The position numbers were made by a program, and so were the translations under genes. Below the pieces are notes generated by a model. It worked only from the letters and a program-made list of their open reading frames with translations. It searched no databases and had not been told where the DNA came from. A stretch of 64,000 bases of DNA from the NCBI RefSeq assembly GCF_001049755.1, contig NZ_CVLB01000001.1:1940995-2004994 (forward strand). Direction: 5' to 3'. Positions 1-64,000 of this stretch are shown piece after piece (the first letter of the stretch is position 1; each line of letters begins with the position of its first letter). This stretch comes from Brachyspira suanatina (GTDB lineage: Bacteria; Spirochaetota; Brachyspiria; Brachyspirales; Brachyspiraceae).

Positions 1-581
1 GCAGAACATTAGCAGTTTATTATGAAAGCATAGGCAATAATAATGAGGCATTAAATTATTATAATTATACACTTTCAAAATACCCTAAAGACAGAGAAAG
101 TATATACAGAGCAGGAATGCTTTATTATAAAACAAAAAATTATGAAAAATCAAAAGAGTCTTTGCTTATAGCAGCTAATGATGAAAATAATACAACATTA
201 GTAAGAGAAAATGCTTGGATAACATTGGCTACAATGATGGAAGAAATACGTTCTTATAATGATGCCTCTGCTTATTACAGACAATTAGTAGAAATGTCTC
301 CTAGCGTTGAAAACTATATGCTTTATGGAGGATTCTCATATAGAAGACTTCAATATAATGAAGCTATATATGCTTATAATGAAGCTTTAAATTTAGCAAC
401 AACTAAGAAAGATATGTTTGATATCAATTTAGTTTTAGGTAAATGCTATTATAGAATGAATGAATTAGATAATGCAGAAGAAAGTTATAGAAATGCTTTA
501 AGCTATAATAGCGGAGATTCTCAGGCAAAAGATGGTTTAAGACAGGTACTTACAAAGAAAGAGCTTATGTATAATAATTAA
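1..581 (+). CDS. TPR-repeat protein, C-terminal part (5' end outside window)
   Basis: The open frame runs from the first bases of the window (codons in phase with position 3) to TAA at 579-581, so the start lies upstream and about 192 residues are visible. The sequence is a chain of tetratricopeptide helices, with typical alternation such as AYYRQL, EAIYAYNEAL and NAEESYRNAL and tyrosine/alanine at helix contacts. TPRs are protein-interaction scaffolds. Nothing visible fixes the partner or the cell location, because the N-terminus (signal peptide or not) is missing. The next 450 bases are non-coding, so this gene ends its transcription unit. Confidence 0.75.
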   Translation, partial: RTLAVYYESIGNNNEALNYYNYTLSKYPKDRESIYRAGMLYYKTKNYEKSKESLLIAANDENNTTLVRENAWITLATMMEEIRSYNDASAYYRQLVEMSPSVENYMLYGGFSYRRLQYNEAIYAYNEALNLATTKKDMFDINLVLGKCYYRMNELDNAEESYRNALSYNSGDSQAKDGLRQVLTKKELMYNN

Positions 582-1029
582 TATTAAGTAATATAAAAAA
601 TAAAGCAGGATATTAAAAATATTCTGATTTTTTTATTATTGTTATGCTCATCTACGCCTACAATGAGCTAGTGAGTAAACTCACTAGCTGGCTACGACTC
701 GCTTTTATATTTTTATTCTAATATTTAAAAATTATTATTTATTATTATTGCTATGCCCGCAACGTATAAAGGCTTAACTTAATAAATTAAGTTACAAGAC
801 TGTCTACCTATTGGAAGGGCTTCAACTTGTTTTTTCTTAATAATATTATTAAGTTTTAAAGTGATAAACTTGCTAGCAATAATAAAAATAAACGAGCGGA
901 TGATAACTTTAGTTGTAGCCTATTTACTGATAATTCATAAATAAAAAAATAATTTTTTAATCATTGAATATTAAAGATAAAAATTGTGAGTATGCTGCAA
1001 ATTAGTTTGCTATAGATTGAATGTGAATA
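582..1029. other. Long intergenic stretch with four small perfect palindromes
   Basis: No credible ORF. It contains hairpin-forming palindromes at 666-689 (11-bp arms around agctagtgagt), 776-793 (aacttaat arms), 836-853 (cttaataatattattaag) and a GAAG/CTTC hairpin near 813-826. There are scattered GC-containing words (actcgc, cgagcgg) in otherwise A/T sequence. It may be a decayed element or an untranslated RNA; no function can be assigned. Confidence 0.4.
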
Positions 1030-1060
1030 ATAAAAAAGCCGTACTAATTATCAGTACGGC
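1030..1060 (-). terminator. Rho-independent terminator of the tRNA-Lys/tRNA-Glu unit
   Basis: On the minus strand an 8-bp stem GCCGTACT / AGTACGGC with a 7-nt loop (1038-1060) is followed by TTTTTT. It lies 8 nt downstream of tRNA-Glu, as expected for the end of this tRNA transcript. Confidence 0.85.
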
Positions 1061-1067
1061 AACAATG

Positions 1068-1141
1068 AACCGGTGACGGGTTTCGAACCCGCGAGTGCAG
1101 GAATGAAAATCCTGTGTGTTAAACCTCTTCACCACACCGGC
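1068..1141 (-). tRNA. tRNA-Glu (anticodon UUC)
   Basis: Cloverleaf of 74 nt on the minus strand: acceptor GCCGGTG pairs with CACCGGT (one G-T), anticodon stem CAGGA/TCCTG with loop TTTTCAT giving anticodon TTC, and T-loop TTCGAAA. No CCA is encoded. It is second in a two-tRNA unit after tRNA-Lys, 26 nt apart, and is followed by a terminator. Confidence 0.9.
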
Positions 1142-1167
1142 ATATATTAAAGAACTTTTGATTAATG

Positions 1168-1240
1168 TGAGCCAAGAAGGGTTCGAACCTTCGACAACCG
1201 CCTTAAAAGGGCGATGCTCTACCGACTGAGCTATTGGCCC
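1168..1240 (-). tRNA. tRNA-Lys (anticodon UUU)
   Basis: 73-nt cloverleaf: acceptor GGGCCAA / TTGGCTC, D-arm AGCTCAGTCGGTAGAGC, anticodon loop CTTTTAA (anticodon TTT), T-loop TTCGAAC. It is the first gene of the tRNA-Lys/tRNA-Glu transcript. Confidence 0.95.
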
Positions 1241-1272
1241 GTTTGTTTTCACATTCATTCAAATGTTTGTAT

Positions 1273-1301
1273 ATAATACTATATTATTAATTTTTTGTCA
1301 A
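1273..1301 (-). promoter_or_regulatory. Promoter of the tRNA-Lys/tRNA-Glu unit
   Basis: Minus strand: TTGACA (1296-1301), 17-nt spacer, TATTAT (1273-1278), ending about 32 nt before tRNA-Lys. A near-consensus housekeeping sigma-70 promoter. Confidence 0.75.
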
Positions 1302-1326
1302 GCCCAAATTTAATTTTTTTTCATAA

Positions 1327-2043
1327 CTAATTATTAAATATATTCCATGGATTATATGAAGGCAAATCTGCTTCAACATATATTTCTTCATCTTTTGTAG
1401 GATGAGGAAATTTAAGACTTTTGGCAAATAAAGCTAAAGGGACATCATTTCTGTCATATTTTATATAACTTCCGTATTTCCTATCGCCATATATAACATG
1501 TCCTATATTAGAAAGCTGTACTCTTATCTGATGGAATCTTCCAGTTTCTAATTCTATCTTTAATAAACTAAGATTTTTTATTACATCTTCTTTGATAACA
1601 TTATATTTTAATTTGGCTATTTTGGCATTCTTTGTATTTTCAAAAACAACCTGAGCTATATTACCCAATTTATTTGTTTTTTTTATAAGATAGTTTTCAA
1701 GTTTAGCCTCTTTTTCTAAAAGTATGCCATTAACAACAGCATAATAAGTTTTTTCAAATTTTCTATCTCTTATAGCCTCGCTTAACCTTGAAGCGGCCTT
1801 TGATGTCTTAGCAAATACTATAACTCCTGATACAGGTCTGTCTAATCTATGCACAAGCCCTAAAAATACATTTCCTTTCTTATTATACTTTATTTTTATA
1901 TAATCTTTAATATTCTCAAAAAAAGAAATATCTCCTGTTATATCGCCCTGTGTAGGTATATTAGGAGGCTTTACAGCTACTATTATATGATTATCTTCAT
2001 AAAGAGGATTAATATAATTACTCATTTCTTTTTCTATATCCAT
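1327..2043 (-). CDS. RluA-family pseudouridine synthase
   Basis: Converts uridine to pseudouridine in ribosomal or transfer RNA. The 238-residue protein shows the RluA catalytic signature HRLDRPVSG at about residues 65-73; Asp68 would be the nucleophile. Later family motifs RFHQIRVQL and GDRKYG follow. It has no N-terminal S4 domain and is the size of the short RluA/RluC-like branch. The target site cannot be read from sequence. The start used here (ATG at 2043) has only a weak ribosome site; an internal Met at residue 7 is an alternative. The gene sits alone between two tRNA units. A second RluA-type enzyme lies at 54616-55269. Confidence 0.85.
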   Translation of the reverse strand: MDIEKEMSNYINPLYEDNHIIVAVKPPNIPTQGDITGDISFFENIKDYIKIKYNKKGNVFLGLVHRLDRPVSGVIVFAKTSKAASRLSEAIRDRKFEKTYYAVVNGILLEKEAKLENYLIKKTNKLGNIAQVVFENTKNAKIAKLKYNVIKEDVIKNLSLLKIELETGRFHQIRVQLSNIGHVIYGDRKYGSYIKYDRNDVPLALFAKSLKFPHPTKDEEIYVEADLPSYNPWNIFNN

Positions 2044-2134
2044 ATTATTTTACCATTGTTATTTTAATTCATAAGAAGTTATATATTTTATAATAGTGCT
2101 TAATTAGATTTATTGTGATTAAAAAAGGGGGATG

Positions 2135-2207
2135 TGCCTAGTCAGGGAATCGAACCCTAGACACAAGGATTTTCAGTCCTTTGCTCTACCAACTGAGCTA
2201 ACTAGGC
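2135..2207 (-). tRNA. tRNA-Phe (anticodon GAA)
   Basis: 73-nt cloverleaf: acceptor GCCTAGT / ACTAGGC, D-arm AGCTCAGTTGGTAGAGC, anticodon stem AAGGA/TCCTT with loop CTGAAAA (anticodon GAA), T-loop TTCGATT. CCA is not encoded. Confidence 0.95.
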
Positions 2208-2217
2208 AATTGAAAAT

Positions 2218-2245
2218 ATTATAGCATACAAGCAAAAAATGTCAA
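2218..2245 (-). promoter_or_regulatory. Promoter of tRNA-Phe
   Basis: Minus strand TTGACA (2240-2245), 16-nt spacer, TATAAT (2218-2223). Both hexamers match consensus perfectly and the -10 ends 10 nt from the tRNA. Confidence 0.85.
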
Positions 2246-2302
2246 GCATTTATATACAAATTATTACAAAAAATATTTTTTTTGGTTTATAAATTATATA
2301 TT

Positions 2303-2331
2303 TTGACAAATAGCATTATTAAATATATAAT
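2303..2331 (+). promoter_or_regulatory. Promoter of the GldG-like gene
   Basis: TTGACA (2303-2308), 17-nt spacer, TATAAT (2326-2331); the start codon follows 75 nt later. This promoter implies that the GldG-like gene starts its own transcription unit here, probably carrying radA as well. Confidence 0.75.
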
Positions 2332-2406
2332 ACATAGCAAATTTTCGTTATTTCTGATTTATAAATGCAGTCAGAATACTATACAATCTTTATATGCAGG
2401 TAATAT

Positions 2407-4449
2407 ATGACAAAGAAAAAAGACAGAATAATAACATTTTCATTAATAGTTGTAATTATAATACTAATAAATGCAATAGCTAATCAATTTACTCCTATGA
2501 TAGATTTAACTAAGGATAAAGTTTATTCTTTGAGTAAAGAAAGTAAGAATTTAGTTAAAAATTTAAAAGAGCCTATGAGTGTAAAATTTTTCGTTACACC
2601 AAATTTACCTCCCCCATTCTCAACTTATGAGAAATATATAAAAGATTTATTTGAAGGATATAAAGCAGCTGGTGGAAAAAATATCAGCTTTGAAGTGATA
2701 GATGCCTCAAAACATGGGGATTTAGCTAGCCAGTACAGAATAAATCCTACTCAAATAAGCGTATTAGAAAAGGATCAAACTCAAACTAAAGTAGCATATA
2801 TGGGACTTTCTTTTATATACGGCGATTCTATAGAAACAATACCATTTGTACAATCAACTGAAGGTTTAGAATATAATATAGACACCATAATAAGAAAGAT
2901 GATGGATAAAAATGACAGACTTGCAAGATTAGAAAATAATTTGAATGTTTATTATGTATCATCAAAAGAAATATACGATCTTCTTCCTATAGGAGCAATG
3001 GAGCTTATACCTGATTCTATTATGCAGGCTGTTGCTGATGCTAATAAGGATTTAATGAACAAAGTAAGATTTATAAATGTAGATATGTCTAACCCTACTG
3101 CTGAGAATGAGGAATTATTAAAAAAACTTAATGTTAAAAAAATTGAATGGGAAGATATAAAAGATCCTAATGGAAATATAGTAGCAAATAAAGGAAGTGC
3201 TTATTTTTCATTAGTTTTAGAAAATGGAGATGATATAAGACAGCTTTCAACATCATATATATTGTATGGGGCTTTCGACGAAATAAAAAATGAGATATCA
3301 AAAAACATAGATAGTATGCTTGGACTTAAAGCAACTATAGGATATGTACAAGGACATGAAGAAGCTAATTATATAACTATACCTCCTCAATTCGGAGGAA
3401 ATCCTAATGATGCCTATGACAGCGTTAGTGAATATGTAACAGAAATACAAGGCAATTATAATTTTGAAGCTGTTGATATTTCATTAAATGATATACCTTC
3501 AAGTATAGATGCTCTAATAATAGCAGGAAGTAAAACAGCATTCAGCGACTATGAATTATATAAATTGGATCAGTTTATTATGAGCGGAAAGCCTGTATTA
3601 TTTATGCTTAATGGTGTAGAGATAAATCAAAATGATCCTAATGCTCAGATGTACGGCCCTAAACTTACACCTGTTACAAACAGACTTAATGAAATACTTA
3701 CTAATTACGGATTCACTGTAGCAGAAAATATGATATTTGATGATAATGCATATAAGGCTCAATTACAGCAGGGTATGCCTGAACAGAAAATGTATTATAT
3801 ACCTTTAATAGCTTCTGAAAATATAAATGCTAAAAATGATATAACTAAGAGTATTAATTTACTTCTCACACCTATATCATCAGAAATCATAACAAATACA
3901 AATAATACTGATATAAAAGTAACTCCTTTAATTTATACTAGTGATAAAAGCTGGGTTGAAACAGAGAACTTTACTTCTTCTATGACAGGAATGCCTCAGG
4001 ATTCAAGCAGATTATCAAAAAGACTTTTAGCTGCTTCATTTGAAGGAAAAATGAATAGTGCATTTGAAGGAAAGGAAATACCTTTATCAACAAATGCCCA
4101 AAACAATATTAACAGCGGTATAAACAGAATTAATTCTACTACAAGCGGAAGAGTTATAGTTGTTGGTTCTTATGAAATGGCAAAAAACAGTGCTTATACT
4201 GCAAATAAAATTTTCTTAATGAATTTAGTTGATTATATGGCAGGAGACAGCGGACTTATGAGCATAAGAAGAAAAGGAGCTGTATTTAATCCTCCTTATC
4301 AAGTACCTGAAACAGTTAAGCTTTTTGTAAGAGTAATAAATATAGTTATGCTTCCTGTTGCTGTTATAGTATTCGGACTTATGTTATGGAGTTCCGACAA
4401 GAAAAGAAGACAGAAAATTTTTGAGAAGTTTAACAGCAAGGCAGAATAA
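2407..4449 (+). CDS. GldG-like ABC transporter auxiliary membrane protein
   Basis: 680 residues. An N-terminal membrane segment (about 9-28) is followed by a motif typical of the GldG/ABC_transp_aux family: a run reading DLTKDKVYSLSKESK and then a beta-rich extracytoplasmic region. A single C-terminal membrane helix (about 645-665) precedes a basic tail (KKRRQK). In gliding bacteroidetes GldG works with the GldA/GldF ABC transporter; in other phyla homologues accompany ABC-2 exporters. No ABC ATPase or GldF-like permease is adjacent here, and the gene has its own promoter, so the partner must be encoded elsewhere. The Shine-Dalgarno is weak (GGTAAT). The family call is from sequence pattern; the function in this organism is unknown. 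Confidence 0.75.
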   Translation: MTKKKDRIITFSLIVVIIILINAIANQFTPMIDLTKDKVYSLSKESKNLVKNLKEPMSVKFFVTPNLPPPFSTYEKYIKDLFEGYKAAGGKNISFEVIDASKHGDLASQYRINPTQISVLEKDQTQTKVAYMGLSFIYGDSIETIPFVQSTEGLEYNIDTIIRKMMDKNDRLARLENNLNVYYVSSKEIYDLLPIGAMELIPDSIMQAVADANKDLMNKVRFINVDMSNPTAENEELLKKLNVKKIEWEDIKDPNGNIVANKGSAYFSLVLENGDDIRQLSTSYILYGAFDEIKNEISKNIDSMLGLKATIGYVQGHEEANYITIPPQFGGNPNDAYDSVSEYVTEIQGNYNFEAVDISLNDIPSSIDALIIAGSKTAFSDYELYKLDQFIMSGKPVLFMLNGVEINQNDPNAQMYGPKLTPVTNRLNEILTNYGFTVAENMIFDDNAYKAQLQQGMPEQKMYYIPLIASENINAKNDITKSINLLLTPISSEIITNTNNTDIKVTPLIYTSDKSWVETENFTSSMTGMPQDSSRLSKRLLAASFEGKMNSAFEGKEIPLSTNAQNNINSGINRINSTTSGRVIVVGSYEMAKNSAYTANKIFLMNLVDYMAGDSGLMSIRRKGAVFNPPYQVPETVKLFVRVINIVMLPVAVIVFGLMLWSSDKKRRQKIFEKFNSKAE

Positions 4450-4500
4450 TTTTAAAGCTAATAATGTACAGAATAATAAAAAATATATAAATTTAAAAAT

Positions 4501-5889
4501 ATGGCTAAGAAAAATAATACTATATTCGTATGTGATAATTGCGGAGAAAGCACAATTAATTGGATGGGCAAATGTCCTTCATGCGGCTCTTGGAATAGTT
4601 TAAAACCTTTTACAGAACCTTCTCAGGATACTAATAAATCCATAAGAGAAAGAACTTCAACATCAGCCAGTGATAAAGCTTCATTAACTCCGCTAAAAAA
4701 AATAAAAACTAATGATAGAACTAGAATATCTACTAATATAGATGAACTTAACAGAGTATTAGGCGGAGGAATAGTACAGGGAAGCGTTATATTAATAGGA
4801 GGAGAACCTGGAATAGGTAAATCTACCCTACTCCTACAAACTGCATCTAATATTGCTAAAAATGAAAAAGTTTATTATTTCACAGGAGAAGAATCTCTTG
4901 AACAAATAAAATTAAGAGCTGACAGACTCACATTAGAAGATTCTGACTTTTTAATATCTTCAGAATCCAACTGCGATAATATAATAAACACTTTATTAGA
5001 TGATACCCCTTCTCTTGCTATAATAGACTCCATACAAACTATATACAGTCCGTCTACAAACAGTATAGCAGGATCACCGGCGCAAATAAAGAACTGTGCT
5101 TGGGCTTTGATGCAAACTGCCAAATTAAAGAACATAACAATATTTTTAGTAGGACATATAACTAAAGAAGGTACTATAGCAGGCCCAAAAATATTAGAGC
5201 ATATTGTTGACTGCGTATTATATTTTGAGGGCGATGATAAAGGGATATACAGGATATTAAGAGCCGTAAAGAATCGTTATGGGGCTGTTGATGAAGTTGG
5301 AATATTTGAGATGGCAGAAAGAGGATTAATGGAAGTTAAAGATCCTTCTAGAGTATTTACAAGAGGAGTTAATGAATCAGTATTTGCAGGAAATGTTATA
5401 ACTCCTGTAATAGAAGGAAGCAGAGTATTTTGCGTAGAACAAGAGGCATTAGTTGGAAGCAGTGCATTCGGATATCCTAGAAGGCTTACTATAGGTTATG
5501 ATCAATACAGACTTCTCATTATAATAGCGATATTAGAAAAAAGGGCGCATCTCAATCTTTCAAATCAAGATGTATACATAAACGTAGCTAATGGGCTTAA
5601 TGTAAAAGAGACAGCAAGCGATTTAGCAATAGCAATGGCAATAGCTTCAAGTATGTCAGGAATATCTATTCAAAGGACTACTGCTTATATTGGAGAATTG
5701 GGGCTTTCAGGAGAAGTAAGGCCTGTAAGATTTATAGAACGAAGAATAAAAGAGATGCAAAAATTTTCTCTTAAAGAAATATACATATCTAAAAGAGCTG
5801 TAAAAGAAATTAAAAATCCAGGCGACATAAAAATCATAGGTATAGATCATATTTCAGAAGCCGTAAAAAGGCTTGGTATTGGAAATTAA
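4501..5889 (+). CDS. radA: DNA repair protein RadA (Sms)
   Basis: RadA is a RecA-like, DnaB-type ATPase that helps branch migration and processing of recombination intermediates. All family parts are visible in 462 residues: a C4 zinc finger (CDNCGE ... CPSCGSW, about 11-31), Walker A GGEPGIGKST (about 100-109), the RadA-specific KNRYG motif (about 257-261) and a C-terminal Lon-protease-like domain (LNVKETASDLAIAMA region). It starts 51 nt after the GldG-like stop, with no promoter seen between, so cotranscription is likely. The ATG lacks a clear Shine-Dalgarno sequence, but the zinc finger begins 10 residues in, fixing the start. Length is normal for the family. Confidence 0.95.
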   Translation: MAKKNNTIFVCDNCGESTINWMGKCPSCGSWNSLKPFTEPSQDTNKSIRERTSTSASDKASLTPLKKIKTNDRTRISTNIDELNRVLGGGIVQGSVILIGGEPGIGKSTLLLQTASNIAKNEKVYYFTGEESLEQIKLRADRLTLEDSDFLISSESNCDNIINTLLDDTPSLAIIDSIQTIYSPSTNSIAGSPAQIKNCAWALMQTAKLKNITIFLVGHITKEGTIAGPKILEHIVDCVLYFEGDDKGIYRILRAVKNRYGAVDEVGIFEMAERGLMEVKDPSRVFTRGVNESVFAGNVITPVIEGSRVFCVEQEALVGSSAFGYPRRLTIGYDQYRLLIIIAILEKRAHLNLSNQDVYINVANGLNVKETASDLAIAMAIASSMSGISIQRTTAYIGELGLSGEVRPVRFIERRIKEMQKFSLKEIYISKRAVKEIKNPGDIKIIGIDHISEAVKRLGIGN

Positions 5890-5902
5890 TATAATTAAAA
5901 AA

Positions 5903-6000
5903 CACTTGGGCGGGTGTGCTTTTTCTTATAAAAACAATAAATATAAATAAAATTATAATATTAAAAATTAGCCTTAAAGAATAAAGGGCGGGGTATGTAA
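5903..6000 (+). repeat. Bipartite G-rich intergenic repeat, copy 1
   Basis: Half A reads acTTGGGCGGGTGT followed by a tttct block (5904-5929). Half B begins about 70 nt later with ttaaagaataaaGGGCGGGGtatgtaa (positions 5974-6000, core shown in part). It lies between the convergent ends of radA and the PHP gene. Four further copies with the same order and spacing are at 33201-33295, 33446-33546, 35755-35856 and 43163-43260. Confidence 0.7.
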
Positions 6001-6023
6001 ATAGATTTTTTATATAAAAATTA

Positions 6024-6869
6024 TTATACACTTAGTCCTAATTTATTTATATCAATATCTTTAAAACTATTGTCTATTAACATTTTTATAGATTTAACAC
6101 CAAGTTTCTTTAATTCATCAACTGTTTCAAAATAACAATTATCTATATTATTACATTGATGTGCATCTGAATTTATTGTAAAAGATACATTTTTTTCTAA
6201 CAATTTTTTTATAGTATTTTTATTAGGATAATGAGCATCCAAATTATTTTTATTCATAAGTTTAGTATTTATTTCAACTATGGAGCCATTTTTTTCAATA
6301 ATATCTATAACCTCATCTACCTTTTTTGTATACCAATCTTCCTCTTCAGTAAAATATTCTTTATTCAAATTATATTTTCTAACCAAATCCAAATGACCTA
6401 TAATACCAGGCTTTTGAGTTTCTATCATTTTTATAACATTATCATAATATCTAAAAATAACTTCTTTAATATCACCAAAATGCTTTATAGTTTCATTAAA
6501 AGTATCTCTTGACATATCTATAGGAAAGTAAGAGTTATTACCGTCATCAATATAATGAACTGAGCCTATTCTATAATCAAGCCCCATTTCTTTATCAGTA
6601 TCTTTATTTAAATTTGAATAATAATCACCTTCTATACCTAAATATACCTGTATTTTATCTTTATAAATATCCTTTGCCTTTTTTATATTCTCTAAATATT
6701 TAATAGTATTTTCTTCAGACATAGAAGTATCATCTTTATAAAAATGAGAATGTCCTGAAAAACCTAAGCTTATTAATTCTTTATCTATAGCATATTGTAT
6801 ATTTTCTTCAACTGTATTTTTACCATCGCAATATTTAGTATGTGTATGCAAATTAGATATATATTTCAT
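6024..6869 (-). CDS. PHP-domain phosphatase, histidinol-phosphatase type
   Basis: 281 residues with the metal-binding motifs of the PHP superfamily in order: HTH near residue 8, a second His in GHSH (about 39-42), GIEGDY, GSVHYID, GHLDLVRK and the C-terminal NSDAH (about 234-238). These ligate a trinuclear metal site that hydrolyses phosphate esters. The spacing matches the HisK/HisJ histidinol-phosphatase group, which dephosphorylates L-histidinol phosphate in histidine synthesis. No other his gene is in the window, so another phosphate substrate is possible. The ORF ends within the spacer shared with radA (convergent). Confidence 0.75.
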   Translation of the reverse strand: MKYISNLHTHTKYCDGKNTVEENIQYAIDKELISLGFSGHSHFYKDDTSMSEENTIKYLENIKKAKDIYKDKIQVYLGIEGDYYSNLNKDTDKEMGLDYRIGSVHYIDDGNNSYFPIDMSRDTFNETIKHFGDIKEVIFRYYDNVIKMIETQKPGIIGHLDLVRKYNLNKEYFTEEEDWYTKKVDEVIDIIEKNGSIVEINTKLMNKNNLDAHYPNKNTIKKLLEKNVSFTINSDAHQCNNIDNCYFETVDELKKLGVKSIKMLIDNSFKDIDINKLGLSV

Positions 6870-6953
6870 TTATATTTCCTTATAATATATAAAATAAACA
6901 ATAATATAAATATATATTAAAAAATATATTTTTAAATACAAAAATTAAAATAT

Positions 6954-6981
6954 TTGACAAAATAATAATTTAATATATAAT
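6954..6981 (+). promoter_or_regulatory. Promoter of tRNA-Leu
   Basis: TTGACA (6954-6959), 16-nt spacer, TATAAT (6976-6981); tRNA-Leu begins 19 nt later. Perfect hexamers. Confidence 0.85.
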
Positions 6982-7000
6982 TGTTTTCGTTAATATCTAA

Positions 7001-7082
7001 GCTCGGGTGGTGGAATAGGTAGACACAACAGCTTGAGGTGCTGTCGGGTAACACCGTGCTGGTTCAAGTCCAGTCTCGAGCA
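7001..7082 (+). tRNA. tRNA-Leu (anticodon GAG)
   Basis: 82-nt class II tRNA with a long variable arm (cgggtaacaccg). Acceptor GCTCGGG / CTCGAGC, anticodon stem ACAGC/GCTGT with loop TTGAGGT (anticodon GAG), T-loop TTCAAGT. CCA not encoded. It converges on the CNNM/CBS gene, whose stop is 22 nt away. Confidence 0.95.
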
Positions 7083-7104
7083 AATCTATTTAATAACTTT
7101 TACA

Positions 7105-8400
7105 CTATTCATTATCTGAATTATTTTTATCAGTCTTTTCTATTTTGTTTACTATAACTTTATCTATTCTAGCTCCGTCCATATCAACAATTTCTAAATT
7201 TAAATTTTTCCATTCTAAAGACTCACCTTCACTAGGTACATGCTGAAGTAATTCTAATATCAAACCGCTTATAGTATTATAATTATTAGAAGTATTTTCA
7301 TCTTCTATTTCAAAATACTCTAAGAAATCATATATAGGACACTGACCATCCACAAACCAACCTCCGCTCTTTCTTTTTCTAATATCCTTACTATCTTTTC
7401 CTTCCGCTACAGAACCAACTAAAGCCTCAAATATATCGCTTTGAGTAATCATTCCGTCTATATTACCAAACTCATCTGATACAAGCCCTATTTTAGTATT
7501 ATTCTTTTTCATCTCTTCAAGCACCAAATAAACTTCCATATTGTTATGAAAGTAATTAGCTTTTTTAACAAACTTTTCTATTTTAGCCTTTGAAGTATTT
7601 AATTTATCGAATATATCAGTTACTCTTACAACTCCTACAATATTATCCAAATTTTTATCAACAACAGGATAAGCAGAAAAAGAATGTTTTGATACGATTT
7701 TTTTTATCTCATCATTACTCATATTTATATCTAAAAATACCATATCATTTCTATGTGTCATTATAGATTCTATTTTTCTATCCCCCAAAAAGAAGGCCCT
7801 CTCTATAATATCCTGTTCTATCTCCTTAACTTCTCCGCCTTGTCTACCCTCTTCTATCATAGATTTTATTTCCTCTTCAGTAACAGGACTTTTATCATCT
7901 TTTATTCCCAAAACTCTTGAAACAAGCAATGCGCTATTTGATAATATCCACACAAAAGGAGCACCTATCTTCGCAAGTATTGTCATAGGAGCTGCAACAA
8001 CTTTTGCTATTCTTTCCGGCATTACCATACCAATTCTTTTAGGCACAAGCTCTCCGAATATCAATGTAAGATATGTTACCAATGCCACCACCAATACCTG
8101 AGCTATTAAAGAAGCATAATTTAATGGTACATTTATTTTTAAAAGTAAATTTGAAACTTCTTTTGCAACTGTATCACCTGAGTAAATACCTGTCAATATA
8201 CCTATTAAAGTTATACCTATTTGTATTGTAGATAAAAATTTGTCAGGATTATCTGCTAAAGCTAATGCAGTCTTTGCCCCTTTATTTCCTTCTTTGCTGT
8301 CTTTCATAAGTGAAGATTTTCTAGCAGAAATTACTGCAATTTCCGACATGGCAAAAATACCATTTAAAAGTATTAACACTATTATTATAATTATATCCAT
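7105..8400 (-). CDS. CNNM/DUF21-CBS-CorC_HlyC membrane protein
   Basis: 431 residues in the standard order of the HlyC/CorC family: an N-terminal DUF21 (CNNM) membrane domain with about four hydrophobic segments (residues 1-150, containing the FAMSEIAVIS motif), a tandem CBS pair (about 215-335; IMTHRNDMVFLD, DEFGNIDGMIT) and a C-terminal CorC_HlyC domain (about 345-425). Relatives handle Mg2+ or Co2+ transport, and CBS pairs usually bind adenine nucleotides. Brachyspira tlyC, once described as a hemolysin, belongs to this wider family, but this is the long form with the membrane domain; haemolytic activity should not be assumed. The start is supported by AAGGAT 9 nt upstream. Confidence 0.88.
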   Translation of the reverse strand: MDIIIIIVLILLNGIFAMSEIAVISARKSSLMKDSKEGNKGAKTALALADNPDKFLSTIQIGITLIGILTGIYSGDTVAKEVSNLLLKINVPLNYASLIAQVLVVALVTYLTLIFGELVPKRIGMVMPERIAKVVAAPMTILAKIGAPFVWILSNSALLVSRVLGIKDDKSPVTEEEIKSMIEEGRQGGEVKEIEQDIIERAFFLGDRKIESIMTHRNDMVFLDINMSNDEIKKIVSKHSFSAYPVVDKNLDNIVGVVRVTDIFDKLNTSKAKIEKFVKKANYFHNNMEVYLVLEEMKKNNTKIGLVSDEFGNIDGMITQSDIFEALVGSVAEGKDSKDIRKRKSGGWFVDGQCPIYDFLEYFEIEDENTSNNYNTISGLILELLQHVPSEGESLEWKNLNLEIVDMDGARIDKVIVNKIEKTDKNNSDNE

Positions 8401-8677
8401 TTTGATTTATCCTTAAAAATAAAAAAATATTTATTAGATTTAAAAAATTGAAAAAGAAAATAATACGATTTTACAGAGGGAAGTATTAAAATATTTGTAT
8501 AAAAAGAGTAAGTACTGAAAGTATTATCCTTAAAAAATTATTTTCGTGATAAGTATTATAATATAATTTATATAAAACTTCAAGTATTTGTAAATAAAAT
8601 TTTACTATACAGTATTATAATATAATCATTTTTTTATTCTTTATTTTGTATATAAAAATTCATATAATTATAATATT

Positions 8678-8717
8678 GGCGTGCCTGCGGCAGGTGTAGG
8701 CAGGTGTGGCGGTGGGA
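8678..8717 (+). repeat. GC-rich intergenic island sharing a 15-mer with 26487-26501
   Basis: A 40-nt block of about 70% G+C inside almost pure A/T. It contains gcgtgcctgcggcag (8679-8693), also found exactly at 26487-26501. It ends with ggcggtgggaaaaa, close to gcggcgggaaaaag at 26511-26524. This looks like a dispersed element. Confidence 0.55.
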
Positions 8718-8824
8718 AAAATTGATAAAATAACTTTTAAATTTTATTTATACAGTGCCAAAATGTTTGTAATATTCAAAATTTATATAATAAGAGTTAA
8801 TTAAAATAATTATTAAATAAAACA

Positions 8825-8853
8825 TTGACAAAATAAAGTCATTTTAGTATATT
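8825..8853 (+). promoter_or_regulatory. Promoter of the PP-loop thiolation gene
   Basis: TTGACA (8825-8830), 17-nt spacer, TATATT (8848-8853), 33 nt upstream of the ATG at 8887. Confidence 0.7.
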
Positions 8854-8886
8854 ATAAAAATTAAATTATAATAAAAGGAAAATTTG

Positions 8887-9957
8887 ATGAGCAATAAAAA
8901 AGCAAAAGCTATTTTACTATTATCCGGCGGATTAGACAGTATGCTTGTAGGAGCTATACTAAAAAGAGAAAATATTGATGTTCTTGCTTTAAGATTTGTT
9001 ACAGGATTGGAATATGCTGTTATAAAAGAAGAATTACTTGAAATATATAGCGAAGACCCTGCCAAAAAGGCTGCTGATTTTCTTAATATACCAATAAGAT
9101 TTGTATCATTAAAAGATGTTTACTTAGATATGTTTTTAAATCCTAAATATGGATACGGAAGTTCTATTAATCCATGTTTGGACTGTCATATATTAATGCT
9201 TAAAACTGCTAAAAAAATAATGGAAGATGAAGGATTCGACTTTATAGCTACAGGCGAAGTTAAAGGACAAAGACCTATGAGTCAGAAATCGCAAGACTTA
9301 ATCAATGCTATAAAAGAAAGCGGACTTGAAGGAAGATTATTAAGACCATTATCTGCCAAACTTCTGCCTATAACAAAAGCTGAAGAAGAAGGATTGATAA
9401 ACAGAGAAAATCTTTATGATATATACGGAAGAAGCAGAAATGTACAAATGAAATTAGCTGAAGAGTTTGGAATAACAGACTACCCTATTCCAGCCGGTGC
9501 GGGATGTGCTATAGTAGATAAAGGATATGCTAGAAGATATAATGATTTAGTCTCTAATAATGGAAAAGATATACTTAATATAGAGCTTATGCAGTATTTA
9601 GCTATAGGCAGACATATAAGAATGAATAAAAATGTTAAGCTTTTACTTGGAAGAAATGAAAAAGAAAATGATGCTTTGGAGAAAAGAAAAAGAATAAACT
9701 GCATAGTATTAAGACCTAATTATAATAGAGGACCTTTTGGCTATTTAGAAATATACGATGATAAATCAGAAAATATTTATAATGATATAATATATAAATC
9801 TGCTATGATAATGGGATATTTTTCAAAAGAAGAAAAGGACACTCTATCAATAACCGCATCATATTATAATGATTCTGATAATAAAGAATACAAAAGCGAG
9901 ATAATAGAAATAAATAATAAAGAATCTAAAAATACAAAATTTGAACAAATAGTTTAA
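8887..9957 (+). CDS. PP-loop ATPase, MnmA-like tRNA thiolation family
   Basis: The N-terminus carries the PP-loop LLSGGLDSMLVG (residues 11-22), which adenylates a tRNA base before sulfur insertion. It is followed by the Cys-containing NPCLDCHILML block, GEVKGQRPMSQ, LRPLSAKLLP and PAGAGCAI. These mark the atypical MnmA/ThiI-related family of about 350 residues found in anaerobes, rather than canonical MnmA (no GNCY motif is visible). The expected product is a thiolated uridine in tRNA; the exact position is not certain. I use the ATG at 8887, preceded by AAAGGAAA, and not the TTG one codon upstream. The gene is monocistronic, ending in a hairpin shared with the convergent SPOR operon. Confidence 0.75.
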   Translation: MSNKKAKAILLLSGGLDSMLVGAILKRENIDVLALRFVTGLEYAVIKEELLEIYSEDPAKKAADFLNIPIRFVSLKDVYLDMFLNPKYGYGSSINPCLDCHILMLKTAKKIMEDEGFDFIATGEVKGQRPMSQKSQDLINAIKESGLEGRLLRPLSAKLLPITKAEEEGLINRENLYDIYGRSRNVQMKLAEEFGITDYPIPAGAGCAIVDKGYARRYNDLVSNNGKDILNIELMQYLAIGRHIRMNKNVKLLLGRNEKENDALEKRKRINCIVLRPNYNRGPFGYLEIYDDKSENIYNDIIYKSAMIMGYFSKEEKDTLSITASYYNDSDNKEYKSEIIEINNKESKNTKFEQIV

Positions 9958-9993
9958 AATAATAATACCCTTCTAAATTTTCATTTAAAAGGG
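9958..9993 (-). terminator. Terminator hairpin at the end of the ftsZ-SPOR operon
   Basis: Stem CCCTT-TAAAT / ATTTA-AAGGG (9968-9993) with single-base bulges and a TTTC/GAAA loop. Read on the minus strand it is followed by a T-rich tail (TATTATTATTTT). It lies between two convergent genes. Confidence 0.6.
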
Positions 9994-10022
9994 CATCACT
10001 ATAACTTTTAGGATATTTTTAT

Positions 10023-10844
10023 TTAACTTACTTTCTTATCGGAATAAATGTAACTATCTTTATATGCTGGAATCTTTTTTATTTCAGCCAAAGCCTTTTG
10101 AGCTTCTTCTCTAGTTTCATATCTGCCTACTTTTAACTTATACATCATTTTTCCATCAGACATAGTTTCTTCTTTAATAAAAGCTTTTGGGAATTTAGCT
10201 TTTAAACTATCTCTAGCAGAATAAGTATTATCTTTGTCATAACCTACAGCAACCTGTATAAAGTATATAGAATCTGCTGAAGAACTTCTAGTATAAGGAA
10301 CAGTACTCTTTTTAGTAGTAGTAGTTGTTGTCTTAACAGGAGCTATACTAGCCATTTGCTGAGGAGGAGTATAAGTAGTATTAGGTGCTAATCCAGCTGT
10401 ATCTTTTTCTTTGATATTCTCATTGATAGCATCTAATTCAGAAGCCAAATTCTGAGTATATTCATTGTATCTGTCTGCTGAAGTATTGCCTTCCCTAATA
10501 ATGCTATTATTATTAACTGCAGCATCATATTCGCTTAATGCTGTAATATCATTATTAGGCATATCTGCACTGCTTACTTCTGTTGCCGCCATATTTTCGC
10601 TGTCCTGAGCATTTCTCATTAAAGCTGCAATAGAATCATCAGTATTATTTGCATGAACAGGTTTTGAACCGCCTAAATGAAAACCTAATACAAATATAAA
10701 TAAAATTAAAGCAACAGAACTGATAGAAAATATCAATAATCTTATAGGGGTAAAATTAACTATATAAAGAGTTTTTTTTCTGCCAATATTGTGATTAATA
10801 GAAGCGCCTTTTTCTTCCATGTTTGGATTTTGATTTAACTCCAT
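10023..10844 (-). CDS. SPOR-domain inner-membrane protein
   Basis: 273 residues. A short cytoplasmic N-terminus is followed by a single membrane helix (about 31-53, RLLIFSISSVALILFIFVLG), a long Asn/Thr/Ser-rich periplasmic linker and a C-terminal SPOR domain (about 190-270: IYFIQVAVGY ... YKLKVGRYETREEAQKALAEI). SPOR domains bind denuded glycan strands at the division septum. Together with ftsZ at the head of the same operon this supports a role in cytokinesis, like FtsN or DedD, by inference. The start overlaps the end of coaE by 50 nt but has a strong AGGAAGG ribosome site, so translation is probably coupled. Last gene of the operon. Confidence 0.85.
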   Translation of the reverse strand: MELNQNPNMEEKGASINHNIGRKKTLYIVNFTPIRLLIFSISSVALILFIFVLGFHLGGSKPVHANNTDDSIAALMRNAQDSENMAATEVSSADMPNNDITALSEYDAAVNNNSIIREGNTSADRYNEYTQNLASELDAINENIKEKDTAGLAPNTTYTPPQQMASIAPVKTTTTTTKKSTVPYTRSSSADSIYFIQVAVGYDKDNTYSARDSLKAKFPKAFIKEETMSDGKMMYKLKVGRYETREEAQKALAEIKKIPAYKDSYIYSDKKVS

Positions 10845-11415
10845 AATACCTTCCTAATTTTTTAGAGATCATAATTAAGTTATTATAATCTTTCATGTTG
10901 TTTATTAGAATATCGGCATCGAATCTATTATTTTTAACATCTCTTTGCATTTTTAATCTTTTTCTTGCTTCAGTTTCTGAAATATTTCTAGTTTTTCTCA
11001 TTCTTTTGATAATATCAGAAGTTTTTGCATTTACATATATCAAGCTGCTGCATATAGAAGGTATTTTACTTCTCATAATGAGAGCTGCCTCTATAACAAC
11101 ATCTTTATCTGTACTATCAACCATTTCTTTTACTTTATTTTCTATATAGGGATAATTAAGTTCCTGAAGTCTTTTTAATTTTTTGGCATTACAAAATACT
11201 ATATCACCTAGTTTTTTTCTGTCTATATTATTATTTTCATCTAATATAGATGATGAAAATTCTTTTACTATATTATCTTTATTTTCGATCAAAGCCTTAT
11301 GCCCTATCAAATCGGCATCAATATATAATGCATTCATTTCCTTAGCAAGCATCTTAGAAAATGAACTTTTTCCGGAGCATATTAGTCCATATACTCCTAC
11401 AATATTTCTTTTCAT
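10795..11415 (-). CDS. coaE: Dephospho-CoA kinase
   Basis: Catalyses the last step of coenzyme A synthesis, ATP-dependent phosphorylation of the 3'-hydroxyl of dephospho-CoA. The P-loop GLICSGKSS (about 10-18) and the following DADLIGH (about 33-39) are typical, as is the lid region with RMRKTRNISETEARKR. 206 residues is normal. The final 50 nt overlap the SPOR gene in another frame, giving the basic tail KSKHGRKRRFY, which may be an extension produced by the overlap. Upstream is the TPR gene, 20 nt away, in the ftsZ operon. Confidence 0.88.
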   Translation of the reverse strand: MKRNIVGVYGLICSGKSSFSKMLAKEMNALYIDADLIGHKALIENKDNIVKEFSSSILDENNNIDRKKLGDIVFCNAKKLKRLQELNYPYIENKVKEMVDSTDKDVVIEAALIMRSKIPSICSSLIYVNAKTSDIIKRMRKTRNISETEARKRLKMQRDVKNNRFDADILINNMKDYNNLIMISKKLGRYYGVKSKSKHGRKRRFY

Positions 11416-11435
11416 ATTTTTTTAACTATTTAAAA

Positions 11436-13364
11436 TTAATTAACAGCATTAGTATTAGTGCTTTGAACTGTATTTGTTATATAAGGCATTACTATTTGAT
11501 TTAAATTAACTTTATTCAAAAGTCTCCCGTCTATAAGTTTAGCCAAAGAAACATTTTCATCTGCTGTTATAACCTTTATCATACCTATAGCATTATTATA
11601 ACCTCTAGTAGATAAATCAGTTCTAGGAGCTGATGTATCATAAAGAATCAAATTCATATTATTAGTTACACCCTGCATTCTTCCGGCATTTATGTATATA
11701 TTATCATTATGAATCTTTATAACTTTTGAATAGAAAGGAATACTATTGTTTACAACTCTTCCTGCCATAACAGCAGCACCCATTACCTTTTCCCTGCCTC
11801 TAGTCATAACAGTAAAATTAGTAACGACTTTCTCACTCTTAACATCTACTAAATCAAGCATAATAGTAAAAGTATCATTATTCTGAAAAGCAGAACCTCT
11901 TAAAAAATAATCAACATTTCTGCTATTAAGTTCTCTATATAAATCTATTGTATCATAATAGTTTGTATACATCTCTAATACTTTAAATCTTCCGAATTGA
12001 GGAAGCACATAAGCTAATGTCTGATATAAAGATGTATTCAAAAATAAAGGACTATCTTTCTGTGCTGTAATAGTATCTGTTATAGCAACTGTAAATCCAG
12101 GAGTTTCAACATTATACTGCTCTATTCCCCAAGATTTTGACACTATATTTTTGTCTAATTTTCTTTTATAACTATCATATTTATATATAATAGATTTTTC
12201 TTCCGGATTAACATTTCTTGCTATTTCTAATTCCTCTAAAGATTTCTCTTCCAATCCCATTCTTCTGTAAACATCTGAAAGCATTAATCTAGCATAAGTA
12301 TTAGCAGGATTTAATTTTAACATATGCTTTAAATATGCCTGAGCTCTTATATTATCTGCAAGTCTTGTATAATAAGAAGCTAAATTTCCATAGTATAAGG
12401 CAGCTCTGTCTCTCTCATAATCAGGAGTAGGATTTGTATGAAGCAATACTCTTTCATAAGCAAGTCTTCCAAGTTCATCATCAGGCTTAGTTCTAAGATA
12501 ATTTATATATGCATTTTTAGCACGTACATAATTATCAGCTCCCTCATAAACATTTCCTATATAATAATATTTGGAATTATTTTTAAATCCTGTATCAGGC
12601 ATATATTCTAATATAGCTATTGCCTCATCATATTTTCCTAAAGAAATAAATACATTAGCTTTCAATATATTAGCATCATTATAATTGGTATAGTAAAATA
12701 AAGCATTATTAATTTCATCTAAAGATTTATTATATTCTTTATTTAAATAATAATAATTTGCTAAATGATAATAAGACTCAGCCATTCTAGGATTATTAGT
12801 CATATTTTCATTAAATAAACTTAAAGCAACTGAATTATCTCCATTAGCAAGATGAAGATACGCTAAAGAAACAGTAGCTTCTGGTCTTACTCTATCAATA
12901 ACCCTAGCTCTTTCATACATATTCATAGCAGTTTGATAATATCCTGCTCTCTCACTTAGAACACCTTCACTATAATTGGCTATATAGTTTTTACTATCTA
13001 ATCGTTTTATATCATTAACTGTTGTTCTAGCTTCTGAATTCCTATTATTTATAAGCTCCATGATTAATTTTCTTTCAAGCAATCTATAATTTCTTGAATG
13101 ATAACGTTCGGCATCAGCTATTAAAGTTTCAACCATAGCAAAATTATTAAGCTTTATATAATTATCTATCAATAAAAGATATGAATCTAAATTACTAGGC
13201 TTAACATTAAGAGATTCTAATATTCTTATGGAACTTTCATAATTTCTTTCATTGTACAATTTCAAAGCATTTTCCATAGTATTTTGAGCAAATGCATGAA
13301 AAGTAAATATTTGAAAAATAAAAAGACTTAATAATAATCTTTTTTTAAAAATATTTTTCTTCAT
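11436..13364 (-). CDS. Secreted TPR-repeat protein
   Basis: 642 residues. A signal peptide (KKRLLLSLFIFQIFTFHAFAQ, cleavage after about residue 26) is followed by many TPR units (about 30-400; AMNMYERARVIDRVRPEA, EAIAILEYMP). A C-terminal non-TPR domain of about 230 residues has beta-strand character (DTIDLYRELNSRNVDYFLRG, VVTNFTVMTRG). Periplasmic location is inferred. It sits between ftsZ (15 nt upstream) and coaE (20 nt downstream), so it is cotranscribed with division genes; a scaffold role in envelope growth is possible but unproven. The C-terminal domain is not one I recognise. Confidence 0.75.
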   Translation of the reverse strand: MKKNIFKKRLLLSLFIFQIFTFHAFAQNTMENALKLYNERNYESSIRILESLNVKPSNLDSYLLLIDNYIKLNNFAMVETLIADAERYHSRNYRLLERKLIMELINNRNSEARTTVNDIKRLDSKNYIANYSEGVLSERAGYYQTAMNMYERARVIDRVRPEATVSLAYLHLANGDNSVALSLFNENMTNNPRMAESYYHLANYYYLNKEYNKSLDEINNALFYYTNYNDANILKANVFISLGKYDEAIAILEYMPDTGFKNNSKYYYIGNVYEGADNYVRAKNAYINYLRTKPDDELGRLAYERVLLHTNPTPDYERDRAALYYGNLASYYTRLADNIRAQAYLKHMLKLNPANTYARLMLSDVYRRMGLEEKSLEELEIARNVNPEEKSIIYKYDSYKRKLDKNIVSKSWGIEQYNVETPGFTVAITDTITAQKDSPLFLNTSLYQTLAYVLPQFGRFKVLEMYTNYYDTIDLYRELNSRNVDYFLRGSAFQNNDTFTIMLDLVDVKSEKVVTNFTVMTRGREKVMGAAVMAGRVVNNSIPFYSKVIKIHNDNIYINAGRMQGVTNNMNLILYDTSAPRTDLSTRGYNNAIGMIKVITADENVSLAKLIDGRLLNKVNLNQIVMPYITNTVQSTNTNAVN

Positions 13365-13379
13365 ATTTTAAATAACACC

Positions 13380-15374
13380 TTATCTCATAGTATTTCTTGC
13401 CTGTATTTGACGTCTCAAAAAAGCAGGTTTTTCCAAATCATTATCAACAGTAGAAGTTTCACCGAATATAGACATTTTTGAACCCATCTTATTATGCTTA
13501 TCCATATAATCATCTGATACTATATCAAATGGTTTTTTATGATAATCAGAATAAGGATTATTATGCTTCTCTTCATCTTCAAAACGCATCTCTTCTGATA
13601 TTTTTTCTATTGCTCTATTATTGATAGTAGAATTTTTTATTTCATATCTGTGAGCATATTCTGAATTATTATTAACTATAGTCCTATTAAATGTTTCTAT
13701 AATATCAGAATTATTATTATTTTCCTCATCATTATTAATACTGCTTCTATTTTCTTCATCAATAAAACTATTTGTTTTAGTTATTATAGGTTTTTTAAGA
13801 TTTCTAATATTATTTTCAAATCTATATTCTTTAGTTTCCTGAATATCATTATTATTTGCAACTAATATCTTTTCTTTAACTTCTTGTTTTTCTTCTTCTA
13901 TTACTGTTTTATCTTCTACTTTTATTACTGCTTTATCATCCGCTTTAAGATTTTCTACATTAAATTTATTAATTTCATTAGATTCTAATTTAGATTGAAT
14001 GCTTTCAAGTTCAACTTCTTTCTCTTCTTCAGGTTCTTTTACTATAGTATTTATATTATCTATTTCACTAATATTTTCAGCTGCATTTTTTGATACAGTT
14101 TTACTTTCAGCTATAATCTTTTCATTAACTTCTACTTTATTAATTTCTGATTTATCATTCTTTACTTCTTCTTTTTTATCATTATTCTTTTCTTCAATTT
14201 TGTTTTCTATAACAGTAGAATTAATTTTATTCGTAACAGCATCATTAGAATTATTAGAACTATTATTTATAATTTCATCTCTATTAGTTGTTGAAGATTT
14301 ATTTATTATATCATTTGCATTTGAATCTAAATCTTTATTTTCAGACCCATTTTTTGAATTAGCATCAAATCCTGTAGCAACTATAGTAACAATAATTTCA
14401 TCTTTTATATCTTCTTTAGGGCAAACACCAATTTTTATATTAGCATTTTCATTAGCATAATTATTGATGATTTTGCTAGCCTCTCTATATTCTCTCATAG
14501 CAAAATCTTTAGGACAAACTATATTAGCAAGTATACCTCTAGCATTTTTGATGCTAGAAACATCTAAAAGAGGATTTTCAAATGCATTAGTAATAGCTTT
14601 TTGAAGTCTGTCATCACCTTTACCTACTCCTATACCTAAATGAGCTCTTCCATTAGATAGAGAAATCATAGTTTTAACATCTGCAAAGTCAACATTTATG
14701 AATCCTGTTTGAGTTATTATATCAGATATACCTTGTACACCCTGACGAAGTATATCATCTACAACAGATAAAGCCTCTTCATAGCTATAATCGTCCATAT
14801 CAACCATATCATAAAGGTTTTCATTAGGTATTATGATAAGAGAGTCTACTACTGAAAGCATTTTATCTATACCAGATTCAGCACGGCTCATTTTTAATTT
14901 ACCTTCATATTCAAAAGGTTTAGTAACAACACCTATAGTCAAAGCTCCAGCCTTTTTAGCAGCTTCAGCAACAACAGGGCTTGCTCCTGTTCCTGTACCG
15001 CCTCCAAAACTGCTTGCAATAAATACTAAATTAGCTCCGCTTACAACCTCTTCTATACTAGCAATATCTTCTCTGGCAGCTTCAGCCCCTTTTTCAGGAT
15101 CTGTACCCGCTCCCAATCCTTGAGTTACTCTGTCTCCCAAAACTATTCTTGTAGGAGCATTAGAACGAGATAATGCTTGAGCATCTGTATTCATGGCAAT
15201 AAAGTCTACATCTTTTAAACCTTCTTCTATCATTCTGTTTACAGCATTACATCCGCCGTTTCCGACTCCTATTACTTTTATTACTGTATCCAATGATGAA
15301 GAATCATTTTTTAATGCCATTTTTTCGCTCCCTTTCATATTGTCTGCCAATTCTATGCGATAGTTAGGATTCAT
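13380..15374 (-). CDS. ftsZ: Cell division protein FtsZ with a very long C-terminal linker
   Basis: Tubulin-like GTPase that forms the Z-ring. The globular part (about 25-345) has the nucleotide motif GGGTGTG (about 125-131) and the T7 synergy loop NVDFADV. A stretch of about 290 residues follows that is rich in Asn, Glu, Lys, Ser and Ile with no fold expected. The protein ends with DLEKPAFLRRQ, matching the conserved FtsZ C-terminal peptide that binds FtsA/ZipA-type anchors. Usual FtsZ is 350-400 residues; this one is 664 because of the linker. Two starts have good ribosome sites: ATG 15374 (AAGGGGAG) and the in-frame ATG at 15317 (AAAGGGAG). First gene of the operon; ftsA is not next to it. 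Confidence 0.95.
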   Translation of the reverse strand: MNPNYRIELADNMKGSEKMALKNDSSSLDTVIKVIGVGNGGCNAVNRMIEEGLKDVDFIAMNTDAQALSRSNAPTRIVLGDRVTQGLGAGTDPEKGAEAAREDIASIEEVVSGANLVFIASSFGGGTGTGASPVVAEAAKKAGALTIGVVTKPFEYEGKLKMSRAESGIDKMLSVVDSLIIIPNENLYDMVDMDDYSYEEALSVVDDILRQGVQGISDIITQTGFINVDFADVKTMISLSNGRAHLGIGVGKGDDRLQKAITNAFENPLLDVSSIKNARGILANIVCPKDFAMREYREASKIINNYANENANIKIGVCPKEDIKDEIIVTIVATGFDANSKNGSENKDLDSNANDIINKSSTTNRDEIINNSSNNSNDAVTNKINSTVIENKIEEKNNDKKEEVKNDKSEINKVEVNEKIIAESKTVSKNAAENISEIDNINTIVKEPEEEKEVELESIQSKLESNEINKFNVENLKADDKAVIKVEDKTVIEEEKQEVKEKILVANNNDIQETKEYRFENNIRNLKKPIITKTNSFIDEENRSSINNDEENNNNSDIIETFNRTIVNNNSEYAHRYEIKNSTINNRAIEKISEEMRFEDEEKHNNPYSDYHKKPFDIVSDDYMDKHNKMGSKMSIFGETSTVDNDLEKPAFLRRQIQARNTMR

Positions 15375-15677
15375 TGCAACTCCCCTTGCTATATAATAGA
15401 ATTTTTAATTAAAATTCATTTAATTAAAAATAAAATTATAATAAACATATTTCAATAAACATAATTATATTAACATAATTGTCAAATTCCGCAAGTAGTA
15501 AAAATAAAAAAAATATGTTATTATGTTAATCGGATTTTTTTAGTTTTTAACTATAAAAAATATTATGTTAATTGATTTTTATTGTTTGTATTATTCTTAT
15601 TTTAAATATATACTAATAAATAACAAATATTACTTATAAATAAAAAATAATAAAAACAATAATAAAAGAGAATATTT
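15375..15677. other. Divergent spacer between ftsZ and mtaB
   Basis: About 300 nt of A/T-rich DNA. The near-repeat tattatgttaat[c/t]ggattttt/gattttt occurs at about 15513-15540 and 15561-15583, and its reverse complement attaacataat recurs at 15470-15481 and again upstream of flaB (39760-39790). A TTGACA (minus strand, near 15479-15484) could be the -35 of ftsZ, but no convincing -10 was found. Confidence 0.4.
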
Positions 15678-16931
15678 ATGAATATACATATACATACTTT
15701 TGGATGCCGACTCAATCAATATGAAAGTGAAAAAATTTCATACGAATTAAAAAACTTAGGGGCAAATATAACAGAATTAGATAATGCCGAAGCTATAGCT
15801 ATAAATACATGCACTGTTACTAATGACAGCGATAAAAAACTTATGTCATATTTAGAAAAATTGGGTGATATACAAAATAAAAAAGTATTTCTAATAGGAT
15901 GTTATGTTTCAAAAAAAGATAAAGATTCTTCTATATTTAAAGATAATATTGTACTAATACCAAATGAGAAAAAAGAAGAGGCTTCTGAAATAATATTCAA
16001 TACTTTACATAATAATTTAGAAAATAAAATAGACAATCCAATATTCTTTCCTCAGGAACAGAGCAGAGCCTATTTAAAAATACAGGATGGATGCAATGTT
16101 TTTTGTACTTATTGTATAGTATCAAGAGTACGTGGAAGTCATAGAAGTGTTGAGCCTTCAAAAATATATGATGCTGTAAAAATGGCTAATGATTACAACT
16201 ATAAAGAAATTGTACTTACAGGCTTAAATCTTGGTTCATACAACTATAATAATGAAATAAACTTCACAAAAATACTTAAAAATATATTAGAGCATTCATC
16301 AAAATATGGTATAAGAATAAGACTTTCATCTATTGAGCCTATTTACTTTGATGATGAGCTTATAAGCCTATTTAAAAATGATGATATACTTTGTCCGCAT
16401 GCTCATATACCTTTACAGTCTGGAAGCAATAAAATATTACAGCTTATGAACAGAAGATATACAAGAGAAGATTATTTAAATATCACAGAAAAACTGTATA
16501 AAACTAATTCAAATATGTCTATAAGCAGCGATGTAATGGTTGGCTTTCCCCATGAGGATAATAATGACTTTAATGACACTTATGATTTATGCGAAAAATC
16601 AAAATTCATAAAGATTCATATATTCAGATATTCTAACAGAGAAAATACTCCTTCATCAAAGATGGATAATCAAGTGGGATACAGAGCTAAATTAAAAAGG
16701 GCTAAAATACTAAATGATTTAAATAATAAACTTAAAGATTCATATTACAAAAATGCTGAAGGAAGAAATTTAAAAATAGTAATAGAAAAAGATTTAAAAG
16801 ATAACAGCTATATTGGAACAAGTGCTGAATATTTAAAATGCAAACTTCATAGTGAAAATACCCTAAACAAAAAGGATCTTGTATCAGCGAAAGCATTGAG
16901 ATATGAAGGCGGTATTATGATTTGTGAGTAA
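15678..16931 (+). CDS. mtaB: Threonylcarbamoyladenosine tRNA methylthiotransferase MtaB
   Basis: A radical-SAM methylthiotransferase that converts t6A37 to ms2t6A in tRNAs reading ANN codons. The N-terminal MTTase domain begins TFGCRLNQYESE, where the CRxNQ form marks MtaB instead of MiaB. The radical-SAM cluster CNVFCTYCIVSRVRG (about 140-154) binds the 4Fe-4S centre with SAM, and a C-terminal TRAM-like region follows. Additional Cys at 11, 45 and 75 would bind the second cluster. 417 residues, normal. The ATG has AAAGAG upstream. It is followed after 5 nt by the end of the convergent Abi gene. Confidence 0.88.
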   Translation: MNIHIHTFGCRLNQYESEKISYELKNLGANITELDNAEAIAINTCTVTNDSDKKLMSYLEKLGDIQNKKVFLIGCYVSKKDKDSSIFKDNIVLIPNEKKEEASEIIFNTLHNNLENKIDNPIFFPQEQSRAYLKIQDGCNVFCTYCIVSRVRGSHRSVEPSKIYDAVKMANDYNYKEIVLTGLNLGSYNYNNEINFTKILKNILEHSSKYGIRIRLSSIEPIYFDDELISLFKNDDILCPHAHIPLQSGSNKILQLMNRRYTREDYLNITEKLYKTNSNMSISSDVMVGFPHEDNNDFNDTYDLCEKSKFIKIHIFRYSNRENTPSSKMDNQVGYRAKLKRAKILNDLNNKLKDSYYKNAEGRNLKIVIEKDLKDNSYIGTSAEYLKCKLHSENTLNKKDLVSAKALRYEGGIMICE

Positions 16932-16936
16932 ATATA

Positions 16937-17861
16937 TTAACAAAAAAATAAATCACCTTTACAATTATTCATTATACCTATATCTTTTATTAATGGTTTA
17001 TTCTTTAATATACTATTATTTGATATATTATTAATCATATTATATATACTTTGTATAATAGGCAGTGTAAATTCTCTATAAATATCAGAAACTTTTACAA
17101 TATATTCCAATGTTACTATAAAATTGAATAAATGAGAATTTGAAAGTAATTTCCAATCATAATTACTATTAAGTATAATATTTTTAGGTATAATAGGAGG
17201 ATTTAATAATTGTCTACATAGAATTCTTGAGTGATGCACAGATCTATTTCTTATTTCAGTTATAGCAAATAACCAACTTTTTAAATATTTATAATGGTAC
17301 AAATTCATATTATTAGTTATCAAAGTTTGTAATTTTTTTTTCAGAAGAAGAATAAAATTTTGATAATGTACCAAGACTCATTATTTCTACAATTATCCAG
17401 ATTGATATTTTAGGATAATTTAAATATTCATTTTTATAGTGGTTAATGAATATCTCTTTTGAACGTTCAACTTCTTTATTTATTTCATTATTTATATTAT
17501 TATATTTCATTAAATTATAATTAGCAAATGGATCATTATTATATACATCTAAAAAATTTCTAGATATAATATTTCTCATAAATATTTCTATATAAGAAAT
17601 GCAAGAAAATAAAAGCTGTCTTATTTGTACATCATATTTAAAAACTTCAAATATCTCTTCAAAAGTAGTATTATTTGAAAAATTATGAGTTCTTTTATTT
17701 GATTTATCTTCAAATATATAAGTATATCCGCTAAAATTATAATAATTTAATTTTTCTAAAACCGTCTTAGCATAATTTATATCTTTTATTATTAAACCTC
17801 TAGATTGAAGTAATTTTATTTGATCATTAATTGATAAAGCTGGATTATTATAATCTTTCAT
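16937..17861 (-). pseudogene. AbiF/AbiD-like Abi_2 (HEPN) gene, frameshifted at a poly-A run
   Basis: Two minus-strand frames make one Abi_2-family protein. Residues encoded at 17861-17340 give the N-terminal half (LLQSRGLIIKD, NYYNFSGYTYIF, QLLFSCISYIEIFMRN, MSLGTLSKFYSS). The second frame, down to 16937, continues LYHYKYLKSWLFAITEIRNRSVHHSR. The frames meet at a run of nine A (17333-17341 as T); eight A would restore a 307-residue protein. The motif RNRSVH is the R-x4-H catalytic motif of HEPN ribonucleases, so an intact protein would be an RNA-cutting abortive-infection toxin. The start is the ATG at 17861, directly after the leader hairpin; longer ORFs merely run into the leader. Either a recent loss, a phase-variable tract, or a sequencing error. 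Confidence 0.75.
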
Positions 17862-17865
17862 AAAT

Positions 17866-17913
17866 AAAAAGCCCGCAGAGTGAGCTACCAAAGGTAAGCC
17901 CTGCGGTACTATC
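17866..17913 (-). ncRNA. Hairpin leader RNA of the AbiF-like gene
   Basis: Starting about 7 nt after a strong -10 box, the minus strand reads CCGCAG-GGCTTACC-TTT-GGTAGCTCACT-CTGCGG (17906-17873) and then GCTTTTT. This is a two-part stem: an outer 6 bp, an inner GC-TACC/GGTA-GC, and a terminator-like U tract. The Abi start codon follows only 4 nt after the U run, with no free Shine-Dalgarno. Promoter, hairpin and U-tract make a small RNA of about 45 nt with read-through to the toxin. From memory, structured RNAs placed before AbiF-type HEPN genes have been reported as antitoxin-like partners; whether this is a member needs a covariance search. Confidence 0.6.
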
Positions 17914-17919
17914 AAATAC

Positions 17920-17947
17920 ATTATAACAAAATATATTATAAAGTCAA
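17920..17947 (-). promoter_or_regulatory. Promoter of the Abi leader RNA
   Basis: Minus strand TTGACT (17942-17947), 16-nt spacer, TATAAT (17920-17925). The predicted transcription start (about 17913) falls 7 nt before the leader hairpin. Confidence 0.75.
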
Positions 17948-17999
17948 ATAAAGTAATTTAATAATTTGACTTTATATATTCAAAATGTATAATCAATAA

Positions 18000-19388
18000 A
18001 TGATAAATAAAGAACTTAATAATAAAAGAAAACAAAATATTTTAAATCTTTTAAATAAATGCAAAGAAACAGATAAAAACTTCAAACAATTTGCATCAGA
18101 AAGTCATAAATACAAATTAAATCCTCCTATAAATAAAAATAAAGTTATAGAATTAGAAAATAAATATGAATTCAAACTTCCGGAAGATTATTTTTGGTTT
18201 ATAACAGAAGTCGGAAATGGTGGGGCTTGTTATGGCTACAGTATGGATAAATTTGAAGATATGTATTTTGATTATTTGAAATATGATAACAGAATAGATT
18301 TAATGATAGAATATTCAAAAAAAGTTAATGAAGGAAATGCTAATGATATAGAAAATACAGACTTTGAATATTATGGAATATTAAGGTTCGGAACCTTGGG
18401 TTGTTCTTCTTCTATAGGTTTAATAGTAACAGGAGAAAATAGAGGAAAAGTTGTTTATTATGATGATGAGTTTTATGAAGAACCTTTTATCACTTGTTAT
18501 GATAATTTTCTTGATTATTATGAGAATTGGGCCTTGGAAACATCTCTTGATTATAATATGGGTTCTTTTGGGTTAAGATTAAAATTTGAAATTGATGATT
18601 TAATTAAATACTATTATGATATATTAAATAATAAAAAAGAAGATAATATTATAAATAAACAAAGCATTATAACAACAATGTATAAATACAAATCATTAGA
18701 AGAACAGTATTTAAATGAAATATATAATTTATACAATTTAGAAAAAGATGAAAATTATAAATTAAAACTTGTTTATTTATTAGATAATCATAATTATAAA
18801 AAAATAGAAAAACATATAAAAGATGCATTTCAAAATAATGATATTATAGATTCTTATGTTAAAGTTTTATATTTAAAAGTTCATGCTGACAATAATTTGT
18901 TTGTAGGCAATTTTAAAAAAGAAATTTTTGATTGGACAGATGAAATAAAATTAGCACTGGAATATTATAAAAAACTACATAATGAAGAAAATAAAATAAA
19001 TAATTACAGGCTTCTTATTGATATGGCTTTATACCTTTATAAAAATAATTTAATAGATTTTAATGAATTTGATATATTTATTAATAATAGAAACTCTACT
19101 ATATTATATATTCTATCTCTAAATATTTTAGAAAATGATGATATATTTAACATTTATATAAATGAATTTGTAGAAAGCTGTTCAAATAAAAATACTGCTC
19201 AAATAAGAAATACAATCGCATATTTGGAAAATATTTTAAAAAATAATAAAAAGTATAAAAAAGAAATAATAAACACAATAAAAACAGAATACCAAAAATT
19301 ATTAGAATATTATAAAATCAATGAACCAGAAGATGAATCTATAATACATTTTATAAACAATACTTCAAAAAGAATATTTAATTATTAA
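18000..19388 (+). CDS. SMI1/KNR4 (SUKH) family protein with helical C-terminal extension
   Basis: 462 residues. The first about 180 residues form a SUKH domain: ENKYEFKLPEDYFWFITEVGNG, then GILRFGTLGCSSS, VTGENRGKVVYYD and FLDYYENW. In bacteria SUKH proteins are commonly immunity proteins against polymorphic toxins, or housekeeping adaptors. The remaining 280 residues are Lys/Asn/Tyr-rich helices (possibly HEAT- or ARM-like) with no recognised domain. No toxin gene is adjacent. There is no good Shine-Dalgarno at the ATG used. The next gene, a BspA-DUF4132 fusion, starts 25 nt on and has its own AGGA site, so the two are likely cotranscribed. Confidence 0.75.
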   Translation: MINKELNNKRKQNILNLLNKCKETDKNFKQFASESHKYKLNPPINKNKVIELENKYEFKLPEDYFWFITEVGNGGACYGYSMDKFEDMYFDYLKYDNRIDLMIEYSKKVNEGNANDIENTDFEYYGILRFGTLGCSSSIGLIVTGENRGKVVYYDDEFYEEPFITCYDNFLDYYENWALETSLDYNMGSFGLRLKFEIDDLIKYYYDILNNKKEDNIINKQSIITTMYKYKSLEEQYLNEIYNLYNLEKDENYKLKLVYLLDNHNYKKIEKHIKDAFQNNDIIDSYVKVLYLKVHADNNLFVGNFKKEIFDWTDEIKLALEYYKKLHNEENKINNYRLLIDMALYLYKNNLIDFNEFDIFINNRNSTILYILSLNILENDDIFNIYINEFVESCSNKNTAQIRNTIAYLENILKNNKKYKKEIINTIKTEYQKLLEYYKINEPEDESIIHFINNTSKRIFNY

Positions 19389-19412
19389 AATATTAATATC
19401 ATAGGAATTAAA

Positions 19413-21782
19413 ATGAAATATAAACCTACAAGCAGAAAAGAATTAAAAGATTTAGTAACAGATGAAAGTATTTATTTGGGTGATATAGATACTAGCCTAA
19501 TAACTGATATGTCAAACTTATTTGATTTTTTTAATAGAGATAATTATGACGGTATAGAAAATTGGGATACTTCTAATGTAGAAAATATGGCTGGTATGTT
19601 TTCTGCTAATAGGAATTTTAATAAAGATATTAGTAAATGGAATGTTTCTAAAGTGAAAAATACAGCTTATATGTTTTTCTTGGCTGAAAAATTTAATCAA
19701 CCTTTGAATGATTGGGATGTAAGCAATGTTACAAATATGAATAGCATGTTTATGAATGCTAAAAGTTTCAATCAGCCTCTTAATAATTGGAATGTAAGTA
19801 AAGTTCAAAGTATGAGCGATATGTTTAATCGTGCTGAGAGTTTTAATCAAAATATAAATGATTGGAATGTAAGTAATGTAGAAAATATGAATCATATGTT
19901 TTCATCTGCATATAAATTTAATCAGCCTCTATTTAAATGGGATACTTCTAAAGTAAAAGAAATGTCTGGTATGTTTTCATTAGCTTATGCATTTAATCAG
20001 TATATTAATAATTGGAATGTAAGCAATGTTACTAATATGAGATGCATGTTTATGTTTGCAAGAGATTTTAATAAGCCTATTAATAATTGGAATACAAAAA
20101 AATTAAAAGATGCAGGAAGCATGTTCTCAAATACATCAGCATTCAATCAAAATTTAGATGATTGGAATATTGATAATCTTTCGGATATGAGTAATTTTAA
20201 TAAAGATTCTAAATTAGAATTAACATTTAAATTCAAAATTTATTTATATGCATTGACTTTGGATAAAGAAGAAAAAAATAATTTAAATGATTTTATAAAA
20301 AACAATGTAAAAAAGATATATAAAATTATAGAAAATCATAAAAATAAAAAAGTTAATCTCCTTAAAAGATATTTAATAAATAATTTTTATAATGAATTAA
20401 AAGAATTAATACCAGATTATATTGAAAGTTTTAATAGCATAGAAGAAGTTTATAATTATATAGACAAAAACTATAATAAAAAAGATAATAAAAAAGTAAA
20501 ATTTATAGATGATATAAAAATAGAAAATATAGATAAAAGAATAATAAAATATATTTACTTATCATATTTAGAATTGAAAAGAGAAGCCTACAGAATAAAA
20601 CAAATAGATTATATTATAAATTTAATTGATGAAAAATCTTTTATAAATGCAATTAAAACAATGCACACAAGCACCAATAAAGAAACATCTATTATTATGT
20701 ATGGAATATATGGAGGAGATGAAGCATTAAGAGAGATTTATAAAAAAGAAAAAGATTCAAAATTATGTTTACTTGTATTTTCTATCAATAAAAACAGTAA
20801 ATATGCTGTTAATATGCTTTATAATGTGTTTAAGAAAAGTAAAAAATATGAAGTAAAAGAGATGGCAGAAAAAATTATTGAGGATATAGCAAAAGAAAAT
20901 AATTTGAGCGTTTATGAATTCGGATTAAAAGCTATACCGAATTTTGGATTCGATAGAAACGGCGAGAGAATAATAAATAATAATCAATATAAAATGATTT
21001 TGAAAAATGATTATACTATAGAGTTTTTTGATATCAAAGAAAATAAAATATTAAAACAAATACCTAAAGACTTTGATGATAGTACAAAAGAAGAAATTAA
21101 ATACATAAAAAAAGAAATTCCAAATATTATAAAAAATCAAAGCAGAAATTTAATAAAAATTCTATTAACAGGCAAAAAGTATGATTTTAATTTTTTCAAA
21201 GAAATATTTATTGATAATACAATAATGAATAAATTTGCTATTAATTTAGTTTGGAATTTATTTGATGAAAATAATAATTTTATAACAACATTCAGATATT
21301 CAGGCGATGGAAGTTATACCAACTGCGATGATAATACAGTGAATATAAATAATAATTATTTTGTAAGTTTATCAAGCCCTATAGAAATGGAAGAAGAAAT
21401 TATAGTAAAATGGAAAAAACAGCTTGAGGATTATGAATTATCACAGCCAATAATGCAGTTTACAAATATAAAAATAAATAATTTACAAGAAGCATTAAAA
21501 AAATTACAAAATATGGAAATAAGTTATGGAATGGTAAAAGCATTTTCTCAAAAGTATGATATGAATACCGAACGTAAAAGCTATTATGAAATTAACGGAT
21601 ATTCATTTAAAGACTCATACAATAATCAAGAATTTTATATAAGAACAAAAATTATCAATACTGAAACCAATTATAATGATAAAATAAAAATTAATATCGA
21701 GTTTAATAATGCTAATGACAGATTCATATATACTTGGCTTATACTTTTAATATGGGATTTTAGATTAACAGAAATATACTGA
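19413..21782 (+). CDS. BspA/DUF285-repeat protein fused to a DUF4132 domain
   Basis: 789 residues without a signal peptide. Residues about 20-265 are eight or so 25-residue repeats with consensus WNVSNVxNMxxMFxxAxxFNQPLNxW, the DUF285/BspA type found in surface and effector proteins. The rest (about 400-789) matches the DUF4132 layout: an alpha-helical region with LSVYEFGLKAIPNFGFDRNG, FDIKENKILKQIPK, FAINLVWNLFDENN and the signature WKKQLEDYELSQPIMQF. DUF4132 proteins are cytoplasmic and of unknown biochemistry, so cytoplasmic BspA repeats fused to it are unusual. AGGAATTAAA precedes the ATG. Likely in one transcript with the SUKH gene. Confidence 0.75.
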   Translation: MKYKPTSRKELKDLVTDESIYLGDIDTSLITDMSNLFDFFNRDNYDGIENWDTSNVENMAGMFSANRNFNKDISKWNVSKVKNTAYMFFLAEKFNQPLNDWDVSNVTNMNSMFMNAKSFNQPLNNWNVSKVQSMSDMFNRAESFNQNINDWNVSNVENMNHMFSSAYKFNQPLFKWDTSKVKEMSGMFSLAYAFNQYINNWNVSNVTNMRCMFMFARDFNKPINNWNTKKLKDAGSMFSNTSAFNQNLDDWNIDNLSDMSNFNKDSKLELTFKFKIYLYALTLDKEEKNNLNDFIKNNVKKIYKIIENHKNKKVNLLKRYLINNFYNELKELIPDYIESFNSIEEVYNYIDKNYNKKDNKKVKFIDDIKIENIDKRIIKYIYLSYLELKREAYRIKQIDYIINLIDEKSFINAIKTMHTSTNKETSIIMYGIYGGDEALREIYKKEKDSKLCLLVFSINKNSKYAVNMLYNVFKKSKKYEVKEMAEKIIEDIAKENNLSVYEFGLKAIPNFGFDRNGERIINNNQYKMILKNDYTIEFFDIKENKILKQIPKDFDDSTKEEIKYIKKEIPNIIKNQSRNLIKILLTGKKYDFNFFKEIFIDNTIMNKFAINLVWNLFDENNNFITTFRYSGDGSYTNCDDNTVNINNNYFVSLSSPIEMEEEIIVKWKKQLEDYELSQPIMQFTNIKINNLQEALKKLQNMEISYGMVKAFSQKYDMNTERKSYYEINGYSFKDSYNNQEFYIRTKIINTETNYNDKIKINIEFNNANDRFIYTWLILLIWDFRLTEIY

Positions 21783-21840
21783 AACAAATAAATTTTGAAA
21801 AACTTAAAAATTTGGGGTATATACTAATTTGTATATTAGC

Positions 21841-23826
21841 TTAATAATCAATATTATTATTTTTTAAGAACTCTATTGCAGGCTCTATATTTTCAGCCGC
21901 TAATTCTTTCATGTTATCCATAATTGCATTCATTTCATATTCATCATTATTTTTTAAAGCTGTTTGATAAGATTTATTAAAATACTCTAATGCTTCACTA
22001 TTTAATTTATTATAATTTTCTATATTGTTTTTTTCTTTTAAAGCCAATCTTGATTTTACTTCACCTATATTATTATAAGGTAAAGAAAGTTCAGAATTTA
22101 TTTCTAATGCTTTATAAAAATTCTCCAATGCCTTGTCATATTCTTTTAGCCTCACATAGCACCCGCCCAAATTATTAAAAGCATAATCATGTTCTTTATT
22201 TAATTTTATAGTAGTTTCATAATCTTTAAAAGATTCTTCATAATTTTTCAATGCCTCATTAGCAATACCCCTATTATAATATGCTTCATCATAATTCGGA
22301 TTTAACTCTATAGCCTTATTAAAATCTTTAATAGCATCTTCATACAAAAATAAATCAAGTTCCGCATTTCCCTTATAACTATATATTTCATAATTATCAG
22401 GCTCCAAATCTATAGCTTTATTATAATCATTGATAGCCTCTTTTACTAATCCAGCATTATGTTTAGCAATAGCCCTCTTATAATAACATTCATTTCCAAG
22501 ATCTATTGCCTTAGTATAATTATCTATGGCCTCTTCATAATCTTTTGATATTTCATTTAAAGCAGCTTTTAAAGTATATAAATAAGCTTTATCAGAATCT
22601 GACTCTGCATTATATAAAGCTTCATCAAAATCTTTCATAGCCTCATCATATAAATTCAAATTAATCTTTACCATAGCTCTTTCATAATAAGCATCTATAT
22701 GATCATTATCTAATTCTAAAGTTTTATTATAATCTTCAATAGCTTCTTCATAATGTTCTAAATCAAACTTAGCATTTCCTCTATAATAATACGCATCAGC
22801 ATAATAAGGATTAAACTTTATAAATACATCAAAATAATCAATAGCTTCTTCATATCTTTTTAATTCTAAATGACAAATACCTAAACTATAACAAACAAAT
22901 TCATTATCAGAATCAATAATAGAATCAAAATCTTCTATAGCTTCCTCAAATAAATCTAAATTTTGTTTGCATAAACCCTTATTATAAATAGCTTCTGTAT
23001 CATCAGGATTCAATTCTAGAACTTTATTATAGTCTTCTATAGCTTTATCATATTCTTCTAATTTAAAGTATGTCAAAGCTCTGTTATAATAAGAATCAGC
23101 ATCCATTTCATTAAGCTCTATAGCCTTAGTATAATCATCTACAGCATTTTTAAACATATTTAAATTGGAATAAACTAAAGCCCTTTCATAATATATATAA
23201 CTTTCATCAGGAAAATAATCTATAGCAATGGTAAAATCTTCAATGGCTTCTTCCAATAAATTCAAATTATATTTAGATAATCCCCTATAATAATAATATA
23301 TATAATTAATTTCATTATATTCTATTAATAATGTATTAAAATCATCGACAGCCTCTTTATGTTTATCTATTTTGGCATAAGATAAAGCCCTAATAAAATA
23401 AGCATCTTTAAAATCAGAATCTAATTCTAAAGTTTTATTAAAATCTTTTATAGCATCTTCATATAATCCTAAACTATATTCAGCAACTCCTCTGCTATAA
23501 TATGCATTGCTGTGTTCATCATTAAGTTCTATAGTTTTATCAAAATATTCTATAGACTCTTCATACATTTTTAAATTACATTTAGAAGTACCTATATTAT
23601 AATAAGCACTGATCAAAATATTATGCATATTATTAATATCTTCATCACTAGCTTCATCATTATCATCATCACTATAAATAATAAATTCATCATCAGAATA
23701 AAAAACTAGATCCTTATTATAAATATCAATTATCTTCTCTAAATTCAAAATAGCTTCTTCATATCTTTTTTCTTTAAAAGCATTCTTTCCTAATTCAAAT
23801 AATTGCTGTATTTCTTTTTTTATCAT
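21841..23826 (-). CDS. Large TPR-repeat protein
   Basis: 661 residues made almost wholly of tetratricopeptide repeats of 34 residues, for example EAIKDFNKTLELDSDFKDAYFIRA and EAIEDYNKVLELNPDDTEAIYNKG (both shortened units), at least 15 in a row. There is no signal peptide or membrane segment, so a cytoplasmic scaffold is expected. An acidic insert (about 45-60) interrupts the first repeat. It converges with the DUF4132 gene (58-nt gap) and diverges from the SUFU gene. Family membership is certain; function unknown. Internal repeat similarity makes the gene prone to recombination. Confidence 0.85.
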   Translation of the reverse strand: MIKKEIQQLFELGKNAFKEKRYEEAILNLEKIIDIYNKDLVFYSDDEFIIYSDDDNDEASDEDINNMHNILISAYYNIGTSKCNLKMYEESIEYFDKTIELNDEHSNAYYSRGVAEYSLGLYEDAIKDFNKTLELDSDFKDAYFIRALSYAKIDKHKEAVDDFNTLLIEYNEINYIYYYYRGLSKYNLNLLEEAIEDFTIAIDYFPDESYIYYERALVYSNLNMFKNAVDDYTKAIELNEMDADSYYNRALTYFKLEEYDKAIEDYNKVLELNPDDTEAIYNKGLCKQNLDLFEEAIEDFDSIIDSDNEFVCYSLGICHLELKRYEEAIDYFDVFIKFNPYYADAYYYRGNAKFDLEHYEEAIEDYNKTLELDNDHIDAYYERAMVKINLNLYDEAMKDFDEALYNAESDSDKAYLYTLKAALNEISKDYEEAIDNYTKAIDLGNECYYKRAIAKHNAGLVKEAINDYNKAIDLEPDNYEIYSYKGNAELDLFLYEDAIKDFNKAIELNPNYDEAYYNRGIANEALKNYEESFKDYETTIKLNKEHDYAFNNLGGCYVRLKEYDKALENFYKALEINSELSLPYNNIGEVKSRLALKEKNNIENYNKLNSEALEYFNKSYQTALKNNDEYEMNAIMDNMKELAAENIEPAIEFLKNNNIDY

Positions 23827-23966
23827 TTATTTATCCTGAATAAAAAATTTATAATTCACATATTAGAATATTTTTATAATTTTTCAAGTAAAACTATAAT
23901 AAAAAATATTATTGATATATAAATTGTTTCTGTTATACTACTTAACATAATAATTTGGAGTACAAA

Positions 23967-24629
23967 ATGAATAAAGAAGAGCTAAGTAATAATGAAGAAA
24001 TAAATACTTCAGGTTTTGATGCTATAACTGAAACATTTGAGAAAATATATCCTGAACAAAAAGATCCTCTGCATTACAGACCTATAATATCTTATCAGTT
24101 TGGAGGAAAAGACCCTCTTGACGGAATAAGTATTTACAGAGGTAAAGGATATTATCATTTTGTTACTTACGGATTCAGCGAGCTTTATGAAAAAGAATCA
24201 GAAAATAAAGACTACAGCGGATTCGGTTTCGAACTTACTTTCAAATTAAAAATGAATGAAAAACAAATTAATAATACTAAAGATGATGATAGCGCTGATA
24301 ATGAAATAAAAACTGTTGTAGGATTTTTACAGCAATTGGCAAGATATGTATTTGAAAGCGGTTCAGTTTTTAATCCTTATGAATATATATGGACTAAACA
24401 AAAAGAAGGAATAGATGCTGAACAAAAATCTAAAATAACAGGATTTATAACTATACCAGATGAAGCAGGTGAAATAAATACTCCTAATGGAAAAGTTATT
24501 TTTGTTGAGCTTTTAGGTGCTGCAGATCCAGAGCTTAATGCTGTATACAATAAAAAAATCACAGTAAAAGAATTGGCTCAAAAAATAGGAACCGATATAA
24601 CAGATTATAACAGAGAATCTTTATTATAA
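23967..24629 (+). CDS. Suppressor-of-fused (SUFU) domain protein
   Basis: 220 residues. The SUFU fold is recognised from HYRPIISYQFGGKDPLDGIS, YHFVTYGFSELYEKE, GFGFELTFKL and FLQQLARYVFESG. Bacterial SUFU domains are predicted immunity proteins in polymorphic-toxin systems or stand-alone adaptors; no toxin is adjacent. I chose the ATG at 23967, which has TTGGAG 6 nt upstream, in place of a TTG four codons earlier. It is a single-gene unit ending 4 nt before the convergent flavoprotein gene. Confidence 0.85.
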   Translation: MNKEELSNNEEINTSGFDAITETFEKIYPEQKDPLHYRPIISYQFGGKDPLDGISIYRGKGYYHFVTYGFSELYEKESENKDYSGFGFELTFKLKMNEKQINNTKDDDSADNEIKTVVGFLQQLARYVFESGSVFNPYEYIWTKQKEGIDAEQKSKITGFITIPDEAGEINTPNGKVIFVELLGAADPELNAVYNKKITVKELAQKIGTDITDYNRESLL

Positions 24630-24633
24630 TTTC

Positions 24634-26264
24634 TTAATTGTAAACTCTTTCTATTACTGTTTTATTATTTTCTCTCTTTACCTGAAGCTTATAAATTTTA
24701 TCAGATGAATCTTTAAAATCTTCTCTGTAATGTGCCCCCCTGCTCTCATCTCTCTCAAGCATACTCAAGGCAATCATCTTAACACTTTCGATAATCAAAT
24801 AAATTTCTATAGAACCGTCTTTGATATTTTCTTTTATGCTGTAATTGCTTCTAATCTCATCAATCTTTCTTAAAAATTTTTCTATTTTTTCTCTGCTTCT
24901 TACAACGGATAAATTTTCACTTACTAATTCTCTTATTTTTTCAAGCACCTCATTTTTTCTACAATTGTTTTCTTTATCATCTTTTGAAATATCATTGATC
25001 CAATCATTAAATTCTTTTTCTATACTATTTAATTTTTTATTATCATGAAATTTATTATTTTTAATATATCTGTAAGCATCTTTAACAGCATTATTTCCAA
25101 ATACCAAAGCACCGCCAACAGAATTTCCGCCTAACCTATTAGCTCCCTCTATAGCAGATGATAATTCACCAATAGCATAAAGCCCATTAACACCGGTAAA
25201 TCCATTGCTGTCTATTTTTATGCCCCCATTACAGCTATGAGCAAAATGAGTTATTAAAGTTTCATCTTTAAGTAAATCAATATTCATTTCTTTCTTAAGC
25301 CAATCCAAATAAACAGTATAAAATTCTTCTTTGTCTTTATACAAATCTTCAGAATATTTTAATTTTACTCCGCTGTAAGGTATTTTTAAATCTATTTCAC
25401 TGCTTTCAAAATCTATGCTGAAAGGAGCATAAGCACTTCTTTCAATCCATAATTTTTTATTTTTATCATCGTTTATTCCGTCTAAAATTAATTTATTATC
25501 TTCATCATACATGCCAATACAATATTTTAAAGTATGCTCTCCAAACAAAACATTATATTTAGGCTTTAAATATGCAGGTATAAATTGAATAAACTCCATA
25601 TTTTGTGCATAAGCTCCAGCATCTAATGCAGTTATATGACAAGTACCATTAATTTTTTTGGGATACAAGCTATTTTTATAATTTCCTGCAATTCCTCCTG
25701 CCGCTAAGATTATAACTTTAGATTTTATAAAGAAAAATTTATCTTTATTTTGAAATACTGCCACATAAACTTTATCATTATTTTTTATGATTCTTATTAA
25801 AGAACTTTCTTCAAATATTTTAAGTCTTTTATTTTTTCTGAAAATTTTATTAGCTCTTTTTCTAGCCACATTCCAATCATTAATCAAAAAAATATTTCTT
25901 GAGTATTTAGCAAAACATGCAGGTCTTGAATCTTTTCTAAGCCAAGGTTTAAAACCTATTCTTTTTAGAAGATAAACATCTCTTTTAATATTTTTTATAT
26001 AAGTTTTTATGAGCTCTGGATTTTCAACACCTTTACCCATATTGGTTATATCTTCATAATATTTATCATAATCATTTTCACTTTTTGTTGCCTGTATGCC
26101 TAATGTAGCTTTTAAAGGAAAATAAGAAGCTCCAGAACAAATCTTAGAAGAATCAGCAATGCATACTCTTTTAAAAACTTTCAATGCTCTTTCAGCTGCA
26201 ATAAGCCAGCTATTCCTCCGCCTACAATCAATACATCACAATAAAATTTTTTGTTTATATTCAT
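24634..26264 (-). pseudogene. FAD-dependent fumarate reductase/aspartate oxidase-like flavoprotein, frameshifted
   Basis: The intact frame (26184 to 24634, 516 codons) lacks the FAD-binding N-terminus, but that part is present in another frame: ATG at 26264 begins MNINKKFYCDVLIVGGGIAG, a classic GxGxxG dinucleotide motif. One base is missing near 26200-26204, where the frame passes from GGC TTA to GCA GCT GAA. The rest shows ILAAGGIAGNY, HITALDAGAYAQNMEF, the catalytic-type THFAHSCNGGI, and GELSSAIEGANRLGGNSVGG, plus a C-terminal helical domain with ESRGAHYREDF. This is the SdhA/FrdA/NadB/AprA fold. The substrate is uncertain, and no iron-sulfur partner gene is adjacent. Either a fresh frameshift or a sequencing error. 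Confidence 0.8.
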
Positions 26265-26351
26265 ACTATCACTCTTAAATAGTTTTTATATATAATTGAA
26301 TATACCTAAACAATTACATTTTGTCAAAAATTATTTTCTTATTTTTACTAT

Positions 26352-26396
26352 CAGTGGTGGCTTTGCCCACTACTGTACGTGCCTTCGGCGAAAGGC
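26352..26396 (+). repeat. GC-rich double hairpin island
   Basis: Hairpin one: agtggtgg ct ttg cccactact (26353-26374). Hairpin two: gcctt cggcga aaggc (26381-26396). The word cgtgccttcggcg resembles cgtgcctgcggca in the two other GC-rich islands. Confidence 0.5.
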
Positions 26397-26470
26397 TATA
26401 TTTGCTATTAAATTTAATAAATTATTTTACATGTAATGCAATTTTAGTATGATTTAACACTAATTTTATA

Positions 26471-26525
26471 CTTGCACTTTCGCGAAGCGTGCCTGCGGCA
26501 GCAACTTTTTGCGGCGGGAAAAAGT
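26471..26525 (+). repeat. GC-rich intergenic island, second copy of the 8678 type
   Basis: Contains ctttcgcgaag (near-palindrome), then gcgtgcctgcggcag (26487-26501, exact match to 8679-8693) and gcggcgggaaaaagtt. The layout, including the G-rich end followed by aaaaa, repeats that of the island at 8678-8717. Confidence 0.55.
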
Positions 26526-26614
26526 TGAATAAAAAATTGACAAAGTTAAAAATTTTCAGTATATATTAACACTTCATTATCTCATTACAATATTATAATA
26601 TTTTTATAAAATAA

Positions 26615-27958
26615 TCATTCTGTAAGTAATATATCAGCACTTCTATTTTTATATAATGCAAAAGATACTATCAAAGTAGCTATCTCGCTTATAGGCAGAA
26701 CCAAAACCAAACCTATAAATCCGAAAATATTTGGAAGAGTTAATACCAATAAAACAGGCAAAATCATACTCCTTAAAGCAGCAACAATTGCAGAAGCACC
26801 AGCCTTTTGAACGGAAGTATAATATGCACTCATTATAATATTTATTCCAACCCCTATGAATGTAGGTATAGAGGTTCTTACAAAAAATAAAGCATCATCA
26901 AAAGTTTGATTATCAACATCTTTTAAAAGCGTATTAACAAGAAGACTAGGATCAATTAAAAGTATAATAGAACTTAATACCGATATAAAAGTAATTAAAA
27001 ATACAGATATCTTTAAAAAATCTTTCATTCTGTTTTTATTTCTAGCACCATAAGAAACACTTACCAAAGGTTCTAATGCCTCGCCTATTGAATATGCAAG
27101 CATTATAAAAAACATTATCGCATAATTAGCAACTGAATATACTAGTATGCCCCTGTTTCCTGAAATATTATATGCTGTTATATTAAAAAGCCAAGGAATG
27201 AGTCCTGATGAAAAATTGCTTAAAAATTCAGAAAATCCATTAAATGCAGATTTTAGTATATATATCCAGCCTCCATAAATTTTTATTATCTTTAATCGGC
27301 AATTAGGTTTGAAGAAATATAATAATCCCATCAAAAAAGCTATTATCTGTGATATTGCAGTAGCCCAAGCAGCTCCGGCAATTCCGAAATGAAAAACTAT
27401 AATGAAAAGAGGATCCAATACCATATTAGCCAAAGATGATACTATAAACATTGCAGAAGCAAATTTAGGAGAACCATTGAGTCTTACAAACTGACTTAAA
27501 ACATAAGCCATTCCCCAAAAAAATGTTGCAAATAGCACACCCTCTACATAATCTAATGATAATTCATAAACTTCGCCATGTGCTCCAAAAAAAGGAAGAA
27601 GACTCTCTCTACATATATATGCTATAATCAAAGGAAAACTGGCTATAGTAAGAACTACAATTAAAGTTTGAGTAAATATTAAATTGGCACGTCTTATATT
27701 ATTCTCACCTATGCATTTTCCAGCAAGAGCAACAGAACCTATAGTAAGCATTACATAAATACCGAAAGACAAAGCAGTTATAGGCCATACTATATTTATT
27801 GCAGTAAAAGCTTCTGCCGATATAAAATGTGCTACAAAAAAACCGTCTACAAATACAGCAGCACTTCCCATTATCATACCCAATATACTAGGTATTGCAA
27901 ATTTTGAAAATAAATTGATACTGCTATTTTCTATTAAAGTTGTATTATTAAGTTCCAT
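26615..27958 (-). CDS. MATE-family multidrug/Na+ antiporter
   Basis: 447 residues with about 12 membrane helices in two related halves, the MATE layout. The N-terminal half starts FAIPSILGMIMGSAAVFVD; PLVSVSYGARNKNRMKD at about residue 290-306 is the second-half counterpart of the usual loop. MATE proteins export cationic drugs or metabolites in exchange for Na+ or H+. The substrate cannot be told. AAAGGAAT precedes the ATG, and a near-perfect promoter lies at 28079-28107. The gene is monocistronic and divergent from a GNAT acetyltransferase. Confidence 0.9.
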   Translation of the reverse strand: MELNNTTLIENSSINLFSKFAIPSILGMIMGSAAVFVDGFFVAHFISAEAFTAINIVWPITALSFGIYVMLTIGSVALAGKCIGENNIRRANLIFTQTLIVVLTIASFPLIIAYICRESLLPFFGAHGEVYELSLDYVEGVLFATFFWGMAYVLSQFVRLNGSPKFASAMFIVSSLANMVLDPLFIIVFHFGIAGAAWATAISQIIAFLMGLLYFFKPNCRLKIIKIYGGWIYILKSAFNGFSEFLSNFSSGLIPWLFNITAYNISGNRGILVYSVANYAIMFFIMLAYSIGEALEPLVSVSYGARNKNRMKDFLKISVFLITFISVLSSIILLIDPSLLVNTLLKDVDNQTFDDALFFVRTSIPTFIGVGINIIMSAYYTSVQKAGASAIVAALRSMILPVLLVLTLPNIFGFIGLVLVLPISEIATLIVSFALYKNRSADILLTE

Positions 27959-28078
27959 TAATTATTCCTTTAAAATAAAAAGAAAAAAATATTATAAGGA
28001 TTATAAAAACATATACTAAAGAAAAATGATTAAGATATAAAAAATAAATTATTAATAGTATGTTTTTTGACTAAATAT

Positions 28079-28107
28079 ATTATAGTCATATTATTATTTT
28101 ATGTCAA
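28079..28107 (-). promoter_or_regulatory. Promoter of the MATE gene
   Basis: Minus strand TTGACA (28102-28107), 17-nt spacer, TATAAT (28079-28084); both hexamers perfect. It leaves a leader of about 115 nt before the MATE ATG. Confidence 0.7.
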
Positions 28108-28122
28108 GATAATAAAATCTTA

Positions 28123-28150
28123 TTGCATAATAATATTTTATTAATATAAT
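28123..28150 (+). promoter_or_regulatory. Promoter of the GNAT gene
   Basis: TTGCAT (28123-28128), 16-nt spacer, TATAAT (28145-28150), 28 nt before the ATG. Back-to-back with the MATE promoter. Confidence 0.7.
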
Positions 28151-28178
28151 GATTCAATATTAATAAAAGGAATAAAAA

Positions 28179-28661
28179 ATGCAAATAATTAAATACGATA
28201 TAAAATATATTAAAGAAGTTTTAAAAATATGGAATGACATCATAGAAAAAGGTATATATTTTCCTCAAATAGAAACATTATCTAACGAAGAAGAAGCCCA
28301 TAAATATTTCAGCTCTCAAGACTATACAGGTATTGCTATAGATAATAATAAAGTTTTTGGCGTTTACATACTTCATCCTAATAATATAGTCAGATGCGGA
28401 CATATATCAAATGCATCATATGCTGTAAGTAAAGAATCAAGAGGAAAAGGAATAGGAGAAGCTTTGGTTAGAGATTCTATGGAGCAAAGTAAAAAATTAG
28501 GATATAAAATACTTCAATTTAATGCTGTTGTAATATCAAATACTAATGCCCATAAATTATATGAAAAAATTGGTTTTAATAAAATAGGCATAGTTAAAAA
28601 AGGATATATGAATAAAAATAATGAATATGAAGATATTGTACTTTATTATATAGATTTATAA
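28179..28661 (+). CDS. GNAT-family N-acetyltransferase
   Basis: 160 residues with the GNAT acetyl-CoA site SRGKGIGEALVRDSMEQS (about 87-104) and the downstream NAHKLYEKIGFNKIG block (about 127-141). These enzymes move an acetyl group from acetyl-CoA to an amine; the substrate is unknown. AAAGGAAT is the ribosome site. Its divergent placement from a MATE exporter may hint at a resistance role, but this is only inference. Confidence 0.85.
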   Translation: MQIIKYDIKYIKEVLKIWNDIIEKGIYFPQIETLSNEEEAHKYFSSQDYTGIAIDNNKVFGVYILHPNNIVRCGHISNASYAVSKESRGKGIGEALVRDSMEQSKKLGYKILQFNAVVISNTNAHKLYEKIGFNKIGIVKKGYMNKNNEYEDIVLYYIDL

Positions 28662-28668
28662 ATATAAA

Positions 28669-28708
28669 AAAACAAGGAAGATAATTATTTAATTACCGCC
28701 CTTGTTTT
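28669..28708. terminator. Bidirectional terminator between GNAT and rnfB
   Basis: Stem aaaacaagg / ccttgtttt with a 22-nt loop, followed by T-rich sequence on both strands, between two convergent genes. Confidence 0.55.
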
Positions 28709-28730
28709 ATAATTTTCAATTAAATAGTTT

Positions 28731-29573
28731 TTATGCTTTTTTTAAAGGCACAGGAAGGCTTTTTACTGAATTTACTTTTTCATCAGTAATAGCTTTAGTA
28801 GGACATTTAGCTATACTTTCATTTGTAACAGCGTAGTCCTCATAATTAACTATAGCAAGATAATTATCAACTTTCATGCCGCCTTCTTTAGTATTTTTAA
28901 CACATATACTACATCCAATACATGCCCTATCACAAGCTTTTTTAGCTATAGGACCCTTATCTTTAGATTTACAATAAACATGTATATCTTGAGAAGCAGG
29001 GTGAATCTCAATAAGTTTCTGAGGACAAGCCTTAACACAAGCACCGCAAGAAACACATTTGTCTTCAACTATAACAGGCATTCCTGTTTCTTCATCTTTA
29101 ATAATTGCACCAAAATCGCAAGCGTTCATACAATCATAAAAACCAACACAGCCATAAGAACATTCTTTATTTCCGCCAGCCATAACAGCAGAAACACAAG
29201 TAGGTGCACCTTTATAAACTCTGTTAGATTTAGCTATGCCATTATGTCCATGACAGAAAATATATGCTCTTGTTTTTTCTTTTTGTTCAGGAGCTACTTT
29301 ACCTAAGAAATCAGCAACTTTAGCAGCAGTATCAGGACCTCCAACAGAACAGCCGTCTACAGGAGCTTTATCATCAACTAAAGCTTTAGCGAACTGAGCA
29401 CAACCTGGAAAACCACAACCGCCGCAGTTAGCACCAGGAAGCATTTCAGTAAGTGTTGTAACTCTTTCATCAACTTCAACTTTGAAAATTTTTGAAGAAA
29501 ATATCAATAAAACAGCCAATATCAAAGCAATTAAGCCTGAAGATATTGAAGCTACTAAAACAGATGTCATCAT
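28731..29573 (-). CDS. rnfB: Rnf electron transport complex subunit B
   Basis: Iron-sulfur subunit of the membrane Rnf complex, which couples ferredoxin oxidation and NAD+ reduction to ion pumping. A short membrane anchor (about 5-27) is followed by the Cys cluster LPGANCGGCGFPGCAQ (about 45-60) and then further 4Fe-4S motifs CVSCGACVKACP and CIGCSICVKN. The 280-residue length fits. The last gene of rnfE-rnfA-rnfB, 38 nt after rnfA. Start: ATG-ATG doublet with AAGGAT upstream; either codon is possible. Confidence 0.93.
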   Translation of the reverse strand: MMTSVLVASISSGLIALILAVLLIFSSKIFKVEVDERVTTLTEMLPGANCGGCGFPGCAQFAKALVDDKAPVDGCSVGGPDTAAKVADFLGKVAPEQKEKTRAYIFCHGHNGIAKSNRVYKGAPTCVSAVMAGGNKECSYGCVGFYDCMNACDFGAIIKDEETGMPVIVEDKCVSCGACVKACPQKLIEIHPASQDIHVYCKSKDKGPIAKKACDRACIGCSICVKNTKEGGMKVDNYLAIVNYEDYAVTNESIAKCPTKAITDEKVNSVKSLPVPLKKA

Positions 29574-29611
29574 TTTTATTATCCTTATAAAATACTTCTA
29601 ACACTCAATAA

Positions 29612-30193
29612 TCATATTTTTATTATGCCGGAAAAACCATAGAAAATAAGAGCAAGTATGCCAGCAGTAATGAAAGGCATAGCAGGACCTTTGAAAGCTT
29701 CCGGTATATCTGCAGTCATTAAACGTTCTCTTATGCTAGCCATTATAACTAAAGCCAATGTAAAACCAACTCCTGCACCTAAAGCAAATACTATATTTTG
29801 TATAAAGTTATATTTATATAAAACACCAAATAAAGCTAATCCTAATACACAGCAGTTAGTAGTAATAAGAGGAAGGAATATACCTAAAGCTAAATATAAA
29901 CTTTCACTAGTTTTTCTTACTACCATTTCAACAAATTGTACTAAAGCTGCGATTACTATAATGAAAAGAATAGTTTGTAAAAATTCGATTTTAAAAGGAA
30001 CTAATATATAATACTGTATCATCCAGCTAACTGCAGCAGTTAAAACCAATACAAAAGTAACTGCAATACCCATACTAATTGCTGAATCTAACTTGTTGGA
30101 TACTCCTAAAAACGGACATATACCCAAAAATTTAGTTAAAACGAAATTATTAACTAAAACAGTTGCTACAAATAATAAAATTAAATTAACCAT
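29612..30193 (-). CDS. rnfA: Rnf electron transport complex subunit A
   Basis: Integral membrane subunit, 193 residues and six helices, with the family motif NNFVLTKFLGICPFLGVS near the start and NCCVLGLALF in the middle. I start at ATG 30193, preceded by GAGGAGG, which overlaps the rnfE stop; a longer in-frame start (30214) would hide the ribosome site inside the gene. RnfA and RnfE are paralogues that form the membrane core holding a 2Fe-2S cluster. Confidence 0.93.
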   Translation of the reverse strand: MVNLILLFVATVLVNNFVLTKFLGICPFLGVSNKLDSAISMGIAVTFVLVLTAAVSWMIQYYILVPFKIEFLQTILFIIVIAALVQFVEMVVRKTSESLYLALGIFLPLITTNCCVLGLALFGVLYKYNFIQNIVFALGAGVGFTLALVIMASIRERLMTADIPEAFKGPAMPFITAGILALIFYGFSGIIKI

Positions 30194-30845
30194 TAGCTTT
30201 TCCTCCTCTAGCATCTATAGCTCTTTTAATTGCGATTAAAGTTCCTAAAGTGAAGAAAGCACCAGGAGCCATAATCATAACAACCCAAGGAGTAGTAATT
30301 TCATTATATGCATTTAAAGCAAAAGGCATAGCAGACTCAAAGAAACCTCTTAAAGTACCTACTATATCAAATCCAAGCCAAGTACCATTACCTAAAATCT
30401 CCCTAATAGAAGCAAGTAATGTCAAAGCAATAAAGAAACCTACACCATTACCTAAAGCATCAAAAATACTAGGTATGATACCATTTTTATTAGCAAAAGC
30501 TTCTGCCCTTCCCAATATGATACAGTTTACAACTATAAGCGGTATATACGGACCTAATGCCAAAGATAATGTATAAAACTTAGCTTTCATAACAATATCT
30601 GTTAAAGTAACGAAAGCTGCGATAACCACTATGTATCCCATAATTCTAACTTCATTAGCATAAATCTTCTTAATAAGAGATATTAAAGCAGATGAACAAA
30701 CCAAAACGAATATAGTAGCTACTGACATACCTATAGCATTCATTACGCTGCTTGTAACTGCTAAGCTAGGACACATACCAAGAACCTGAACGAAGGTAGG
30801 ATTATTTTTCCAAACACCTTCCATAAATACCTGAGAATTTTTCAT
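30186..30845 (-). CDS. rnfE: Rnf electron transport complex subunit E
   Basis: 219 residues, six membrane helices, with NNPTFVQVLGMCPSLAVTSS at about 14-33 and NCIILGRAEAFA in the middle, the paralogous counterparts of the RnfA motifs. It heads the three-gene rnfEAB unit from its own promoter at 30885-30912. The usual order is rnfCDGEAB; C, D and G are not upstream here, where a chemoreceptor gene lies instead. Confidence 0.92.
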   Translation of the reverse strand: MKNSQVFMEGVWKNNPTFVQVLGMCPSLAVTSSVMNAIGMSVATIFVLVCSSALISLIKKIYANEVRIMGYIVVIAAFVTLTDIVMKAKFYTLSLALGPYIPLIVVNCIILGRAEAFANKNGIIPSIFDALGNGVGFFIALTLLASIREILGNGTWLGFDIVGTLRGFFESAMPFALNAYNEITTPWVVMIMAPGAFFTLGTLIAIKRAIDARGGKANG

Positions 30846-30884
30846 AATAATTTAACCTTGATTTAATTAAGATTACATATAATA

Positions 30885-30912
30885 ATTTTACCATAAATAA
30901 TAATTTTTTCAA
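30885..30912 (-). promoter_or_regulatory. Promoter of rnfEAB
   Basis: Minus strand TTGAAA (30907-30912), 16-nt spacer, TAAAAT (30885-30890), 40 nt before rnfE. It shows that rnfEAB is a transcription unit of its own. Confidence 0.65.
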
Positions 30913-30990
30913 GTGAAATTATGATTTACAGTGTTTTAATTATAATTTTAAAATACATATGATTATGCATAAAATATATTTTTATATATT

Positions 30991-32919
30991 TTATTGATTA
31001 CTGTCACCTTTTACTTTGAAAAAAGACATAGCATCTTCTAATTTTATAGATAATTCCTCTAATTCCTCAGAAATTTCACTTACATCTTCTGCTAATTTAG
31101 TATTATTCTTAGAACTATCTTCTATATTAATTATATGAGAATTTATAGAATCTATTCCATCTTTTTGTAATTTTAAAGCACTGCTAAAATTAGAGAGTAA
31201 AGAATATGCTTTTTCGATCTTTTCTTTCATATTGTTAAATAATTCTTTAGATTGATTTGTAGAGTTGGCTGCTAACTCTATACGTTTCTGACTTTCCTCT
31301 ATAAGGGCAGATATATCTTTTACAGATCCTGATGTGCTTTGTGCCAAATTTCTAACCTCATTTGCTACAACAGAAAAACCTCTTCCATTTTCTCCTGCTC
31401 TTGCCGCTTCAACAGATGCATTTAAAGCTAATATATTTGTTTGAAAAGCAATATTTTCTATAACATTTGTAATATCTTTTATTTTATTACTAGCCTCGCT
31501 TACTGAGTTAGCATTGTCAGCTGCTTCTGTAATACTACTGTCTGCCATATCTATAGAATTGTTAGCTTCTTTCATTATATTAATAAGCTCGTTAGCATAA
31601 TTAGTAGTTTCCAATACAGAATTGCCTATATTATTAGTGATACTTGAAGTCTCCTGCATTTTATAAGAATTACTTTCTGTTTCTGCATGAAGTTTAGTAT
31701 TTTTTGATGATATCTCTCCGGCCTTATCCTTTGCATCAACTGCTATACTATTAGCAACATTAACCGCATTTATCAATGCTGATTTCATATTATAAAAACT
31801 GCACATCAATTTTCCTATTTCATCTTTTCTAGTACTACAAGAAACATTATCATTATTAACTATATAACCTTTAGATATATTATCTGCCTCATTTACAACC
31901 ATATTTAAAGGTAAAATTATAGATCTGGCTATCAATTTACCTATAAAACAAATAATAACGGCCATAATAATAGCTATAATTACAACTATTTTTGTAAGTC
32001 TATTTTTGTCTCCATAAATTTCATCTTGGCTATAGCTTACTATCAAGTACCAAGGTGTATTATGTATAGGATTAAATAATGCTATCTCTGATACACCATT
32101 ATCATCTACATATTCCAAAATACCCTCTTTAGCATCCAAAACATACTGAAAGAATTCATCTTCTTTTTCTCTTATAGTTTCAGGTTTTCTCTCATAAGCT
32201 GAAGTACCTATTATATTACTTTCATATATATATAATTTATTTGTATCATTATGAGCTATTATATTCCTATTTTTATCGATTATCATTATAGAACCGGTTT
32301 CTCCTAATTGGCTAGGCATGATATAATCTGATATAAATTTCATCCAGTTAATAGAACTATTTAAAACTCCTACCACTTTTCCATTTTCATCTTTAACACC
32401 TTTCCATATAACACATATAGCATTAAGAGGATTAGCTGAAGAAGGCTGAATCAAATCTCTTCCTGCAAAATCAAATCCTGAATCTCTAAATCTAGTCCAG
32501 TCTGATGAATTTTTTCCATAATTAATATGAAGTAATTTACCGCCTATAGAATCAAGTACTATATTAGCATCAAAATTAACTAAAGAATAATTATAAAAAA
32601 CCTGTGTATCAGCAACCTCTCTTGTAAATTCTTTCAACGATTCTTCTGCAGCTAATTTATTTTCTTCACTTGGATCAACTAGATATTTTGAGAGATTAGG
32701 GTCTTTAGAATATAAATCCATAACTAATCTTTTTTCAGTAAAATATAAATCTATCATATCTGAATATGATTTTGCCGCAACTCTTAATCCCTTTATAGCA
32801 GTATCTTCTATAGATTTAGAGCTTATTATTGTAATTATCATTACAATGATGAACATACATAAAATAAAAGTAATTGAAATTATAAAAGGTATCCTAAAAG
32901 AAAGATTATTTATTCTCAT
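30991..32919 (-). CDS. Methyl-accepting chemotaxis protein
   Basis: 642-residue chemoreceptor. First membrane helix about 12-33, a large extracytoplasmic sensing region (about 34-305) with dCache-like features ([17 protein letters not shown], then a second PAS-like half ending [18 protein letters not shown]), second helix about 308-332, HAMP (about 335-390), and the conserved signalling tip [20 protein letters not shown] (about 490-509). It signals via CheA/CheW to the flagellar motor. The ligand is unknown; dCache domains often bind amino acids. Monocistronic, with a long A/T leader. Confidence 0.92.
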
Positions 32920-33200
32920 AATAATAAAACCATACTAAAAAAAATTTAGATATTTTTAAAAAAACTAATTAATTTTTATAATTTGTAATATAGTATAAAA
33001 AATAAAAAAAATCAAATTCTAAATATAAATAATTTAATTATAATACATAAAATACATTATTAGAGTAATTTATTAATAAAAAAACATATTTAATGTAAAT
33101 AAAAAACAATAAATAATTAACAAAAATTTAATTACTTAAATACTAATTTATAAAAATAATTCATATTTAAATAATTTTTGCAATGTATTCAAAATCAATT

Positions 33201-33295
33201 TACATAACGCACCCCATAAACTTTAAAACTTTTTTATGATTTTGTAATCATATTATTCTATTATATCAACTTAGAAACAGTACACCCAGCCCAAT
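33201..33295 (-). repeat. Bipartite G-rich intergenic repeat, copy 2
   Basis: On the minus strand half A is TTGGGCTGGGTGT followed by a tttct block (33294 downwards). Half B, about 68 nt later, reads ttaaagtttatGGGGTGCGttatgtaa (33226-33200, shortened core). Same order as copy 1. Confidence 0.6.
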
Positions 33296-33445
33296 TTTAT
33301 TTAAATTAACAATTTCCACACCACACGCAGAGTAAGGCTATAAATATATGCCAATTGTGAATTCTAATTTTTATTATATTTGAAATTTTGATAAACATGT
33401 GTATATAAGCTTTTTAAGTAGAGAAGATTTTTAAATTTGAAAAAA

Positions 33446-33546
33446 TCTAGGGTGGGCAGCTATAATTTCTAAATAAAACATTAAGAAAATTACTTGTAAA
33501 AATTTCAAAATAAATAACAAACCTAAAGGGTGGGGAATGAGAAAAA
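33446..33546 (+). repeat. Bipartite G-rich intergenic repeat, copy 3
   Basis: Half A ctAGGGTGGGCAG...tttct (33447-33470), half B cctaaaGGGTGGGGaatgag (33522-33541). It ends 11 nt before the stop of the first ankyrin gene and closely resembles copy 4, as expected if it was duplicated with that gene. Confidence 0.65.
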
Positions 33547-33556
33547 ATTAAAAAAC

Positions 33557-35689
33557 TTATTTACTGTATTTTTTGAATATACTTTCCATTTCATCATTGC
33601 AAACTATCATCAACTCTATATCTTTATTTATAGATAGATCCGCTCCATTTTTTAATAGAAGCTCAAATATGTAGGCATTTTTCTTTTGGGCGGCTATAAC
33701 CAATGCAGTATTTCCTTCAGGGTCTGTAATATTAATATCAGCATTATTTTTTATAAAGAATTCGGCAAGTTTTATATGGTTTTTCTTAATAGCAACCATT
33801 AGAGGAGTATATCCATATTTTCCTCTTTTATTAATATCTGCATTATTATCCAATAACATTTTTGCAATTTTTCTCTTTTCAACAAGAGTTAAAGGCGTAT
33901 CTCCAAAATCATCTTGAAAGTTAACATCTATTCCTTTTGATATATATTTAGCTACTTTATTGATTTCTCCATCTGAAATAAAATCAAGAAATCTAGAATT
34001 TTTCTTATACTCTTTATCATGATAGATTGTAAAAATGTCAAACATATCATAATTTTCATTTCTGCTAACATAATATAAGCCTCTTCTTCCATAAGCATCT
34101 CTTGCAAATACATCAGCTTTATTTTTTATTAAAATTTTTACTATATTAATATGATTATGCATAGCAGCAAGAATTAAAGCATTAAAACCAGATTTACTTT
34201 GAATATTGATATCAGCATTATTTTCTATTAATAAATTTAATATTTTTTCAGCATTATAAGAAGCAGCATACATTAAAGGTGTAATGCCGTCATTATCAAT
34301 AGCATTTACATCAGCCCCTCTTTTTATAAACTCTAAAGCTATATCAAAATCATCGTCATTATTAGAAATATATTCTAAAGCGGTATTATTTGAATAACTT
34401 TTGAAATTAACATCAGCATTATGTTCTAATAATATTTTTATTATTTCTTTATAATGATTATGTGAAGCTAAAAGCAATGCATTAAGTCCGTTTGACCCAT
34501 ATATAGTATTATTAATGTCAACACCTTCAGAAATATATTTCAAAACATCATATATTTTATTTTCAATAACTGCATATAAAAATTTTATTTCTTTAGACGA
34601 AGCATCTAGTATCAATTTTCCTATTTTCTCTTTATAATGATTTTGATTATATGCCATATCTAATGCAGTTTCTCCATATTCATTTTTTAATGTTAAATCA
34701 GGATTATACTTTAAAAGAAGCTCAACCATTTTCACATTACTTTCATATACAGCATACATTAAAGGAGTTTCTTTTCTGTGATCTGATAAATTTATATCAG
34801 CATTATGCTCTAACAATATTTTTGCCATATCATAAGAATCATAATCACAGGCAATTATCAAAGGAGTTTTATCTAATTTATTTTGTACATTTGGACTTGC
34901 ATTATATTCAAGTAAAGTGTTAACCATATCAATATTTCTATCTTCACATGCATATAGTAAGGCAGTATTTCTTTCGTTATTACTTATTTCTGTATCAGCA
35001 TTATGCTCTAATAAAGCTCTTACAAAATCAATTTTTCTAGCATAAGAAGCATATATTAATGCTGTAGAACCTTTATTATCCTTTGCATTTATATCTGCTC
35101 CATACTCTAATAATATTTTTATTATTTCTGTACTAGGTTTATCATTTTTTATAAAGGCACAATATATTAATGCTGTTTCTCCTCTTTGATTTTTATAATT
35201 AGGGTCATAGCCATTTTCAAGTAATATTCTCACTATTTCAGTATGATTTTGACTGCAGGCTATCATCAAGGTAGTTAAATGATTATTTTCTAATTTAGTT
35301 TCTATATACATATTGGCTTTGTGTTCAAGAAGAATTGTTACCACATCTGCTCTACCATAAATACATGCATATATCAAAGCTGTATAATTATCATCGTTAG
35401 TAATATCTACAGAGGCATTATATTCTAATAAAAGTTTTATTATATCAGTATTTCCTTTATAAGAGGCAATCATTAAAGGAGTATATCCATCTTTATTTTT
35501 AAAATCAATTTCAATATCTTTTTTTTCAATAACATCTTCATTATTTTCATGTTCAATTAATATTTTTGCTATTCCAAATACATTTATATCTACATAATTA
35601 TTTTTATTCAATAAATATTTTATTTGCTGAATATTACCTTCTTCTACAGCATTGAAAAATTCAATTTTTTCTTTATTTGTAAACATCAT
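33557..35689 (-). CDS. Ankyrin-repeat protein (paralogue 1)
   Basis: 710 residues of about 20 ankyrin repeats, for example DGYTPLMIASYKGNTDIIKL and LLEYGADINAKDNKGSTALI. Ankyrin arrays are protein-binding scaffolds; no signal peptide, membrane segment or enzymatic domain is visible. The neighbour at 35867-38011 is a near copy: the N-terminal 320 residues are almost identical and the rest more diverged. The first codons are ATG-ATG after AGAGG; the second ATG (35686) has the better spacing. Promoter at 35717-35745. Function not known. Confidence 0.88.
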   Translation of the reverse strand: MMFTNKEKIEFFNAVEEGNIQQIKYLLNKNNYVDINVFGIAKILIEHENNEDVIEKKDIEIDFKNKDGYTPLMIASYKGNTDIIKLLLEYNASVDITNDDNYTALIYACIYGRADVVTILLEHKANMYIETKLENNHLTTLMIACSQNHTEIVRILLENGYDPNYKNQRGETALIYCAFIKNDKPSTEIIKILLEYGADINAKDNKGSTALIYASYARKIDFVRALLEHNADTEISNNERNTALLYACEDRNIDMVNTLLEYNASPNVQNKLDKTPLIIACDYDSYDMAKILLEHNADINLSDHRKETPLMYAVYESNVKMVELLLKYNPDLTLKNEYGETALDMAYNQNHYKEKIGKLILDASSKEIKFLYAVIENKIYDVLKYISEGVDINNTIYGSNGLNALLLASHNHYKEIIKILLEHNADVNFKSYSNNTALEYISNNDDDFDIALEFIKRGADVNAIDNDGITPLMYAASYNAEKILNLLIENNADINIQSKSGFNALILAAMHNHINIVKILIKNKADVFARDAYGRRGLYYVSRNENYDMFDIFTIYHDKEYKKNSRFLDFISDGEINKVAKYISKGIDVNFQDDFGDTPLTLVEKRKIAKMLLDNNADINKRGKYGYTPLMVAIKKNHIKLAEFFIKNNADINITDPEGNTALVIAAQKKNAYIFELLLKNGADLSINKDIELMIVCNDEMESIFKKYSK

Positions 35690-35716
35690 AAACCTCTAAT
35701 AATATTACTACACCAT

Positions 35717-35745
35717 AGTATAGTAAAATTAATAATTTTAGTCAA
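35717..35745 (-). promoter_or_regulatory. Promoter of ankyrin paralogue 1
   Basis: Minus strand TTGACT (35740-35745), 17-nt spacer, TATACT (35717-35722). The same hexamers and spacing precede paralogue 2. Confidence 0.65.
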
Positions 35746-35754
35746 TTTAATTAA

Positions 35755-35856
35755 AGCTTGGGCGGGCATTTATAATTTCTTGATAAAGCATTAAGAAAAT
35801 TGTAAGTAAAAATGTTAAAATATATAACAAACCTAAAGGCTTGGGAATGAGAAAAA
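35755..35856 (+). repeat. Bipartite G-rich intergenic repeat, copy 4
   Basis: Half A gcTTGGGCGGGCAT...tttct (35756-35779), half B cctaaaGGCTTGGGaatgag (35832-35851), just after the end of ankyrin paralogue 2. Nearly identical to copy 3 over about 95 nt. Confidence 0.65.
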
Positions 35857-35866
35857 ATTAAAAAAC

Positions 35867-38011
35867 TTATTTACCATATTTTTTTAACATATCTTTCATT
35901 TCATCTTCTAACTCTATATAGAATTCTAAATCTTCACTATTTATAGATGGGTCCGCTCCGTTTTTTAATAAAAGCTCAAATATATCATATTTGTGATTTT
36001 TAGCAGCTACAATTAATGCAGTATTTCCTTCTGGATCAAACATATTAAGATCAGCATTATTTTCTATAAAGAATTCTACAAGATTGATATTATCTCTCCT
36101 TACAGCCATCATTAATGGAGTATATCCATCTCTTCCTTTTTTATTGATATCTGCATTATTATCTAATAATATCTTTGCAATCTCTATTTTTTCTACAACA
36201 GTTAAAGCTGTAAGTCCGTTATCATCTTGAAAGTTAATATCCCCTCCTTCAGATATATATTTATTTATTTCATCAGTTTTGGAATATAAAACATCAAAAA
36301 TAAATTGACTACTTTTTTTATATTCATCATCATGATACTTACTAAAAATTTCATGCATCTCAGAATTCCAATTTTCGTCAGCATAATATAAACATCTTCT
36401 ACCATAACCATCTCTTGCAAATACATCAGCTTTATTTTTTATTAAAGTTTTAACTATATTAATATGATTATGCATAGCAGCAAGAATTAAAGGAGTGTAG
36501 CCCAATTTAGTTTGAATATTAACATCAGCATTATGCTCTATTAATAAATTTAATATTTTTTTAGCATTATATGAAGCGGCATACATTAAAGGTGTAGCAT
36601 TTTCATTATCTACAGCATTTACATCTGCTCCCCTCTTTATAAACTCTAAAGCTATATCAAAATTATTATCATTACTAGCAACATATTCTAAAGCTGTTTT
36701 ATTTAACTGATTTTTAAAATTAACATCAGCATTATGATCTAATAATATTTTTATTATTTCTTTATGATGAAACTGTGAAGCCAAAAGCAGTGCATTAGAA
36801 CCTATTGAGTCATCTGATTCATCTATAGTATTATTAATATCAATTCCTTCAGAAATGTATTTTAAAACCTTATCAGCATTATTTTCAGCAGCGGCATATA
36901 AAAATTGTATTTCTCTTGATGATGATTCTTTTATCAAATCTGCTATTTCTTTTAAATAATTATTTCTTTTATATGCTATATCTAATGCAGTTTTTCCAGA
37001 TTCGTTTTTTAGTGTTAAATCAGGTTTATATTTAAGAAGAAGCTCTACAATTTCTGTATTTCTTTCTTCTACCGCATACATTAGAGGAGTTTCTTTTCTG
37101 TGATCTGACAAATTAACATCAGCATTATGCTCTAACAATATTTTTGCCATATCATAAGAATCATAATCACAGGCAATTATCAAAGGAGTTTTATCCAATT
37201 TATTTTGTACATTTGGACTTGCATTATATTCAAGTAAAGTGTTAAGCATATCAATATTTCTGCCTTCACATGCATATAGTAAGGCAGTATTTTTTTCATT
37301 ATTACTTATTTCTGTATCAGCATTATTCTCCAATAAAACTCTTACAAAATCAATTTTTTTAGTATAAGAAGCATATATTAATGCTGTAGAACCTTTATTG
37401 TCCTTTGCATTTATATCTGCTCCATACTCTAATAATATTTTTATTATTTCTGTACTAGGTTTAGCATTTTTTATAAAGGAATAATATATTAACGCTGTTT
37501 CTCCTCTTTGATTTTTATAATTGGGATCATAACCATTTTCAAGTAATATTCTCACTATTTCAGTATGATTTTGACTGCAGGCCATCATCAAGGTAGTTAA
37601 ATGATTATTTTCTAATTTAGTCTCTATATACATATCGGCTTTGTGTTCAAGAAGAATTTTTACCACATCTGCTCTGCCATAAATACATGCATATATCAAA
37701 GCTGTATAATTATCATCGTTAGTTATATCTACAGAGGCATTATATTCTAATAAAAGTTTTACTATATCAGCATTTCCTTTATAAGAGGCAATCATTAAAG
37801 GAGTGTATCCATCTTTATTTTTAAAATCAATTTCAATATCTTTTTTTTCAATAACATTTTTATTATTTTCATGTTCAATTAATATTTTTGCTATTCCAAA
37901 TACATTTATATTTATATAATTATTTTTATCCAATAAATATTTTATTTGCTGAATATCTCCATCTTCTACAGCATTGAAAAATTCAATTTTTTCTTTATTT
38001 GTAAACATCAT
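35867..38011 (-). CDS. Ankyrin-repeat protein (paralogue 2)
   Basis: 714 residues of ankyrin repeats, tandem duplicate of the gene at 33557-35689 with the same promoter and the same repeat element after the stop. The C-terminal third differs more (e.g. KYHDDEYKKSSQFIFDVLYS against the shorter form in the other copy), which suggests divergence or selection on the binding surface, or gene conversion of the 5' part. No other domain. Alternative start at the second ATG (38008). Confidence 0.88.
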   Translation of the reverse strand: MMFTNKEKIEFFNAVEDGDIQQIKYLLDKNNYININVFGIAKILIEHENNKNVIEKKDIEIDFKNKDGYTPLMIASYKGNADIVKLLLEYNASVDITNDDNYTALIYACIYGRADVVKILLEHKADMYIETKLENNHLTTLMMACSQNHTEIVRILLENGYDPNYKNQRGETALIYYSFIKNAKPSTEIIKILLEYGADINAKDNKGSTALIYASYTKKIDFVRVLLENNADTEISNNEKNTALLYACEGRNIDMLNTLLEYNASPNVQNKLDKTPLIIACDYDSYDMAKILLEHNADVNLSDHRKETPLMYAVEERNTEIVELLLKYKPDLTLKNESGKTALDIAYKRNNYLKEIADLIKESSSREIQFLYAAAENNADKVLKYISEGIDINNTIDESDDSIGSNALLLASQFHHKEIIKILLDHNADVNFKNQLNKTALEYVASNDNNFDIALEFIKRGADVNAVDNENATPLMYAASYNAKKILNLLIEHNADVNIQTKLGYTPLILAAMHNHINIVKTLIKNKADVFARDGYGRRCLYYADENWNSEMHEIFSKYHDDEYKKSSQFIFDVLYSKTDEINKYISEGGDINFQDDNGLTALTVVEKIEIAKILLDNNADINKKGRDGYTPLMMAVRRDNINLVEFFIENNADLNMFDPEGNTALIVAAKNHKYDIFELLLKNGADPSINSEDLEFYIELEDEMKDMLKKYGK

Positions 38012-38041
38012 AAACCTCTAATATATATATTACCTCACTAT

Positions 38042-38070
38042 AGTATAGTAAAATTAAAAAATCTAGTCAA
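38042..38070 (-). promoter_or_regulatory. Promoter of ankyrin paralogue 2
   Basis: Minus strand TTGACT (38065-38070), 17-nt spacer, TATACT (38042-38047), matching the paralogue 1 promoter. Confidence 0.65.
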
Positions 38071-38185
38071 TAAATATAAAATTATAAAACATAAAATATT
38101 ATAAATAATTTAAACATATTACCTTAATTGTTAATATAATATTTTATATAATCATTTATAGCTGGATACATACAAGATACAATAA

Positions 38186-38213
38186 TTGACATACAAATAA
38201 TTTACTATATAAT
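38186..38213 (+). promoter_or_regulatory. Promoter of the unknown secreted-protein gene
   Basis: TTGACA (38186-38191), 16-nt spacer, TATAAT (38208-38213), 33 nt before the ATG at 38247. Perfect hexamers. Confidence 0.8.
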
Positions 38214-38246
38214 TAGCAAAAATACATTTTATATTTGAGGTTTTTT

Positions 38247-39644
38247 ATGAAATTTAAAAATTATGTTATAATTATGCTATTTTTTATAAGCATACATACT
38301 TTATTTTCACAAAATTTTAATGGCAGCCCTAGCATGGTTATATCTTTTAATTTTGGAACAATAACAAAAAAAATTAATACTACTCCTAAAGCAATTATTG
38401 AAGAAGCCTTAATGAAAGAATCATCTTCAATAAGTATAAAAGACTATCTATCATTCAATAAAATAATGGATTCTATAGATTTTTATTCCGATATAAGCGT
38501 AGTTTTTCATACTATAGATATGGAAAATTTTTCTATAATGATACCGTATAAAAATTTGAATTCCTTAAAAAACGGATTATATAATTTAATTGATACTCAA
38601 AACATAGAAACATACTACTCTGATGGAATTGAATATGTATATTTAGGTGAAGATGGAGTTATTGCTTCATTTTATAATGGAATATTATGTATAAGTTTTT
38701 CTAGTTCAGGAAATTATGCTGCAATGGCATATAATAAAAAACTATTAAACGGGGTTCTTTTAAGAGATAGAGGTTATTCAGAATTGCAAAATAAAACATC
38801 TGATATTAAATTATGGGCTGATTTATCATTATTTGATTTAGAAAATAACTATGATATAGATACAGAATATCTCAAAGATTCATCAATATCTTGTTATTTA
38901 GATATAGGTCAAAAAAATGCTACATGCGGTTTTAATGTCTATATGCCTCATATAAACATATCATCTTTGGATAAAAGATTAGATGAAAGAATGCTTAAGT
39001 TTATTGATGATAGTATATTATTTTTTACTCTATCATTAGATAGCAATGAAGCCCTTAATATTCTTAATAGATATTTTCCTAATATGAAAGAAGAAATTGA
39101 ACATGAATTAAGTTTTTTTGAAACAGATTTTAATATGCTTGGAGGTGATTTAGTATTTTCTATGTTGGATAAAGATAATTATATTATGGCTTTATCTTTA
39201 AATAACTATAATCAATTTCTTAATTTAATAAAAAACAATAATGAATATTCTTCTATAACAAGTTTAGGAAACAATTCGTATTTTATAGAAGCATATGATT
39301 TTAATATGTATGTAGATCAAGATATTGTTTGTGTATTTAGCGACACTATGAGTTACTATGATATATCTAGAATAATTAATAATCAAAATAATAACTTTTC
39401 TAGAAAAAATTTAGGCTTTTTTATGAATAATAATATGACATTTTATTTTAATGTACAAAATATTTATAGACTTATGCAAGATGAATATTATGAATATGAT
39501 GATATCATAAAGGAATTAAAGTATATTAGCGGAAGTCTAAACATAAAAGATAATAAAATAGAATCTAATTTTAGAATAGATTTCAAATATAGTACAGAAG
39601 AATTACTTCTTAAAACATTAAATTCTTTTGCAGAATCATTATAA
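38247..39644 (+). CDS. Secreted protein of unknown function
   Basis: 465 residues with a clear signal peptide (KFKNYVIIMLFFISIHTLFS, cleavage near residue 22). The mature part alternates beta-strands and helices with no Cys cluster or known catalytic motif; recurrent features are FFTLSLDSNEALNIL and LGGDLVFSMLDKDNYIMAL. It may be related to the bacterial DUF3352/DUF4836-type beta-rich exported proteins, but I cannot confirm this. I start at ATG 38247 (TGAGG 6 nt upstream) instead of the TTG four codons earlier. It has its own perfect promoter and a terminator, so it is a single-gene unit. Confidence 0.7.
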   Translation: MKFKNYVIIMLFFISIHTLFSQNFNGSPSMVISFNFGTITKKINTTPKAIIEEALMKESSSISIKDYLSFNKIMDSIDFYSDISVVFHTIDMENFSIMIPYKNLNSLKNGLYNLIDTQNIETYYSDGIEYVYLGEDGVIASFYNGILCISFSSSGNYAAMAYNKKLLNGVLLRDRGYSELQNKTSDIKLWADLSLFDLENNYDIDTEYLKDSSISCYLDIGQKNATCGFNVYMPHINISSLDKRLDERMLKFIDDSILFFTLSLDSNEALNILNRYFPNMKEEIEHELSFFETDFNMLGGDLVFSMLDKDNYIMALSLNNYNQFLNLIKNNNEYSSITSLGNNSYFIEAYDFNMYVDQDIVCVFSDTMSYYDISRIINNQNNNFSRKNLGFFMNNNMTFYFNVQNIYRLMQDEYYEYDDIIKELKYISGSLNIKDNKIESNFRIDFKYSTEELLLKTLNSFAESL

Positions 39645-39660
39645 TAATCATAAATTAATA

Positions 39661-39699
39661 AAAAACTGTCTTAAAATTAAAATATAAGGCAGTTTTTTT
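39661..39699 (+). terminator. Terminator of the secreted-protein gene
   Basis: Stem aaactgtctta / taaggcagttt (one T-G pair) with an A/T loop, followed by TTTTT; begins 17 nt after the stop. Confidence 0.75.
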
Positions 39700-39847
39700 A
39701 TATATTAATTTCTAATCAAATATCATTATACCACATTCATTTGTTTTTAATGTATAAAATATATTAACATAATTATATTAACATAATATTAAGATATATT
39801 TTTTAATAAAACTGAAGAAAAAAATTTTTATTTAACTAAAAAAAAAT

Positions 39848-39874
39848 TAATAATTAATACCCAACAACCGATAA
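39848..39874 (+). promoter_or_regulatory. Sigma-28 (FliA) promoter of flaB
   Basis: TAAT - 15 nt - ACCGATAA (39867-39874), close to the FliA consensus TAAA-N15-GCCGATAA. The position, 52 nt before the flaB ATG, is right for a flagellin class 3 gene. Confidence 0.75.
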
Positions 39875-39925
39875 TAAGTCTGTGTTCAAGGAAGAATACA
39901 TACAAATAATTCATGGAGGAACCAT

Positions 39926-40798
39926 ATGGTTATCAACAATAATATAAGTGCTATAAACGCACAACGCACTTTAAAATTCCGCCAAGTAGATCTTAAAAAA
40001 GATGCTGCTCAAATTTCTAGCGGTATGAGAATCAATCAAGCAGGAGACGATGCTTCTGGATTAGCAGTATCTGAGAAAATGAGAACTCAGATTCGTGGTT
40101 TACGTATGGCTGAAAGAAATACTCAAGACGGTATATCTTTCATTCAAACTACTGAAGGATACTTAGAAGAAACTACTAACATTCTTCAAAGAATTCGTGA
40201 ATTAGCTATACAAGCTGCTAACGGTATCTATACTGACGAAGACAGACTTTATGTACAAATCGAAGTTTCTCAGTTAGTAGATGAAATCGACAGAGTTGCT
40301 TCTCAAGCTCAATTCAACAAACTTAACATGTTAACTGGAAGATTCGCTAGATCTACAGGTGAAAACACTCCTACAGCTTCTATGTGGTTACACATCGGTG
40401 CTAATATGGACGAAAGAAAACGCGTTTATATCGGTACTATGAACAGCCAAGCTCTTGGACTTAAAAACCCAGTTGGACCTGCTGTTACAGCTACATTTAT
40501 CAGCGTTTCTAGCCCAGCTAAAGCTAACTCTGTTATCGGTATGGTAGACGAAGCTCTTCTTAAAGTATTAAAACAAAGATCTGACTTAGGTGCTTATCAG
40601 AACAGATTAGAAATGACAGCTCAAGGCTTAATGGTTGGATTCGAAAATATGCAGGCTTCTGAAAGCAGAATTCGTGATACAGATATGGCTGAAGCATCAG
40701 TTAAACTTGCTAAAGATCAAATTCTTAACCAAGCTAACTTGTCTATGCTTGCTCAAGCTAATCAGTTACCACAAGGTGCTCTTAGATTATTACAATAA
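39926..40798 (+). CDS. flaB: Flagellin FlaB, periplasmic flagellar core protein
   Basis: 290 residues, the core filament protein of spirochaete periplasmic flagella. The D0/D1 N-terminus ([54 protein letters not shown]) and C-terminus ([27 protein letters not shown], shortened here) are conserved; the middle is short, as in other FlaB, with no surface-exposed D2/D3. There is no signal peptide because flagellar type III export is used. Codon use differs from its neighbours (more C-ending codons), as for a very highly expressed gene. GGAGGA is the ribosome site. Monocistronic, with a sigma-28 promoter and a strong terminator. Confidence 0.95.
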
Positions 40799-40839
40799 TT
40801 AATATTCAATTAATTTTGTAATATTAACCATATTATAAA

Positions 40840-40875
40840 GGGGGACATTCTTAATTGAATGTCTCCCCTTTTATT
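40840..40875 (+). terminator. Terminator of flaB
   Basis: Eleven-base-pair stem GGGGGACATTC / GAATGTCTCCC (one G-T) with loop ttaatt, then cTTTTATTTTT. Strong, as expected for an abundant transcript. Confidence 0.88.
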
Positions 40876-40911
40876 TTTAAACCTCTTATAAAATTTCTAT
40901 CATCATATTAA

Positions 40912-41289
40912 TTATATATTTATTACCATATTAAACTGTTTTGATATCTCTCTTTTTATAGCACTTAAATATTGAGATACTGCTGACTGTGTTACATTAA
41001 GTGTTTTTGCTAATTCCTCCTGACTTTTTCCTTCTGCAAATAATTTCATTATTCTTTTTTGTTTAGGTGTAAGTATAGCTATTATTAAATTTGAAACCCT
41101 ACTATATTCACTTTCTGTTAAAGCATTGGAATACAGTATATTATCCAAATCTTCATTTGTTAATACACTTTCTCTGCTATCTGTATTATCAGAATTAATT
41201 TTCCTAGTACCTAAACTTTTATTAATCTCTTTCAAAACATCATTACAAAGTTTTTTACAAGTATCATATTTAGAGCATAAATGACACAT
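40912..41289 (-). CDS. Small HTH regulator (sigma-70 region 4-like)
   Basis: 125 residues. The C-terminal half is a helix-turn-helix of the sigma-70 region 4/LuxR type: LTPKQKRIMKLFAEGKSQEE, then LAKTLNVTQSAVSQYLSAIK (about 66-112). The N-terminus MCHLCSKYDTCKKLC contains four Cys and could bind a metal or redox-sense. No sigma region 2 is present, so it is not a full sigma factor. Second gene of a two-gene operon; its AAGGAG lies within the last codons of the gene upstream, 4 nt away, indicating coupling. The palindrome at 41531-41574 over the operon promoter is a natural candidate operator. Confidence 0.7.
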   Translation of the reverse strand: MCHLCSKYDTCKKLCNDVLKEINKSLGTRKINSDNTDSRESVLTNEDLDNILYSNALTESEYSRVSNLIIAILTPKQKRIMKLFAEGKSQEELAKTLNVTQSAVSQYLSAIKREISKQFNMVINI

Positions 41290-41293
41290 TATA

Positions 41294-41518
41294 TCAATAC
41301 TCCTTTAAAATATATAATATTCTGTCTAAAATTTCAGGTTTATAATTTTCTATATCGATATTTTCTAATTGCCTGATAGCATTCTTTATATCAACACGCA
41401 TTATAACCCATTCCTCCCAATTAGTTTTTTTGTTGTAAAAATAATCATCCTCCTTAATGTTGTCTAATATGTTCTTTATAAGTTTCTTATAATAAAGTGT
41501 TTTTTGTAACCTTTTCAT
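41294..41518 (-). CDS. Small protein of unknown function, first gene of the HTH operon
   Basis: 74 residues, Lys/Ile/Asn-rich, mostly helical (KRLQKTLYYKKLIKNILDNI at the N-terminus); no recognised domain, signal or membrane segment. TAGGAG is 8 nt upstream of the ATG. It is translated just before the HTH protein and probably acts with it or controls its translation. Confidence 0.55.
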   Translation of the reverse strand: MKRLQKTLYYKKLIKNILDNIKEDDYFYNKKTNWEEWVIMRVDIKNAIRQLENIDIENYKPEILDRILYILKEY

Positions 41519-41530
41519 AATAAAAACTCC

Positions 41531-41574
41531 TAGTAAATAAATACAGTATTATAATATACTGTATTTATTTACTA
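41531..41574. promoter_or_regulatory. 44-bp perfect-arm palindrome over the HTH operon promoter
   Basis: Arms of 19 bp: tagtaaataaatacagtat (41531-41549) and its exact reverse complement (41556-41574), with TATAAT as the 6-nt centre. A minus-strand TATAAT -10 box (41548-41553) is nested within it, so a dimeric repressor bound here would block the promoter; alternatively it forms a leader hairpin. The start codon is 13 nt away. Part of it, tacagtattataatata, recurs at 8608-8624. Confidence 0.7.
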
Positions 41575-41735
41575 TAAACTATATAAAATAAATTACAATA
41601 GACACTAATGTATTTTTATACAATAGTTATTATAAAAATAACAATTCTAGTATTATAAGAATACATTTGATACAAATAAGCTTTTTATAATAAAATATTG
41701 AAAATCAAGATATGAATTTTTACTAATAAAATAAA

Positions 41736-42833
41736 CTAATTAATATTTTCAAATTTGTCTAAGACTATTTTAAAATCATCAATATTTATATAGAAATCAA
41801 AATCATTTCCTTTATTATGCATATTTTGATACACATAATTTTTTTCATTATTTTCAATGTACTCTAAATATTGACCACCTATAGTTTCAACTATATATTT
41901 ATATGTATCTTCAGCTCTAATATTAGGTACGATACCAAGTACAGATATAGTTTCTTTTGAACAAACAAGATTTGTAAGCCCACTTCCTAATATTGAAATT
42001 ATTTTATCAGCATTATAGAACATACAAAGTTGTTCTTGTAAAGAATATTCTTCAGGACATATCATTTTATAACCTAATTTAGATAATATATCCATAAGAT
42101 TATCTTCATTTAAAATTCTTCTAGTTTTTACATTTCTTCTAGTTAAATATATTTTTTTTGGGAAATTATTAATATCATAATTTTTTATTAATTCTTTTGA
42201 TAATTCTCTATACTTATTGCATATCCAAATATCAGGATAATGAGTATTTGTACTTGGAAAAGATGATAAATATAAATTCTCACACAAAATTTCTGTTTGA
42301 TCTGAAATATATATTATTTTTTTATTATCAATTTGAAACATATCCAAACTATCTTTATGAAATTTTGAGTTACACCCATCTCCCAAAATAAAAGCATCTA
42401 TTTTATCCAAATATCCTGCATCTTTTAATATAAAAAGTCTAGGTAAAGTTTCATGCATCCAATGCCCAAAACAAACATTCCATATAGACTGAAGACTAAA
42501 TACATTTAAGTTAGTTTTCTTTCTAAATCTAAATTTATAGAATGCAAATCTTCCGCCTAATTCTGCTTTAAGAGTCAAAATTTTATTAAAAGGTAATGAC
42601 TCTTTTATTATTTTATTATCACTTGTAAAACAAAATCCCCAACTAGAATATATTTTAGCATCTTTTAATTTACAAAGAAAATTATCAATATTTGAATTTT
42701 GATATTTTATAGGAATATATAAATCTGTTTTTATATCTTTTATAGAAACAGAATTATTTTCTAATTTTTTAGAAACTTTTTCACCTATTTTATTTCTTAT
42801 ATTACCGTTTAAAATTTTATTTCCAAAACCCAT
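41736..42833 (-). CDS. GT61-family glycosyltransferase
   Basis: 365 residues of the DUF563/GT61 type: NVCFGHWMHETLPRLFILKD (about 113-132), KKIYLTRRNVKTRRILNEDNL and the C-terminal SLQEQLCMFYNADKIISILG followed by SGLTNL. Bacterial GT61 enzymes transfer sugars onto surface polysaccharides or glycoproteins. It stands alone between a regulator operon and a 500-nt spacer; there are no other sugar genes nearby. AGGAAT precedes the ATG. The substrate is not predictable. Confidence 0.85.
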   Translation of the reverse strand: MGFGNKILNGNIRNKIGEKVSKKLENNSVSIKDIKTDLYIPIKYQNSNIDNFLCKLKDAKIYSSWGFCFTSDNKIIKESLPFNKILTLKAELGGRFAFYKFRFRKKTNLNVFSLQSIWNVCFGHWMHETLPRLFILKDAGYLDKIDAFILGDGCNSKFHKDSLDMFQIDNKKIIYISDQTEILCENLYLSSFPSTNTHYPDIWICNKYRELSKELIKNYDINNFPKKIYLTRRNVKTRRILNEDNLMDILSKLGYKMICPEEYSLQEQLCMFYNADKIISILGSGLTNLVCSKETISVLGIVPNIRAEDTYKYIVETIGGQYLEYIENNEKNYVYQNMHNKGNDFDFYINIDDFKIVLDKFENIN

Positions 42834-43162
42834 AAAAATTCCTATAAACTATCTTTATGTATTATGATATATTATAATGAAATTAAGTCAATTATATATT
42901 ATATAATTATCTAATAGTAAAATAAACTTTTATAGTTACTTAATTACTTATTATAAACATTGTAATACAATCTTTATAATAACTATAATGCTTTATCTAC
43001 AGTCAATAATAAATATAATATGAATAGAATTTTTTTATATAAAAAGCTAATGTATATATTATAACTAATCATACTTAATTATAATAAATTAGAAGCATTA
43101 TTTTATATATTAATATTCATACAACACAAAAGCGTATATATAAAAATAAAATTAAAAAATTA

Positions 43163-43260
43163 CTTACATACCCCACCATTTATTCTTTTTATATAAATTT
43201 ATATTTTTAACTTTATTAATACTTGATAGTTATATAGAAAAAGTATCCCCACCCAAGCTT
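43163..43260 (-). repeat. Bipartite G-rich intergenic repeat, copy 5
   Basis: Minus strand: half A aagcTTGGGTGGGGAT...tttct (43260-43236), half B aagaataaaTGGTGGGGtatgtaa (43187-43164) about 72 nt later. Half B is nearly identical to that of copy 1, in an unrelated context. Confidence 0.7.
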
Positions 43261-43282
43261 TTTTTAAAATTTAGGACCTATA

Positions 43283-43310
43283 TACAAAAAGGAAGCAGAA
43301 AACTGCTTCC
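43283..43310 (-). terminator. Terminator of the dnaG-rpoD operon
   Basis: Minus strand GGAAGCAG TTTT CTGCTTCC (43291-43310) followed by TTTTTGTATA. Flanking TATACAAA/TTTGTATA extends the stem. Confidence 0.85.
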
Positions 43311-43338
43311 TTTGTATATTTTTATTTTTTAATTGATA

Positions 43339-45102
43339 TTAAGAGTCAAGAAAATCTTTTAACTCTTTTTTCTTAGACTGCGCTCTCAATCTTCTTATAG
43401 CCTTAGCCTCTATCTGACGAATACGTTCTCTAGTAACCTTGAATACATATCCAACCTCTTCAAGAGTATGAGAATATCCATCAACAAGACCGAAACGCAT
43501 TCTTATAACCTTCTGCTCTCTGTCAGGTAAACTATCTAATATAGAATCGATCTGCTTTCTTAATATTTTGAAAGTAGTAATATTTTGAGGACTTTCAAAT
43601 TCTTTATCTTCAATGAGTTCACCTAAAATAGTGTCTTCTTCATCTCCTATAGGAGCATTCAAAGAAACAGGATCCTTAGCAACATTTCTAACACTCTTTA
43701 CCCTGCTTTCAGGCCAGCTTAAAGCCTTTGCTATCTCTTGAATAGAAGGCTCTCTTCCATGCTGCTGCATATACTGTCTTAATACTCTCTGAACTTTATT
43801 AATTTGCTCTATCATATGAACAGGTACCCTTATAGTTCTAGCCTGATCACTTATAGAACGAGTAATAGCCTGGCGGATCCACCAAGTGGCATAAGTAGAA
43901 AATTTATAACCCTTTTTATATTCAAATTTATCTACAGCCTTAATAAGACCTATATTTCCTTCCTGAACTAAATCGAAGAAATGAAGCCCTCTATTAACAT
44001 ATTTTTTAGCTATAGCAATAACAAGTCTTAAATTAGCCTTAACAATATGATCTTTAGCTTGAGCAATCTTTCTTCTAGCAGAATCAATCTTTCTTACCCA
44101 TTCCACTAAAGTTTCTTTATCAATACGAACTTCATCATAAATATCAGCCATACGAACCTGTGCTTTATGGAAACTAGTTATAACAGCTTCTATAGCTTCA
44201 GGAGTAATATTAAACTCATCTACAAGTCTTATATATATATCCTTATTACCAGATTCTATCTCTTTGTAATAATTTTCAAAGTCTGATATTTCTTTATAGT
44301 ATCTTTTTTTAAGCTTTTCAAAATACTCTTCTATCTGATTTATTCTATGCAAATAGAACTTTAACTTTTCAGCTATTCTGTCTATCTCCATTCTATTTAA
44401 TCTTACTTTTGTTAAAAGCTTAACTATACTATCTTTAACTTCCTCTTGTTCTTTAGTAAGAGATTTAATAGTTTTTTGAGTAGTAATCTTCTTTATTCTC
44501 TTATCCAAAGATAGGTATTTTTCAGCTAATGCTACATACTCTTTTTCAAAGTTTTTATACTTTCTTTCTAATTTTCTTTTTTCCTGAGTAGAAACATTAT
44601 AAATTCTAGGAGGCTCTAATATTTCATGTATAGAAACCTTTCCTATCTGTACATTCTTGATGGTATTTAATACTTCCCCTACTACAAGATGAGTATTCAA
44701 GATTATATTTTCAATTTCTGATTCTCCAGATTCAATCTTTTTCGAATAATCTACTTCATCATCATGAGTAAGCAGGCTAACCTTTCCAATTTCTTTAAGA
44801 TAAAGTCTTATAGGATCATCATTGTTCCCTACCTTATCCTCTACATGTATGAATTTGGCAGCATCATCAATTTTATTCTGATTTTTTGAAAGGCTTTCAA
44901 ATTCTCTTTTATCTTCAACGATAACAATTTTTCTTGCAGCTAATAATTGAAAAAGTATATCCATCACATCGGTATCCATATTATCAATGGCACCATTAAT
45001 CTCTTTAAATGTAAGATATTTATTTGTATTTCCTTTTTCAAGTAATTTTCTAATCTTTTCATTATTTTTAATCAAAAGATCGCAATCTTCTTCTGTCATC
45101 AT
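43339..45102 (-). CDS. rpoD: RNA polymerase housekeeping sigma factor RpoD
   Basis: 587 residues with region 1.1-like N-terminus, 1.2 (DDPIRLYLKEIGKVSLLT, about 96-113), a helical spacer, region 2 (FSTYATWWIRQAITRSISDQ, 2.4 -10 recognition), region 3 (RVPVHMIEQINKV) and region 4 (VTRERIRQIEAKAIRRL, -35 recognition). It binds TTGACA/TATAAT promoters, the kind that dominate this window. The ATG overlaps the dnaG stop as ATGA, so translation is coupled, and there is AGGAAGTG upstream. The dnaG-rpoD pairing is the classical macromolecular-synthesis arrangement; rpsU is absent. Confidence 0.95.
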   Translation of the reverse strand: MMTEEDCDLLIKNNEKIRKLLEKGNTNKYLTFKEINGAIDNMDTDVMDILFQLLAARKIVIVEDKREFESLSKNQNKIDDAAKFIHVEDKVGNNDDPIRLYLKEIGKVSLLTHDDEVDYSKKIESGESEIENIILNTHLVVGEVLNTIKNVQIGKVSIHEILEPPRIYNVSTQEKRKLERKYKNFEKEYVALAEKYLSLDKRIKKITTQKTIKSLTKEQEEVKDSIVKLLTKVRLNRMEIDRIAEKLKFYLHRINQIEEYFEKLKKRYYKEISDFENYYKEIESGNKDIYIRLVDEFNITPEAIEAVITSFHKAQVRMADIYDEVRIDKETLVEWVRKIDSARRKIAQAKDHIVKANLRLVIAIAKKYVNRGLHFFDLVQEGNIGLIKAVDKFEYKKGYKFSTYATWWIRQAITRSISDQARTIRVPVHMIEQINKVQRVLRQYMQQHGREPSIQEIAKALSWPESRVKSVRNVAKDPVSLNAPIGDEEDTILGELIEDKEFESPQNITTFKILRKQIDSILDSLPDREQKVIRMRFGLVDGYSHTLEEVGYVFKVTRERIRQIEAKAIRRLRAQSKKKELKDFLDS

Positions 45103-46901
45103 AAATCACTTCCTTGATGTAATTTTTCTTTTTGCTTATTAAGTAAACTTATTTTACGAGCTGCTTCATAAATATTATCTAAATTATCCAAATTTATATT
45201 ATTTTGTAATTCTTTTTTTTCGGAGTCTATGCAGCCGCTTTTAATTTTAATAATAAGCTCCTCCAGTTTTTCATATATATTTTCACTATATAGTTTCTTC
45301 TTGCTTAAAATCTGATTGGCTATATGCTCATTTCCTAATACATTAAGAGCATCTTCAACACTTGCTTCTTTATTAAGAGTTAAGAGCCTTATATAAAATT
45401 CTCTTGTTATATCTTTCTTAATAAGATCAACACTAATTTCTCTTTCAGCCTCTTTAATTAAAGAAGGATTCAAAGCAAGTAAATATATTAAACTATTTTC
45501 ATAGTAAAATTTGTTATCTGTATTATTTTTTACTTTTTTATCATATTTTATACCGGAAGCATACTGATTTGCATTATATGTGTTCAAATAGTCTTTGTTA
45601 AAAGCTTCTCTATCAACATTAAGTTTCGAAGCCACGTATGAAATTATCATCTGTTTCTCTGTTTCACTTTTCACAGCATCTAAATACTTATAAAAACTAT
45701 TAATAACATTTAGTTTTTCTGCTATAGATAAAGAAGAAATATCCTTTTTTATTTCAGTATCTATAACAAAATCATACCAATTAAGTTTATTATTATACAA
45801 TATATCAAACCGGTTTCTACCATAAACTGTAAAAAATTCATCTAAATCTTTAGTTTCTTGTATAGAAAGTATAGTCAACTTTAAATCAAACTTCAAGAGC
45901 GTAATTATAGCAGATTTTGCCGCTTTTATGCCTGCTTCATCGCTATCTAGAGCTAATACCACATTTTTAGTGTATTTTTTTATCTCTCTGGCATGTTCTT
46001 CTGTAATTGCAGTACCTAAAGTTCCGACAACATTCTTTATACCCATTTTATGGCATGCTATTGTATCCATATAGCCTTCAACAAGCATTATTTCATCTTG
46101 CTTCATTATATATGATTTGGCGATATTTATACCATATAATGAAGATTTCTTTTTGAATATTAGGCTTTCTTTAGAATTTAAATACTTAGGCTCCTTACCA
46201 TCTATACTTCTGCCTCCAAAACCTACTATCTCTTCACGTTCATTTATTATAGGAAACATTATTCTATTAACAAATGTATCATAATAATGATTAGGGTTGT
46301 TCTTGCTTACACTTACTAAACCTAATATATTCATATTATTTACTGTAATTTTATTCTCTGTTAATGCATTCATTAAGGCATTCCAACTAGGAGGAGCATA
46401 ACCTATTCTAAATTCTTTTATAATGCTGAATGGTATTTTCCTTGATTTTAAGTATTTTTCAGCACCTTTATAGAAATAATCTCCATTTTTATCCTTTAAA
46501 AACAGGCTTTTACCAAAAAAGTTGCATGCTATTCTGTTAATTCTTCTGCTTTCTAGATATATTTTATCTTTTTGAGTAGTTTTTGCAGAAAAAAATCCGC
46601 TGACATCAACAGAAAACCTATTGCCTAAATACTGTACAGCCTCTTTGAATGATTTATTCTCTTTTTCTTTAAGATATGTAATAACATTACCTTTAGCACC
46701 ACATGTAAAACATTTATATATGCCTTTAGCATCATCAACAGACATTGAAGGATTTGTCTCCTGTCCGTCTTTATGAAAAGGACATTGAACGGTATATTGA
46801 CTTCCGCCTCTATGTACTACTTTATATCTATCTCTTAATATATCAATAAGAGATACTCTAGACAATAGATTATTTAATTTTTCAATAAATAAATTATCCA
46901 C
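45099..46901 (-). CDS. dnaG: DNA primase DnaG
   Basis: About 600 residues. It makes RNA primers at the replication fork. N-terminal CHC2-type zinc finger (CPFHKDG ... KCFTCGAKGNV), the catalytic TOPRIM region with MLVEGYMDTI (conserved Glu) and LALDSDEAG (Asp pair), and a C-terminal DnaB-binding region. The longest ORF starts with TTG at 46916 and no ribosome site; I use GTG 46901 (GAG about 9 nt upstream), giving MDNLFIEKL, but the choice is not firm. Cotranscribed and overlapping with rpoD. Confidence 0.93.
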   Translation of the reverse strand: MDNLFIEKLNNLLSRVSLIDILRDRYKVVHRGGSQYTVQCPFHKDGQETNPSMSVDDAKGIYKCFTCGAKGNVITYLKEKENKSFKEAVQYLGNRFSVDVSGFFSAKTTQKDKIYLESRRINRIACNFFGKSLFLKDKNGDYFYKGAEKYLKSRKIPFSIIKEFRIGYAPPSWNALMNALTENKITVNNMNILGLVSVSKNNPNHYYDTFVNRIMFPIINEREEIVGFGGRSIDGKEPKYLNSKESLIFKKKSSLYGINIAKSYIMKQDEIMLVEGYMDTIACHKMGIKNVVGTLGTAITEEHAREIKKYTKNVVLALDSDEAGIKAAKSAIITLLKFDLKLTILSIQETKDLDEFFTVYGRNRFDILYNNKLNWYDFVIDTEIKKDISSLSIAEKLNVINSFYKYLDAVKSETEKQMIISYVASKLNVDREAFNKDYLNTYNANQYASGIKYDKKVKNNTDNKFYYENSLIYLLALNPSLIKEAEREISVDLIKKDITREFYIRLLTLNKEASVEDALNVLGNEHIANQILSKKKLYSENIYEKLEELIIKIKSGCIDSEKKELQNNINLDNLDNIYEAARKISLLNKQKEKLHQGSDL

Positions 46902-47085
46902 AATAAATAAGCTCAAATTTTAATATCTGTATATTAATCGGATATTAAAATATTAAAAATTATACATTATACCCATAAATAAATATCCATAAATATAAAA
47001 ATATTTTAAAAAAAGTCAAGTATTTTTAATATTTTTTAATCAAAATAATATTAGTCAAAATCAATTTATTTTACATATTTATTAC

Positions 47086-47113
47086 TTGACAAAATTCTGT
47101 TTTTTATTATTAT
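47086..47113 (+). promoter_or_regulatory. Promoter of the 47143-48739 gene pair
   Basis: TTGACA (47086-47091), 16-nt spacer, TATTAT (47108-47113); it divides this unit from the divergent dnaG. Confidence 0.65.
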
Positions 47114-47142
47114 AGTGTGAACATGTTTTGCGGAGACTTATT

Positions 47143-48189
47143 GTGTTTAGTTATTTTGAAAAAAGTCAGAGAAGAAGAAGGATCTTAAATAACATAAAAT
47201 CAAGAAGGATTATAATAGATAAATTTAATATTCCATTAGGTATAGTACCTAGCGAATATGTATACCCAATAGAGGGTACAAAAATAGAATTAAAAAATAC
47301 TGATAATGGAGATGTATATTCATATAAAATATCCGTTTCAGCAGAAAAAATATTTTCATTGTATATGAAATTATTAAAATTATTTCCATCTTATGGCACC
47401 ATGATCATAGAAAGAATCAGCGAAGATGTTAACAGAGATTTCGATGTTCTTATGAGCGATCCTGATGTTTCATTAAATGAAATAAGAAAAGTATTTAGAA
47501 GATATAACGAATTATGGATTGAATGCGGTTTTGTAGGTTTTGGTGTTATAGATGAACTTACAGAGTTTGAAATTTTTATAAATTTAGATAAAGAAATAGA
47601 AATCAACACTTCATATAAAAATATGAAGCAAATTAATCGTATATTACGTTCATATAAGCTTTTAAATGATGATGTTTCTTTTATCAGCGACTATGAACAT
47701 ATGCATTATTCTCTTTCATCTATAGTTGCAGATGAAGGATGTTCTGAAGCTGATGAATATGTTTTTGATTATTATGATATTATAAATAATCTTAAATCAA
47801 CTTATGGATTCACCACTATCAATTTAAATGATGTTAATAATATTATAAAAACTCCAAAGTGGTGGAATGTTACAGTTAAGGGTTTGGGTAAATGTCAGAA
47901 ACGAACTTTTATATCAACTTATTATATAGTGGCAAATACAATAGAAGAAATGGAAACATTAATAGATGAAAAAATGAAAGATATGAACGTTGATTATTAT
48001 TATATATACGATTTTTATAATGTTGATCCTAATGACTATAATTATGAAAGTGTGAACGTTACTAATATTCAAAATGTATCTTTTGAGAAAGCACCTTGTG
48101 GTATATGGGGACAATCTGATGTATTTATATGCAAAGCTAAAAATATAGCTTCATATTATATTAATAAGAATTATGCAAGAACATACTAA
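47143..48189 (+). CDS. Protein of unknown function
   Basis: 348 residues, no signal peptide, no membrane segment. Basic N-terminus (EKSQRRRRILNNIKSRR), then mixed alpha/beta sequence with acidic and Asn/Tyr-rich parts; ELWIECGFVGFGVIDELTEF is a distinctive block. No family recognised. The start is GTG 47143, with CGGAG 7 nt upstream; a longer TTG start (47128) lacks a site. Its 3' end overlaps the NUDIX start by 17 nt, so the two are translated together; a link to nucleotide handling is only guessed from that. Confidence 0.65.
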   Translation: MFSYFEKSQRRRRILNNIKSRRIIIDKFNIPLGIVPSEYVYPIEGTKIELKNTDNGDVYSYKISVSAEKIFSLYMKLLKLFPSYGTMIIERISEDVNRDFDVLMSDPDVSLNEIRKVFRRYNELWIECGFVGFGVIDELTEFEIFINLDKEIEINTSYKNMKQINRILRSYKLLNDDVSFISDYEHMHYSLSSIVADEGCSEADEYVFDYYDIINNLKSTYGFTTINLNDVNNIIKTPKWWNVTVKGLGKCQKRTFISTYYIVANTIEEMETLIDEKMKDMNVDYYYIYDFYNVDPNDYNYESVNVTNIQNVSFEKAPCGIWGQSDVFICKAKNIASYYINKNYARTY

Positions 48190-48739
48190 TGATAATTTTA
48201 TAAACGCTTTAAAAATAAAAGAACATATTAAATATCAATTTAAATATTGTCCATATTGCGGTGAAAAAGATTCTTTTATTTTTAATGATGTAAAAATCTT
48301 TAAATGCTCAAAATGTAAAAGAACATATTTTACTAATCCGGCATCCGCTGTAGGAGTTGTTATAGAAACTCCAAATGGAATAGTATTTGTAGAAAGAAAA
48401 TTTGAACCTCAAAAAGGTTATATAGATATGCCAGGAGGTTTTTGCGAGCCTTATGAAAGAGCTGAAGATAGTGCTGTCAGAGAAGTTTTTGAAGAAACTA
48501 ATATAAAATTAAATAAAGTGAATTTTCTTATTAGCGGATATAATGAATATATATATGATGGTATAATGTATATTACAACAGATATATTCTTTTATTCAAA
48601 TTTAGATTATATCCCAGAGACAGCTGCAAATGATGATGCTTCAAAAGTTATTTTTATAAAAAGAGAAAATATTGATTTGGAAAAAATAGCTTTCGAATCT
48701 GCTAAAGAAGCTCTTTCTTATTATATAAATAATTTTTAA
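48173..48739 (+). CDS. NUDIX hydrolase with N-terminal zinc ribbon
   Basis: 188 residues. The N-terminus has two CxxC knuckles (CPYCGE about 24-29 and CSKCKR about 45-50), the zinc ribbon found in NADH pyrophosphatase (NudC) and related NUDIX enzymes. The NUDIX box is GGFCEPYERAEDSAVREVFEE (21-residue box; given here by its key residues G-x5-E-x7-REVFEE, about 94-116). It hydrolyses a nucleoside diphosphate linked to some moiety; the substrate is not evident. It overlaps the unknown gene at 47143-48189 and precedes lepB. Confidence 0.85.
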   Translation: MQEHTNDNFINALKIKEHIKYQFKYCPYCGEKDSFIFNDVKIFKCSKCKRTYFTNPASAVGVVIETPNGIVFVERKFEPQKGYIDMPGGFCEPYERAEDSAVREVFEETNIKLNKVNFLISGYNEYIYDGIMYITTDIFFYSNLDYIPETAANDDASKVIFIKRENIDLEKIAFESAKEALSYYINNF

Positions 48740-48790
48740 TTTTTTATTAACAAATTTTTTTATTAACAATAATATTTAAATGCTTTGATT

Positions 48791-49327
48791 ATGACAAATA
48801 AAAAACAAATTATAGAAATAATATTAGCTTCTTTAAGTGCTGTTTTTATAGCCGGATTTATTAGAATATTTTTCTTCGATACATATATTGTTACTAATAA
48901 ATCTATGGAGCCTACATTTTTTGAAGGAGATCAAATACTTCTTTTAAAAAAGAATTTCATATTTAATAGAGTTAAAAATTTCGATGTTATAGTATTTAAT
49001 TATAATGATACAAATCTTGTCAAAAGAGTTATAGGAATAGAAGGCGATAAAGTAGAAATAAGAGACGGCGGACTTTATTTAAATGATGAACTAATAGAAC
49101 ATAAATATTATATATTTTCAAATGAAGATAATGGACTTTATATTTTAGGAAATAATCAGTATTTCGTTTTGGGTGATAATATAAAGGTTAGCGAGGACAG
49201 CAGGTATTTTGGGCTTATAGATGAAAAAGACATAAAAGGACAAGTTATACTCATATTCAGCCCAAAAAAAAGATTTCAGCTATTTAATAATATTTTTCAT
49301 CATAATGATAATAACATTTCTGAATAA
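48791..49327 (+). CDS. lepB: Signal peptidase I
   Basis: 178 residues. Membrane serine protease that removes signal peptides from exported proteins. N-terminal membrane anchor (about 6-28), the Ser box SMEPTFFEGD (about 37-46) with the nucleophile Ser, the Lys box LVKRVIGIEGDKVEI (general base) and the terminal GDNIKVSEDSRYFGLI box are in order. I start at ATG 48791; the track frame begins at TTG two codons earlier. No clear Shine-Dalgarno is seen. It follows the NUDIX gene by 51 nt, possibly in the same transcript. Confidence 0.92.
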   Translation: MTNKKQIIEIILASLSAVFIAGFIRIFFFDTYIVTNKSMEPTFFEGDQILLLKKNFIFNRVKNFDVIVFNYNDTNLVKRVIGIEGDKVEIRDGGLYLNDELIEHKYYIFSNEDNGLYILGNNQYFVLGDNIKVSEDSRYFGLIDEKDIKGQVILIFSPKKRFQLFNNIFHHNDNNISE

Positions 49328-49332
49328 ATTTA

Positions 49333-49662
49333 TTATACAAATATCACCTGCACTAAAAACATATAAATTACAGTGCCTGCTCCTATACTTATAAGTACAT
49401 TTCTTTTTATTATATGCAAAACTACTATAACTGCTATAGATATTAATTCAGGTATGGCATAAGGAAATTTTATAATATTAATATCTTTAAGACAATACAC
49501 TACAAGAAGTGCTATCATAGAATAAGGAAGTACTTTACCTAAAAACTGAACATATTTATTTTCAGATAATGATTTATTTATTATAATAAAAGGAAGAAAT
49601 CTAAGAAAAGCAGTTCCAATTACAATCATCAAAGCAGTTATTAACATTTCTGTATTATTCAT
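49333..49662 (-). CDS. azlD: AzlD-family branched-chain amino acid export subunit
   Basis: 109 residues with four membrane helices (ALMIVIGTAFLRFLPFIII about 10-28; KVLPYSMIALLVVYCL; others). AzlD is the small partner of AzlC and together they export branched-chain amino acids or analogues. I start at ATG 49662, which overlaps the azlC stop (ATGAATAA); a longer in-frame start exists 18 nt upstream inside azlC. Coupled to azlC. Confidence 0.82.
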   Translation of the reverse strand: MNNTEMLITALMIVIGTAFLRFLPFIIINKSLSENKYVQFLGKVLPYSMIALLVVYCLKDINIIKFPYAIPELISIAVIVVLHIIKRNVLISIGAGTVIYMFLVQVIFV

Positions 49663-50374
49663 ATATTTTTCCATCTTCATTATTATTATATTTATAAACT
49701 ATGCTTATAGATATAAATATTAACACCATAGCAAGTATTATAAATATATTGGTTTTAAATATTAAAATAGGTATTGAGCATAAAAGCCCAATCAAAGCAC
49801 CTCTATGATCTTTACTTTCAAGCCATTGTTCTGTAAATATCACAACGAATAAAGCAGTTAAAACAAAATCAAGCCCTTTAGTATTGAAAGTTATGAAAGA
49901 GCCTATTAAACATCCTAACAATGTACCTATATTCCAATACATATGATTTATGAAGGCCACAAAGAAAAGAAATGCATTTTTATTGATATTTTCCGGTATA
50001 TCAGCAGAGCATAATATTGAAAAAGTTTCATCGCTTAAAGTATATATTAAATAAGGCTTTATAATTCCTGTATTTTGAAATTTTGATACAAGAGATATTC
50101 CATAAAATCCTACTCTTGAATTAACTATCAATGTGAGTATGAAAGCATATAGAGGATCAAAAGGGGCTAAAAATAAATAATTAATAGCCGTATACTGCAT
50201 GCTTCCGCAATAGGCAAATAAACTTAAAAAAACTGCAAGCCAAGTATCAAGTCCTTTAGCTTTCATGAGTACTCCATAAGCCATACCCAAAAATATATAA
50301 CCTACAAGAACAGGTATAGTATAAGGAAAAGCATATTTTAATGCTGAAATCAAATCATGTTTTTTAGTATTCAT
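49655..50374 (-). CDS. azlC: AzlC-family branched-chain amino acid exporter
   Basis: 239 residues, about six membrane helices, with the family start ALKYAFPYTIPVLVGYIFLG (about 11-30) and the motif FLSLFAYCGSMQY (about 48-60) and NSRVGFYGISL in the middle. Large subunit of the AzlCD exporter. It begins 1 nt after the cutC stop and is followed by azlD, so cutC-azlC-azlD is one transcript. Confidence 0.88.
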   Translation of the reverse strand: MNTKKHDLISALKYAFPYTIPVLVGYIFLGMAYGVLMKAKGLDTWLAVFLSLFAYCGSMQYTAINYLFLAPFDPLYAFILTLIVNSRVGFYGISLVSKFQNTGIIKPYLIYTLSDETFSILCSADIPENINKNAFLFFVAFINHMYWNIGTLLGCLIGSFITFNTKGLDFVLTALFVVIFTEQWLESKDHRGALIGLLCSIPILIFKTNIFIILAMVLIFISISIVYKYNNNEDGKIYE

Positions 50375-50375
50375 A

Positions 50376-51113
50376 TTATAACTTTGATTTTATATTCTTC
50401 ACTTTGTTTTCATCAGTATATTTAACGCTGAACTCTGGAGGTCTTAAGGCAGCACCCATAAATACATTTTCATTTCTATATTCCATTAAACTATTAACTG
50501 TTTTATTTGCTGTCATATGATATTCATTAGCTTTTACAGTATCTTTTATATATTCAATATTTCTTTCATTTATTCCGCTTCCAGGCATTATTATTATTTT
50601 ATCATTATATTTTTCAACCAATTCTTTTAATTTGATTATACCGCTCATAACATTAGCCTCGCCGCCTGAAGTTAGTATTCTCTCAAAACCTAATGATATT
50701 ATGTCTTCGCATGCTTCATTTAAATCACGGCTTACATCTATTGCCCTATGAAAAGTAGCCTTACTGCTTCCCCATAAATCTAATAATTTAGAGCATCTTT
50801 CTTTATCAACCCGGCCCTCTTTTGTAAGTATGCCAAATACTATGCCGTCAATTTTTAATTCTTTCATAAGTTTTATTTCTTTTTTCATTATTTCAAACTC
50901 AATATAATCATAGCAGAAATCTCCGCCTCTAGGACGAACCATTGCATATATTGTAGCATTTACTTTTTCTCTTGCTAATTCTAAAACGCCATAACTAGGA
51001 GTAGTGCCTCCCTCAAACATATTGCCGCAAAGCTCGAGTCTGTCGGCTCCGCCTTTTTCAGCACTTATGCAAGACTGAACAGAATCAACACATATTTCTA
51101 TTTTTGTATTCAT
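50376..51113 (-). CDS. cutC: CutC family protein
   Basis: 245 residues of TIM-barrel type: EICVDSVQSCISAEKGGADRL (key N-terminal block, about 5-25), MVRPRGGDFCYDYIEFEIM (about 59-77), TFHRAIDVSRDL and the glycine-rich LTSGGEANVMSG. CutC was linked to copper homeostasis in E. coli, though the function is debated; metal binding is predicted from conserved His/Glu/Cys. First gene of cutC-azlCD. Its promoter (51149-51176) overlaps the divergent promoter of the DUF3298 gene. Confidence 0.88.
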   Translation of the reverse strand: MNTKIEICVDSVQSCISAEKGGADRLELCGNMFEGGTTPSYGVLELAREKVNATIYAMVRPRGGDFCYDYIEFEIMKKEIKLMKELKIDGIVFGILTKEGRVDKERCSKLLDLWGSSKATFHRAIDVSRDLNEACEDIISLGFERILTSGGEANVMSGIIKLKELVEKYNDKIIIMPGSGINERNIEYIKDTVKANEYHMTANKTVNSLMEYRNENVFMGAALRPPEFSVKYTDENKVKNIKSKL

Positions 51114-51148
51114 AATAATGCCTTTTATAAATTAATTAAAACATATCA

Positions 51149-51176
51149 ATTATACTAGAAAATTGCCAATTGTCAA
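51149..51176 (-). promoter_or_regulatory. Promoter of cutC-azlCD
   Basis: Minus strand TTGACA (51171-51176), 16-nt spacer, TATAAT (51149-51154); perfect hexamers, 36 nt before cutC. Overlaps the plus-strand promoter at 51163-51191. Confidence 0.75.
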
Positions 51177-51191
51177 AATATATTATATAAT
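51163..51191 (+). promoter_or_regulatory. Promoter of the DUF3298 gene
   Basis: TTGCCA (51163-51168), 17-nt spacer, TATAAT (51186-51191), 36 nt before the ATG. The two divergent promoters share bases, so their occupancy should be mutually exclusive. Confidence 0.65.
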
Positions 51192-51226
51192 CCATCTGCA
51201 TCTATTTTATAATAAGGATTAGGTTT

Positions 51227-52318
51227 ATGAAAAAATTATTTATAATGTTATTACTTAATATAATGTACATATCTGCCTTTGCTGATACTACCGATATAAC
51301 AAAGCATTTATTTTTTACTTTTGAAGGCAGCATTGATAAATACCCTATTACAATAAATATACATATTGAAAATCCTGATAATATTACAGAAAATAAAAAG
51401 TCTAATATAGACGGATATTATAAATACAATAATGTTAATACTCCAATACCTATAAGCGGAGAAATGGATAAAAATACTATTAAATTTACTGCCTTTGATT
51501 ATAATAATTCTGATAAAAAAGAAGAATTCAGTTTTAAAATAAATAATAGTCAGTTAAATAATATTATTGATTTAGGAAATGGTAAAAAGAATATTGATTT
51601 AAAAGGAAGCTGGAAAAATAATAATAAAAAATTAAGCTGTAATATAGATACTATAAAACCTTTAGGGGATAAAATACATACTGTTTATGATATATCTGTT
51701 TCTAAAGAATATAAAGATAAGACTTATGGTTTATCTGCACTTTATATAGAAAATTTAAAATCATCTATATATGAAGGTGAAATCATAAACAAAATAAACA
51801 ATACCAATGAGATGATTAAAAAGATTAATGATGATATTGCTAAAGTAAATTTTAATGAAGAAGAAATTTTTCACGAAGTTAATTTTTATAATTTTTATAA
51901 CAAATTTTTTAATGATAATATTTTATGTTTTACAAGCAGTACAGAATACTATTATGGAGGAGCGTATCCTGATACTTCAATATCACATTTGACATTAGAT
52001 ATTAATAAATTAGAAATAAAAATATTAACTTTATCAGATTTCGTAAATGACAGCGATAAATTTAGAAAAGCTTTGCAAAGCGAAATAGATAAACATTATA
52101 AAGAAATTGGAGAAGATGATTTTACTATTGATGTAATAAATAAATCTGATAGTTATTATGCTAAAAGTTTAATGTCAAGAAATGTTGCAATTAACAGATA
52201 TTCTGACGGCATTAGTTTGCATATAAGGTTTGAGCTTCCTCATGTTGTTAGAGCACTTGATGATTTTGAAATATCTTTTGAAAAATTAAAGCCTTATTTA
52301 AAAAAGAATATCTATTGA
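51227..52318 (+). CDS. Secreted DUF3298 (RsiV-like) protein
   Basis: 363 residues with a signal peptide (KKLFIMLLLNIMYISAFA, cleavage near 20). The C-terminal half is a DUF3298 domain: STEYYYGGAYPDTSISHLTL (about 243-262), ILTLSDFV and the terminal LKPYLKKN. DUF3298 occurs in anti-sigma factor RsiV (lysozyme binding) and in cell-surface lipoproteins; this one has no membrane anchor or sigma partner. The N-terminal half (about 25-180) is unassigned and beta-rich. AAGGAT is 8 nt before the ATG. Confidence 0.8.
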   Translation: MKKLFIMLLLNIMYISAFADTTDITKHLFFTFEGSIDKYPITINIHIENPDNITENKKSNIDGYYKYNNVNTPIPISGEMDKNTIKFTAFDYNNSDKKEEFSFKINNSQLNNIIDLGNGKKNIDLKGSWKNNNKKLSCNIDTIKPLGDKIHTVYDISVSKEYKDKTYGLSALYIENLKSSIYEGEIINKINNTNEMIKKINDDIAKVNFNEEEIFHEVNFYNFYNKFFNDNILCFTSSTEYYYGGAYPDTSISHLTLDINKLEIKILTLSDFVNDSDKFRKALQSEIDKHYKEIGEDDFTIDVINKSDSYYAKSLMSRNVAINRYSDGISLHIRFELPHVVRALDDFEISFEKLKPYLKKNIY

Positions 52319-52352
52319 TTATTTTGCCGCTTTAATAATAAATAATCAAAAC

Positions 52353-52381
52353 TTTACTTTTATAGTTATTTTTTGTATAAT
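52353..52381 (+). promoter_or_regulatory. Promoter of the Rpn-type nuclease, giving a leaderless start
   Basis: TTTACT (52353-52358), 17-nt spacer, TATAAT (52376-52381). The expected +1, seven nt downstream, is the A of the start codon at 52388. Confidence 0.5.
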
Positions 52382-52387
52382 GATATT

Positions 52388-53254
52388 ATGAGCAGAGATA
52401 TTAATGTTTTAAATGATTATTTTGTGAGATATTTATTCTCATCGTCAGACAGTAATTTAATACTGCTTGATTTTATCAATTCAATAATGCTCGACTCTAA
52501 TATGAAAACTTTTAGATCCGTAGAAATCCTTACACCTTTTAACTATAAAGAAAATTATCAAGATAAAGAAACAATAGCAGATGTAAAGTGTATAACTCAA
52601 AATGGTACTGTTGTAATTATAGAAATACAGTTGCAAGGTAATTCTAGATTTCCAGAAAGAATACTTTATTATTGGGCAGCTAATTATAGTAAGCTATTAA
52701 AGCATGGAGAAAAATATGATGCTTTAACTCCAGTAATTAGTATCAACTTACTTAATTTTAATTTAGATGATAATGATTCTATACATTCATGTTATATGAT
52801 TTATGATACTAACAGCAAAAAACTGTTAACAGATCATTTACAAATTCATATAATTGAACTTAAAAAATTCAAATATAATTTATTACAGCCAGATTTAAAC
52901 TGCTGGCTTAAATTTTTCACAATGAAAGAAAAAGATAATAAGGAGGTTGTTATGTCAGAATTAGTAAAAGAAAAGCCTATAATGGAAGAAGTGCAAAAAA
53001 GATATAATAACTTTATAAAAGACAGACTAATGATGAATGAATATGATAAAAGACAAGCTTATTTGTATGGTAATCAAATAATGCTTGATGAGGAGAGAAG
53101 ATTAGGTATTGAAGAAGGAATTAAGAAAGGTATAGAACAAGGTAAGAAGGAACAGCAAATATCTATAGCTAGAAGTTTGAAAAATGCAGGCATAGATATA
53201 AAAATCATAAGCGAAAACACAGGATTAAGTATACAAGAAATAAAAAACTTGTGA
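52388..53254 (+). CDS. PD-(D/E)XK nuclease-family transposase-like (Rpn) protein
   Basis: 288 residues of the Rpn/PDDEXK_2 family: an early helix FVRYLFSSSDSNLILLDFIN (about 9-28), then DVKCITQNGTVVIIEIQLQG (about 62-81), with the catalytic D and E-x-Q, and FPERILYYWAANYSKLL. Rpn proteins promote RecA-independent recombination by cutting DNA. A helical tail with repeated GIEEGIKKGIEQGKKEQQ ends the protein (short Gly-Lys repeats). Start is the ATG at 52388; the upstream TTG would precede the predicted transcription start. It stands alone and carries no inverted repeats of a transposon. Confidence 0.88.
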   Translation: MSRDINVLNDYFVRYLFSSSDSNLILLDFINSIMLDSNMKTFRSVEILTPFNYKENYQDKETIADVKCITQNGTVVIIEIQLQGNSRFPERILYYWAANYSKLLKHGEKYDALTPVISINLLNFNLDDNDSIHSCYMIYDTNSKKLLTDHLQIHIIELKKFKYNLLQPDLNCWLKFFTMKEKDNKEVVMSELVKEKPIMEEVQKRYNNFIKDRLMMNEYDKRQAYLYGNQIMLDEERRLGIEEGIKKGIEQGKKEQQISIARSLKNAGIDIKIISENTGLSIQEIKNL

Positions 53255-53257
53255 GTA

Positions 53258-53279
53258 TCTAGTAAATTTATTTACTAGA
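53258..53279. repeat. 22-nt palindrome after the Rpn gene
   Basis: tctagtaaat tt atttactaga, followed by agcgagcgaataa and a T run; a similar hairpin-plus-gcgag arrangement (ctagtgagt palindrome, actcgc, T-rich) is at 666-702. Could be a terminator or the edge of a repeated element. Confidence 0.4.
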
Positions 53280-53371
53280 CATAAATAGCGAGCGAATAAT
53301 TTTTTTATAAATAAATTAAAGAAATAAAAAAATTATAATAGATATAGATTTGAATTTATTTTTAAAATAAA

Positions 53372-53405
53372 AAGAGCTTCTATATAACAATATATAAAAG
53401 CTCTT
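53372..53405. terminator. Bidirectional terminator between Rpn and glutathione peroxidase genes
   Basis: aagagctt-c-tatata acaa tatata-a-aagctctt: 8 + 6 bp stem with a one-base bulge each side and T-rich sequence on both strands, in a convergent spacer. Confidence 0.8.
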
Positions 53406-53411
53406 AATTTT

Positions 53412-53897
53412 TTATTCTTTTTTTAATAATTCGGCTACTATCTCATCAAGTTCTTCAGGCTTTACTCTAGGATCATAGCGTCCAACTATATTTCCTTGCC
53501 TATCTATTAAAAACTTACCGAAATTCCATCTTATTTTATCAACGCCTTCTTCAGTAGGCTTTTCAGTTCTTAAATAAGTAAATAAAGGATCAGCATTCTT
53601 ACTATTAACTTTAACTTTGTCAAATAGCTTGAAAGTAATACCGTATTTCTCCTTTCTAAACTCAGCAATTTCTTCAATAGGTTCTTTAGCTTGTCCGCCG
53701 AATTGATTACAAGGAAAGTCTAATATTTCAAAACCATCCTTTTTATATTTTTTGTATAAATCCTGCAACGCAGAATATTGTTTCGTAAATCCTCATTTAG
53801 TGGCGGTATTAATTATAAGTAATACCTTTCCCTCATACTTTTTTAATTTTACATCTTTACCTTCAGCATCTTTAACTGTGTAGTCGTATATACTCAT
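53412..53897 (-). CDS. Selenocysteine-containing glutathione peroxidase (in-frame UGA at residue 35)
   Basis: A glutathione peroxidase-like thiol-dependent peroxidase. ATG 53897 (GGAGG 6 nt upstream) starts [18 protein letters not shown], and at codon 35 (53793-53795) there is TGA in exactly the catalytic position: NTATK-U-GFTKQY, where homologues have Cys or Sec. The reading then continues to 53412 with FPCNQFGGQ (Gln69) and WNFGKFL (Trp124-Asn125), the partners of the catalytic tetrad. Total 161 residues, normal for the family. Just after the UGA, TTCTGC GTT GCAGGA forms a 6-bp stem with a G-first loop, 23 nt from UGA to loop, fitting the bacterial SECIS. Standard ORF calling yields only the 118-residue C-terminal part. 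Confidence 0.85.
53759..53773 (-). promoter_or_regulatory. Candidate bacterial SECIS hairpin in the glutathione peroxidase mRNA
   Basis: TTCTGC-GTT-GCAGGA on the minus strand (stem with one U-G pair) starting 17 nt after the UGA codon; the loop begins with G. It lies within the coding sequence, as for fdhF and other bacterial selenoproteins. Confidence 0.65.
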
Positions 53898-53934
53898 CTT
53901 ATCCTCCGCTTATATAATATTTTACTAAAATAAA

Positions 53935-53974
53935 AAGGCATAGTACATTAATTAAATATTAATTACCATGCCTT
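53935..53974 (-). terminator. Terminator of tpx
   Basis: Minus strand AAGGCAT ... ATGCCTT with an inner AATTAAT/ATTAAT stem, followed by TTTTTA; located 30 nt after the tpx stop and separating it from the glutathione peroxidase. Confidence 0.7.
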
Positions 53975-54003
53975 ATATATTTCAATTATAATTTAATCAA
54001 AAA

Positions 54004-54501
54004 TTATAAAAGAGCTTTAGCAGCATTTAAAGCAGCATCATAATCTGGTTCATTAGTGATTTCTGGAACGTACTGAACATATTTAACAACATTGTCTTTG
54101 TCTAATACGAATACAGCACGAGTAAGAAGCTGTAATTCTTTTAATAAAGTACCGAATTTTCTTCCGAAATCTTTTTGATTGTAGTCAGAAGCTACGATAT
54201 GAGAAGCAGCATTAGCAGCAGCACACCATCTAGCTTGAGCAAATGGTAAGTCAACTGATACTGTTACAACTGTTACTCCTTTAAGAGAAGCAGCTTCTTT
54301 ATTGAATCTTTTAGTTTGTATATCGCATACAGGTGTATCCAAAGATGGTACAGAAGAAATGATTTTTACTGTATCACCAGCATCTTTTAAAGACCATGGG
54401 CTTAAATCTGTTTTTAATACTGTAAAATCTAAAGCTTTAGCTCCAACTGTTAATTGAGCACCTTCTAAATTTTGTGTTGCACCTTGAAATGTAACTGTCA
54501 T
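54004..54501 (-). CDS. tpx: Thiol peroxidase Tpx
   Basis: 165 residues, atypical 2-Cys peroxiredoxin that reduces hydrogen peroxide and alkyl hydroperoxides with thioredoxin. Peroxidatic Cys59 in SLDTPVCD and resolving Cys93 in RWCAAAN sit at the family positions. Own promoter (54572-54599) and terminator. It is next to the glutathione peroxidase, giving two peroxidases in a row, useful for an anaerobe on an oxygenated mucosa. AAGGAG precedes the ATG. Higher-GC codon use suggests strong expression. Confidence 0.95.
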   Translation of the reverse strand: MTVTFQGATQNLEGAQLTVGAKALDFTVLKTDLSPWSLKDAGDTVKIISSVPSLDTPVCDIQTKRFNKEAASLKGVTVVTVSVDLPFAQARWCAAANAASHIVASDYNQKDFGRKFGTLLKELQLLTRAVFVLDKDNVVKYVQYVPEITNEPDYDAALNAAKALL

Positions 54502-54571
54502 ATTTTTAACTCCTTAAACAATTATTTTTATTAAAAAATGAAAATAATTATTAATTTAATTATTTAAAGAA

Positions 54572-54599
54572 AATATATAATTATTAAAAAAAAAGTCAA
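54572..54599 (-). promoter_or_regulatory. Promoter of tpx
   Basis: Minus strand TTGACT (54594-54599), 16-nt spacer of T/A, TATATT (54572-54577), 70 nt before the ATG. Confidence 0.6.
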
Positions 54600-54615
54600 T
54601 AAAAAAATATTACAA

Positions 54616-55269
54616 TTATATTCTTTTTGTAGATTCTAGTAATTTTAGTCTTATTAAAAATTCTTTATTGTGTTTTATATTTATATCAATATCTTTTTTT
54701 GTGAAAGGATGAACAAAATGAATCTCTTTGGCAATTAAAGCAAAACCTTTCATTTTGTAAATACCAGCATTTTTTGAGTATATTTTATCACCTATTATAG
54801 GATGTCCAATATATGAAAGATGTACCCTTATTTGATGAGTTCTTCCTGTCAAAGGTTTTAATTCAAGCAAAGTATGTTCATTTAATCTTTTTAAAACTTT
54901 ATAATGAGTTATTGCTGATTCTCCGCCTTCTTTTACTGATAATGGAATTCTTCTATTAGGATTTTTTTTGTCAATGCCTATTGATATATCTATTGTGCCT
55001 TTTTCCTTTTCTACTTTTCCCTGAACTATAGCATGATACACTTTATTAATTGTTTTATCTTTAAAAGATTCTTCAAAATATTTTTTAGTTGCTTCATCTC
55101 TTGCAAGTATTACTATTCCTGAAGTAAATTTATCTATTCTATGAACTAAATATAAATTATCAATATGGGCATATTCTTTTTTTATTATATCTATTAAATT
55201 ATTATCAACTTCAATTCCAGCTTCTTTATCAATAGCAATAAAATAATCATCTTCATAAATAATTTTCAT
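54616..55269 (-). CDS. RluA/RluD-like pseudouridine synthase
   Basis: 217 residues with the catalytic motif HRIDKFTSGIVIL (about 43-55; Asp46 nucleophile), then RTHQIRVHLSYIGHPIIGD and the C-terminal HPFTKKDI. It modifies rRNA or tRNA uridines. Shorter than RluD and lacking an S4 domain. The substrate is unknown. It follows the Maf-like gene by 29 nt and is probably cotranscribed. Confidence 0.85.
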   Translation of the reverse strand: MKIIYEDDYFIAIDKEAGIEVDNNLIDIIKKEYAHIDNLYLVHRIDKFTSGIVILARDEATKKYFEESFKDKTINKVYHAIVQGKVEKEKGTIDISIGIDKKNPNRRIPLSVKEGGESAITHYKVLKRLNEHTLLELKPLTGRTHQIRVHLSYIGHPIIGDKIYSKNAGIYKMKGFALIAKEIHFVHPFTKKDIDINIKHNKEFLIRLKLLESTKRI

Positions 55270-55298
55270 TTCATATTCACTTTATAATTTTTATAATT

Positions 55299-57026
55299 TC
55301 ATAATCTTTCTATAATCAAAGATATTCTAGTAAAAAAGTAATTCACATTCCTCAAACTTTCAGCTATAAGAAATATTAACTTTTCTCTGGTTTCTCTTTC
55401 TCCCCTTTCGCACATAAGTATAGTTGTAGAAAGAATAGTTTGAAGTATGCTTGCTTTTTTTTGATATTCTTTTACAAGATTCATAGTTTCATTATATAAT
55501 TCATCTATATTATTCAAATTATTATTTATATTATTATATGTTTTTGATAAAATATTTCTAAACTCTTCTAATATATTTTTTAATTCTATATATGCTTTTT
55601 TTATATCAGTATCGGTATATTTTTTATATATACTATTAGCAATATTCAATGCCTTCTCTCTTATATTAACAACAGAAAAATTTTCAATACTTCCCTCTTC
55701 TATAGAATCTATCTTTACAGCTTCTTTAGTAATCCTCTTTATCTTCATATTTGAATATCTATCTTTGAATTCATTAAAATATTCTATCTGACTTTCAAAC
55801 ACAAACTCTGTAGGAGGATAATTATCTATATTTGTATTATTTTTTATAGCATTGAAATAGTACGATTCATAAGTTTTTAATTTATTAGTTTTATTCACCA
55901 TATATTCATAAGAAAGTGCATGCTTAATATGTCTTTCATAAAAAGGATAGCTATTATCAAATCCTATTAATAATACTTCATCTAAACCAATATAATTAGC
56001 AAAATCTATCATAGTAGTTGCTACGGTACTTGAAGTTGTGAGGCATGATAATTCAGTGAAGCCTTGAATATATTTTATTATTCCCAAATTTTCAGAGGAA
56101 GTGAATCTTATAATATCAGCATTTATATTTCTAGGTATTATTTTATTTGCTGCTATATCCATAACTAAATATGGGAATGCTCTATTCTCATAAACAAAAT
56201 CCAAAGAATTAAAAAATCCGCCGTCTACAGTAATTACAAAATCAGGAATTATACCATGTTTACATAATACACTGTAACTAGTATCCACACATATAATAAA
56301 AAAATTTTCTCTTTCTTTTTTTATATATTCTATGCTATACCTTAATGTAGGACCGGGACATATAAGTAATGCTTTAAATCCTTTAAATGCATTTTTGAAA
56401 TAAATTATATCTGATGATTTCTTTATGTACTCGCTATTAAATATTATATTTTTAGTCCATATATTTTCAAAATACATATTAGTAAAAATATTGGATATTT
56501 CCTTCTCCATTATATTTAATATCTGAGTATAAAATATATTTGCATTATCCTTTTCTTCTTTGGTAAGAGATGGAAGAAGAACTAAATTAATACCGTTGAT
56601 ACTTTTATAATCAATAATTTTATTTATATAATCAATACTATCTTCTTTATAAACAAAAAATATATTATTATTATCAGTGTTATATATATTGTAATATGAA
56701 TATTTAAAAACTGCAGCATCCTCTATAACAACTATTATTTTTAGAGTTTTTATGATTTCTTTATTAAAAAATTCATCAATATTTTCAAGAAGATATTTTA
56801 AAGTATATCCCAATCCATATCCGTATATTATGAGAAGATTTTTATTTTTATTTATATTTTCTAATGCTCTTTTGCATTCATTGTTTATATTATATTTACT
56901 ATGTAAAGCTCTTCCATTTTTAGAGATTATTATAATATTATCTTTATTTTTCTCTATTTTGTATGAAGCGTCAAGTTCGCTCTGTTCTTCTTTTAATAAA
57001 TTATGCAGTTTTACAGATATATTCAT
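55299..57026 (-). CDS. Maf/DUF115 motility accessory protein, glycosyltransferase-like
   Basis: 575 residues of the motility-associated factor family (DUF115/MAF_flag10). N-terminal IIYGYGLGYTLKYLLENI (about 74-91), the core ALLICPGPTLRYSIEYI (about 209-225) and IIPDFVITVDGGFFNSL are characteristic, followed by a helical C-terminal part (about 440-575). Maf proteins glycosylate flagellin, with pseudaminic or legionaminic acid in other bacteria. The FlaB gene is 15 kb away in this window. Whether this spirochaete glycosylates its flagellin is not shown. The gene begins 122 nt from the divergent CheY-like gene. Confidence 0.82.
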   Translation of the reverse strand: MNISVKLHNLLKEEQSELDASYKIEKNKDNIIIISKNGRALHSKYNINNECKRALENINKNKNLLIIYGYGLGYTLKYLLENIDEFFNKEIIKTLKIIVVIEDAAVFKYSYYNIYNTDNNNIFFVYKEDSIDYINKIIDYKSINGINLVLLPSLTKEEKDNANIFYTQILNIMEKEISNIFTNMYFENIWTKNIIFNSEYIKKSSDIIYFKNAFKGFKALLICPGPTLRYSIEYIKKERENFFIICVDTSYSVLCKHGIIPDFVITVDGGFFNSLDFVYENRAFPYLVMDIAANKIIPRNINADIIRFTSSENLGIIKYIQGFTELSCLTTSSTVATTMIDFANYIGLDEVLLIGFDNSYPFYERHIKHALSYEYMVNKTNKLKTYESYYFNAIKNNTNIDNYPPTEFVFESQIEYFNEFKDRYSNMKIKRITKEAVKIDSIEEGSIENFSVVNIREKALNIANSIYKKYTDTDIKKAYIELKNILEEFRNILSKTYNNINNNLNNIDELYNETMNLVKEYQKKASILQTILSTTILMCERGERETREKLIFLIAESLRNVNYFFTRISLIIERL

Positions 57027-57148
57027 CTAATTATAATAACAAAAAAAATATAAAAATCAAATATATAGCAAAATATATAATAAAAAATAATTGACAATAT
57101 TGATAATTATTATAAATTATAGGGATATAACATTTATGAGGTATTTTT

Positions 57149-57574
57149 ATGTCAACTTCACCATTAGGATATAATACTAAAACAGGAAAACCATACAAAG
57201 TAATGGTTATAGATGATTCTAGTACTATAAGAATAGCTGAAAAAAAAATATTGTTATCAGAAAACTTTGAGGTAATATTAGAAGCTGACGGTGCTATGGA
57301 TGCTTTGACAAAACTTAGAGAAGCAGTAGATAAACCGGATATAATAATGATGGATTTTGAAATGCCGCAGATGAACGGAATTGATTTATTAAAAAGAATA
57401 AGAGCATTAAATATAGACTCCAAGATAATAGTTGTTACTTCTTACGCCAATAAAGGCGTGTTAATGGAATTCTTGAAATTAAAAGTAGATGGATATGTTG
57501 TAAAGCCTGTTCAGCGTCAAACTGTAATGTATCATTTAGCTAAGGTAATAGGAAGAGAAGATTATTTAAAATAG
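57149..57574 (+). CDS. CheY-like single-domain response regulator
   Basis: 141 residues, receiver domain only. After a 20-residue N-terminal extension, KVMVIDDSSTIRI carries the acidic pair, MMDFEMPQMNGIDLL the phosphorylation Asp (about 75), VVTSYAN the conserved Thr/Ser and VVKPVQRQ the Lys. No output domain, so it acts by protein contact, in chemotaxis or another phosphorelay. TGAGG is 7 nt upstream. No histidine kinase is adjacent, and it stands between maf and gyrA. Confidence 0.88.
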   Translation: MSTSPLGYNTKTGKPYKVMVIDDSSTIRIAEKKILLSENFEVILEADGAMDALTKLREAVDKPDIIMMDFEMPQMNGIDLLKRIRALNIDSKIIVVTSYANKGVLMEFLKLKVDGYVVKPVQRQTVMYHLAKVIGREDYLK

Positions 57575-57711
57575 AATTATTCTATTAAATCTATAGTTTA
57601 TTTTTTATATAATTAAGAACTGAAAGCCCATTTTCAGAAATAAAAATATATTGCTGCAATAGTATAGTATGAATTATATACTTTCTTCTTTATTATAGTA
57701 TAATTTATATA

Positions 57712-57740
57712 TTGATAATTTTACGATAAAATGTTATAAT
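57712..57740 (+). promoter_or_regulatory. Promoter of gyrA
   Basis: TTGATA (57712-57717), 17-nt spacer, TATAAT (57735-57740), 30 nt before the ATG. Confidence 0.75.
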
Positions 57741-57770
57741 TGTACGAATATTTTTTAAGGATATAGATAT

Positions 57771-60275
57771 ATGGCAGTAAAAAAGAATAAAGAAGATAAT
57801 TCGGAAGAAAGACAATATTCCACACTGACAAAAGATATCTTGAAAAGAGTAGATCATATTTCAATAGAAAATGAATTAAGAGAATCTTATCTAACTTACG
57901 CTATGAGCGTTATCGTATCTAGGGCATTGCCTGATGTTAGAGACGGATTAAAACCTGTTCATAGAAGAATACTATATGCAATGTATGATGCTAATCTTAC
58001 TCATGATAAGCCTTATAAGAAATCGGCAGCTACAGTAGGAGAAGTTTTAGCACGTTATCACCCACATGGAGATTCTGCTGTTTATGGTACTATGGTAAGA
58101 ATGGCGCAGGATTTCTCTATGCGTTACTTGCTTGTAGACGGACAGGGAAACTTCGGTTCTATAGATGATGACCCGCCGGCAGCAATGCGTTATACTGAAG
58201 CTAGAATGACGCGTTTTGCTGAAGAAATGCTTAATGATATAGAAAAAGAAACTGTAAAATTCGTACCGAACTTTGATGATTCCAGAACTGAACCTTCTGT
58301 ACTTCCTGCAACAGTACCTCAGCTTTTAGTCAATGGAAGTATGGGTATTGCTATCGGTATGGCAACTAATATGCCTCCTCATAACTTAAAAGAGGTTGTA
58401 AATGCTATAATTTATTATATAGATCATCAGGATGCAGAAATTAAAGACTTAATGCGTTATATACAAGGTCCTGACTTCCCTACTGCTGGAATTATATACG
58501 GTAAAGAAGGAATAAAAGAGGCTTATACTACCGGAAAAGGCAGAATTAAGCTAAGAGCCAGACTTGAAGTAGAAGAAACTAAAAGAGACAGAGAAGCTAT
58601 AGTAGTAAAAGAACTTCCTTACGGAGTTGTAAAAACTACTTTGCATGAAAAAATAGCTGAATTGGTTAAACAAGGAAAAATTGAAGGCGTAGCAGATATA
58701 AGAGATGAATCAAGCAACAGAGCAGGTATTCGTCTTATAATAGAGCTTAAAAAAGGTGTTGCTACACAAATAGTTCTTAACCAATTATGGAAACATACTG
58801 ATTTAGAAACAACTTTCGGTATAATAAACCTTGCTTTGGTTAATGGCGAGCCTAAAGTATTAAATTTAAAAGAACTTATCAAATATTTTGTTGATCATAG
58901 AGTTGAAGTAATCACAAAAAGAACAGAATATGATTTGAATCAGGCTAAAGCTAAGGCTCATATATTAGAAGGCTTATTAATAGCACAAGCTAATATCGAG
59001 GAAGTTATAAGAATAATAAGAGAAAGCGAAAATACTGATGCTGCTAGAAATACTCTTATGAATAGATTTAAACTTTCAGAAAAACAGGCTCAGGCTATAC
59101 TTGATATGCCTCTTAAACGCTTAACTGCTTTAGAAAAATTAAAAATAGAACAAGAATTACAGCAATTAAGAGAATTTATAGCTTATTGTGAAGATTTGCT
59201 TGCTCATCCTGAAAAAATACTTGCTGTTATTAAAGATGAACTTAAAAAAATAGCTGAAAAATACGGTGATGACAGAAGAAGTGAAATAATAGGAAAAACT
59301 AATGATACTGAAATAGATGAAGAAGATTTGATACATGATGAAGATGTTGCAGTATCTATTACTACTCAAGGATTCATTAAAAGAGTACCGGCTTCAAGTT
59401 ATCGTACTCAAGGAAGAGGTGGCGTAGGTGTTCAAAGCGGAAAATCTCAGGGAGAACATTATATAGAACATTTATTCGTTGCTTCTACTAAAGACTATTT
59501 ATTCATATTTACAGATAGAGGCAAGGCTTTTTGGATGAAAGTGCATGAAATTCCTGCTTTAACTAAGATATCTCAGGGTAAAAGTATTAAATTTATACTT
59601 AACTTAGCACCTGAAGAAAAAATTACAAGCTACTTCACAGTATCCGAATTTGATCCTAAACAATCAATAATTATGGTTACTAAAATGGGTACTATAAAGA
59701 AAATGGAATTAAAGCATCTTGAAAACGCTAAAAAAAGAGGAATACTTGCTTTAACATTAGAAAATAATGATGAATTAGTTGCTGTTTCACCTGTAGAGAC
59801 TGGAGATGATTTCATTATGACTACTGCTACAGGACTTGCTTTGAGAATCACTGAAGAAAAAATCAGAAAAATGGGAAGAGCTGCTGCAGGAGTTAAAGGT
59901 ATTGCTTTAGATGATGATGATGTTTGTGTATCAGGAAATGCTATACATAAAGGAGAATCATTAATAGTTATTACAGAAAATGGAATAGGAAAAAGACTTT
60001 CTTCAAAACAATTCAATGTTAAAGGAAGAGGCGGAAAAGGACAAATATATATCAAACCAGACAATAAAACAGGAAATGTTGTCAGCGTAAAAACAGTAGG
60101 AGACAAAGATGAAATAATGGTTGTTACTACTGACGATATGACTATAAAGATTAAAGCTGATTCTATACCTGAACTTGGAAGAAATGCTAAGGGTGTCAAA
60201 ATCGTTAATATTTCTGATGGTGCTAGAGTTAGTGATTTGGCTGTTGTACCTGCTGATAATGAAGAAAAGAAGTAA
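57771..60275 (+). CDS. gyrA: DNA gyrase subunit A
   Basis: 834 residues. The breakage-reunion subunit that, with GyrB, introduces negative supercoils. Catalytic Tyr141 ([10 protein letters not shown]), N-terminal [19 protein letters not shown] and the C-terminal pinwheel with a GyrA-box-like QGRGGVGVQ (about 546-554). The quinolone-resistance region is [10 protein letters not shown]: Ser102 corresponds to E. coli Ser83 and is intact, but Gly106 stands where E. coli has Asp87. AAGGAT precedes the ATG. Single gene with a clear promoter and terminator; gyrB is not next to it. Confidence 0.95.
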
Positions 60276-60301
60276 TAAATAATTTTATTACTATATATTT
60301 T

Positions 60302-60335
60302 AAGCCTATATATTGTTATATAGGCTTATTTTTTT
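60302..60335 (+). terminator. Terminator of gyrA
   Basis: 11-bp perfect stem aagcctatata / tatataggctt with loop ttgt, then aTTTTTTT. Confidence 0.88.
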
Positions 60336-60535
60336 AAAGTTTGTAATTTTTCTAAATTTTTGTTATATTAATAATATAGAGGAATACGTATTCAGAAATA
60401 TTTGAAATGAAAGTTATTTTATTTCTTAAATTTTTAATTTTGATTAATTACAATTTTTTCTATTAAAGAAAAAATTACTTATTAAATATATAAAAATATA
60501 GATAATATTAATATGTTGTTTTTTGGGGTTAAATT

Positions 60536-60886
60536 ATGGATACTATGTTAAAACTTCCTTATGAAGCTGAAATATTTATAAAGAGTAAATTTCTTAAAGC
60601 ACAAATAGTAGAAATCGAGAAAATAGAAAATATTTTCAAAGTAGAACTCGATAATGAAGTATTTATCACATTCGATGAAAATGGCAACTGGATTTCTATT
60701 AACAGCCAAAAAAGACTGCCGGAAGCTGTTATTCCAGATGTAGTACAAAATAAAGTAAGTAAGTTAAAAAGATCTGAAACAAAATATCAATATAAAAATT
60801 TAGACATTAATGAAATAAGGAAAATTATTAATTCATACAGAGTAATATTAGATCATTATTTGGAAATGCATATATATAGTAATTAA
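60536..60886 (+). CDS. Small protein of unknown function
   Basis: 116 residues, cytoplasmic, no signal or membrane segment. An N-terminal beta-rich half (EAEIFIKSKFLKAQIVEIEK, then VELDNEVFITFDENGNWISI; the fold looks like a PepSY- or KTSC-like beta sheet) is followed by a helical C-terminus (DINEIRKIINSYRVIL). A plausible match is the putative beta-lactamase-inhibitor-like PepSY group, but I am not sure. GGGG lies 8 nt before the ATG. Convergent with the ABC ATPase gene, with one base between stops. Confidence 0.6.
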   Translation: MDTMLKLPYEAEIFIKSKFLKAQIVEIEKIENIFKVELDNEVFITFDENGNWISINSQKRLPEAVIPDVVQNKVSKLKRSETKYQYKNLDINEIRKIINSYRVILDHYLEMHIYSN

Positions 60887-60887
60887 A

Positions 60888-61562
60888 TCATTTCAAACAG
60901 CGAACTATTTTACCATTAGACATTTCATAAACATTATTAGCATAAGCTGCTATGTTATGAGCATGTGTAACCATGATTATGCTAGTTCCTTGTTTATTGA
61001 TTGTTGTTAGTATTTCCATCAAAGTTTTTGTAGTTGCAGGATCAAGATCGCTTGTAGGCTCATCAGCTATTAAGCATTTACAGCCATAAGCTAATGCTCT
61101 TAGTATAGCAACCTTTTTCATTTCCCCACCCGAAAGATTAGATGCTTTAGAATATGTTTTATCTTTAAGAGCAAACAATTCTATATTCTCTTTAGTCTGA
61201 TTTATTTTTTCATCTGTAATTTTATGTTTAAAAGCTAAAGGCATTAATATATTATCTATAACACTTATTGTAGGTATAATTACAGGATACTGAAATATAT
61301 AAGAAAAATATTCTCTTCTAAAACTTGCAAGAACATCTTCACTAGCTCCATTCAATTTGAAAGAGTCATAATATATAGTTCCGCTTGTAGGTTTAAGTAT
61401 ACCGCCTATTATACTAAGCAATGTACTTTTACCGCTTCCTGTATGTCCTACAAAACTTATAAAATCACCTTGATTGATATCTAAACTAATATCCTCACAA
61501 GCATTGCACTGATTAACTCCCAAAGGGAAAACCTTTGATACATTGATTATTTTTATATTCAT
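60888..61562 (-). CDS. ABC transporter ATP-binding protein, LolD/MacB type
   Basis: 224 residues. Walker A GHTGSGKST (about 37-45), Q-loop near YIFQYP, signature LSGGEMKK (about 142-149), Walker B CLIADEPTSDLD (about 161-172) and the switch His in VTHAHN. The LolD/MacB/FtsE subgroup works with FtsX-like permeases in lipoprotein release or peptide export. Overlaps the preceding permease gene by the 4-nt ATGA, confirming they are a pair. Confidence 0.9.
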   Translation of the reverse strand: MNIKIINVSKVFPLGVNQCNACEDISLDINQGDFISFVGHTGSGKSTLLSIIGGILKPTSGTIYYDSFKLNGASEDVLASFRREYFSYIFQYPVIIPTISVIDNILMPLAFKHKITDEKINQTKENIELFALKDKTYSKASNLSGGEMKKVAILRALAYGCKCLIADEPTSDLDPATTKTLMEILTTINKQGTSIIMVTHAHNIAAYANNVYEMSNGKIVRCLK

Positions 61563-62122
61563 AGTGTTCCCCTCAAATCATCATAAGGATCTTTGTGTAA
61601 AAGTATAGAATTAGAAATAAAAGCCCCTATCATAAAACCTACTATTAGTACAGCATTAACCAATAATACAACATAAGCACCATTTATTACATCAGAAAAT
61701 TCTATTAAAGTTAATATATATGAACTGTATCTTAAATATAAGATAAACATTTCTATAATACATATTAAAAATGATACTAAAGGATATAAAAGACTTATTA
61801 ATATAGCCAATTTTCTTATAGCTAATTTAGTAGCTCCAAATATACGCAAAGTAGAAAACATTCTGCTATTCTTTGAAAATATATAAGAACTAGATATTGC
61901 AGAATATAGTACCCCTATTATAAATATTCCTATGAATAAAGCATATATAGAAAACTCTCTGAAAAAAGGTATATTTTCATTTAATAATATTTCATATTTC
62001 CATACCAAACTGAATATAGAAGTTACAGCCATAAGCTGAGATAATGAAATAAATATAATTATTGAAAAAACAATACTTCCTTTAATGAGTTTTGAAGCAT
62101 ATCCTATAGTTGAATTATACAC
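61559..62122 (-). CDS. FtsX-like ABC permease, short form
   Basis: 187 residues with four membrane helices and the FtsX/MacB-type coupling motif FSTLRIFGATKLAIRKLA (about 85-102). There is no periplasmic domain between helices, unlike the usual 400-residue MacB/LolC. It starts with GTG at 62122, preceded by AAAAGG. It may form a compact permease with the ATPase downstream. Upstream 62123-62245 shows no continuation in another frame, so it does not look like a broken longer gene. Confidence 0.7.
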   Translation of the reverse strand: MYNSTIGYASKLIKGSIVFSIIIFISLSQLMAVTSIFSLVWKYEILLNENIPFFREFSIYALFIGIFIIGVLYSAISSSYIFSKNSRMFSTLRIFGATKLAIRKLAILISLLYPLVSFLICIIEMFILYLRYSSYILTLIEFSDVINGAYVVLLVNAVLIVGFMIGAFISNSILLHKDPYDDLRGTL

Positions 62123-62245
62123 AATAAAAACCTTTTATTTTTTTTAACCTATTAGTAGTATCTTTGTAAAATATAATACAGGTCTTTCTAAATTCAATAT
62201 CGATATTATTCATAATTACTTAAGTAAATTCTTTTTTAATATCAA

Positions 62246-62770
62246 TTATCTTAAAGGGCCAAATTTTATTGTGTTAAAATTATCTACTTCTTCTATCATA
62301 GGTATAGGATATTCAGACATATCTTTGCCTTCTCTTAAAGTATTGTATATAGTTAAATTACTTTTTTTCCAATCATATAATCTTTGTTTGTATGCTTTAG
62401 TATATCCTGAAGTCATTTCTAATTTACCATTATTCAAAATAAAACCTACAAGCATATTTACTTTATCATCAGGTATAGAACCTTTCACATCATAAGCGAC
62501 ATAATTTAATGGCATTTTTTCATAATAATAAGCATTGGTAGCACTTTCAGCATATAGAAATATACCTGTTCCTCTTTTCATACCATTTACTTTATATTCA
62601 ACATTTCCATTTTCTTTAAATGTATATAAATATCCATTAGGAGCTAATACACTTTTTCCTTTAACCGCTTTTATCCACACACTATTGTATTTACTTTGAG
62701 CAACTTTAACATTAGATGCACAAGATGTTATAGTAAATAACAATATCACTATACTATAGAATTTCAACAT
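62246..62770 (-). CDS. Lipoprotein of unknown function
   Basis: 174 residues. The lipobox is ITSCAS at the end of the signal peptide (LKFYSIVILLFTITSC), so Cys17 should be lipidated. The mature part is beta-rich (NGYLYTFKENGNVEYKVNGM). No family assigned; several Brachyspira lipoproteins are of this size. AAGGAT precedes the ATG. It begins the minus-strand unit but is separated from the ABC genes by 123 nt of A/T. Confidence 0.78.
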   Translation of the reverse strand: MLKFYSIVILLFTITSCASNVKVAQSKYNSVWIKAVKGKSVLAPNGYLYTFKENGNVEYKVNGMKRGTGIFLYAESATNAYYYEKMPLNYVAYDVKGSIPDDKVNMLVGFILNNGKLEMTSGYTKAYKQRLYDWKKSNLTIYNTLREGKDMSEYPIPMIEEVDNFNTIKFGPLR

Positions 62771-62944
62771 AAGAATCCTTAATAAAATATTTTCTATATT
62801 CTCGGCATCAAAATTAATTATTATATAAAATTATATTTATAGTGATTTTTAACAGTCTTTTCATTATATACTATTGCTATTTAATAAAATAATATTTATT
62901 ATATATTAACATTTTTAATACCTTATATAAACGGTAAAAGTAAT

Positions 62945-64000
62945 ATGCATAATAGTGAATCAATATATACTGAATTAATAGAAAGATTTTCAAAAAGTGA
63001 AGAATTTTTAAATTTTGATATAAAAACTGCCAAAAGTTTAACAGGACTTAAAGGCGGAAGCGATTCTTTATTTTTTGCATCTCTTTTTAATAATAATGAA
63101 GAAAATATTTTAATAATAAAAGAAAATGAAAGCGATGCTATGCTTTTAAGCCAATCTTTAAATTTTTATAATATACCTAATTATTATTTTCCAGATTATG
63201 ATACTGTTCCTTTTACCAAAATGTCTCCAGTTACAGATATAGCACAGGATAGAATAAATATTTTATATAAATTAATAAATAAAGAAAAATGTATAATAAT
63301 AACAACTGTAAATGCTGTAACTAGAAAATTACCTAATAGAAATGATTTGAAAAAACTGCCTATATATTTAAATGTAGGCGATAAATTAGATTTGGATAAT
63401 TTAAGATTAACATTATATGATTTAGGATATGTCATAGAGAGAGAAGTTGCTGAAAAAGGCACTGCTTCTGTGAGGGGAAGTATAGTAGATGTATTTTCTG
63501 TAGAATATAATAATCCTATTAGAATAGAATTATTTGATGAGGAAATAGAAAGTATAAGACTATTCAATGTAGAAGATGGAAGATCTTTCAAAAGCGTAGA
63601 AAATATAATTATTTATCCTGTGAGAGAAGCTATTTACAGTGATTCGGCGGTAAGTGAATTTTTAAATAATAACAACATTGAAGATGAACTTAAAGACAAT
63701 ATAACAAAAAGAAAGTATTTCGCCGGAAGTGAAAATTTACTGCCTATTTTTTATAACGAACTAGAAACTATATTTGATTATTTTGATTATGGTTATATAT
63801 TCATTGATGATGCTTTAAAATTAAAAAATAAGCTCATAACTATTATAGATACTATAAAAGAAAATTTTAATGATATAGATAATATGTTTACTATAATAGG
63901 AGATATTTATAAACTATATATTGATAATAATTATTTTTCTGAAATAGTAAAAAAATCAATAAATATATCGCCTTTCATAACGGATATAGATATATATAAA
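62945..64000 (+). CDS. mfd: Transcription-repair coupling factor Mfd, N-terminal part (3' end outside window)
   Basis: Open frame from ATG 62945 to the window end, 352 codons with no stop. The N-terminal UvrB-like domain of Mfd is recognised by FFASLFNNNEENILIIKENE, YYFPDYDTVPFTKMSPVTD, AEKGTASVRGSIVDVFSVEY and EEIESIRLFNVEDGRSFKSV (each a partial block). Mfd removes stalled RNA polymerase and recruits UvrA. The full protein is about 1,150 residues, so the helicase domains lie outside. A weak GGTAAAAG is the only ribosome site. It is divergent from the lipoprotein gene. Confidence 0.88.
   Translation, partial: MHNSESIYTELIERFSKSEEFLNFDIKTAKSLTGLKGGSDSLFFASLFNNNEENILIIKENESDAMLLSQSLNFYNIPNYYFPDYDTVPFTKMSPVTDIAQDRINILYKLINKEKCIIITTVNAVTRKLPNRNDLKKLPIYLNVGDKLDLDNLRLTLYDLGYVIEREVAEKGTASVRGSIVDVFSVEYNNPIRIELFDEEIESIRLFNVEDGRSFKSVENIIIYPVREAIYSDSAVSEFLNNNNIEDELKDNITKRKYFAGSENLLPIFYNELETIFDYFDYGYIFIDDALKLKNKLITIIDTIKENFNDIDNMFTIIGDIYKLYIDNNYFSEIVKKSINISPFITDIDIYK

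Follow-up and report, generated by a model that had tools for sequence, protein, structure and literature searches.

Xpf is the sigma-like positive control factor of PBSX, the SOS-inducible defective prophage of Bacillus subtilis. In Brachyspira, the gene transfer agent (GTA) VSH-1 (BhGTA) can be induced by mitomycin C (PMC3163572), its induction has been tied to the SOS response (PMC5147047), and carbadox and similar farm drugs induce particles that move resistance genes between cells (PMC9662315, PMC3163572). How the Brachyspira GTA is regulated was listed as an open question in a 2024 review (PMC11841831), and our literature search found neither a regulator nor a promoter motif described for VSH-1/BhGTA. 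Here, we describe a small two-gene operon of Brachyspira suanatina whose helix-turn-helix (HTH) regulator may be the switch for these virus-like gene-transfer particles. With a candidate regulator gene, its putative operator, an SOS box, and a promoter motif from which a regulon can be predicted, GTA control becomes directly testable.

Organization of the Operon and Its Predicted Promoter

The operon lies on the minus strand of the window (the whole 64,000-nt stretch of B. suanatina DNA that was analyzed) and is preceded by a long palindrome. Its features, in the direction of transcription, are the following.

41607-41624, minus strand: SOS/LexA-type box ATTGTATAAAAATACATT, 18 bp, identical to the box in the recA promoter of this genome
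41593-41598, minus strand: predicted -35 element TTGTAA, from the TTG(T/A)AA conserved in the ortholog alignment
41571-41576, minus strand: predicted -10 element TATAGT, 16-bp spacer, likewise from the alignment
41531-41574, minus strand: palindrome, 44 bp, with perfect 19-nt arms and a 6-nt loop
41542-41563, minus strand: putative operator core TACAGTAT-N6-ATACTGTA, 22 bp, in 17/23 orthologs, single exact copy per genome (11 genomes)
41527-41531, minus strand: ribosome binding site AGGAG (plus-strand CTCCT) of the first gene, read from the sequence, touching the palindrome
41294-41518, minus strand: ORF1, 74 aa, kept with the HTH gene across the genus, of no known family
40912-41289, minus strand: HTH protein gene, 125 aa, with a sigma-region-4-like C-terminal DNA-binding domain and an N-terminal C-x2-C-x5-C-x3-C

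A first-pass annotation of this DNA had reported a 44-bp palindrome with perfect 19-bp arms just before the ribosome binding site of a minus-strand operon encoding ORF1 and then the HTH protein. Gene order and placement were confirmed, and a direct sequence check found the coordinates exact and the arms (41531-41549 and 41556-41574, 19 nt each) 100% complementary. The same annotation had noted neither the upstream promoter nor the SOS box, and it had not recognized that the HTH protein comes from phage. In orthologs, TTG(T/A)AA and TATA(T/A/G) occur about 17 bp apart, and the operon promoter is predicted to be TTGTAA-16-TATAGT, upstream of the core, rather than the TATAAT previously noted on the minus strand within the palindrome, which proved to be variable loop sequence absent from relatives. 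Transcription is predicted to start near position 41564, on the border of the core, which would span about +1 to +22; this position over the predicted start site fits a repressor operator. The operon was convergent to a flagellin gene (window 39926-40798) in all genomes looked at, and its other neighbor, which varies among genomes, is here a glycosyltransferase-61 gene (window 41736-42833).

Conservation of the Palindrome Core in Brachyspira

No perfect inverted repeat in the window is longer than that of the palindrome, with its 19-nt arms (the runner-up has 13 nt), and the maximum in 30 first-order Markov sequences of equal length was 15 nt. The perfection of the outer arms is specific to this species: when compared with relatives, the outer 11 bp of each arm were seen in B. 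suanatina alone, and alignment with orthologs traced the long outer arms to about nine extra bases on the gene side that no other species has. This insertion of ~9 nt looks more like the product of a template switch than like selected sequence.

Conservation was confined to the 22-bp core. Of the 26 Brachyspira genomes, 23 encoded an ortholog of the HTH protein, and alignment of the regions upstream of these orthologs revealed the core, intact or with one change, in 17 of the 23, located 263 to 274 bp before the HTH gene. Searches without mismatches returned one copy in each of 11 genomes, invariably before this operon. When one mismatch was allowed, additional copies were rare, and none was present in the three genomes lacking a detected HTH gene (G001, G003, and G013). 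The core is therefore neither unconserved beside orthologs nor a dispersed repeat, either of which the first-pass annotation had named as evidence against an operator. Arm positions 4 to 11 were invariant in 15 distinct sequences save for uncompensated single changes, and the outer pairs held in few relatives. Two elements of the first proposal find support, an operator-like palindrome conserved at the start of the operon and N-terminal cysteines that are invariant in the HTH protein; the outer arms and the nested TATAAT are not conserved. Judged by its sequence conservation, the core is a genuine control site, which related Brachyspira retain where this small regulator operon of phage derivation begins.

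Several orthologs depart from this pattern. Four (G011, G012, G014, and G017) have only the left half of the core, embedded in a different palindrome, G020 has an altered operator (TACAGT-N5-ACTGTA), and the operator region is missing from G002. In the latter genome (Brachyspira alvinipulli; L109 6323-6366), the orthologous operon lacks the -10 element, the palindrome, and the ribosome binding site, and the SOS box nearly abuts the start codon, through either a deletion or an assembly error.

The 3.26-Mb genome was examined by pattern searches and in selected stretches. The half-site search proposed at first pass, once run, gave 333 matches to TACAGTAT vs. 127 for the reversed control; almost all copies checked were intragenic, reflecting coding composition, and the sequence was dropped as a regulon half-site. 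A 15-nt perfect copy of palindrome sequence (AATACAGTATATTAT) also occurs within the HTH gene (window 41130-41144). One-mismatch copies of the core were found between the divergent portal and methyltransferase-like genes of the prophage (G000:C3:253451-253472) and at G000:C30:1538-1559. A general prophage role for the core was rejected, with only the prophage of this genome having a one-mismatch copy (twice, on C3 and C30), near portal, and the core being absent or degenerate in other prophages. The exact core occurred in 29 viral contigs, none of them among the 11 contigs that carry a full-length HTH relative.

An SOS-Type Box Shared with recA

The SOS/LexA-type box is located ~32 bp upstream of the palindrome. 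Its recA counterpart, identical at 18/18 positions, sits on the other strand, with TTGACA on one side and the -10 element on the other. A box of this kind was seen in nearly every Brachyspira recA promoter we examined; since G001 has one without having the HTH gene, the box does not depend on the HTH protein. The 16-nt pattern WTGTATNNNNATACAW had only nine matches in the genome, comprising recA, this operon, a site ~370 bp before ruvB, and six others. The site near ruvB, a classical SOS gene, is at G000:C3:146379, and no tRNA lies in the intervening gap.

The genome encodes LexA (TIGR00498, E 3e-55, over cut-off). Since the operon box is identical to that of the recA promoter and LexA is present, the operon is probably under LexA/SOS control in this genome. 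The box precedes the predicted -35 element, a position that is not the commonest for LexA repression and that counts against our best explanation. Among the 23 orthologs, the operon box was perfect in 7 and matched at least 11 of 12 positions at the same place in 10; it was degenerate in G007 and in G011, G012, G014, and G017. No clear copy of the recA-type box was found in the promoter of lexA or its orthologs. These promoters were strongly conserved around TTGACATCATATTTTTRTATAGTATAATAACAAATAC, and the palindrome was not conserved there. The palindrome was dropped as a LexA box, given that its half-sites face outward and their spacing differs. In G011, lexA is split into two overlapping frames (C1:1319573-1320188), by a frameshift or a sequencing error.

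The HTH Protein and Its Prophage Paralogs

The C-terminal half of the HTH protein is a sigma-region-4/NarL-type HTH (Pfam Sigma70_r4_2, 31.2 bits vs. a cut-off of 25.7), and sigma-4 and NarL-type folds were among the top matches of a structure search, all with E > 0.3. TIGR02937 scored 40.6 bits, under its cut-off of 42.9, and only the second half of that family was matched. Family profile searches found no region 2, and therefore the protein is not a sigma factor. NF005385 (NCBIfam 'positive control sigma-like factor') was a weak match, with 21 bits against a cut-off of 136. The N-terminal cysteines that had already been noted are four in number, and C2, C5, C11, and C15 were invariant in 19/19 relatives, phage proteins included. 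This suggests a bound metal or cluster, and metal or redox sensing by the protein is possible. The N-terminal part of the predicted structure was of low confidence.

Searches for relatives of the HTH protein gave matches in Brachyspira and prophage-type contigs only. Beyond the orthologs, full-length relatives were Brachyspira prophage proteins, 30 to 43% identical, and INPHARED phage records contained no full-length relatives. In the prophage of this genome (C3, ~230 to 262 kb), the HTH paralog is encoded between tail and lysin genes and preceded, in the place of ORF1, by a 63-aa gene that is possibly related to ORF1 (26% identity, weak). The recognition helices of the chromosomal and prophage proteins are near-identical (TQSSISQKLEAIK against TQSAVSQYLSAIK). 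Prophages with HTH paralogs mostly lack the palindrome yet share a different promoter motif, and so the HTH protein may act mainly at sites other than the palindrome. The HTH gene comes late in the prophage operon, before the lysin, an odd place for a gene whose product would act early as an activator. Palindromes (AACTTTAGATTTTCTAAAGTT) that precede the prophage HTH paralogs were set aside as incidental, being located inside a tail gene.

A Promoter Motif Common to GTA and Prophage Operons

Using the lysin, we located the chromosomal GTA locus at G000:C3:310964-328476, followed by chemotaxis-receptor genes. This stretch matches the described layout of VSH-1/BhGTA (PMC9662315, PMC3163572) in its size of ~16 kb, in the lysin being the sole match to phage families, and in the adjoining chemotaxis-receptor genes. 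Its capsid-type protein was 91 to 99% identical across genomes.

The motif CTTATA-N4-CTTATATTTTT was common to prophage portal operons and chromosomal GTA (VSH-1-type) operons. At the GTA locus, CTTATAATCACTTATATTTTTT, with TATAA ~8 bp further on, was found upstream of the first head gene and again within the cluster (G000:C3, about 310.9 and 313.3 kb). The corresponding position before prophage portal genes was occupied by CTTATATTTCCTTATATTTTT, at a distance of ~15.6 kb from the HTH paralog of the prophage (in G007, and three times in G010). The motif also occurred before GTA tail operons and before terS-like, phage-replication-like, and radical-SAM genes, which together with the GTA head operons could make up a scattered GTA regulon. 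The exact motif was present in only 43 of the 2.9 million viral contigs, and 9 of these were among the 11 that carry a full-length HTH relative; the nominal P of ~1e-42 for this overlap is overstated because the phages are related, and these are not nine independent events.

The absences coincided in G001, which had no HTH gene, GTA lysin, or motif copy, but co-occurrence was not complete. G020 has the HTH gene, with no GTA lysin or exact CTTATA motif detected, and in G013 motif and lysin were present and the HTH gene was not found, possibly through an assembly gap. Prophages G015:C17 and G023:C1 contain the motif, with no HTH paralog detected.

Proposed Mechanism and Alternatives

We favor a joint model, to which we assign a probability of roughly 0.42, whereby the core is a repressor operator, LexA and the SOS response govern release, and the HTH protein is a late activator of GTA operons. 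From its conservation and position, the core would act as a repressor operator that covers the transcription start of a phage-derived regulator operon of two genes. The identity of the SOS box to that of recA points to LexA binding on the same promoter, so that in this genome the operon would be freed from repression upon DNA damage. The operator would be a second lock, closed through auto-repression by the HTH protein, which is one candidate for the palindrome binder, or by another host repressor. Prophage homology and the shared late-promoter motif make activation of CTTATA late promoters our best guess for the function of the HTH protein, a phage-type late-gene activator that would recognize CTTATA-N4-CTTATATTTTT as direct repeats immediately before the -10 element. 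It would thereby turn on the chromosomal GTA (VSH-1-type) operons, and the prophage paralogs would do likewise for prophage late operons. One member of this phage late-activator family would then have been fixed on the chromosome beside flaB and put under SOS control and an extra operator. Our confidence in this joint model is held back by the exceptions G013 and G020, the motif-only prophages, and the late HTH position in prophages.

Stated more specifically, and only tentatively, the operon could be the GTA master switch. It would encode an SOS-released, cysteine-cluster, sigma-4-like activator of prophage origin with a scattered regulon (head, tail, terS, and replication-like genes) reached via CTTATA-N4-CTTATATTTTT, and the palindrome would be a second lock specific to the chromosomal copy.

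The alternative that survives best, plausible though not favored, is that an alternative sigma factor or other regulator reads the CTTATA promoters and that the role of the HTH protein is unrelated. The two prophage types with the motif and no detected paralog would be expected on this reading, as would the late place of the HTH gene in prophage operons. However, HTH relatives and the motif occurred together in 9/11 viral contigs, and unrelated head genes (GTA vs. HK97-type portal) share the motif where genomes share the HTH family.

Two further readings concern only what binds the palindrome, and each is somewhat less probable. Under simple auto-repression, the first-pass proposal, an HTH dimer would bind the palindrome and shut off its own operon, with nothing else special about the locus. 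A single site in each genome, invariably next to the same regulator gene, is what local autoregulation typically shows, and a site at the transcription start suits a repressor. Prophage paralogs with a near-identical recognition helix, however, mostly lack the palindrome, G011, G012, G014, G017, G020, and G002 retain the protein and not the palindrome, and this reading accounts for neither the SOS box nor the phage connection. About as likely is binding by another host repressor, encoded elsewhere, that would tie the operon to a further signal. As a host repressor would imply, the palindrome belongs to the chromosomal copy, and prophages with the same protein family essentially lack it, but the genome has no other zero-mismatch site and a regulator with a single distant target would be unusual. 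An RNA element, in which the palindrome forms a 5' mRNA stem-loop that protects the mRNA or tunes translation, is improbable despite the prediction of a strong hairpin in this genome (-21.7 kcal/mol, z -5.6; weaker in relatives) that ends at the ribosome binding site, and a DNA operator fits better because core bases vary without compensation (0 compensatory changes in 15 distinct sequences, with uncompensated ones occurring), while the outer arms are unpaired in most relatives, a start inside the palindrome would leave the left outer arm mostly untranscribed, and no Rfam family matched.

Comparison with Known Systems

Like LexA-controlled SOS promoters, recA and this operon have an inverted repeat of the Escherichia coli geometry, TGTAT-N4-ATACA, in a genome that encodes LexA. 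They differ in their half-site, (A/T)TGTAT in Brachyspira in place of CTGTAT, and in the uneven presence of the operon box among species; LexA binding is predicted. With Xpf of PBSX, the HTH protein shares small size, a phage-type character, a sigma-region-4-like domain, and a proposed activation of late particle genes after DNA damage. It differs from Xpf in its score of 21 bits, well short of the family's 136-bit cut-off, and in having a four-cysteine N terminus, a putative palindromic operator of its own, and a gene outside the structural cluster. We liken the protein to Xpf or to GafA of RcGTA by analogy, claiming membership in neither family. GafA is much larger, and no sequence relationship between the two is claimed. 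The likeness to GafA lies in the proposed role of dedicated GTA-operon activator, in sigma-factor-like similarity of DNA binding, in proposed binding near the -35 and -10 elements, and in being encoded apart from the structural genes. Whereas RcGTA is controlled via CtrA, quorum sensing, and LexA via CckA, in Brachyspira the SOS box is on the proposed activator gene itself.
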